Below, in pieces: positions 1 through 36,775 of a stretch of DNA of 36,775 nt. The position numbers and the translations under genes are program-made. The stretch is from an uncultured Mucispirillum sp. GTDB lineage: Bacteria > Chrysiogenota > Deferribacteres > Deferribacterales > Mucispirillaceae. Numbering within the stretch: the stretch's first letter is position 1; every line of letters starts with the position of its first letter. The stretch spans positions 1 through 36,775 of the forward strand of contig CALUWI010000020.1 of NCBI GenBank assembly GCA_944324465.1. The letters are read 5' to 3'. The notes below the pieces were generated by a model. It was not told where the DNA came from and made no database searches. It saw only the letters and a list, made by a program, of their open reading frames with translations.

Positions 1-77
1 TTCTGGTATTCATAGAGCAGGATAGGTAAAAATATAATCATAGAAAACTGAATTTACAGACTTTTTTTCACAGGCTC
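1..77. mobile_element. Terminal fragment of an insertion sequence (edge of window)
   Basis: Positions 52-77 are the exact reverse complement of 36699-36724 (26 bp). A second block, 37-49, is the exact reverse complement of 36737-36749. This arrangement is expected for the two ends of one IS family: the inner end here would be the 3' end of a transposase unit lying off the left edge. The G-A-G-C-C-T-G-T-G start is reminiscent of IS256/mutator-type ends, but the family is not established. No transposase reading frame is visible in these 77 bases. Confidence 0.55.
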
Positions 78-90
78 ATCAAATATAATA

Positions 91-578
91 TTACTGCAAA
101 CTATCTAAACACCTATTTACTGCTATTCTAATATCTTCTGCTTCTGTTGATCCCATACCTTCTGCAGAACATTGAAAAATAAGATTATGAGTTTTTGCAT
201 CGAGTAATTGTATTGTTACTTCAAGAGTATATGCAAGTCCACCTGCAATATTGCGTTTTCCACTTTGTCCATAATTAATTATAATTGTATTTTCAGGATT
301 ACGAATTTCATTTACAAGCAAAAAATTTTTTTTCATAAAAAAACCTGTAATAATATCGCTTGGATTTGTCTGCTGTGTATATGTTGAACCATAAACATAG
401 CCGTTATAACCAGTATAAATTGATTCGCTGCTTGAAGTTACTGTATTTGTTGGAGAAACATATATGAATTTATATTTTGTGTAATCTGCATTTTTAATAA
501 CATCAACTGGTTTTAATGCACAGCCTGTGAAAAAAGTAAAAGTATAAATTAGTAAAAAAATATATAAATTTTATGCAT
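91..578 (-). pseudogene. Small lipoprotein gene, frameshifted at an A7 run in the signal peptide
   Basis: The obvious 81-residue frame from 336 is only the C-terminal half of a longer protein. Upstream the same frame stays open through a lipobox-like F-F-T-G-C and into a hydrophobic signal sequence, but it has no start codon there. An ATG at 578-576, with a GAGAGA ribosome site about 9 nt upstream, begins the signal peptide (M-H-K-I-Y-I-F-F) in another frame. Adding one base to the 7-A run (554-560, T7 on the coding strand) joins the two into about 162 residues. The mature part resembles small exported lipoproteins of unknown function seen in gut bacteria (pattern I-Y-V-S-P-T, D-I-I-T-G, then a C-terminal E-D-I-R-I-A-V-N-R). 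The break is either a sequencing error, a real null allele or a slippage switch. Confidence 0.6.
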
Positions 579-705
579 GAATTGTTCTCTCAATATAATA
601 TTACAATTAAAATTTTAATGTATAAATTTTATATCTGGTAAAAAGTATAGTCAAGAAAATAATATAAATAAATGTATTATCTAAATTTAACAAATCAACA
701 TATAA

Positions 706-2361
706 CTATATCAGCTTTTCTGGCACTATTTTTAATACAAAAGTAACTATCCGCATTAAAAGTGATGTATCTGGAATATGGCTTTTTATGATTTCTTTGC
801 CGTTTTTATATGTTTTCCAGTATGTTTTGCCGTTTTCTGCATAAAGTTTCCAGGAAATATATTCAGACATATCTTTTTCCATAGCTTCTCTTAAGATTTT
901 TGCAAAATCTTCATTGAAAAATGCGGCAATAACTTCTGTATTATATATTGCAGACCTGCCGTCTAAATTAAAGCTGCCTATCCAGCTTATTTTATCATCT
1001 ACAACTATAGTTTTACTGTGCAGTGATGCTCCAGAATTGTGTCTGTTATATACTTTATAGCCTTCGTTGCGAAATTCATAAACATTTATGCCGCTTAATA
1101 CTAAATCATCTCTGTATCTGTCCCAGCCAGAATATACTATTTTTGCATCTGTTGAAGAAAGGGAGTTTGTTAAAATATTTACATTGATACCCTTTTTTAC
1201 ACCATTAATTAAGTCTTCTGTGCCGTTTTTACCTGGTACAAAATAAGCTGCAGAAATATAGACTGATTTTTTTGTTTCCTGCCATAAACCGTCTAGTGCA
1301 CTAATAATTGGGCTTATATAGCCTGTGCCTTCTGCTTTTTCAGGGCTGTCTGCTATTAACTTAGAATTACCCCAGTATATAGGAAACTTTCTTTCATTAA
1401 AGCTCTCTGTAAAAAGTTTTATTGCTGCATCAAACATTTCTTTTTCCTGCTGATAATAGGCAGATTTTGCAGTAATTTCTTTATCTAAAATTTCTAATTC
1501 TTCTGGGTTGTTAAGGTTTGGAAAAACATCTACTGGTATAGATTTATGATAATTCCAGTATTCATTAAAAGAGCCTAATGCATCTTGAGCAAGTTTTCCT
1601 ATAAAAAGTACATCAGTATCAGAGAAATTAAGCTGAGAGCTGTCATCAAAATAGTTACTTGCAATATTTCTGCCGCCTATAATTACAGCAGATGAATCTA
1701 CAATAAAAAGTTTATTATGCATTCTATAATTAAGCCTGCTTATATTAAAAAGGAACTGTGGATATTTTAATATTTTTGAGCGGTATTTATATGGGTTGAA
1801 AACTTTTACCTGTATATTAGGGTGGTAGTTTAAAAGCATAATATCGCTTGTATCTGATGAAAGCCCGTTATCATCTACTAAAATGCGGACTTTTACACCC
1901 CTGTCTGCTGCAAGTTTCATTTCATGCATTAATATTCTTGATGTAATATCGTTTTCATAAATATATGTCTGCAGTTCTATTGAATGGCGTGCCATTCTAA
2001 CTAATGCAATTCTATGTAAAAATGATACTTTACCGCTTTTAATAAGCATAGCACCGCTTTTTGTTGGATTATTTTTAAGTTCATCTGCATAAACCATACT
2101 TACAGGTGTTTTTGATATATCATAAGGTGGAATAATAATTTTTGAAGAAATGCGTGTTTTATAATCCTTTGGCAGATTTTTTGTGGAATATATAACAGTT
2201 GCACTGCTGGCAACAATAATAATACCAAAAAGAATAAAAAAAGCTATAAGCATATATCTTCTCCTAGGGTGCTGTTTTAATCTTTTTCTAATGAATAATA
2301 CTGCTAAAACAACACCTGCGATAATAAGTAAATCTATAATACCTGTAATTATTTCAACCAT
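706..2361 (-). CDS. Phospholipase D family protein, ClsC-like cardiolipin synthase
   Basis: A 551-residue membrane protein of the phospholipase D superfamily. Two hydrophobic segments (about 8-24 and 37-58) anchor it. The two catalytic HKD motifs are complete: H215-x-K217-x4-D222 and H448-x-K450-x4-D455, each followed by the usual G-G/G-S and N residues. Family members transfer phosphatidyl groups between phospholipids (cardiolipin synthesis) or hydrolyse phosphodiesters. The overall pattern (Y-I-Y-E-N-D near 134, V-D-D-N-G near 162, two N-terminal helices) is closest to the YmdC/ClsC type rather than ClsA. The gene stands alone, with over 100 bp of AT-rich spacer on each side. A ribosome site (CAGGTAA) precedes the ATG. 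The family is secure; the exact substrate is not. Confidence 0.88.
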   Translation of the reverse strand: MVEIITGIIDLLIIAGVVLAVLFIRKRLKQHPRRRYMLIAFFILFGIIIVASSATVIYSTKNLPKDYKTRISSKIIIPPYDISKTPVSMVYADELKNNPTKSGAMLIKSGKVSFLHRIALVRMARHSIELQTYIYENDITSRILMHEMKLAADRGVKVRILVDDNGLSSDTSDIMLLNYHPNIQVKVFNPYKYRSKILKYPQFLFNISRLNYRMHNKLFIVDSSAVIIGGRNIASNYFDDSSQLNFSDTDVLFIGKLAQDALGSFNEYWNYHKSIPVDVFPNLNNPEELEILDKEITAKSAYYQQEKEMFDAAIKLFTESFNERKFPIYWGNSKLIADSPEKAEGTGYISPIISALDGLWQETKKSVYISAAYFVPGKNGTEDLINGVKKGINVNILTNSLSSTDAKIVYSGWDRYRDDLVLSGINVYEFRNEGYKVYNRHNSGASLHSKTIVVDDKISWIGSFNLDGRSAIYNTEVIAAFFNEDFAKILREAMEKDMSEYISWKLYAENGKTYWKTYKNGKEIIKSHIPDTSLLMRIVTFVLKIVPEKLI

Positions 2362-2470
2362 ATTTATTACCTGTTAATATAATTTATTATGTTAACATAT
2401 AATATTTATACTCTCAACACAATAATTACAAAAGTATTATAGAATAAACAAAGTAGAAGAAAATATCTAT

Positions 2471-4744
2471 TTAAGAACAGCTTTCACATACTTCTTCGCT
2501 AAAATTATATTTTGGAGTTTTCATATAATAAAGAGTTTTAAGACCAAGCTCCATAGCATATTTTATATCTTCCCAGAGGATTTTAGCAGATTCCGGCTTT
2601 GTATAGTAAAGTGTTACAGACTGGGACTGGTCAATATATTTCTGCCTGATAGCTGCAAGCTCAATAATAGTTTTAGCAGGTATATCCCAGCATCTTTCAT
2701 AAAAAAGCCTGTTTTCTTTAATGTTTGCCACAAGGGTAGGAATATTCTGCAATCCTTCTTCCATATAAAATAAGTCCATAACTGGCTCAATAGATTCTGT
2801 TGCAGATATGCTTTTGCCGCTTGTGGCTGTTGGTGCTATTGCTGCCACATAAGAAAACCTTATACCAAATGTTTTTATATCATCTGCTAATCTGTCCCAT
2901 TTCTTTTTATCTGATGATAAATTAAATTTTTTATAATTAAATGAGGAAAGATGAAAAGGTGTTTTTCCTATACTCCATTTAGAATGTTTAAAGGCAGGAT
3001 ATGCACCCCTTTCTTTTGCTAATGTACAGGCAGCAGAGTATAAGTGATAATATAAATCATCAAATAAAATATTGGTAAATTCTTTTGCTGCATCATCTGT
3101 AAATTTAATTTTTTTAGATGCCAGCAGGTTTGCATAGTTTAATACCCCTATGCCTATAGGTCTGTTTTTTAGATTTGATGCTTTTGCTTCAAGCACTGGA
3201 TAAAACTGGGTATCTATAATATTATCGCATCCCCTTAAAAGAGTATAAGAAAATTCAGTTTTTTCTTTTAATGTCATTTTATCCCACGATACTAAGTTTA
3301 TAGAGCACAGGTTGCATATACCAATTTCTCCGCTTTTTCGTATCTGGTGTATTTCATATTCACCATGGCTGTTTAAATATAATTCTTCACTTTTTAAAGA
3401 TGAGGCACTTGAGGGCACAAGCACTTCTGTACATAAGTTAGATGCACCGATAAAAGTATTTAATACAGACTGTTCATTAATATTATCTACAAAAGTAAAA
3501 TACAGGTTGCCGCTTTCAGTACGCACTTTTAATATAAGATAAAGTAAATCTTTAGCTTTTACTGTTTTTTTGCGGATACCTGGCTTTGTTTCATATTCTA
3601 CATATGCTTTTTCAAATTCTTTACCGTAAGTGCAGTTTAAAAGGGGTGTATCTTTTGGGTCAAATAAAGTAATATCTGCATCCTGCTCAACTCTTTCTTT
3701 AAAAAGATTATGTATGCGGATAGAATACATTAATTTTCTTGCTCGTGTATCTTCTGTACCGCCTGCATCTTTTAACATTACCATATCCTGCACATCATAA
3801 TGCCAGAAAGGAAATGTTACAACACATGAACCTTTTCTTTTACTCTGCTGATTAAAGGCAGAAACGGTCTGCTCTAATCTTTTAATAAATGGTACAGGAC
3901 CGTCTGACATTCCATTAAATGAGGCTATTTTTGAGCCAGATGAACGAATATGAGATACATCATAAGCAATACCGCCAGAAAATTTTGAATAAAGGGCAAT
4001 ATTTCCGTCTGTCTGGTTTAAGCTCCATGTATCATCATCTGGGGTATTTAATACACATGATGCAAGCTGTGGATTTCTGTAACCGCTGTTCATAATACGC
4101 GGTGTTGCAAATGTAATTTTATGAGTGCTCAGCATATCATAAGTTTCTTTGATATACTGCATTCTTTTTTTCTTATCATCGTTGTAAAAAGAAAACATGG
4201 AAGCTATCATATAAGTAATCTGTGGGAGCTCAAGTTTTTTATTTTTAATAGTTTTGCAGTATTTTGTAAAAAATGTATTTAATGCTTTATATGTAAATAA
4301 AAAATCTCTATCCGGCACTATCATTTCATTTAACAAGTCTATTTCTTTATGGGAAAATGAGTTTATAAAATCTTTAGAATAGATGCCTGCTTTTACTCCG
4401 CGGCTAAGCACTATACTTAAATGAGGATACTGACCTGTTTTTTTAAGCCCGTAAGTTTCTTTATATATTTTCATTAAATATAGCTTTTCTGCTATTTCAT
4501 CATATTCTGTATAAAGGGGGCTTATATTATTTACTGCTGTAGTAATCAGGGCATCATATAAATCAGTGATTTTCATTTTATTATTTATTTTAATATTTAA
4601 ATCTTTTAACAGTTTATCAGTAAATGCACTTTTACCGCCTGCTGCCCAGCTTGTAACTTTTCTAAGTTTTTCTTCGTTATATGGTTCTTCTCTGCCATCT
4701 CGTTTTATTATTATATGTTTTTTACCTTCTGTAAGTATTACCAT
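2471..4744 (-). CDS. nrdA: Ribonucleoside-diphosphate reductase, class I alpha subunit
   Basis: Large catalytic subunit that reduces ribonucleoside diphosphates to deoxyribonucleotides. At 757 residues it is nearly the length of E. coli NrdA (761). An ATP-cone-like N-terminus is visible at about 10-100 (I-I-K-R-D-G-R-E-E-P). The active-site set is complete: C230 and C477 as the redox pair, N436/C438/E440 in N-L-C-T-E with C438 as the thiyl radical residue, and Y713-Y714 for radical transfer from the beta subunit. The C-terminal tail ends C753-E-S-C756-S, the pair that re-reduces the active site. The start lies 7 nt after nrdB, so the two are co-transcribed under the upstream cobalamin riboswitch. 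The order nrdB-nrdA is the reverse of E. coli. Confidence 0.96.
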   Translation of the reverse strand: MVILTEGKKHIIIKRDGREEPYNEEKLRKVTSWAAGGKSAFTDKLLKDLNIKINNKMKITDLYDALITTAVNNISPLYTEYDEIAEKLYLMKIYKETYGLKKTGQYPHLSIVLSRGVKAGIYSKDFINSFSHKEIDLLNEMIVPDRDFLFTYKALNTFFTKYCKTIKNKKLELPQITYMIASMFSFYNDDKKKRMQYIKETYDMLSTHKITFATPRIMNSGYRNPQLASCVLNTPDDDTWSLNQTDGNIALYSKFSGGIAYDVSHIRSSGSKIASFNGMSDGPVPFIKRLEQTVSAFNQQSKRKGSCVVTFPFWHYDVQDMVMLKDAGGTEDTRARKLMYSIRIHNLFKERVEQDADITLFDPKDTPLLNCTYGKEFEKAYVEYETKPGIRKKTVKAKDLLYLILKVRTESGNLYFTFVDNINEQSVLNTFIGASNLCTEVLVPSSASSLKSEELYLNSHGEYEIHQIRKSGEIGICNLCSINLVSWDKMTLKEKTEFSYTLLRGCDNIIDTQFYPVLEAKASNLKNRPIGIGVLNYANLLASKKIKFTDDAAKEFTNILFDDLYYHLYSAACTLAKERGAYPAFKHSKWSIGKTPFHLSSFNYKKFNLSSDKKKWDRLADDIKTFGIRFSYVAAIAPTATSGKSISATESIEPVMDLFYMEEGLQNIPTLVANIKENRLFYERCWDIPAKTIIELAAIRQKYIDQSQSVTLYYTKPESAKILWEDIKYAMELGLKTLYYMKTPKYNFSEEVCESCS

Positions 4745-4751
4745 TTTACAC

Positions 4752-5834
4752 CTATAAATCGTTTTTCAATACACCTTTTTGGTATGAAGTGTTTGATGTT
4801 TCCTGTAAAGCTGCATTCTGCTTATTGATATTTCTGTAGTTATTAAACCAGTCAATAATATCTGTTTTTTCTTCTTTCATGTATGGATTATCTATGATGC
4901 CTATATCTTTTAAACGGATATTTGCCCAGTATTTAATGAAATTTTCTGATATCTGGCTGTTTATGCCTGCTACTTCATAATCATCAAAAAGATACTTTGC
5001 CCACTGTATTTCCTGATTTACCACTTCTTCTACAATGCTTAAGGCAGTTTCTCTGAAAAACCCGTTATCAAAAAGATGCTTAAAGCCTTCACTTTCATCA
5101 CGGGCTAATATATTTAAAATATTTTTACCTGTAACCACATGGACAGATAGTTCATCATGAGCTATCAGCTTAATAGTTTTAGTAAAGCCGGTAATAGCAT
5201 CATTATAGCTGTTGTTTATTACAAAAGTTACTAAAAAGGAAAAAGGGAACTTTATGCCTTCTAAATAATATATACCTAAAAGCAGGCTTAAAAGAGCTTT
5301 CTTTTTATCTTCAATGTTAATAGATTTATCATCAGATAAGCATAATTCAGAAACTTTATCAAAAAGCATACATTCTTTTTCCATACGCCTTTTTACAAAG
5401 TTATCATTATACACTAAATCTAAGGTTGCGGCAGCTTCATGGCCAAAAACTTCTGATAAACCGTAAGAATATGATTCTGCATGTATGGCTTCTTCTATAG
5501 CTATCCTTGCATATAAAAGGCTCCATATAGAGCTTGTTACAACTCTGCTCATTACAAAACTTAATCCGCTTGTAACACCGCTGTCCATTAATGTCTGGTA
5601 TGCAATATTTAGTTTAAATGCCCGCTTGGCATTTTCCGGCAGGCTTTGGAAACGAACCTTGTCAGATTTATAGTCTATCTCTTTTGTAAACCATGTATTT
5701 CCTTCGCTGGCTTCTTTTAATTTCCTTGCAACTTCATGTGTTACATTGTCTATGCGGATATAATGGCCAAAATCGCCTAAAAATATTTTTTCTTTCTCTA
5801 CTTTGAAAGAAATGTCTAAAATTTGACTGCTCAT
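4752..5834 (-). CDS. nrdB: Ribonucleoside-diphosphate reductase, class I beta subunit
   Basis: Small subunit that houses the metal centre and the tyrosyl radical; 360 residues, normal for the family. Ligands fall at the same numbers as in E. coli NrdB for the first half: D84, E115, H118, with radical Y122 in E-A-I-H-A-E-S-Y. Later ligands are E192 (Y-L-E-G-I-K-F) and E228. The last histidine is H232 in D-E-L-S-V-H, one residue further from the glutamate than the usual D-E-x-x-H. The presence of Y122 argues for a radical-storing class Ia/b-type enzyme rather than a Tyr-less class Ic. It is the first gene of the operon, with an AAAGGAAG ribosome site about 9 nt before the ATG and a long structured leader. 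Confidence 0.95.
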   Translation of the reverse strand: MSSQILDISFKVEKEKIFLGDFGHYIRIDNVTHEVARKLKEASEGNTWFTKEIDYKSDKVRFQSLPENAKRAFKLNIAYQTLMDSGVTSGLSFVMSRVVTSSIWSLLYARIAIEEAIHAESYSYGLSEVFGHEAAATLDLVYNDNFVKRRMEKECMLFDKVSELCLSDDKSINIEDKKKALLSLLLGIYYLEGIKFPFSFLVTFVINNSYNDAITGFTKTIKLIAHDELSVHVVTGKNILNILARDESEGFKHLFDNGFFRETALSIVEEVVNQEIQWAKYLFDDYEVAGINSQISENFIKYWANIRLKDIGIIDNPYMKEEKTDIIDWFNNYRNINKQNAALQETSNTSYQKGVLKNDL

Positions 5835-5872
5835 AAAAACACTTCCTTTATAACATATTGATACTAAATAAG

Positions 5873-5952
5873 AAAAACTAACCAGATAGACTTATGAATA
5901 TAAAATATACGAGCGAGGTCAATGCACGCAAAAATATCTGCTGTCTGGTTAG
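5873..5952 (-). terminator. Candidate attenuator hairpin between riboswitch and nrdB
   Basis: On the minus strand a perfect 9-bp stem (5944-5952 with 5878-5886, CTAACCAGA/TCTGGTTAG) closes a large loop. It is followed directly by TTTTT (5873-5877). A stem ending in a U tract, about 40 nt before nrdB and downstream of the aptamer, suits a Rho-independent terminator used as the expression platform. The long loop (57 nt) makes this weaker than a classic terminator. The ribosome site of nrdB lies outside the stem, so transcriptional control seems likelier than translational. Confidence 0.5.
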
Positions 5953-6035
5953 TCAAGAGTATGTATGTGGTGTAAAAAAGAATGTTAAATAGAATTATAT
6001 CTCATGGGCTTCCCTCCGAAGAATAATGAATGAGC

Positions 6036-6155
6036 TAAGCATATCCTGACTTGCTTTCAACCTCTACCCGCCTTCCCGAATATCAGTGGCATAATGGGCT
6101 TCGTCTAGCATACAGTTGCGGGGGCAGTGCAGGCATCTCACCTGCTTCCGCTTAT
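6036..6155 (-). promoter_or_regulatory. Cobalamin (B12) riboswitch aptamer upstream of nrdBA
   Basis: Read on the minus strand, the conserved cobalamin-aptamer blocks occur in order: GGAAGCAGGTGAGATGCC, then GCCCCCGCAACTGTATGC, then GCCACTG with GGGAAGGC about ten bases later, and the B12 box AAGTCAGGATATGC. P1 can form from TAAGC (6150-6154) with GCTTA (6036-6040). Immediately downstream is a nested hairpin (outer arms 6001-6005 and 6030-6034, inner arms 6009-6012 and 6018-6021), probably part of the expression platform. In this class ligand binding normally lowers expression, so B12 should repress the reductase. Confidence 0.93.
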
Positions 6156-6344
6156 CTCTATTTATTTTTTACCAGAAAATTTTTTTTCATTCAAGCATAA
6201 AATTTTTTATATTCATTAAAGTATTGATATATTAATATAAAAATTTTTAAGCGACATATAATGCCGCACAGCATTAGTAAAATAAAAATATTGATTTTTC
6301 ATCACAGTATGATAGAGTAAAAAGATTACAAAAAAGGTTAAATT

Positions 6345-8498
6345 ATGCGGATTTTATTTATTGTTTTTTTACTTATTTTACCAATATGTTCTTATGCAGA
6401 AACTAAGACTATTACAAAAACAGCAAAAGTAGTAGTGCCTGAAAACCAGTCAGTTGAACAGGTTAAGCAGTACACAAGCGAGCGTTTATTTAGAGAGGCA
6501 GCAGAAGAAGCAGGTGTTGCAGTATCAAGCAGTACTGTATTAGTTGACGGCAAAGTATCTAAAGATGAAATCAAAATGCAGACAAGTGCTATTGCCCAAA
6601 AAGATGTAAAAATATTAAAGCAGGAAATAGAAAAAGGCCAGACATATATAACTGTGCAGGTAAAAGCGACAGTTGATTCTGGTGAGCTTGATGCATTTTT
6701 AAGGCAGCTTATGCAGAATGAAGCATTAAAGCAGGAATTAGAGCAGGAAAGAAAGGAAAAACTTGCTCTTGAAAAGAAACTGAAAAGTGCATCTAAAGAA
6801 GAATATGATAAAACATTAAGTGCACAGGCAGCAAATATTGCAAAAGCTCAGGCTGCAAGGCAGAAACAGCTTGAAAAAGAAATATCAAATGCTAAGCAGC
6901 AGTTAATGGAAGCTCAGCGCAGGCAGCAGCAAGAAGAATTAAAGGCAGCTAAAGAGTTAGAGCAGATACAAAAAGAATATATGGCACAGGATGCAGCACT
7001 GCAGGCAAGAATTGCAGCAGAAAAAGATGCTCAGGCAAAAGCAGAAATGGAGCATCAGGCACTTTTAGCAGAGCTTGCTAAAAATGCTCTTATAAATGAT
7101 AAAACAATGGATATTGCAGCAAATGATACTGTTGAAATAATAGCAATGGATGCTGCTCAAGTGCGAACAAATTTCAGCAGTCTTGTAAATGAATATAAAG
7201 TGGCTATGGATGCAAACAGTAAACAGTTAGAAATGTATCATAAATCTCAGCTTGCAATACTTGAAAAGCAGAAATTTACAGAGGAAATGCCTAAAAAAGG
7301 GGAGTGGGATAATACTGCCACATATAATGAGAAGAAAAATGCTTATGATAAAAGAAAGGCAGATTTTGAAAATAAGAAAAAACAGGATATAGCAGAATTA
7401 AAAGCAGAATATGCAGAGAAAAAAGCAAAAAATGAAAAAGATACTAAAACATCTTTATTAAAAGCATTAAAGCCACTTTATGAAAGGCTTAAAAAATATA
7501 ATACAGGCATGTATATTTCAAGTAATACATCAAAAGCAGTAATAGATTTTGGTGAGCGTGATTTAGACAATATGGAACTGCCTATTATAGTGCAGTATAA
7601 AACGAAAAAATATAATTTTACATATAAATTTACATCATTACAGGAATTTAGAGCTATGTATGATACCCGTGCCAGCTTTAAAGCTGTGCCGTTATTTGGT
7701 CTTGAGCCAAATGGTGCAAAAGGTGCTAAGCCATATTTAACAGGGTTTAGAGTAGTGCATCTTGGTAATAATAAAGAGCAGTTTTTTTCAGTAAATGCAG
7801 ACTATAAAATTTTCCCAGAGATTTTGCAGTACGAACAAATGGGAGATGAGCTTAACCCTAAACCAAAAATACAGGAAACAGAAAATACACAGTATATTCA
7901 AGAAACAAAAGATAGTGCAGATAGTTATAAAAGCAGTTATAAATACCACACATCTGATACAGTAACATTTACTGACAGCTATAAAAGCACATATTATCTA
8001 TACGGCTTTCAGGCAGCAGGCGGCTTTAATTTAGATATAATGAATATAGAGTTTGCTATGCAGTCTCACTGGCGTTTTAACAGGTGGTTTGGCTTATATC
8101 TTAATGGTGGAGTAATAATTGGTTTTGGCGGCTTAAAATCACTATTGCAGTCAAATAATGATTATGATGATGACTACTATGATGATTATTATGATGATTA
8201 TTATTACTACCGTTCAAGCAGTAAAGCAGAAACAACAATAGATTCAGGTCTTGCAGGCGGTATAGGGCTTGATATATATTTAACAAACAACCTGCTTCTT
8301 TTTGGTGAAGCAAATATTGGTTATTTCTTTCAAGACAATGGTAAAAACAGTTTAGCAGGTATTTTTCGCGGCGGTATTGCCCTGCAGAGTAAAGATATGA
8401 GCCGTGGCAGTTTAAGATTTAATGCATTTATAGAAGGAATATTAAGCGAAACAGTAAGCGGTTCAACACCATATTTTGGAATAGGAATATTATTTTAA
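6345..8498 (+). CDS. Exported protein with coiled coil and C-terminal beta-barrel-like domain
   Basis: Not a recognised family. The 717-residue protein starts with a clear signal peptide (cleavage near S-Y-A18-E). Residues 19-125 form a compact domain ending in I-T-V-Q-V-K-A-T-V that loosely recalls the FlgT N-terminal fold. About 125-240 is a Gln/Glu/Lys/Ala-rich coiled coil, with a second charged helical stretch at about 325-385. The last 170 residues alternate Gly and aromatic residues and end in G-I-G-I-L-F, a terminal Phe as in outer-membrane barrels. A loop at about 605-622 is almost only Asp and Tyr. The likely site is the outer membrane with a periplasmic coiled-coil arm. It is a single gene facing away from the nrd leader and ends 14 bp from the convergent neighbour. 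Confidence 0.75.
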   Translation: MRILFIVFLLILPICSYAETKTITKTAKVVVPENQSVEQVKQYTSERLFREAAEEAGVAVSSSTVLVDGKVSKDEIKMQTSAIAQKDVKILKQEIEKGQTYITVQVKATVDSGELDAFLRQLMQNEALKQELEQERKEKLALEKKLKSASKEEYDKTLSAQAANIAKAQAARQKQLEKEISNAKQQLMEAQRRQQQEELKAAKELEQIQKEYMAQDAALQARIAAEKDAQAKAEMEHQALLAELAKNALINDKTMDIAANDTVEIIAMDAAQVRTNFSSLVNEYKVAMDANSKQLEMYHKSQLAILEKQKFTEEMPKKGEWDNTATYNEKKNAYDKRKADFENKKKQDIAELKAEYAEKKAKNEKDTKTSLLKALKPLYERLKKYNTGMYISSNTSKAVIDFGERDLDNMELPIIVQYKTKKYNFTYKFTSLQEFRAMYDTRASFKAVPLFGLEPNGAKGAKPYLTGFRVVHLGNNKEQFFSVNADYKIFPEILQYEQMGDELNPKPKIQETENTQYIQETKDSADSYKSSYKYHTSDTVTFTDSYKSTYYLYGFQAAGGFNLDIMNIEFAMQSHWRFNRWFGLYLNGGVIIGFGGLKSLLQSNNDYDDDYYDDYYDDYYYYRSSSKAETTIDSGLAGGIGLDIYLTNNLLLFGEANIGYFFQDNGKNSLAGIFRGGIALQSKDMSRGSLRFNAFIEGILSETVSGSTPYFGIGILF

Positions 8499-8512
8499 TA
8501 AGAAATTATTGA

Positions 8513-9085
8513 TTAGTTTGCAGAAAGCTGGTCAAAGTTTGGAGTGATATTTTCATCAATTGGAGCAAGTAGTACCCGTTCAATATACGGGTACTTGCTT
8601 TTAAGACTTGAATATATTTCTTTTAAATCATCGCTGTTTAATATATCCTGCAGCTGTGATTTATAAACAGATGCAAAAGTATTGTGGCTTAAATCTTCTG
8701 CTATAAACCTTTGGCATACTTCATTGCAGGCCTGCAGCACTTTTTCAGCAGCCTGTTTTCTGGCTCTTTCATGTTTGCCTATGCTGCCTTCTTCAGGTGT
8801 AACACTTGCAATATCATTATAATCTTTAATAGCAGTGTTTAAAAGTACCTGCATATCATTATTAATAGAAACTTCCTGCAGTTTTTTAACCTGTTCCTGT
8901 AATATACTGTGGTCATGTTTAAGCTGTGCAAGTCTGTCGTTAGTTTCATTTATCTGCTGTTTTAACCGCATAATCTCATCTAAATGATTATCACCAGTTT
9001 CACTGGATTTTTTAACGGTATACAGAGCAAATGCACTAACCAGTGCTGCAACAAATGCAAGAAAAATTGATATAAATGTTGCCAT
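8513..9085 (-). CDS. Membrane-anchored coiled-coil protein of unknown function
   Basis: No family recognised. The 190-residue product has one N-terminal transmembrane segment (about 4-24), a coiled coil from about 35 to 75 (heptads rich in L, I, Q, E) and a helical, soluble C-terminal domain. There is no signal-peptidase site, so a cytoplasmic or periplasmic tail tethered to the inner membrane is expected. The start is supported by GGGAGGCAG about 5 nt upstream of the ATG. It lies 71 nt downstream of the DUF262 pair on the same strand and could be read through from it, but its base composition is like the host background rather than the very AT-rich DUF262 genes. Confidence 0.7.
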   Translation of the reverse strand: MATFISIFLAFVAALVSAFALYTVKKSSETGDNHLDEIMRLKQQINETNDRLAQLKHDHSILQEQVKKLQEVSINNDMQVLLNTAIKDYNDIASVTPEEGSIGKHERARKQAAEKVLQACNEVCQRFIAEDLSHNTFASVYKSQLQDILNSDDLKEIYSSLKSKYPYIERVLLAPIDENITPNFDQLSAN

Positions 9086-9156
9086 ATCTGCCTCCCGATT
9101 AATAAAACATTTTTACCCTTATTAGTCAATAAGCAAATATAGTGCCAAAAAATCTA

Positions 9157-11466
9157 TTAATTAAATTTTTCTAATATGCTGTCACATTTTTTTACAATAT
9201 CTTCATAAGACGAATTTTCTATCACTGCCTGATACCTTACTTTATCATAAATATCATTTATCTGTTTAAATTCAATATTTTGAACATTATTTATATCATT
9301 TTGTGTAATGTTATCATCCCTGAAAAATATTTGCAGAATAAATTTATTTTTATTTTCAGCATAAATATCTATAACAAGAGTTTTATCATTAATTATCTTT
9401 TCTATACAGATAATACCACCATATCTGTTGTAGTGGTGGTTATCTTTATCTTTTATATTTTCATCCCATATACGAATTGTTACATTATTTTTATAATTAT
9501 ATGGAATTTCATAACTATCTATTGTTTTATTTTTTAAAAACTCATGGAATAAGTAAATAGTGTATGCTTTTATTTCATAATCAGATTTTTTATTTTTTCT
9601 TGCATAGAAAACTTTATTAAATCCAAATCGTCTATGTTTAGTATAATCTAGTATTTTAGGAAATTTTATTATATCCAGCCATTGTTCATTGCTTGGTTTT
9701 TCAGGTATTGTATCTGTAAATAATCTATTTAAAAATAATATCTGTTCTCGATAATTTATTTTGTTATTATAAAACCATTTTGAAATATTTTCTGCACCAT
9801 ATATACATATATGAGGTGACTCAGGAAATCCACCTGCAATATCACTGATTTTATTTGTTACTGGGTATTCTGGAGCGTCATAAGTCAGCATATTAATAAT
9901 TAGTTCATTGTTAGCTATTTTTTCAACTATTTCTGATTTAAAAATCTTAATATTTTTCTTAAATTTTTTCATAAAGATGTAAGCATTATTAATAATTGTA
10001 TCTTTTAAAAATTTAAATTTATTATCATATATTTGGTTATCAACCTTAATTTTTATAAGTTTCTGCTTATTTTCCATAATATTTTCATAGGGCTTAATTT
10101 CATAGACAGTTGCGTCAATTAATAATAAAATTCTGTTTTTAAGTATATTAAATTCATATGTTTCTTTACATAACTCTAGTAATTCATCTTTATTATTATA
10201 TAAGGCAAGTTTTAAATGTTCTTCTACATCGTTTTTAAGAAAACTATCTTTTTCTAAAGTTTCTAAAATATCTTTACTTTCATGATTGATTAAAAACTCA
10301 ACTACACTTTTACTTGTAATTTTTTCTATTCCGCCTTTATTTTCTCGGTTTATAATATTTTTAAAAATTTGATAAAAATAGCTGTCTTTTGGTATATTAT
10401 TTATATTCCCATATATAGCAGCAAACAGAGAATATATTTTTTTATCTTCTAAATATTCGCCATTAAATTGCAATTTTATTCCCATTATATCAAGTAAAGG
10501 GTTTATGTCTTCTTTATAAATATTATCAAAGTATTCTTTAATTACTTCTATTGCTGGTTTTTCTTCTTTTGTAAAAAAACTATATAAAATATCCTTCTCT
10601 TTTAGTATGTTAACAGACTTTTCGTAACAAGTAAGTTTTACAACCCACCTTAAAAATTCCATAAAGCATTTTTCTGCTATTTCATAATTTTGATTATTTT
10701 TTATCCAGAAAAAATGTTCAATTTCTTCCCATATTTCAGCATACTTTTCCATTTTGTCTGTATTAAATACAAGATATGGTTTTAAGTTTTCTACAGCAGT
10801 TAAAGGCTCACCAGTGGTATTTAAAAGAACATAAGTTTCTTCGCCATTTTCTCTTGTTTTCATATCTATAAAGATAAAATTTATTTCTTCAAGAATATAT
10901 GAAATAACTTCATAATTATTTATTTTATTTTGTTCATTTTCTAAAGTTTTTAATGCTGCTATTATATTTTGGATAGTATCATCATTATTATATTCATCAA
11001 AATACCAATATTCTTTTTTTATATCATCTATAGTTTTTATGTTTTTAATATGTTCTAGTAAATCATTTAAAAAAAACAAACTGCTGTCTCTAACAGCATA
11101 CTGCAGACGAGGCATATTATTATGTATTAAAAGATATATTAAAAGGCTTTCATCTACCTTACCTGATTTATAAGCATATAAAAGTATTAAATATAAAGAT
11201 GTTATCCGCTGCTGACCATCACAAAGATATAATCTATTATTTTCTACATAGCCATAAAATAAACCCATAGTAAAATCTGTTTTATTTTCATTATAATTCT
11301 GCACTAATGTATCTAAAAAGTTTTTAAATAAAGAGTTACCATGTTTATCTGCCTTATCTGCTTTTGTTGTTCCCCAGCAGTAATCTCTCTGCATATCTGG
11401 AATATATATAATATAATCCTTTAATAATCCATTAAGATTAATTTTATCGTTATTTTGTATCCCCAT
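9157..11466 (-). CDS. DUF262 (GmrSD N-terminal type) protein, large, no recognisable HNH
   Basis: A 769-residue protein with an N-terminal DUF262 domain. The signature I-P-D-M-Q-R-D-Y-C-W-G (22-32) corresponds to the IPxxQRxYxW motif, C-D-G-Q-Q-R-I-T-S (82-90) to the DGQQR motif, and V-L-L-N-T-T-G-E-P-L-T (213-223) to the later N-x-x-G-x-x-L block. In GmrS-type proteins this ParB-like fold binds and hydrolyses nucleotides and controls a nuclease. Residues 300-769 show no motif I can assign, and no DUF1524 HxxP nuclease signature. It follows the other DUF262 gene by 10 nt with its own AAGGG ribosome site, so the two form an operon. The DNA is unusually AT-rich (9961-10020 has 7 G/C in 60), suggesting acquisition. 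Likely anti-phage; specific activity unknown. Confidence 0.85.
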   Translation of the reverse strand: MGIQNNDKINLNGLLKDYIIYIPDMQRDYCWGTTKADKADKHGNSLFKNFLDTLVQNYNENKTDFTMGLFYGYVENNRLYLCDGQQRITSLYLILLYAYKSGKVDESLLIYLLIHNNMPRLQYAVRDSSLFFLNDLLEHIKNIKTIDDIKKEYWYFDEYNNDDTIQNIIAALKTLENEQNKINNYEVISYILEEINFIFIDMKTRENGEETYVLLNTTGEPLTAVENLKPYLVFNTDKMEKYAEIWEEIEHFFWIKNNQNYEIAEKCFMEFLRWVVKLTCYEKSVNILKEKDILYSFFTKEEKPAIEVIKEYFDNIYKEDINPLLDIMGIKLQFNGEYLEDKKIYSLFAAIYGNINNIPKDSYFYQIFKNIINRENKGGIEKITSKSVVEFLINHESKDILETLEKDSFLKNDVEEHLKLALYNNKDELLELCKETYEFNILKNRILLLIDATVYEIKPYENIMENKQKLIKIKVDNQIYDNKFKFLKDTIINNAYIFMKKFKKNIKIFKSEIVEKIANNELIINMLTYDAPEYPVTNKISDIAGGFPESPHICIYGAENISKWFYNNKINYREQILFLNRLFTDTIPEKPSNEQWLDIIKFPKILDYTKHRRFGFNKVFYARKNKKSDYEIKAYTIYLFHEFLKNKTIDSYEIPYNYKNNVTIRIWDENIKDKDNHHYNRYGGIICIEKIINDKTLVIDIYAENKNKFILQIFFRDDNITQNDINNVQNIEFKQINDIYDKVRYQAVIENSSYEDIVKKCDSILEKFN

Positions 11467-11476
11467 AATACTACCC

Positions 11477-13120
11477 TTAATTATTTTTTATAAAATCATT
11501 GATGTTTTTAAAGTTCTTAATATTATTTTCTATTTTACGATAATTAATATCAAAAAAATTAAGAATTCTTTCTTGACGGTTTTTTATTTCGTCAGTATCC
11601 CATTTTGATTTAGAAAATTCTTTTATAGTATCTAAAAGATGTATGCTGAATTTAAACTTGTTACCGCTGTAATCAAATAATATATTTTTTTTATTTTCAA
11701 ACGAATTTGCATTTAATGCAGAATTATCTTTTCCATATAAAAGCACTAGATTTCCAATAGAATGACCTATATCGCTTGTAATTGTATTTTTATTATTATT
11801 TTCATCACTATTTTTAAACTTACTTTGCGGAAATATATGTTCAATAGATTGATTATTTATGATATTAAAATCAAACTTTCTCTTTAATTGATTATCAATA
11901 TTAATATTTAGAAGTAATAAAAGTGGAATTATAATTTTTTCATCATCATTATTATTGTATGACGCTTCATTTAATCGTTTTTGACAATAATCATAAAAAT
12001 CTTTAGCGCCTTCCATATCTTCTTCATACTGTGTATAACTGGAGCTGACAGCTGATAAATAATACAGGTTATCAAGTTTTTCTTCATCTTTATAATTATT
12101 TATTATATATGATAATACATTAAAAGAATTATGAAACTTTAATATAAATCCTGCTTTATTATATTTTACAGGGTCATTATAAATATCTTCAAACTTTTTC
12201 TGCAGTTTTCGTAATTTATTAAATGTATCAAGTGCATTATTTTTATTCTGCAGATATTCAGCTTTAAAGGATAAAAATAAATCTTTACCGTTAAGATTTT
12301 TTATAGTATCAATTTTTTTATTTTCACCACATAATAAAAAAATAAGTTCTTTTAATTTATCATTAGATTTATTTTCTTTTATATCTCTTATGTTGAATAT
12401 ATTTTTAACATCATTTTTATTCCACCACTGTATCCAGCGTTCCCATTCTTTTGCAACTCTTGCCCTGTTAATAACTACATTGCTTTCATCAATAGATATC
12501 AGTCTTAAAAGCTCTGCCTTAATTAGTTCATCACTTCTCATTTGGGCTTTATTACCATTCATCATAGTAAAAGTAGTTTTTACATGTTCTTTTTTAATAG
12601 GCAGATATAGAAAAGAAACTTTACCTAAAAGATATTCTTTAAAATCATTTTTGTTTAAAAGATTTAAATTTTTATGTTCTTTAAATATTTTAAGAGTATT
12701 TTTAAAAAAATAAATATCCTTATATTCTTCTATATTGTCATTTAAAGAATTTTCAAGATATTCTTTTACTTTATCTTTTAAGAAAGACTGGGAATCAGTC
12801 CTGACTTTATACTCTAATGAAAAATTCGGCATATTGTCTTGATTAAGATATGCAAGCAGTAAATAAAAAAATACTGTCCGCTGCTGTCCGTCAACAATAT
12901 TTATTTCATCATTATCTTCAAATACTGTTATTGCCTGTAAAAATTTTTCTTGTACATTATTACTTTTAAATGCTTCAATTAAATCTTCCAATAAAAATGT
13001 AGCTGAATCTTTTTGCCCATTTTGACCTTTTTTACTCCAAACATAGCCCCTTTGATATGCTGGGATAACAAGATTTTTTTGGATATAATCACCAAGTGTA
13101 ATATTATTTTTTTCTTCCAT
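11477..13120 (-). CDS. DUF262-DUF1524 protein, GmrSD-like type IV restriction endonuclease
   Basis: A 547-residue protein carrying both halves of the GmrSD architecture. The DUF262 part has I-P-A-Y-Q-R-G-Y-V-W (19-28), V-D-G-Q-Q-R-T (76-82) and T-M-M-N-G-N-K-A-Q-M-R (185-195). The C-terminal DUF1524 part has the HNH-like core I-E-H428-I-F-P-Q-S, then I-G-N457-L-V-L-L and further Asn at 466 and 470. GmrSD enzymes cut phage DNA carrying modified bases, using nucleotide hydrolysis by the DUF262 domain. It is the first gene of the two-gene unit and has a strong promoter (13147-13174). The ribosome site (AGGTG) is weak. The next gene is a second DUF262 protein, an arrangement unlike classic fused or split GmrS/GmrD. 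Confidence 0.88.
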   Translation of the reverse strand: MEEKNNITLGDYIQKNLVIPAYQRGYVWSKKGQNGQKDSATFLLEDLIEAFKSNNVQEKFLQAITVFEDNDEINIVDGQQRTVFFYLLLAYLNQDNMPNFSLEYKVRTDSQSFLKDKVKEYLENSLNDNIEEYKDIYFFKNTLKIFKEHKNLNLLNKNDFKEYLLGKVSFLYLPIKKEHVKTTFTMMNGNKAQMRSDELIKAELLRLISIDESNVVINRARVAKEWERWIQWWNKNDVKNIFNIRDIKENKSNDKLKELIFLLCGENKKIDTIKNLNGKDLFLSFKAEYLQNKNNALDTFNKLRKLQKKFEDIYNDPVKYNKAGFILKFHNSFNVLSYIINNYKDEEKLDNLYYLSAVSSSYTQYEEDMEGAKDFYDYCQKRLNEASYNNNDDEKIIIPLLLLLNINIDNQLKRKFDFNIINNQSIEHIFPQSKFKNSDENNNKNTITSDIGHSIGNLVLLYGKDNSALNANSFENKKNILFDYSGNKFKFSIHLLDTIKEFSKSKWDTDEIKNRQERILNFFDINYRKIENNIKNFKNINDFIKNN

Positions 13121-13146
13121 GTTGCACCTATTACAGAATATTATTT

Positions 13147-13174
13147 ATTATACAGTATTAAGTTCCATTTTCAA
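13147..13174 (-). promoter_or_regulatory. Sigma-70-type promoter of the DUF262 operon
   Basis: On the minus strand TTGAAA (13174-13169) and TATAAT (13152-13147) are separated by 16 bp, one mismatch from consensus overall. The start codon at 13120 lies about 20 nt downstream of the predicted transcription start. No operator-like palindrome is apparent. Confidence 0.65.
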
Positions 13175-13311
13175 TAAATTACTTCTTAATGCTTAACATA
13201 TTTATAAAAGACGATAGTATGTGTCGTTTGTGTAAATAAAAAAAGAAAAAGTGAAGTTATAATAGATTGGACGATATTATTATGAATATACATATTTATT
13301 TTTGGCAATAA

Positions 13312-13337
13312 AAAACCTGCTTATGTAAGCAGGTTTT
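13312..13337 (-). terminator. Terminator downstream of tRNA-Arg
   Basis: A perfect 12-bp inverted repeat, AAAACCTGCTTA and its complement, around a 2-nt centre. The flanking A and T runs give a U tract in both directions. It begins 5 nt after the tRNA 3' end on the minus strand. Confidence 0.85.
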
Positions 13338-13342
13338 AAAAG

Positions 13343-13416
<74 letters not shown>

Positions 13417-13598
13417 ATATCAGACTGTATTTATAACCAGAAATAAGTTAGTTTGTCAAGCAAATATTTTAAAAAAATGCAGATTTTTTGTTTTGCCTTT
13501 TATTTAAGCCATAATTTATAAAAATTTTCCTTGCAGAATATGGCTTCTTTATGATAAAAGTAATCTTTAAATAATAATATAATAAGTGATGAGGAGTA

Positions 13599-14381
13599 AT
13601 GGAAATCAATAATACCCCAGTATATGTAGGCACAAGTGGTTATAACTATGAAGATTGGAAAGGCACATTTGCTCCAAAAGATACAGATAACTATGACCTG
13701 CTTACTCACTACAAAGCATCTAATCTTAACTTTTTAGAATTAACATATACATTTTACCGTATGCCTATAGCTGAAAAAATAGCAGGTATATGCGACAGAC
13801 TTGGCGATATAAAGCTGTCTATCAGGCTTAATAAATCATTAATGCGTAAAAAACCGGATAAATTAGAGATAGAATCATTTAAAGAGGGGATAGCTCCAGC
13901 CATAGAGCGTGGCACAGCTGTTGCACTTTTGGCAGATTTTCACCATCTTTTTTCGGCAAGCCGTGAAAATTTTGATATTCTGCTTGAGTTAAAGGAAAAT
14001 TTTAAGGATTTACCTTTATTTATAGAGCTTACAAACTCCACATGGCATAAAGAAAAATATTATGATGAATTTAAGGCAAACCAGATAGGTATATGTGTAA
14101 TAGATGGTCCATCTTTCCGCGGCTTTGCACCATACAGGCCTGTATGTTCTAATAGCGGAGTATATTTCAGGCTTTACGGTAAAGACCCGTTATGGCTCAG
14201 CGGAACAGATAAGTTTTTAAATTATAATTATTCAGATAATGAGTTAAAGCGTTTTATGAATGATGCAAGAGATGTATCAGTTATGGCAAAAAATATTTTC
14301 TTTTCTTTCTGCAATGTGGAAAATGGATATGCACCAAAAAATGCTGTAACTCTTAAAAATATGATAGAGCAGGGCAAGTGA
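13599..14381 (+). CDS. DUF72 family protein (YecE-like)
   Basis: A 260-residue protein of the DUF72 family. The N-terminus V-Y-V-G-T-S-G-Y-N-Y-E-D-W (8-20) and the segment F-L-E-L-T-Y-T-F-Y-R-M-P (45-56) are the family's hallmark blocks, and the later F-F-S-F-C-N-V-E-N-G-Y-A-P-K-N-A matches its conserved end (the usual F-x-N-H/N-x-x-G-x-A-x-x-N). The fold is a TIM barrel; the biochemical role is unknown. The start is supported by GAGGAG about 6 nt upstream. The stop overlaps the next gene's GTG start by 4 bp, so this is the head of a tightly packed operon running to the YifB ATPase. Confidence 0.9.
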   Translation: MEINNTPVYVGTSGYNYEDWKGTFAPKDTDNYDLLTHYKASNLNFLELTYTFYRMPIAEKIAGICDRLGDIKLSIRLNKSLMRKKPDKLEIESFKEGIAPAIERGTAVALLADFHHLFSASRENFDILLELKENFKDLPLFIELTNSTWHKEKYYDEFKANQIGICVIDGPSFRGFAPYRPVCSNSGVYFRLYGKDPLWLSGTDKFLNYNYSDNELKRFMNDARDVSVMAKNIFFSFCNVENGYAPKNAVTLKNMIEQGK

Positions 14382-14632
14382 TAAAAAAAGCTGCAGCAGT
14401 AAAAGGCGACTTGGATAATAATAAAGCAAAAGTTGTTTCAAGGGGCAGTGGTGATTTAGCAAATGAAATAGTGCGTATTGCAAAGGAATATAACATTGCA
14501 ATTAAGCAGGATAAGGATTTAGCCGAAGTGCTTTCCACTCTTGATGTATATGATAATATTCCAGATGATATGTATGAAGCAGTAGCTGAAATACTGCAGG
14601 AATTATATAAAATTAATAAAAATCTTCCATAA
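14378..14632 (+). CDS. FlhB C-terminal-domain-like protein (FlhX/EscU-C type)
   Basis: An 84-residue soluble protein matching the cytoplasmic domain of the FlhB/YscU export gate. The diagnostic parts are G-D-L-A-N-E-I-V-R-I-A-K-E-Y-N-I-A-I-K and D-N-I-P-D-D-M-Y-E-A-V-A-E-I-L (about 54-68). The autocleavage N-P-T-H motif is absent, as expected when only the segment after the cut is retained. Such free-standing homologues can substitute for the cleaved FlhB tail in flagellar protein export. The GTG start overlaps the DUF72 stop, so translation is probably coupled; sppA begins 14 nt later. The family call is good; an actual role in flagellar export is inferred. Confidence 0.82.
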   Translation: MIKKAAAVKGDLDNNKAKVVSRGSGDLANEIVRIAKEYNIAIKQDKDLAEVLSTLDVYDNIPDDMYEAVAEILQELYKINKNLP

Positions 14633-14646
14633 GTTAAGGATAAGTT

Positions 14647-15504
14647 ATGAAAAAATGGATAAAAATAATAATAGCAGTTGTAATTTTTGTTATATTTGCA
14701 AGGGCTATATTAGTTCTTTCAGGTATGGAAACTTCTGCAGGGCTTACAAAACCTTCTATTGCTGTTATGGATATAAGCGGGCAGATATTTGAAAGCAAAT
14801 CAGCTATAGAAACTTTAAAGAAATTAAAAAATAATCCATTAGTTGAAGGTGTTATTATAAGAGTTGACTCTCCCGGCGGGGCGGTAGCACCAAGTATGGA
14901 AATATATGACTATGTATTAAATCTTGGCAAGCCTGTATATGCTGCTATGGGTTCAGTTGCTGCTTCTGGCGGTTATTTAATAAGTCTTGGAGCAGATACA
15001 ATATATGCAGAGCCTTCTACCATAACAGGCAGTATTGGTGTTATTATGAATTTAGTAAACACTCAAGAGCTTATGGATAAGATAGGTGTAAAAAGTGTTG
15101 TTTTAAAAAGCGGTGCATATAAAGATGCAGGCAGTCCTGCAAGGGAAATGACTGAACAGGATAAAAAAGTATTAAACGATGTGCTTATGGATATGTATTA
15201 CCAGTTTACTGATATAGTTATCCAAAGACGGGGCATGGCAAAAGAAAAAGTTATGTCTTTAGCTGACGGCAGAATATATACAGGCAGAATGGCTCAAAAA
15301 GAAGGCCTTGTAAATCATATAGGCTCTTGGAGAAAGGCAGCAGAAGATATGAAAGACAAGCTGAATAAGCCAGCCTTAGAAATATATGAAGTACCTGCAG
15401 AAAAAACAATGCTTGAAAAACTTACAGAAACCAGTTCAAAATCAGAGCTTGGCAAAATACTTTCCACAAAAACAGGCTTTTTTTATCTGGCGGAAATATA
15501 TTAA
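14647..15504 (+). CDS. sppA: Signal peptide peptidase SppA
   Basis: A 285-residue membrane-anchored serine protease of the S49 family, which degrades signal peptides left in the membrane. One N-terminal transmembrane helix (about 5-25) is followed by the protease domain. The nucleophile is S107 in M-G-S-V-A-A-S-G-G-Y and the general base is K159 in K-S-G-A-Y-K-D. The 52-residue spacing between them matches the Bacillus SppA catalytic dyad as I recall it. R-V-D-S-P-G-G (72-78) is the family's conserved oxyanion-region block. The short single-domain form is typical of non-enteric bacteria. The AAGGATAAG ribosome site is good. The stop codon abuts the ATG of the YifB gene. Confidence 0.94.
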   Translation: MKKWIKIIIAVVIFVIFARAILVLSGMETSAGLTKPSIAVMDISGQIFESKSAIETLKKLKNNPLVEGVIIRVDSPGGAVAPSMEIYDYVLNLGKPVYAAMGSVAASGGYLISLGADTIYAEPSTITGSIGVIMNLVNTQELMDKIGVKSVVLKSGAYKDAGSPAREMTEQDKKVLNDVLMDMYYQFTDIVIQRRGMAKEKVMSLADGRIYTGRMAQKEGLVNHIGSWRKAAEDMKDKLNKPALEIYEVPAEKTMLEKLTETSSKSELGKILSTKTGFFYLAEIY

Positions 15505-17031
15505 ATGTTTGCCAAAATAAAATCATCATACCTGAATGGTATATATGGAGTGGGGGTGGATGTAGAGTGTGATGTTTCATCATATGGTCTGCCTTCCTTT
15601 TCCATTGTAGGTCTTGGTGATAATGCTATTAAGGAAAGTAAAGAGCGGGTAAAAGCATCTCTTAAAAATTTAGACTATCATTTTTTTAATCATCCAATTA
15701 CAATAAATCTTGCACCTGCTGATATGAAAAAAGACGGCAGCCATTTTGATTTGCCTGTTGCTGTATCTATATTAAAAGCAGTTGGCATAATAGATAAAAC
15801 TCTTGATGAATATTTAATATTAGGTGAGCTCTCTCTTGACGGCAGGCTTCGTGCTGTAACTGGCATATTATCTATGACAGAGTATGCAAAAGAAAATGGC
15901 ATCACAAAAATAATACTTCCAGAAGCAAATGTTATGGAAGCTGCCTTAATACCAGATATGGAAGTGTACGGCTTTGAAAGTTTATCTGATGTAATAGGCT
16001 TTTTAAGGGGCGATATTGAGAAAAAGCCTTTTGTAAATAATAATATTTTAGATGAAACATCATTTTTAGATTACGATATAGATTTTAAGGATGTAAAGGG
16101 GCAGTTTGCAGCCCGCCGTGCAGCAGAAGTGGCAGCAAGCGGTATGCATAACTTTATAATGATAGGCAGTCCTGGCAGCGGCAAAACAATGATTGCAAGG
16201 CGTATGCCTTCAATTTTGCCGCCTATGACATTAAAAGAAGCATTAGAAACTACAAAAATTCATTCTGTTGCAGGTTTAATTAAAGACAGCGGCAGGCTGA
16301 TAAATAAAAGACCCTTTGTAAGCCCACACCATACATCAAGTAATATTGCCATTATTGGCGGCGGAGCAAAAACAAAGCCTGGTAATGTAAGCATTGCTAA
16401 CAGCGGTATATTATTTCTTGATGAGATGCTTGAATTTTCAAGAAGTGTTTTAGAAGTTTTAAGGCAGCCTTTAGAAGACAGATTTGTAACTATAGCAAGA
16501 GCAGGCAGAACGGTAACATATCCTGCAAAATTTATGCTTGTAGCAGCAATGAACCCATGCCCCTGCGGTTATTTAGGGGACAGCCGCAAAGCCTGCACAT
16601 GTACTCAGAATGCAATAGACAGATACCGGGCAAAACTTTCAGGCCCTATGCTTGACAGGATTGATTTAATATCACATGTGGAAGCAGTAGATTATAAAGA
16701 CTTAATGGACTTAAAAGAAGGTGAATCATCTGCAGATATCCGCCAGCGTGTAATAAATGCCCATAAAATACAGGCAGAGCGTTTTAAAGATGAAGGAATA
16801 CTTTATAATTCTGAAATGAATGAAAGCATGGTAAGAAAATACTGCCATTTAGATGATGCAGCCTTAAAAATCATGGAGCAGATTATGTCAAAGCATAATA
16901 TTTCTGCCCGTTCCTATTCAAAAATATTAAAAACTTCAAGAACAATAGCAGATATAAACAACTGTTCTAAAATAGAAAGGGCTCATATTTTAGAAGCATT
17001 TCAAATGAAACTGCCTGATAATAATATATAA
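15505..17031 (+). CDS. comM: YifB/ComM family Mg-chelatase-like AAA+ ATPase
   Basis: A 508-residue AAA+ protein of the YifB/ComM family. An N-terminal Lon-protease-like fold (about 1-170, with P-A-D-M-K-K-D-G-S-H-F-D-L-P) precedes a Mg-chelatase ChlI-type ATPase. Walker A is G-S-P-G-S-G-K-T (221-228), Walker B is G-I-L-F-L-D-E-M (301-308), and a conserved Cys-rich loop C352-P-C-G ... C-T-C follows. ComM is a hexameric helicase that promotes branch migration during recombination of incoming DNA in naturally transformable bacteria; it also occurs widely in species not known to be competent. It begins at the base after sppA ends and closes this operon. Confidence 0.93.
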   Translation: MFAKIKSSYLNGIYGVGVDVECDVSSYGLPSFSIVGLGDNAIKESKERVKASLKNLDYHFFNHPITINLAPADMKKDGSHFDLPVAVSILKAVGIIDKTLDEYLILGELSLDGRLRAVTGILSMTEYAKENGITKIILPEANVMEAALIPDMEVYGFESLSDVIGFLRGDIEKKPFVNNNILDETSFLDYDIDFKDVKGQFAARRAAEVAASGMHNFIMIGSPGSGKTMIARRMPSILPPMTLKEALETTKIHSVAGLIKDSGRLINKRPFVSPHHTSSNIAIIGGGAKTKPGNVSIANSGILFLDEMLEFSRSVLEVLRQPLEDRFVTIARAGRTVTYPAKFMLVAAMNPCPCGYLGDSRKACTCTQNAIDRYRAKLSGPMLDRIDLISHVEAVDYKDLMDLKEGESSADIRQRVINAHKIQAERFKDEGILYNSEMNESMVRKYCHLDDAALKIMEQIMSKHNISARSYSKILKTSRTIADINNCSKIERAHILEAFQMKLPDNNI

Positions 17032-17101
17032 ATACATTTTTACCTTTTTTGTTAGAAAATATTTATTGCCTAAATCAAATACCTATGTTAAAAGTATGAT
17101 A

Positions 17102-17130
17102 TTGACAGTTTTAGTATATTTGAATAGTTT
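17102..17130 (+). promoter_or_regulatory. Possible promoter of glpT
   Basis: TTGACA (17102-17107) is a perfect -35 box, but at 17 bp the -10 position is only TAGTTT. The gene starts 55 nt downstream. The rest of the 154-bp spacer shows nothing else convincing. Confidence 0.35.
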
Positions 17131-17185
17131 TCTTCCTTTTTAAAAGATAGTTTTATTTTTAATATCATATCAGGGAGGTATAAGT

Positions 17186-18541
17186 ATGATAAATATTTTC
17201 AAACCTGCTCCTCACATTGAGAGAGTGCCTGAAGAACAGGTAGACCCCCTTTATAAGCGTCTGCGTGTTCAAATTTTTATCGGTATATTTATAGGTTATG
17301 CTGCCTACTATTTTGTCCGTAAAAATTTTGGTCTTGCCATGCCTTATCTTATTGAAGAATATGGATATTCAAAAGGTGAGCTTGGTATAGCATTATCAGG
17401 TGTATCTATTGCCTATGGTTTTTCAAAGTTCATTATGGGTTCATTTTCCGACAGAGCAAACCCTAGGGTATTTTTACCTGTTGGTTTAATTTTAGCAGCA
17501 TCTATGATGCTTATAATGGGTACATTTGAATGGGCAACATCATCTGTAACAGTAATGTTTGTTATACTATTTATATGCGGATGGTTTCAAGGTATGGGCT
17601 GGCCTCCATGCGGCAGAACTATGGTTCACTGGTGGTCTCATAAAGAGCGTGGAACAGTAGTTTCTTTATGGAATGTTGCTCATAATGTGGGTGGCGGTCT
17701 TCCTCCAATATTCTTCCTTTGGGGTATGGCTTTATTTAATGACTGGCGTGCAGCATTTTATATGCCTTCTCTTGCAGCTATCACTGTTGCAGTTATTGCA
17801 TTCTTTTTAATGAGAGATACTCCACAGTCATGCGGTCTTCCACCTGTAGAAGAATATAAAAACGATTATCCACCTGATTATAATAAAGAAACATCAGAAA
17901 AAGAACTAACTGCAAAAGAAATATTTATGCAGTATGTATTCCCTAATAAATTATTATGGTATATTGCAGTAGCCAATGTATTTGTGTACCTTATCCGCTA
18001 TGGTATATTAGACTGGTCTCCTACATACCTAAGAGAAGTAAAAGGCTTTGAAATGCAGATGAGCTCAATAGGTTATTTCTTATATGAATATGCAGGTATC
18101 CCTGGTACACTTCTCTGCGGCTGGATGAGTGATAAAGTGTTTAAAGGCTCAAGAAGTATTACCGGTCTTTTCTTTATGATACTTGTTACAATAGCAGTTG
18201 CGGTATTCTGGTTAAACCCTGCAGGCAACCCTACAGTAGATATGGCATGTATGATTATTATTGGTTTCTTAATCTACGGTCCTGTTATGCTGATAGGCTT
18301 ATATGCATTAGAGCTTGCTCCTAAAAAAGCAGCAGGAACAGCAGCAGGCTTTACTGGACTTTTTGGTTATCTTGGCGGTTCAGTTGCAGCTAGTGCAATA
18401 GTTGGTTACACTGTAGACTTTTTTGGCTGGAACGGTGGTTTTGTTGTGATGATTGGCGGCTGTATATTAGCAATCATTCTTCTTTTTATGACAAAACTCA
18501 GCGAAAACAAACAAAAAGCAATAAATGCAAAAATAGATTAA
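17186..18541 (+). CDS. glpT: Glycerol-3-phosphate transporter GlpT, MFS antiporter
   Basis: A 451-residue major facilitator of the organophosphate:phosphate antiporter family, nearly the same length as E. coli GlpT (452). Key positions are retained: R45 in Y-Y-F-V-R-K-N-F, K81, H166 in N-V-A-H-N-V-G-G, and R271 in [11 protein letters not shown]45 and the second arginine bind phosphate. The motif [11 protein letters not shown] is characteristic. It imports glycerol-3-phosphate in exchange for inorganic phosphate at the inner membrane. A strong ribosome site (GGGAGG) and a downstream terminator make it a single-gene unit; no glpQ or glpK is adjacent. UhpT/PgtP-like specificity is less likely but not excluded. 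Confidence 0.93.
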
Positions 18542-18585
18542 TAACTGAATTAAAAGTTAATAACATATTCTATTTCATAAATATT

Positions 18586-18617
18586 AGAAGCAGGAAGAAT
18601 ATTCCTGCTTCTTTTTT
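18586..18617 (+). terminator. Rho-independent terminator of glpT
   Basis: A perfect 11-bp stem (18586-18596 with 18602-18612, AGAAGCAGGAA and its complement) with a 5-nt loop, followed by TTTTTT. Confidence 0.92.
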
Positions 18618-18757
18618 ATCTGTTTTGCATATTTTCATTATAACTGCAAATAAGAAAATGCTTGATTAATGATTAATTTTTGTATAAATTAAAAAATAAA
18701 TCATTAAGTATTATTAAGATTGTAGATTTAAAGTATAACTGCATATCGGAGAAAGTG

Positions 18758-19954
18758 TTGAGATTTGTAAGACGGAGTGTAGTTGAGTATATTAAAAAAC
18801 TAGGTAATATTGATAAACCTGTTATTATATCAGGTATGCGCGGTGTAGGCAAACTTTCTGCTGTCCGCTCATATTATGAGAACATTCCATGTGTTCAGTT
18901 AAGCAATATTAAGGAAATATTATTTGCCAGTAATTCAGGCAGTGAGTTTTTTTCAGTTCATAAAGCACCAGTTATCATTAATGATATACAGTATGCATTA
19001 AACCTTTTCCAGCATATTTCAAATACAGATAATAAGAAAATCTTTCTAATTGCAAATCAGCAGTTAGAATGCATAAATGAATATAAAGAATATATGTATG
19101 GCAGATGCATATATATAGAGCTTATGGGGCTTTCAATTTATGAGATGGCAAATATGGGGCATATGCAGAAACCATTTGTGCCTTCAAAGCGTCCCCCATG
19201 TATCATCAGTAAAAAAAGTGTCCATCATACATTTCAGCTTATATGGCGTGGTTTTTTTCCAGACTATGCAGAAACAGATAATTTTAATGAATGGAACAGT
19301 TTTTACAGCCATAAAATAGAAGAAATACTGCAGAAAGATATAAATGATAAAATCAGCATAATCAATAAAACTGCCTTTTTTAATTTTCTTACTTTAGTGG
19401 CAGCCTATACAGGAAAGGAATTAAATATTACTGAAATTGCAGAAAAGGTAAATGCAGCACCTAACACTGTAAAAAGCTGGGTGCATATATTAGAGCAGGC
19501 AGGTATTATTTATTTATTAAAGCCTTACTACACAGAAAACACCAAACGGTATATAAAAACACCAAAAATATATATGACAGATACAGGACTTGCCGCATGG
19601 CTTTTATCAATAAACAGTGCAGATGAGCTTGAAAAAAGTGATTTAAACAGCAGTTTTTTTGAAACATTTGTTGTTATGGAGCTTTTAAAAAGCTACAGAC
19701 ATAACGGGAGAAAAGCCTTGTTTTACTATTACAGAGATAATTCAAAAGTAACTATTGATTTATTAATAGAAGATGAAGAATGTTTTTATCCTGTAAATAT
19801 AAAAAATACCACTGAGCCTAAAAATGAATATGTGTTATCATTTAAAAAAGCAGTGCTTCATAAGAAACTAGGATATGGGTCATTAATCTGTTTAACAGAC
19901 ATGTATAAAGAATTAAATAACGAAGTAACATCATTATCAATATGGGAGATATAG
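18758..19954 (+). CDS. AAA_14/DUF4143 family ATPase with degenerate catalytic motifs
   Basis: About 398 residues from a TTG start chosen because GGAG lies 6 nt upstream; the frame is open back to another TTG at 18680 with no ribosome site. Layout follows the AAA_14 plus DUF4143 family: P-loop domain, winged-helix segment (about 225-265, I-T-E-I-A-E-K-V-N-A-A-P-N-T-V), then DUF4143 (M-T-D-T-G-L-A-A-W-L; F-E-T-F-V-V-M-E-L-L). Each catalytic motif is altered. Walker A is G-M-R-G-V-G-K-L instead of GK-T/S. Walker B is I-I-N-D-I-Q instead of L-D-E-I-Q. The nuclease-like E-V-D is T-I-D, and E-V-K is N-I-K. The family's cellular role is poorly known. A lipoprotein gene follows 7 nt later. Confidence 0.85.
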   Translation: MRFVRRSVVEYIKKLGNIDKPVIISGMRGVGKLSAVRSYYENIPCVQLSNIKEILFASNSGSEFFSVHKAPVIINDIQYALNLFQHISNTDNKKIFLIANQQLECINEYKEYMYGRCIYIELMGLSIYEMANMGHMQKPFVPSKRPPCIISKKSVHHTFQLIWRGFFPDYAETDNFNEWNSFYSHKIEEILQKDINDKISIINKTAFFNFLTLVAAYTGKELNITEIAEKVNAAPNTVKSWVHILEQAGIIYLLKPYYTENTKRYIKTPKIYMTDTGLAAWLLSINSADELEKSDLNSSFFETFVVMELLKSYRHNGRKALFYYYRDNSKVTIDLLIEDEECFYPVNIKNTTEPKNEYVLSFKKAVLHKKLGYGSLICLTDMYKELNNEVTSLSIWEI

Positions 19955-19961
19955 TAGTTAT

Positions 19962-20489
19962 ATGAAAAAGTATTTATTAGTATTATCTATTTTATTTGTT
20001 TTATTTGGCTGCACTGCAGCAAAAAGCAGCACTATCAGGTATGAAGAAAGCAGAATTGTAGAAAAAGAGCAGAAAGAACCTGAAAAGCCTAAAAAAACTT
20101 ATGTAAAAAAAGAGAAAGTAAAAAAGTATGAAAGTATAGTATATCATGGAGAAAATGATAAGGCTGAAATATCATACAACCTGTCTAATAATATTTTAAC
20201 ATACAGGCTTGAAGCAGGAAACAGGCGTATGCTTATAAGAGCAGGCGGTCTGGCAGGTCTTATTTATATAAATGATACAACATACTATACAAACTACAGT
20301 ACAGGCAAAATAAATGCAAAAGGCTGTATATATGATTCATCTACAAAAAATATTGTAGTAAACCCCAATGTATCCTGTGAAATAAATTTAGAAATAATAG
20401 TAGATGATATGCCTGCAGTGGAAAAAATAAAAACTATGGGTTATAAGTCAGATTTAGGGGAGTTTACCCTATTTAAAAAGGCAGATTAG
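19962..20489 (+). CDS. Lipoprotein of unknown function
   Basis: A 175-residue product with a textbook lipoprotein signal: K-K near the start, a hydrophobic core, and the lipobox L-F-G-C (Cys17). The mature chain has a Lys/Glu/Pro-rich linker (about 28-55, E-K-E-Q-K-E-P-E-K-P-K-K), typical of a flexible tether from the membrane, then a compact beta-rich domain. I do not recognise the family. The 7-nt gap from the ATPase gene suggests co-transcription; a functional link is not evident. Confidence 0.75.
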   Translation: MKKYLLVLSILFVLFGCTAAKSSTIRYEESRIVEKEQKEPEKPKKTYVKKEKVKKYESIVYHGENDKAEISYNLSNNILTYRLEAGNRRMLIRAGGLAGLIYINDTTYYTNYSTGKINAKGCIYDSSTKNIVVNPNVSCEINLEIIVDDMPAVEKIKTMGYKSDLGEFTLFKKAD

Positions 20490-20514
20490 TAAGTTGTAAA
20501 AATTAAAATTATTT

Positions 20515-20543
20515 TAAAAAAGGGAAGGTTTGTTCTTCCCTTT
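20515..20543 (-). terminator. Terminator for the convergent minus-strand gene
   Basis: A 9-bp stem AAAGGGAAG/CTTCCCTTT (20519-20527 with 20535-20543) and a 7-nt loop. The U tract is good only on the minus strand (A run at 20515-20521), so it mainly serves the gene at 20548-22197, although it sits between two converging genes. Confidence 0.75.
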
Positions 20544-20547
20544 GCTA

Positions 20548-22197
20548 CTATATTCCAACTAATTTAGTACATTTTTTACTGCTGTATGCAGTATCTCTCA
20601 GGCTTTTAAGATAATCAAGAGTAATATCCTGCACTGCCTTTTTATTTTCAGCAGTATAGGTATAATATGTACATGATACTTTTTTATCTTCTATACCTGT
20701 AATATTTTTATAAGAATATAAGTAAAATTTATCATTATCTAATATGTAGGTATAAAAATTATTGCCATAAGCGGCTCTTTCATCGCCGTATATTAAATCA
20801 AACATAATCATATTATTCTGCGAGCTGCACTTTTGCAGTATTCCGCCGTTATCAAGGTATGTGTAATCTTTTAATACTGCATACTGTCCCATATCTTCCC
20901 AGAATGTAATAACAGTATCTTTCCACCTGCTGTTAACACCATCATATCCGTACGCATAATTATGGTATGATGTAAATATATAATATGCTTTATTATTAAT
21001 GATAAATCTGCCAGTATTTTCAATATCAGCATGTTTATCTGATTTTTTAATAAATGATGCTATGTTTTTTTCAAGGTTATCTTTATTTACTTTATGGTTT
21101 AAAGCAAGGTTAATGCTGTATGGCTTTATATATTTATCCATACTGTCTACAAATAAAGAAACTCCGTCATAATAAGAATCTGTAAGCTCTAAAAGTTTAG
21201 TGTCTTTAAACCTTGCTTGAATGTAGAGTGGTTTTGCATATTCAGACTGGTTATTTACAGGGTCATTTACAAGAGTAACATATATAATATTATTTTTTAC
21301 ATAGGCAGCTTTTGGATATAATAATAAAGTAGTTCTTGAATCAGACATTGTATAAAATGTTTCTATAAAATTATAATCTGCAGAAAAATTATAATAGTGA
21401 TATCCAGTATATCCGCCAAAGAAAAGGCTGTAGTATGATGTAAAAAGCGGGTTGCCAGCTTTATCAAAATCTATGCTGTACCATATACCTTTTAATGAGT
21501 TTCCATTTTTATCTTTAATTTCAGCAAGGATAATTTTTTTATTTAAGCTGTATCTTTCTGCAACTGACTTTGTAAGTTCGTCTGATGCTTTTTTATATGT
21601 ATTATAATAATTATAATTTGTAACTTTTGCTTTAAAGTCGCTCTGCATATATTCTTTATACTTTTTTATATACATATTAGTATATTCAAGAATAATTTTT
21701 TGTTCTTCCGGCATATAGTTAATATTAAATAAAATATAGCTTATTAAAATACGGCACCTTAAAGCAATATAAAAATAGCTTTCATCAAAAGATGCAAAGT
21801 GAGAAATATCATCCTTATATTCATTAATACTCAACATAGATAAATCTAAAAACAGCTTATAAAGTGGTATCTCTACACCTTTTACTTTATCATTTTTAAT
21901 ACTGTCTTCAAGCTCTGCCTGTAAGTGATTATAACGGAATATAATATTATTTTTTTGATTTTGTGTAATATTTGGATATTTTTTATTAAGTGCTAAAGCA
22001 TCAGAAAGCTGTTTTCTGATTTTTGCTTTAATATCAGTATAGTTTGATTTAGCAGAAGTATCTGCCCATTTTAAATCAGCAGGGGGCAGCATAAAACCTA
22101 TTCGCATTACTTCATAAATGCTGCTGTCAAGAGAAGTATTTTCTGCATATATATTAAATGGAAGCAAAAGAATAAATAGTAATAAAAATCTGCTCAT
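20548..22197 (-). CDS. Exported protein of unknown function
   Basis: A 549-residue protein from the ATG at 22197, preferred over an in-frame GTG 12 nt upstream because GGGAG sits 5 nt before this ATG. The N-terminus is a signal peptide (M-S-R-F-L-L-L-F-I-L-L-L-P, cleavage after about Y-A-E). The first half is helical and Lys/Tyr-rich; the second half is rich in Tyr, Asn and Asp with alternating hydrophobic residues, suggesting beta structure. No catalytic motif or named domain could be seen. It probably acts in the periplasm or at the cell surface. It is a single gene that diverges from the flagellin gene. Confidence 0.7.
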   Translation of the reverse strand: MSRFLLLFILLLPFNIYAENTSLDSSIYEVMRIGFMLPPADLKWADTSAKSNYTDIKAKIRKQLSDALALNKKYPNITQNQKNNIIFRYNHLQAELEDSIKNDKVKGVEIPLYKLFLDLSMLSINEYKDDISHFASFDESYFYIALRCRILISYILFNINYMPEEQKIILEYTNMYIKKYKEYMQSDFKAKVTNYNYYNTYKKASDELTKSVAERYSLNKKIILAEIKDKNGNSLKGIWYSIDFDKAGNPLFTSYYSLFFGGYTGYHYYNFSADYNFIETFYTMSDSRTTLLLYPKAAYVKNNIIYVTLVNDPVNNQSEYAKPLYIQARFKDTKLLELTDSYYDGVSLFVDSMDKYIKPYSINLALNHKVNKDNLEKNIASFIKKSDKHADIENTGRFIINNKAYYIFTSYHNYAYGYDGVNSRWKDTVITFWEDMGQYAVLKDYTYLDNGGILQKCSSQNNMIMFDLIYGDERAAYGNNFYTYILDNDKFYLYSYKNITGIEDKKVSCTYYTYTAENKKAVQDITLDYLKSLRDTAYSSKKCTKLVGI

Positions 22198-22346
22198 ATA
22201 AACTCCCACGGCTTTAATTTATAAAAGTATAAAATTTTTTTTAGTATAAGTAAAATATTTTCTAAAGTTTTATTTCAGTATTCCGATAAAGCATAAAAGG
22301 GCAGGGATGCCAAAAAAATAAAAGATTAGAAAAACTAAAATTTTAT

Positions 22347-22373
22347 TAAAGTTATTTGATTTTTTTACGATAC
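22347..22373 (+). promoter_or_regulatory. Sigma-28 (FliA)-like flagellin promoter
   Basis: TAAA (22347-22350), a 15-bp spacer, then TACGATAC (22366-22373), compared with the FliA consensus TAAA-N15-GCCGATAA. The start codon is about 50 nt downstream. Position in front of a flagellin gene strengthens the call. Confidence 0.6.
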
Positions 22374-22422
22374 ATATACCATACAAGGTTGGGACTCTAT
22401 TGAATAAGTCAGGGAGGACAAG

Positions 22423-24789
22423 ATGTCAACAGGTATGATTACTAACACAAATTTGTTTTCTTTATCCAGCTTAGTTGCTGCTGGCAGAAATCAGGGCGAT
22501 TTAAGCAAATCTATAAATAGACTTTCATCAGGCTTACGCATAAACACTTTCATGGATGACCCATCTCGTATGGCAATATCTGAAAAAATGAGAGGTTTCA
22601 TTTTAGGTCTGCAAACTTCATCTCAAAATGCACAAGACGGTATTTCATATCTTCAAACAGCAGAAGGTGCAACAACTGAAATTACAAATATGCTCCAAAG
22701 AATGAGAGAATTAGCTGTTGAAGGCGCAAACGGAATATATTCTGCTAATGACAGATTAGAAATTCAAAAAGAAATAGACCAGTTAAAAGCAGAGATTGAT
22801 AGAATTTCTGATACAACACAATTTAATACAAAAAAACTTATCAATGGTGAATCAAGTGGTGCATGGAACAGCGGTACTGATAAAATCAATGCTGTAATTA
22901 ACGGCACAGTATCTGACGGTAACTATGATATTACTTTTGATGTTAAACCTGGCCAAAACCAAGTACAGTCTACTCAAATTTTTACATTAAGAGAAGGTGA
23001 ACTTGGTGCTTATGTTGGCAGTCAAGGCACTACAAATATAGGAGAAGTAAGCAATCCTGATAATATTAAAGATACAGCAGAAGGCAGTTACAATGTAACA
23101 GTTAAAAACCCAACAGATGGGGGAACACCTGGCGATTTAATGGAATCATCTATGGATTTCATTAACAGCTACCAAAAAGAAGGCTCAAACATGGCATTTG
23201 GAGCAGTTAGTGCAACAGCTCTTAAAACAAACGAAAGCGGCTACTTTATGGTAGAATTTACTGAAAACAGCTCTACTGCAGAAAACGGTGCCAGCTACAG
23301 AGTTAAATTTATATCAGCAGAAACTGGCGAAGAAGGTCAATGGGTTGATTTTGTATCAAAAGATGGCAAATTACAAGGTTTCTACGACTCTAACGGTTTT
23401 AATTTAGAGTTTGAAATACCAATGCTTGACGGAGCAGATACAGTTAATGACGGCGATAAATTCCTTTTTTCTGTAACTGATTCTAAAGGTGTTAGAAATG
23501 ATGATGATTTAATGGCAAATGGCGGCGGTGCATTACAGGTTAGCCAAAATGGAATAAAAGGCCCTACAATAGTTTACAGCCAGCCAAACTCATTAACTAA
23601 ACCAGATGATAAAGACGGTATAGTAGAATATAATAATGTAACAGTTCACATGGTTACTTTAGACAGCAAAACAGGTTCATTTGATGCTGGTGAAATTACA
23701 TTAGGCTTTAAAGAAAATACTAGTCTTACTGAAAACGGCCAGACTTTATCAGGCACAGCAACAATTGAAGTTCGTAAAGGCGGCGAAGCTGCTACATCTA
23801 CAACAAAACTTTCTGAACTTGCAAACTTTGTAGATGAAAATGGTGTTGAACTTTTTGCTACAACTCAGGAATTAAAAATATATGGCAACAATACTAATAC
23901 TACAATCTATTTAGAAGGCGATGACACTATTCAGGATGTAGTAGAGAAAATAACAAAAGCTATTACTCAAGATTTAGGCATGGGCAGCGGCTTAACTGAA
24001 GTAGATAAAAAACTTGTATCTTTTAATCAAACAGAAGGTACAGGCTTTGGTGTTGTTCCAGGAACTATGATACTCCAGTCTGCATTAACAGGTAAAGACG
24101 GAGAACTTTCATTTATAGGAAGCCAAAAATTAATGGATGCTCTTGGTCTTGAAGTTGTACAGGAATCAAGTCAGAATGTACAAACTATTACTGCAAAAGA
24201 TAATTTAACTGGTGTAGTAGTAGGCGAAAGGGTTACAAGCAATTCAAGAGTAACAGATGTTATTCCTGGAGTAGATTTAATAGTTGATACAAGAACTGGT
24301 GTTGATGCTTACTATAATGCAGGTACAGGTAAACTTGATTTTAAACCAAGCAACAGACTTGAAAACCAAAACTTAAACCTGCATATAGTTGATGCAAGAA
24401 CAGAAATACAAATAGGTACTGAAAAAGGTGAAAAATTAGATGTATCACTTCCTGCATTAAATACTGCAGCATTAGGCATAGGCAATACAAATATTAATAC
24501 TCAGGAAGATGCTCAAAGAGCAATTACTGAAGTTGATAATGCATTAAGTAAAGTTGTTTCTGCAAGGTCAAAAATTGGTGCACATGTTAACAGACTTAAC
24601 AGCACAATTAATACTCTTGCAACAGCAGAAGAAAATACTACTGCAAGTGAATCAAGAATAAGAGATACTGATATAGCAAAAGAAACAACAGCACTTACTT
24701 CTGCACAAGTTGCTTATCAGGCTAATATTGCAATACTTGCACAGGCTAACCAGATACCTGCAATTGCATTATCACTTTTACAGGCATAG
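22423..24789 (+). CDS. fliC: Flagellin with very large central insertion
   Basis: Filament protein of the flagellum, exported through the flagellar apparatus without a cleaved signal. The N-terminal D0/D1 region (1-145) and C-terminal D1/D0 region (about 700-788, ending A-L-S-L-L-Q-A) are strongly conserved, including R-L-S-S-G-L-R-I (33-40) and Q-T-A-E-G-A-T-T-E-I (78-87). The middle, about 550 residues, is a beta-rich surface-exposed domain, making 788 residues against about 280-500 for common flagellins. The segment Q-R-M-R-E-L-A-V-E (92-100) keeps the arginine and leucine of the Salmonella TLR5-recognition site. Preceded by GGGAGG and a sigma-28-like promoter, and followed closely by a DUF2292 gene. 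The symbol fliC is used generically. Confidence 0.95.
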   Translation: MSTGMITNTNLFSLSSLVAAGRNQGDLSKSINRLSSGLRINTFMDDPSRMAISEKMRGFILGLQTSSQNAQDGISYLQTAEGATTEITNMLQRMRELAVEGANGIYSANDRLEIQKEIDQLKAEIDRISDTTQFNTKKLINGESSGAWNSGTDKINAVINGTVSDGNYDITFDVKPGQNQVQSTQIFTLREGELGAYVGSQGTTNIGEVSNPDNIKDTAEGSYNVTVKNPTDGGTPGDLMESSMDFINSYQKEGSNMAFGAVSATALKTNESGYFMVEFTENSSTAENGASYRVKFISAETGEEGQWVDFVSKDGKLQGFYDSNGFNLEFEIPMLDGADTVNDGDKFLFSVTDSKGVRNDDDLMANGGGALQVSQNGIKGPTIVYSQPNSLTKPDDKDGIVEYNNVTVHMVTLDSKTGSFDAGEITLGFKENTSLTENGQTLSGTATIEVRKGGEAATSTTKLSELANFVDENGVELFATTQELKIYGNNTNTTIYLEGDDTIQDVVEKITKAITQDLGMGSGLTEVDKKLVSFNQTEGTGFGVVPGTMILQSALTGKDGELSFIGSQKLMDALGLEVVQESSQNVQTITAKDNLTGVVVGERVTSNSRVTDVIPGVDLIVDTRTGVDAYYNAGTGKLDFKPSNRLENQNLNLHIVDARTEIQIGTEKGEKLDVSLPALNTAALGIGNTNINTQEDAQRAITEVDNALSKVVSARSKIGAHVNRLNSTINTLATAEENTTASESRIRDTDIAKETTALTSAQVAYQANIAILAQANQIPAIALSLLQA

Positions 24790-24848
24790 GAATAAAATAA
24801 AAATAAAAATACACAATGCAACGAACAAAACATTTGAGGAGGAGCATT

Positions 24849-25025
24849 ATGGCAGCATTAAGTATTAACAAAAACGAACAACAAATTGGCGGAAAATCAC
24901 AGCTTACTAAACTTTATGAAATAATGAGAGAAACTATGGAACAAGGTTTCTATGGCTCTGTTGAAGTAAAATTTGAAGCAGGTAAAGTTACTATTATTAA
25001 AAAAACTGAATCTATTAAAATCTAG
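24849..25025 (+). CDS. DUF2292 (YezD-like) small protein
   Basis: A 58-residue protein starting at the ATG at 24849, which has GAGGAGGAG about 4 nt upstream. An in-frame ATG 33 nt earlier has no comparable site. The C-terminal half, F-Y-G-S-V-E-V-K-F-E-A-G-K-V-T-I-I-K-K-T-E, fits the DUF2292 pattern (G-S-V-x-I-x-V-x-x-G-x-V-x-Q-I-x-x-x-E-K). The family's role is unknown. It lies 59 nt after the flagellin with no terminator between and a strong one after, so it probably shares the flagellin transcript. Confidence 0.75.
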   Translation: MAALSINKNEQQIGGKSQLTKLYEIMRETMEQGFYGSVEVKFEAGKVTIIKKTESIKI

Positions 25026-25114
25026 TATATATTAAGTATTTATAAATGGCGGAAAGGAATATTATTATTAATTAAGACTATTAAACTCATTAATAGAAAT
25101 ACAATGCTCAAAAC

Positions 25115-25147
25115 AAAAAATGCAGGACATTTTGTCCTGCATTTTTT
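25115..25147 (+). terminator. Strong terminator of the flagellin/DUF2292 unit
   Basis: A perfect 15-bp inverted repeat (25115-25129 with 25133-25147; core TGCAGGACA) with a 3-nt loop. It is flanked by A6 and T6, so it works in both directions. Confidence 0.93.
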
Positions 25148-25424
25148 ATTGTAAAAAATATATTACAAATAATATAAGAATAAAATACTTATTAATAATT
25201 TATATTAAAATTTAATTTGGTAAACAAAACTTAGAGCGTGTACCAAAGTTTGGTTTTCCTATTTTATAAGAAGATGCTGAAAAAAGTTTTTTTTCAGCAG
25301 TGTTAAAATTTGCAAGGTCATTTTGTCCTGCATTTTTTATTTATTTTTAAGAAAAGTTTTAAACCATATAATAATACAGTAATGTTTATAAAGTTATATT
25401 AAAAATTAATTTGATAAAGCAAAA
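25128..25424. repeat. Degenerate direct duplication in the 486-bp gap after the flagellin unit
   Basis: The right arm of the terminator and its tail (25128-25150) recur exactly at 25319-25341. About 50 nt further on, 25201-25230 recurs with a few changes at 25395-25424. Offsets of 191 and 194 bp point to one old tandem duplication, now decayed between the anchors. The second copy lacks the left arm of the stem, so it cannot fold as a terminator. The rest of the gap shows no gene. Confidence 0.6.
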
Positions 25425-25511
25425 TTTTTATGCAGACAATTTTTTCCATAGTAATAAATATATTGACAATATGCACTAATCTATTATTATTTTTTAAAAT
25501 GGAGGCAGAAA

Positions 25512-26009
25512 GTGGCACAGTATATTAAAGATGAAAAAATAGAAAAAATAATAAAGGAAACAATTATACCGGATTTAGAAAAGCTGTTATCTAAAGAATA
25601 TCAAACAGATGCAGAGATAATAGAGGCACTTGATAAACTTGATGCATCTTGGAAAAATTTAGATATTCCGCAGGAATATGATAAATCATTTGATATGCTC
25701 ACTCATGAAAAATGTTCAAAGGAAGATATTTATAATCTTTTCCCATACATTCATATTTACATATATGTTATGAAGCTCATAACATATCTTTTTTATAATA
25801 ACAGCAAGTTCGATACAGAACTTTCTCTGCTTTCATCACTTAATCAGATTTGTATAGATAAGGCAGAAGACAAGGAAAAGGCAGAATATATAATGGAGCA
25901 TATAAGCTACCAGCAGGATATTACAATGGCAAAAGATGAAGAAAAAGAAGCATTAATAAAAGCTGCTATGGCAGAAAATGCAGAAGCCTTTAAAAAGTTA
26001 TGCTGTTAA
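25512..26009 (+). CDS. Hypothetical soluble protein
   Basis: A 165-residue, highly charged, mostly helical protein with a GTG start supported by GGAGG 6 nt upstream. There is no signal peptide. One moderately hydrophobic stretch (about 78-95, F-P-Y-I-H-I-Y-I-Y-V-M-K-L) is probably a buried helix. It ends in K-L-C-C. I recognise no family. It overlaps the convergent membrane-protein gene by 4 bp at the stop codons. The codon usage resembles neighbouring host genes. Confidence 0.68.
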   Translation: MAQYIKDEKIEKIIKETIIPDLEKLLSKEYQTDAEIIEALDKLDASWKNLDIPQEYDKSFDMLTHEKCSKEDIYNLFPYIHIYIYVMKLITYLFYNNSKFDTELSLLSSLNQICIDKAEDKEKAEYIMEHISYQQDITMAKDEEKEALIKAAMAENAEAFKKLCC

Positions 26010-26407
26010 TAATAAGGCTTAAATACTACTGCAATATAAAGCACAAATAAAAATATAAATAAAAGCAGATATGAAATATATGCAGAAAGTTTTGACATAT
26101 TAAAGCTGTTTACTGCAAAATGGGATACAAGAGATGAAAGCAGCACACCAGATGAAAGTGTTATCATAAGTTCTATACTTATAAACAGTGTATGTTTTAT
26201 ATGAAATATTGACTGATTTAAGGCATAAAATACCATTAATATTACCATAAATATTGCAAAATCAAACATTACAGAATCATATATTTTTATGATTTTTAAA
26301 GGCAGCGATTTATAAAGAGGCACTACTGCCAGCACATAAATTAAATATGATGCAAAAGTTATAATGCAGAATATCTGCATATAAAGGGTAATAAGGTTAG
26401 TTATCAT
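26006..26407 (-). CDS. Small integral membrane protein
   Basis: A 133-residue product with four predicted transmembrane helices (about 8-31, 46-64, 73-95 and 108-130) and short loops. No family motif or charged residue pattern suggests a transport mechanism. GGAG lies about 7 nt before the ATG (the plus strand reads tactttctccat around it). It is convergent with the preceding gene and stands alone. Confidence 0.65.
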   Translation of the reverse strand: MITNLITLYMQIFCIITFASYLIYVLAVVPLYKSLPLKIIKIYDSVMFDFAIFMVILMVFYALNQSIFHIKHTLFISIELMITLSSGVLLSSLVSHFAVNSFNMSKLSAYISYLLLFIFLFVLYIAVVFKPYY

Positions 26408-26595
26408 ACTTTCTCCATTTAATATACCATTATAGTATATTTATATGGGAAAATCTACATTTTTACTAATAAGTCAGGTAAAAAATACCGATGATAATAG
26501 AAAAAGCCTTTAAAAACGCATATATCAGGTAAATCTATTGACTATATTTTATTTTTGTGTGATTATATATGTCAGTAGTATATATGGAGTGAAGA

Positions 26596-27474
26596 ATGAG
26601 TCAACATCCTTTGATAGTAGGAATAGGCGAGCTTTTATGGGACAGGCTGCCTAGTGGAAAACGAGTTGGCGGAGCACCTGCCAATGTTGTATATCATGCG
26701 TCCTGCCTTGGTGCAGAAGGTTATGCAGTCAGTGCTGTTGGTAAAGATAAACTTGGTGATGAGCTTTTAGAAGCTATTTCAGAAACTACTTTGCATACAG
26801 CTATAGAAAGAGTAGATTATCCAACAGGTTCTGTACATGTTACATTAAATTATGGCATACCTGAATATAATATTGTGGAAAATGTTGCATGGGATTATAT
26901 TCCATTAACTGATAACGCCCTCACTCTTGTTAAAAAAGCAGATGCAATATGCTATGGCACTCTTGCAAGCAGAAACGATGTATCTCACAATACTATTATC
27001 ACATTGTTAAAACATGCAAATCCGTCATCATTAAGGCTTTTTGATGTAAATTTAAGAGCAGCATATTATTCTAAACAGCTTATTAATGAGCTTATTACTT
27101 ATGCAAATATTTTTAAAGTAAACAGTGATGAGGCAGTTGTATTAAAAAGTATGCTTGATGTAGATATATCTGATGATGATTTATGCAGGATGATTTTAGA
27201 AAAATATAATTTAAAATACCTAATATATACAAACGGCAGTTTAAGTTCCAGCATATACACTGCTGATGCAGTATCCACATTAAAAACCCCGCCTGTTAGA
27301 GTAAATGATACAATCGGTGCAGGTGATGCTTTTTCTGGTGCTTTTGTATATTACACACTTTCAGGACTTTTTTTAGAAGATGCTCACCATATGGCAGTAA
27401 ATATTTCTGCCTTTGTATGCACTCAAAGTGGAGCATGGCCAAAATATCCAGAAACTATGCAGAAATATATATAG
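26596..27474 (+). CDS. PfkB family carbohydrate kinase, fructokinase-like
   Basis: A 292-residue ribokinase-family enzyme that phosphorylates a sugar with ATP. The N-terminal signature G-G-A-P-A-N-V (25-31) and the C-terminal signature D-T-I-G-A-G-D-A-F-S-G-A-F (238-250), with catalytic D244, are intact. G-E-L-L-W-D-R-L-P-S-G-K near the start is typical of bacterial fructokinases (ScrK-like). Substrate choice cannot be settled from sequence alone; no sugar transporter or hydrolase is adjacent. The ATG is preceded by GGAGTGAAG, and a weak terminator follows. Confidence 0.88.
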   Translation: MSQHPLIVGIGELLWDRLPSGKRVGGAPANVVYHASCLGAEGYAVSAVGKDKLGDELLEAISETTLHTAIERVDYPTGSVHVTLNYGIPEYNIVENVAWDYIPLTDNALTLVKKADAICYGTLASRNDVSHNTIITLLKHANPSSLRLFDVNLRAAYYSKQLINELITYANIFKVNSDEAVVLKSMLDVDISDDDLCRMILEKYNLKYLIYTNGSLSSSIYTADAVSTLKTPPVRVNDTIGAGDAFSGAFVYYTLSGLFLEDAHHMAVNISAFVCTQSGAWPKYPETMQKYI

Positions 27475-27491
27475 GTCAGCAAAAATATATG

Positions 27492-27527
27492 GCAGTATAT
27501 ACTTATTAATATAATATACTGCTTTAT
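27492..27527 (+). terminator. Weak terminator after the sugar kinase
   Basis: A 9-bp stem GCAGTATAT/ATATACTGC (27492-27500 with 27514-27522) and a 13-nt loop, followed by TTTATT. The stem is AT-rich, so efficiency is doubtful. Confidence 0.5.
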
Positions 27528-27579
27528 TATTATAGTATAGTATGATGAAGCTGTATTCATTAATCTTTTATTAAATCTT

Positions 27580-28021
27580 TATAATTATCTACATCACCCC
27601 CATTTTTTTACAATAATACTAATAACTATATAATAATTAAAATAAAATATTTACTAGAATTAAAAATAGAGCTTAAAAATAAGTATATATTAATATGACA
27701 TTATATCCGCTTTTAAAGAATGCACCCATGTTATTTCATTCTCTTTGCGACTTAATTTCTTATGAGCTGTTTTTTTGGAACGGTTAGCAAGCTGATTGTC
27801 TGAGCGATAGCGAGTTGCAGTTGCTGTGGAGAAAAAACAGCGAATGTTTAAGGAATTGGAGCATAAGAAATGAAATAACGAAAACTTGATTTATGAGATT
27901 TGCGGCGGTAAGATAGTTTAAAATATACTACAAATACATAAACAATAATTACTAAGTTTATTATAAATTAGTATTTTTAATTATAGTTTCAAAAAAATGG
28001 GGGTGAAGCAGTATAATTATA
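27580..28021. repeat. Non-coding element with 30-bp inverted termini (MITE-like)
   Basis: Fills most of the 679-bp gap before the fusion gene. The ends form an imperfect 30-bp inverted repeat: CACCCCCATTTTTTT is exact at 27595-27609 and, inverted, at 27991-28005, and TATAATTAT is exact at 27580-27588 and 28012-28020. Inside, GTTATTTCAT (27730-27739) and ATTTCTTATG (27755-27764) both pair with one contiguous segment (27862-27879). No reading frame of note lies within. It could be a miniature transposable element, a structured RNA or a decayed element; no target duplication is evident. Confidence 0.5.
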
Positions 28022-28153
28022 TATTGCAAAAAAATATTTTTTTTGGTAAATATTTCTATCCAACAAATTTCTTAATTTATTTTTATTTATTTTTCTGACA
28101 AAACGAGCCTACTCTCTTTTGCCATATTTTTATTTTTTATTTTAGGAGTATAT

Positions 28154-29431
28154 ATGAATAAATCTTCATTTGTTGAAAGATTGATAGTGTCAATTTTTGG
28201 TTTATTTTTAATGTCATTAGGTATTTCTTTTGCTATCCGCAGTAATCTTGGTATTACACCTATATCCTGCCCGCCTTATGTTTTAAGCCACTATTTTACA
28301 AACTGGACTTTAGGGCAGTTAACTGTTGGTATGCATATTACAATGATTATTGCTCAAGTTATTATTTTAAGAAAAGAGTTTCCTAAATCTCAGTATTCAC
28401 AAATACTTGTGAGCTTTTTATTTGGCTTTTTAATAGACGGCTCTATGTGGCTCACTCAATCAGTGACAGCACCAAATTATATAGTGCAGCTTTTATATGT
28501 GCTTTTAGGTTCACTGCTTGTATCAATAGGTATTATATTTGAAGTAACACCAAAATTATTATATTTAGCAGGTGACGGCTTAATGATAACAGTTGCAAGG
28601 GTATTAAAAAGACCTTTTGGTCAGATAAAAATAGGTTTTGATGTAACACTTGTATCTTTTAGCATAATTGCAGGTTATTTACTGCTGAATAACATAATAG
28701 GCGTCAGGGAAGGGACACTGATTTCTGCTATTTTAGTAGGCTTTATCATTGGCAAGCTGAACCCAGTAATAAGCCCATTTATTACAAGATTTTTAGAAAG
28801 ACGAGAAAGACACAAAGACAAAGTTCAAGGTTACAATATTATTACAATAGGCAGGGAGCTTGGCAGCGGTGGAAGAGAAATAGGTCAGAAACTTGCTAAA
28901 AAATTAGGCTGGAAGTTTATTGATAAAGAATTTATCAAAGATGCAGTAGTAAAAAGCGGACTTTCCGGCGATTTTGTAGAGAATAACGACCAGCAGATGA
29001 CTTCTTCTGAAAAACTGCTTAGATATATTTCTATGGATAATATTTTTAATGATGAAAATTTATCAGATAACGACAGGCTTTTCATTGCCCAAAGTAAAAT
29101 AATAAAAGATGCAGCAGAAAAAGGCAACTGTGTAATTGTAGGAAGATGTGCCGATGTGGTACTTGATGACTGTGATAACTGCTTTAATATATTTATAGCA
29201 GCAGATAAAGAGTTTGCAAAAAAACGAGTGGCAGAGGAATTTAAATTGACAGAAGATGAAGCTGTAGAATATATTAATAAAATAAATCATCTTCGCAGCA
29301 ACCACTATAACTATTATACTGGCAGAACATGGGGCGACCCGTCAAGATATGATATGTATATAAAAAGCTCCAGTTTAGGCATAGACAGGGCAGTAGATGC
29401 AGTATATAACGCTGTGAAACAGGGAAAATAG
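28154..29431 (+). CDS. Fusion of YczE/YitT-type membrane domain and cytidylate-kinase-like domain
   Basis: A 425-residue protein in two parts. Residues 1-215 hold about five or six transmembrane helices with G-I-S-F-A-I-R-S-N-L-G-I-T-P-I-S (23-38), as in the DUF6198 (YczE/YyaS/YitT-like) family. Residues 226-425 are a cytoplasmic P-loop kinase of the cytidylate-kinase-like family: I-G-R-E-L-G-S-G-G-R-E-I-G (232-244), I-D-K-E-F near 256, and V-G-R-C-A-D-V-V-L (329-337). The kinase half departs from the usual G-x4-GK-T loop, as this subfamily does. The downstream flavoprotein gene begins at the next base, so they are co-expressed. I infer a membrane sensor or transporter linked to a nucleotide-type kinase; neither substrate is known. 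Confidence 0.85.
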   Translation: MNKSSFVERLIVSIFGLFLMSLGISFAIRSNLGITPISCPPYVLSHYFTNWTLGQLTVGMHITMIIAQVIILRKEFPKSQYSQILVSFLFGFLIDGSMWLTQSVTAPNYIVQLLYVLLGSLLVSIGIIFEVTPKLLYLAGDGLMITVARVLKRPFGQIKIGFDVTLVSFSIIAGYLLLNNIIGVREGTLISAILVGFIIGKLNPVISPFITRFLERRERHKDKVQGYNIITIGRELGSGGREIGQKLAKKLGWKFIDKEFIKDAVVKSGLSGDFVENNDQQMTSSEKLLRYISMDNIFNDENLSDNDRLFIAQSKIIKDAAEKGNCVIVGRCADVVLDDCDNCFNIFIAADKEFAKKRVAEEFKLTEDEAVEYINKINHLRSNHYNYYTGRTWGDPSRYDMYIKSSSLGIDRAVDAVYNAVKQGK

Positions 29432-30226
29432 GTGAAATTAGAAATGGAAATATTAAAATCAAAATCAGTTTTTTTCAGCCCTGCAAGAAAAACTGGTGAT
29501 ATTACATCTCTTTTTGTATCAAGCCTTGGTTATGAGATAGAAAAATATAATATTACAAGCTACAAAAAGCGTGATACAGCTGTAAATTTTTTATCAAATG
29601 ATTTGGCAGTCTTTGCATACCCTGTATATGGTGGCAGAGTGCCTGATATTATGATAAAACAGCTTGAAAAAATGAAATCAAATAACACCCCTGCTGTAAT
29701 AATCGCAGTTTATGGCAACAGAGCTTATGAAGATGCACTTTTAGAAATGCAGAATATTTTATCAGAAAAAGGATTTATTGTTATTGCTGCAGCTGCTTTT
29801 ATTGCAAACCATTCTATAATGACAGAAGTAGCAGTGAATAGGCCAGATGATAAAGATAAAGAAAAAATAAAAGATTTTGCAGAAAGAGTAAAAAATAAAT
29901 TAAAAAATATAGAAAATATTTTAGATATAGAAAAAATTAATCTGCCAGGCGATTTTCCATACAGAGAATATAACGGCATACCACTGAAACCTACAGGGGA
30001 CAGCAAATGCACAGCATGCGGTGCCTGTGTGCAAAACTGCCCAGTAAATGCAATTATGGCAGAAAACCCAAGAAAAACAGATAAAACAAAATGTATTACC
30101 TGTATGGGATGTGCTGCAATATGTCCGCAGGGTGCAAGACATTTAAATAAAATACTGCATTTCCTTTCAGAAATACCATTCAAGAAAAAATACGGTGCAA
30201 GAAAAGAGCCAGATATATTTGTGTAA
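29432..30226 (+). CDS. EFr1 family ferredoxin-flavodoxin protein
   Basis: A 264-residue protein combining an N-terminal flavodoxin-like domain (about 10-160) with two [4Fe-4S] clusters near the C-terminus: C193-x2-C196-x2-C199-x3-C203-P and C221-x2-C224-x2-C227-x3-C231-P. This is the EFr1 layout common in anaerobes, moving electrons between FMN and iron-sulfur centres; physiological partners are unknown. F-A-Y-P-V-Y-G-G-R-V-P (61-71) is the family's conserved flavin-region block. GTG at 29432 follows the previous stop directly and has AGGGA 6 nt upstream; an ATG at 29444 with AGGTG 9 nt upstream is an equally plausible start. Confidence 0.9.
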   Translation: MKLEMEILKSKSVFFSPARKTGDITSLFVSSLGYEIEKYNITSYKKRDTAVNFLSNDLAVFAYPVYGGRVPDIMIKQLEKMKSNNTPAVIIAVYGNRAYEDALLEMQNILSEKGFIVIAAAAFIANHSIMTEVAVNRPDDKDKEKIKDFAERVKNKLKNIENILDIEKINLPGDFPYREYNGIPLKPTGDSKCTACGACVQNCPVNAIMAENPRKTDKTKCITCMGCAAICPQGARHLNKILHFLSEIPFKKKYGARKEPDIFV

Positions 30227-30285
30227 AAATATTATTTTTCTATAATAAACTAAAAATATTATAAATATATGAAGTATGCATATAC

Positions 30286-30367
30286 AGACTCTTCGCTGCA
30301 GCTCAGATAGACATAAGTATGCAGATAAATTATTATAAATCTGCACACAGTTTGTCTATTCTGAGCT
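30286..30367. repeat. Long imperfect stem-loop, member of a dispersed repeat family
   Basis: Within the 308-bp gap after the ferredoxin gene, AGCTCAGATAGACA (30300-30313) pairs with 30353-30367, with one bulged base, and GCAGAT/ATCTGC (30321-30326 with 30339-30344) nests inside. The left arm reads AGACTCTTCGCTGCAG then CTCAGATAGACA, similar to the segment at 33642-33677. No gene is apparent apart from a nuclease remnant to the right. Confidence 0.5.
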
Positions 30368-30437
30368 ATATTTATGCGAAAAATCTTATCTTTATAAAAC
30401 TATGGTGAAGCAGAAAAGTCCGCTGACACCTTGTATT

Positions 30438-30518
30438 TTATGCACTAATAAGCCATGTTAAAAATGCATCTTGAGCAAGTTCATTTGTGCCTATTTCAAA
30501 TAAATTTGGTTTATTCAT
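30438..30518 (-). pseudogene. N-terminal remnant of a PD-(D/E)XK-type nuclease gene
   Basis: A 26-codon frame with a good ribosome site (AGGGGAAATATT before the ATG) encodes M-N-K-P-N-L-F-E-I-G-T-N-E-L-A-Q-D-A-F-L, then T-W-L-I-S-A and a stop. This closely recalls the start of large PD-(D/E)XK superfamily nucleases (pattern F-x-I-x-T-x-E-L-x-Q-D-A-F-L-x-W-L) found in gut-bacterial accessory regions. The rest of the gene is missing. It sits just after the RCC1 gene on the same strand. It is likely a relic left by a deletion or recombination. Confidence 0.5.
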
Positions 30519-30534
30519 AATATTTCCCCTATTA

Positions 30535-32241
30535 TTATTTCTCTTTAAATTCTATTTTTACAGGATAGTTTGAATAATTCAAACCAGTTCCATAAAGCAA
30601 ACCATCTTCAGTTAAAAAATATATATCATTACTATGAGATTCAGATATTACTTTCTTAATTGTTCCAGTAATACCAGTAATAAGTGTTGGTATGGTTATG
30701 TTTTCTTCATTATTTCCAACACCCAACTTGCCTTTATAATTACTACCCCATGCATAAAGTGAGTCATCTTCCATTAAGGCATAAAACGATGAACCAGTTA
30801 TTAGTTCTTTTATCTTACTAGGTAAATTTACTTTCGTAGGTGTATTTCTATTTACTTCATCACCAACACCCAGATGACCATCTCTATTATCACCCCATGC
30901 ATAAAGTGAGCCATCTTCGAGAATAGCATAAATATTAGTTGCATTATTTATTATCTCTTTAATAGTGCCAGATAGATTTACTTTAGTAGGTGTATTTCTA
31001 TTTATTTCATCACCAACCCCTAGCTGACCAAAATAATTATAACCCCATGTATAAAGTGAACCATCTTCCAGTATAGCATAACTACCACCTGTAAACTCTT
31101 TAATCTTTCCAGGTAAATTAACTTTAGTTGGTATGTTTCTATTTACTTCATCACCAACCCCCAGCTCACCACTACCATTATAACCCCAGGCATAAAGTGA
31201 ACCATCTTCCAGTATAGCATAACTACCACCTGTAAACTCTTTAATCTTGCCAGGTAAATTAACTTTAGTTGGTATGTTTCTATTTACTTCATCACCAACC
31301 CCCAGCTCACCACTACCATTAGAACCCCAAGCATAAAGAGAGTTATCTTCTGTTATGGCATAGATTGATGAATCATTTATTAGCTCTTTAATTGTGCCAT
31401 TAATACCAGTAACAAGTGTTGGTGTGGATATCTGTTCTTCATTACTTCCAAGCCCCAATCGCCCATGAGTATTTTCGCCCCAAGTATAAAGAGAGCTATC
31501 TTCCATCAAGGCATAAACTGAATTAAAGTAACTCCTTAGTTCTTTAATCTTGCCAGGTAGATTAACTTTTGTAGGTGTATTTCTATCTACTCTATCGCCA
31601 AGCCCCAGGGTGCTGAAATAATTATTACCCCAAGCATATAAAGAGCCATCTTCTGTTATGGCATATATTGATGAACCATATATTGATAAACCATATACAG
31701 TATATGTTCCTAGCTCCTTAATTTTACCAGTGATACCAGTAACCTTTATAGGTTTAGTTTGATTATCAGTATTACCAATCCCAAGCTGACCATCACTATT
31801 ATCACCCCATACATAAAGTTCTCCATTTTCTGTTATAGCATAAAATGAAGATTTAGTAATATAAGAGTCTGAAACTCTATCATAGATTTCGTAACTTTCT
31901 ACTGTAAGCTGATTAATTTTATCAGGAATATTAACTTTTTTCTTATTCTGTTGGTCTACATTTTCATCAGTAATTCCTAACCCCAGCTGACCATGATTAT
32001 TATTACCCCAAGCGTAAAGTGAACCATCATATAAGATTGCATATTGGGAATATAATGAATTATCATCCCACGTAAGAATATTATAAAATTCTTTTACAGA
32101 ATTCGGTTCTGGCTGGACTGTGCCACCGCCGTCATTATTTCCGCCACTATTACTTTCATTACTGCTGTCACTGCATGCAGTTATCATAAAAATAGATAAA
32201 ACAGCAAAAAGTAATGTTATTATAAATTTTTTCTTTTGCAT
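30535..32241 (-). CDS. RCC1-repeat surface lipoprotein
   Basis: A 568-residue lipoprotein: signal peptide with lipobox I-T-A-C (Cys23), a Ser/Asn/Gly linker, then nine clear RCC1-type repeats, each with a core such as L-Y-A-W-G-x-N-x-x-G-x-L-G-x-G, and a degenerate tenth (L-Y-G-T-G-L-N-Y). The period is about 47-50 residues. RCC1 repeats build beta-propellers; in bacteria they are often exported and their ligands are unknown. Neighbouring repeats are nearly identical at DNA level (31051-31321), so copy number may change by recombination. Expression likely depends on the poly-C promoter spacer at 32278-32292. AAAGGAGC precedes the ATG by about 6 nt. Confidence 0.9.
   Translation of the reverse strand: MQKKKFIITLLFAVLSIFMITACSDSSNESNSGGNNDGGGTVQPEPNSVKEFYNILTWDDNSLYSQYAILYDGSLYAWGNNNHGQLGLGITDENVDQQNKKKVNIPDKINQLTVESYEIYDRVSDSYITKSSFYAITENGELYVWGDNSDGQLGIGNTDNQTKPIKVTGITGKIKELGTYTVYGLSIYGSSIYAITEDGSLYAWGNNYFSTLGLGDRVDRNTPTKVNLPGKIKELRSYFNSVYALMEDSSLYTWGENTHGRLGLGSNEEQISTPTLVTGINGTIKELINDSSIYAITEDNSLYAWGSNGSGELGVGDEVNRNIPTKVNLPGKIKEFTGGSYAILEDGSLYAWGYNGSGELGVGDEVNRNIPTKVNLPGKIKEFTGGSYAILEDGSLYTWGYNYFGQLGVGDEINRNTPTKVNLSGTIKEIINNATNIYAILEDGSLYAWGDNRDGHLGVGDEVNRNTPTKVNLPSKIKELITGSSFYALMEDDSLYAWGSNYKGKLGVGNNEENITIPTLITGITGTIKKVISESHSNDIYFLTEDGLLYGTGLNYSNYPVKIEFKEK
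31051..31321. repeat. Near-identical 141-bp tandem repeat inside the RCC1 gene
   Basis: Bases 31051-31180 and 31192-31321 match at 129 of 130 positions (the difference is T31108/G31249), with a 141-bp period (47 codons, in frame). The other RCC1 units are clearly more diverged, so this pair reflects a recent duplication or gene conversion. Confidence 0.9.
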
Positions 32242-32271
32242 AGTAAGCTCCTTTTCTAAATTTTTTTACCC

Positions 32272-32298
32272 ATTTTATCATGGGGGGGGGAATGTCAA
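32272..32298 (-). promoter_or_regulatory. Promoter with poly-C spacer, candidate phase-variation switch
   Basis: On the minus strand a perfect -35 box TTGACA (32298-32293) and a -10 box TAAAAT (32277-32272) are separated by 15 bp, of which nine are a single C run (G9 on the plus strand, 32282-32290). The predicted transcript starts about 25 nt before the RCC1 lipoprotein ATG. A C9 run is exceptional in such AT-rich DNA. Slippage would change spacer length; two more C would give the optimal 17 bp. Confidence 0.72.
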
Positions 32299-32451
32299 GC
32301 ATAAAAATTGCATAAATGTTTAAAATGATTATATTTAATGGTTTCGTCTTTAGGTGTCGCAGCATAATTTTATATTTAAAAAACTTTTTGACATATTATC
32401 TAAATTATTTATATTATAAAATAGATAAATATTTATAAAAAGGTTTAGTTT

Positions 32452-33615
32452 ATGAAATATATATTAGTTTTACTTAGTGCATTAATAATAATATTTGGTG
32501 TAATATTTGTTTTAAAGCAAAGCGAAGAAAAAAATATTAAAATGCCACAATCAGAAGAAACAGCAAATATTGCTGCATTAATTAAACAGCTTAAGTCACT
32601 TATTGATGAAGTATCTTTAAAAAATTTCCAAAGTGATGAAGAAGTATATGCTCAGTATAAAGATAAGCTGTTATTGATAGATACATTATCAGAGCAGGTG
32701 ATAGATAATATTACTGCTATTAATACTATTAAAGATTATAATTATGCAGACTACATAACTTTACGCTTTAGTATTAAAATGGATTTACTTTCCATACTTT
32801 CTGTTATTACTCCTAGTCAGTATAAAGATAATATGACAGATGAAATTATTACCCATAATCTCCTTAATTATACAGCTTTATATTTTATTTCACTTGCAAG
32901 CCTTTATAATGAAAGAATAAATGTATCTGATTATTTAAAAGTATATAAAGAGCCGTATTACAGCCATGAGCAGGGGATGCAGGAATATAAAAGGCAGTTA
33001 TCATTTTTAAATAATGTACAAAAGATAACAGATACATTAAACTTTTCTGAAAATGATAAGAAAATTAAAGAAACCCTTATATATAAAGCAGGTCAAAGTT
33101 ATTCATTATATGGTATAAATTCTGGGCTTTATGAAAATATTTCACAGTTTGCTCAGTGGGAAATATATAAAAATAAATATATATTAGATGACTATCAGCA
33201 GACATTTTTAAATAACCTTTATAAATATAAATCAGTTAAAGCCTTAAAAAATGTATATCTTGCAAAAATCTATATGCAGTTTATGATGCTTGATGATAAA
33301 TATTCCAGTATGTTATCAAACTTGGCAGAAATGGAGCAGGAATATCCGGAAGAATTTTATGAAGAAAGCACTCTTTTTGTAAGCGGCTGCACAAACCCTG
33401 CCTATCTTTTTGAAAATACATTAAATAAATGTATAGATTTTATAAAAAATGCAGAAACAAAAGAAGATGCCTTTTCATATTTAGAAGATGAAAATATTGC
33501 TGGCTATGTGATGATAGATGATAAAATATGTGCATCAAAAGATGACTATGGCTGTAAGTTTTATAATAATGATAATATAATGTGTGAAACATTAAAGGAA
33601 AAGCTTTCAAAATAA
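32452..33615 (+). CDS. Membrane-anchored or exported helical protein of unknown function
   Basis: A 387-residue protein with a single N-terminal hydrophobic segment (about 3-21), likely an uncleaved anchor since no cleavage site is clear. The rest is helical, acidic and Tyr/Lys-rich (many Y-K and K-N pairs), without a motif I recognise. The last 60 residues contain four cysteines, C354? excluded from firm numbering, in D-K-I-C-A-S, Y-G-C-K-F and I-M-C-E-T, which could form disulfides if exported. AAAAGG precedes the ATG. It is divergent from the RCC1 lipoprotein gene, so the two share an upstream region of about 210 bp. Confidence 0.68.
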   Translation: MKYILVLLSALIIIFGVIFVLKQSEEKNIKMPQSEETANIAALIKQLKSLIDEVSLKNFQSDEEVYAQYKDKLLLIDTLSEQVIDNITAINTIKDYNYADYITLRFSIKMDLLSILSVITPSQYKDNMTDEIITHNLLNYTALYFISLASLYNERINVSDYLKVYKEPYYSHEQGMQEYKRQLSFLNNVQKITDTLNFSENDKKIKETLIYKAGQSYSLYGINSGLYENISQFAQWEIYKNKYILDDYQQTFLNNLYKYKSVKALKNVYLAKIYMQFMMLDDKYSSMLSNLAEMEQEYPEEFYEESTLFVSGCTNPAYLFENTLNKCIDFIKNAETKEDAFSYLEDENIAGYVMIDDKICASKDDYGCKFYNNDNIMCETLKEKLSK

Positions 33616-33641
33616 GGTATATTATTGGTAATAAAAACAAA

Positions 33642-33677
33642 TGTCATTCAGAGCCTTAGAAATAAGGCGAAGAATCT
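33642..33677. repeat. Second copy of the dispersed GACA/TCTTCGC repeat
   Basis: Read on the minus strand it begins AGATTCTTCGCC and ends GCTCTGAATGACA, similar to the arm at 30286-30313 (AGACTCTTCGC ... GCTCAGATAGACA). It is non-coding and lies between two genes. Short stem-forming repeats of this sort are often dispersed in a genome. Confidence 0.4.
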
Positions 33678-33744
33678 TATAGTGTTCAAGTTATAACAGT
33701 TTAATTCTCATCGTTTATGCTCTAATAGACATAAAATATTGGTA

Positions 33745-33768
33745 TAAAAAAGGGCTGAATAACAGCCC
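33745..33768 (-). terminator. Terminator of the MORN-like protein gene
   Basis: Stem GGGCTG/CAGCCC (33752-33757 with 33763-33768) with a 5-nt loop. On the minus strand it is followed by TTTTTTAT. It lies 15 bp beyond the stop of the gene at 33784-34482. Confidence 0.8.
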
Positions 33769-33783
33769 ATTTTGTCTAATAGT

Positions 33784-34482
33784 TTAATATCCGCACTTAA
33801 CTTCCAGACCTTTTTCCCAATTAGATATCTCTGCTTTAGTCCATTTAAGACCACCTGGTCTTAGGCGAGCAAAAACTGTATCTGCACATTCTGCAGATAT
33901 TATTTTATCATCTTTATATGTAATTGTTGACCAAAGTTTGCCATTTTCATCATAAATTTCTGCTATACCATTATTTTGAAAATTGTTTATAGGCATATAA
34001 GAATGCATTGCACCATTTTCATCATATATAGTGCACTCACCTGCACCATTTTTCACTGAACAATCTGTCTGTATATTGCCATTTTCATGATACATTTTGA
34101 AATCATAATCTACCTTTTTATTTTTAAGAAATTCATAATCAGGCAATCCATTATCTTCAAGCATTTCATAAAAACTCATAAAAATACTATAATCACTTGT
34201 ATATACATCTAAAAATGGCTTGTCTTTTTCATAATATATGATTGCTCTTATTTCGCTATTTATTTTTCCATTTTTCATTTTAAATTGCAGTTCTACTATA
34301 TCTTCTAATTTAGCACAATAGATGCCAGATGCTTTTTTATTTTTATAGATACCACCTGATAATAAATTATCTAATTCATTATTTTTAATTTCATCATCAG
34401 TAAATATGTAATCACACTCTTGAGCAAATAAATATATAGGTATAAATAAAACAAGTATTATAAATAAAATGAGTTTTTTCAT
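33784..34482 (-). CDS. Exported protein with MORN_2-type repeats
   Basis: A 232-residue protein with a signal peptide (cleavage after about A20 in L-F-A-Q). The C-terminal half carries three repeats of the MORN variant type, with cores Y-H-E-N-G-N-I-Q (131-138), Y-D-E-N-G-A-M-H (153-160) and Y-D-E-N-G-K-L-W (177-184). Such repeats occur in many exported proteins and in some immunity proteins of toxin systems; no partner gene is visible here. The N-terminal half is unassigned. It has its own terminator and lies 26 bp downstream of leuD on the same strand, so read-through from leuCD is possible. Confidence 0.78.
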   Translation of the reverse strand: MKKLILFIILVLFIPIYLFAQECDYIFTDDEIKNNELDNLLSGGIYKNKKASGIYCAKLEDIVELQFKMKNGKINSEIRAIIYYEKDKPFLDVYTSDYSIFMSFYEMLEDNGLPDYEFLKNKKVDYDFKMYHENGNIQTDCSVKNGAGECTIYDENGAMHSYMPINNFQNNGIAEIYDENGKLWSTITYKDDKIISAECADTVFARLRPGGLKWTKAEISNWEKGLEVKCGY

Positions 34483-34508
34483 AATTCCATTTCCTTTTTA
34501 ATTTATTT

Positions 34509-35111
34509 CTAATTAAAACATTTTGGCGGAAGATTTTTATCCATTTCTTCCACTTTATCTTTATTTTTCATAAGCTCATAGATTGTATCATAAGTGCCGT
34601 CAAGCAGACTTTTTTGCAGTGCTCTCTTAATGCCTGCTTTATATGTTTTATCTCCTGCTTTAATTTCTGCTTTTTCTATATCTATAATAACTTCTGTATC
34701 TGGGTTTTTCTCAATATAAGAAGCAAGTTCGCTGATTTCTGCTTTTGGCATAGTGATACATACAAGTCCTAAAACTGAAGAGTTGCCGTAAAAGATTTCT
34801 GCAAAGCTCTCAGCAATTACAGCTTCATAACCAGCTCTTTTAATAGCCTGTGGAGCATGTTCCCTTGATGAACCGCAGCCAAAGTTATTACCGCTTAATA
34901 TGATTTTTGCACCTTTATATTCTTCCTTATTCATAGGGTGGTCAGTAGGGTTGCCCTTTTCATCAAATCTTTCATCTCTGAAAGCCTGTTCGCCAAGTCC
35001 GTCAAATGTAACGCAGCGTAAAAATCTGGCAGGGATAATTCTGTCAGTATCTATATCATCGCCAATCATTGGCATTGCTTTGCCTTTTATTTCTTTAATA
35101 TTTCCAGTCAT
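34509..35111 (-). CDS. leuD: 3-isopropylmalate dehydratase small subunit
   Basis: Small subunit of isopropylmalate isomerase, which converts 2-isopropylmalate to 3-isopropylmalate in leucine synthesis. At 200 residues it is of normal length. The swivel-domain motif G-N-N-F-G-C-G-S-S-R-E-H-A-P and the N-terminal D-D-I-D-T-D-R-I-I-P-A-R are diagnostic. It starts 11 nt after leuC, with an AGGGG ribosome site, so the pair is one operon. Neither leuA nor leuB is present here. Homoaconitase-type small subunits are similar, but the length and partner favour LeuD. Confidence 0.95.
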   Translation of the reverse strand: MTGNIKEIKGKAMPMIGDDIDTDRIIPARFLRCVTFDGLGEQAFRDERFDEKGNPTDHPMNKEEYKGAKIILSGNNFGCGSSREHAPQAIKRAGYEAVIAESFAEIFYGNSSVLGLVCITMPKAEISELASYIEKNPDTEVIIDIEKAEIKAGDKTYKAGIKRALQKSLLDGTYDTIYELMKNKDKVEEMDKNLPPKCFN

Positions 35112-35122
35112 TTTTATACCCC

Positions 35123-36505
35123 TTATATCATATCTCTAACATCAGTTACAGCCCCTTCCACAGCAGCAGCTGCTACCATTGCAGGGCTTAAAAGCATTGT
35201 TCTGCCTGTTGCAGAGCCTTGTCTGCCTTTAAAGTTTCTGTTAGAAGTAGATGCAGATATTTGGTCGCCTACAAGTTTATCTGGATTCATAGCAAGGCAC
35301 ATAGAACAGCCTGGCTCTCTCCACTCAAAGCCTGCTTCTTTAAATATTACATCAAGACCTTCTTTTTCTGCCTGTTCTTTAACAATCACAGAGCCTGGAA
35401 CAGCAAGAGCTTTAACAGATTTAGCAACTTTTTTACCTTTTAATATTTCAGCAGCTATTCTAAAATCTTCTATTCTGCCGTTTGTGCAGCTGCCTATAAA
35501 TGCAACATCTATTTTTGTGCCTTTAATAGGTGTGCCTGCTTTAAATTTCATATATTCAAGAGCTTCTTTCATAATGTCAGTAGTTGGCTCTGGTATTTTT
35601 TCATCTATACCTATTGCCATTTCTGGAGTGATACCCCATGTAACCATAGGAGTGATTTTATTAACATCAAATTTTATAATATCATCATAATGAGCATCTT
35701 TATCGCTGGCAGTATTTTTCCAGTAATCTACAGCTTTATCCCATGCAGCACCCTGCGGAGCATAAGGTCTGCCTTTTAAGTATGCAAAAGTAGTTTCATC
35801 TGGGTTCATATAGCCAACACGAGCACCGCCTTCAATAGCCATATTACAGATAGTCATGCGGGCTTCCATACTCATTTTATCAACAGCAGTACCTGCAAAT
35901 TCATAAGCATAGCCTAAACCGCCGTTTACACCAAGTTTAGCGATAACAGTTAAAATTAAGTCTTTTGAATATACACCTTTACCCATTTCGCCGTTTAATT
36001 CTACTCTGCGAACTTTAAATGGAGCAATACTCATAGTCTGAGTAGCTAAAATATCCCTGACTTGAGATGTACCTACACCAAAAGCAATAGCACCAAAAGC
36101 ACCATGAGTAGCTGTGTGGCTGTCGCCGCATGCAACAGTCATACCAGGCTGAGTAAGACCTTCTTCTGGTCCTACAATATGGATAACGCCATATCTGTTA
36201 TTTTTTACTCCAAAAAGCTGTATTCCAAAATCAGAAGTATTTTTCTCAATAGCTGCCATCATTTCTTCAGCTAAGCTGTCTTTAAAAGGGCGGGCAGTAT
36301 TATCTGTTGGTATAATATGGTCATGTGTAGCAAAAGTTCTCTCTGGATGAGCTACAGTTAAGCCAAGTTCTCTAATCATAGCAAAAGCCTGCGGACTTGT
36401 TACTTCATGAAGTAAGTGCAGGTCTATAAACAGCTGAGACTGACCGCTTGCAAGAGTGCCTGCAACATGCCTTTCCCATACTTTTTGAAAAAGATTTTTT
36501 CCCAT
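35123..36505 (-). CDS. leuC: 3-isopropylmalate dehydratase large subunit
   Basis: Aconitase-family large subunit, 460 residues, carrying the [4Fe-4S] cluster. Cluster ligands are C340 (I-G-S-C-T-N-G-R) and C400/C403 (E-P-G-C-S-M-C-L). Substrate-region motifs H-E-V-T-S-P-Q-A (33-40) and [13 protein letters not shown] (126-138) are intact, and the length agrees with bacterial LeuC of the two-subunit type. GAGGATAAAATA precedes the ATG. No leader peptide, T-box or attenuator could be seen in the 190 bp upstream before the IS end; that stretch is AT-rich and holds no other gene. Confidence 0.96.
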
Positions 36506-36698
36506 TATTTTATCCTCGTTAGCTTAAAAATAAATTTAAATTGCATATTAATACTAAAAATTAAAAAAGTAAAGAGTGGATAAAGAAATATTATGAAATA
36601 ATTATATACTGCAGGGGCAAAATATGTATTTTTTTGTAAAATATAAAAATATCAGCTAAGAAATAAGTCAATATCATTCTGTACTGCTGAAAATTTAG

Positions 36699-36775
36699 GA
36701 GCCTGTGAAAAAAAGTCTGTAAATAGTGCAAACTTAAGTTTTCTATGATATACTAAAAAAATATGAAAGGAGCTT
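36699..36775 (+). mobile_element. 5' end of an insertion sequence (edge of window)
   Basis: Begins with GAGCCTGTGAAAAAAAG, the inverted terminal repeat matching 52-77. After about 60 bp the window ends in AAAGGAGCTT, a ribosome binding site with no start codon yet, as expected for a transposase gene beginning just outside. The length from terminus to window edge is 77 nt, as at the left edge. Confidence 0.6.

Follow-up and report, generated by a model that had tools for sequence, protein, structure and literature searches.

The analysed window, a stretch of 36,775 nucleotides (36.8 kb), belongs to a 2.42-Mb genome in 31 contigs from the genus Mucispirillum, phylum Deferribacterota. Its minus strand carries a gene for an RCC1-repeat lipoprotein preceded by a predicted promoter with a poly-C spacer (Table 1). 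Positions 32298-32272 on this strand were TTGACA-TT-C9-ATGA-TAAAAT, flanked by a C before TTGACA and by GG after TAAAAT, which sets the two boxes 15 bp apart. The homopolymer was G9 on the plus strand (32282-32290) and CCCCCCCCC on the minus strand (32290-32282), and it was the sole C/G run of at least 7 in the window, where shuffled sequences averaged 0.25 such 7-mers. The promoter faces the ORF at 30535-32241, with 30 nt between the -10 box and the ATG at 32241, and the translation contained nine RCC1 stretches (Pfam E 1e-93) and the lipobox ITAC-SDS. Re-reading of the sequence confirmed the TTGACA and TAAAAT boxes facing the RCC1 lipoprotein, the nine C residues, the 15-bp spacer and the coordinates given in the initial annotation, which had missed the TG at 32280-32279 that forms an extended -10 element (TGATAAAAT).

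Table 1. Features of the poly-C promoter and its gene in the window, with related coding tracts of the source genome.
Feature	Position	Strand	Remark
-35 box TTGACA	32293..32298	-	Read from the sequence; unchanged in six species
C9 homopolymer in the promoter spacer (15 bp in all)	32282..32290	-	C7-C11 in sister copies
TG of the extended -10 element	32279..32280	-	TG here in 48/66 scored copies
-10 box TAAAAT	32272..32277	-	TATAAT in several orthologs
Ribosome-binding site AGGAG	32248..32252	-	AAAAGGAG invariant in the six-species alignment
RCC1-repeat lipoprotein, 568 aa, gene behind the promoter	30535..32241	-	ORF, Pfam RCC1, lipobox in translation
141-bp RCC1 repeat unit, 2.7 tandem copies inside the gene	30955..31338	-	Possible size variation
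Molybdopterin oxidoreductase tracts (L008, L121, L126, L131, L132)	Source-genome (G000) contigs C1, C10, C15, C23, C25		

Conservation of the promoter was assessed in an alignment of orthologs from six species. CTTGACA, C9 and TGATA were unchanged throughout, amid an intergenic region much of which differed between two groups of species, a pattern that lends good support to the use of these boxes. The tract at this locus was C9 in all six species, and one ortholog carried an extra T that brought its spacer to 16. These observations support a real promoter with a poly-C spacer before a lipoprotein gene. A comparison within species was also sought; the genome contig records gave one Mucispirillum record, which was a genome already included (G009), and the plasmid records gave nothing.

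A BLAST search with the intergenic region returned the orthologs and, in addition, a 29-nt core that recurred, with 97–100% identity, at many unrelated sites across the genus. The pattern TTGACANNC7 occurred 49 times in nine of ten Mucispirillum genomes, compared with a single occurrence of the reversed pattern, and a broader pattern (TTGACA-N0-6-C7-...-TANNNT) matched between 3 and about 14 sites in each of nine of the ten, again with one hit for the reversed control. The tenth genome, which had no site, was only 57% complete. Among 51 Deferribacterota genomes, the promoter pattern was confined to Mucispirillum and one neighbouring genus (G011). A chance origin of these promoters was ruled out by the reversed-pattern controls. 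The collected set held 68 distinct copies, one of them from the neighbouring genus, and their consensus was (A-rich)-CTTGACA-TT-C9-RTGA-TATAAT. Going beyond the initial annotation, this indicates that the candidate switch extends beyond the RCC1 gene, the promoter being repeated across the genus. A second class, TTGACA-N10-G9-TATGAT with a 19-bp spacer, was seen before small proteins, one per species in five species (L180-L184); shortening of its tract would shift the spacer toward 17 bp.

The ORFs located behind the promoters were examined for the type of product they encode. Predicted lipoproteins made up 47 of the 64 downstream ORFs (about 73%) as against 19 of 221 neighbouring ORFs (9%; Fisher p about 3e-24), where lipoproteins were called by a simple signal rule and the neighbours were the other ORFs of the same stretches. 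By this enrichment the controlled products are of the envelope kind, their surface exposure being assumed. The N-termini and lengths of the downstream proteins varied widely, so they do not form one homologous family. A Pfam scan of 20 of them found one further RCC1 protein and matched two non-lipoproteins to Glucos_trans_II and SUFU, with no match for the others. The other products included secreted proteins and a GtrII-like glucosyltransferase.

The copies were then compared for the length of the tract and of the spacer, each multi-contig or single-contig assembly (most genomes of the set were multi-contig and one was a single contig) providing one consensus length per tract. Among the 68 copies, C9 was found in 50, C10 in eight, C8 in six, C7 in three and C11 in one. 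Spacers of 15 bp were the most frequent (41 copies), followed by 16 bp (10), 14 bp (9), 19 bp (3), 17 bp (2) and 13 bp (1), two copies being unscored because of the automatic choice of the -10 box. The TG of the extended -10 element was present in 48 copies, and the -10 box was TATAAT or TAAAAT in 47. Two promoters from different species (L128 and L170) agreed perfectly for 60 nt in both directions and differed solely in having C9 and C7, respectively, and another pair (L175 and L129) had C9 and C8 within near-identical flanks. Length therefore differed among otherwise alike promoters in these comparisons between species, and the comparative data point to a promoter family that is probably variable by slippage. 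The initial annotation had proposed counting the C-run across sibling genomes and had regarded a uniform C9 as the outcome that would speak against a switch; the sister copies ranged from C7 to C11, but the locus itself, C9 in six of six species, came close to such uniformity.

The number of C residues showed no tendency to offset the number of other spacer bases (Spearman -0.05), a comparison of low power in that 49 of 66 copies share one flank length. Coding tracts and the tracts of the 19-bp poly-G promoters typically had nine residues as well. Because C number showed no compensation and G9 recurs in the 19-bp class, a length of nine appears to be a property of the tract rather than of one geometry. 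Moreover, in Campylobacter jejuni opposing slippage biases keep tracts mainly at G9-G10 (PMC8355987), and since such an equilibrium can give C9, a C9 consensus alone does not refute switching.

Homopolymers were also abundant elsewhere in the source genome, where 35 C/G runs of at least 8 were counted from separately read stretches. Many were intragenic and lay in genes of typically phase-variable kinds, several of them out of frame. A G10 tract (L004; G000:C1:40176-40185) splits a DNA methylase (N6_N4_Mtase) out of frame, marking a candidate phase-variable methyltransferase, and a sulfatase-family protein (L133) with G9 was out of frame in the assembly. Members of a Tat-signal molybdopterin oxidoreductase family carried G9-G10 shortly after a lipobox-like Cys, out of frame in L008, L126 and L132 and in frame in L121 and L131, which suggests that these may be phase-variable respiratory enzymes. 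Seven G9-G11 tracts lay within about 14 kb of a cluster resembling surface-polysaccharide genes (L119; G000:C9:108000-127070). Intact mutS and mutL were found in the well-covered genomes; variation driven by lost mismatch repair was rejected on this ground, and any switching therefore occurs with mismatch repair present.

Taken with the envelope character of the products, the anatomy and recurrence of the promoter make it likely, in our judgement, that the element represents one of the dispersed copies of a sigma-70-type promoter that serves mainly Mucispirillum lipoprotein genes and in which slippage of the tract sets the transcription of the gene downstream. Slipped-strand mispairing would gain or lose C residues in the tract, each change altering the distance between the -35 and -10 boxes by 1 bp and thereby how strongly the lipoprotein gene behind it is transcribed, an effect that would be heritable and reversible. 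We infer that such slippage would take place within populations, where the tracts would stay near C9 because short G/C runs are subject to opposing biases towards insertion and deletion, and not because of a fixed geometric need. A graded output would be expected: strongest at C10-C11, low to intermediate at C9, weak at C7-C8, and declining from C12 onwards. With a separate tract for every lipoprotein, a population could contain many combinations of envelope lipoproteins, and slipped-strand variation of spacing probably tunes the lipoprotein set of each cell.

The spacing of ordinary promoters bears on which length would be active. In Escherichia coli the spacer optimum is 17 bp. TTGACA/TATAAT pairs that lack poly-C, counted in five genomes of the genus, were spaced by 15 bp in 21 cases, 16 bp in 28 and 17 bp in 20, with 2–11 at each of 12–14 and 18–20 bp; some of these pairs are due to chance (overall, the reversed pattern was about as frequent) or are repeated orthologs, yet the peak at 15–17 with a mode of 16 was clear. 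Because ordinary pairs peak at 15–17, a spacer of 15 bp falls within the native range, and the TG of the extended -10 element should help to buffer a short spacer. On these comparisons, the C9 form would probably give low-to-intermediate output, its spacing lying at the short end of what works. The initial annotation had instead taken C9 as off or low and C11 as on. Such a binary form of the slippage explanation, with the 15-bp spacer off and the 17-bp spacer on, agrees with the E. coli optimum, and the spacer homopolymers of opc, porA and fetA do act by spacing (PMC2791445). It would nevertheless make the off state the consensus at most loci in nine species and leave the on state to the single C11 among 68 copies, and it does not fit the native spacing of the genus or a promoter that bears an extended -10 TG; we regard it as rather improbable. 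What persists of the proposed phase switch is thus a promoter family that appears slippage-variable in comparisons, and not the assignment of its on and off states.

A different explanation dispenses with switching: the C9 spacer would be a conserved structural feature, or one read by a regulator, of a lipoprotein regulon that requires 15 bp. The predominance of exactly C9 and of 15-bp spacers, the C9 shared by the six aligned orthologs of the window promoter, the conservation of the RTGA and TT flanks and the intact mismatch repair are all compatible with such a fixed class, and intact mutS and mutL would also lower slippage rates relative to C. jejuni, which is a point against variation. However, spacers of 13, 14, 16, 17 and 19 bp stand before the same kinds of genes, otherwise identical promoters differ in C number alone, the C number does not offset the other spacer bases, and a 15-bp geometry cannot explain the same usual length in coding tracts and 19-bp poly-G promoters. 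We therefore consider a fixed class unlikely. Some sequencing methods make homopolymer errors, and the run could in principle be an assembly artefact or a chance run without a role; its presence in nine of ten independent assemblies, one a single-contig genome, together with the single reversed-pattern hit, its retention in six species and the strong lipoprotein bias, renders this highly improbable.

Promoter homopolymers that control surface proteins are known from other bacteria, as the initial annotation had noted. In Neisseria meningitidis, unstable C/G homopolymers lie between the -35 and -10 boxes of the surface-protein genes opc, porA and fetA (PMC2791445; opc poly-C, PMC3960869), the same position as in Mucispirillum. 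Those are single unrelated loci of Proteobacteria for which the relation of length to expression has been measured, whereas the Mucispirillum element, known here from its sequence, is a repeated promoter with an extended -10, present at 3–14 sites per genome and mostly before lipoproteins. In Mycoplasma hyorhinis, every vlp gene has a promoter homopolymer that switches surface lipoproteins, and internal repeats vary the protein size (PMC10502178); the vlp tracts are poly-A and belong to one homologous family, in contrast to the poly-C tracts dispersed before mostly unrelated lipoproteins in the Gram-negative Mucispirillum. The C. jejuni phasome comprises G/C tracts across the genome, mainly 9-10 long, both coding and intergenic (PMC8355987). 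Most of them are coding and the organism has no functional mismatch repair, whereas Mucispirillum has mutS and mutL and a large promoter class beside the coding class.

In the open-access literature, no earlier report of phase variation in Mucispirillum or of a poly-C promoter switch in the phylum was found, and the 2017 Mucispirillum schaedleri genome paper made no mention of phase variation, homopolymers or promoters. The class of mechanism is already known, while its scale, one module serving a lipoprotein regulon, and the phylum look new. A broader interpretation, which we advance tentatively as having somewhat less than an even chance, is a genus-wide bet-hedging system in which a near-identical poly-C module has been copied before many mostly unrelated lipoproteins at the short end of workable spacing, so that single-C slips could re-set each one independently in small steps, with a coding poly-G layer of on/off control that would include the Tat-exported molybdopterin oxidoreductases.

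Mucispirillum schaedleri is a core bacterium of mouse-gut mucus and is linked to inflammation. If many independent poly-C promoters set its lipoprotein coat, expression states would be mixed within clonal cultures and within gnotobiotic mice, with possible consequences for immune recognition, for sensitivity to phages and for reproducibility.

Three look-alike promoters from IMG/VR were considered as possible alleles and rejected, as their contigs (56%, 48% and 40% GC) had no blastn match to the compared loci and were unrelated. On the 56% GC contig (L185, 6758-6786), the element TTGACAAT-C10-TGTGATAAAAT with a spacer of 17 stands ahead of an ORF and is apparently an independent poly-C promoter. 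With regard to the gene in the window, RCC1 genes including L102 and L177 carried near-identical tandem units of 141–150 bp, the orthologs having exact direct repeats as long as 236 bp and protein lengths of 538–760 aa. The tandem repeats and these lengths suggest that the lipoprotein may also vary in size.
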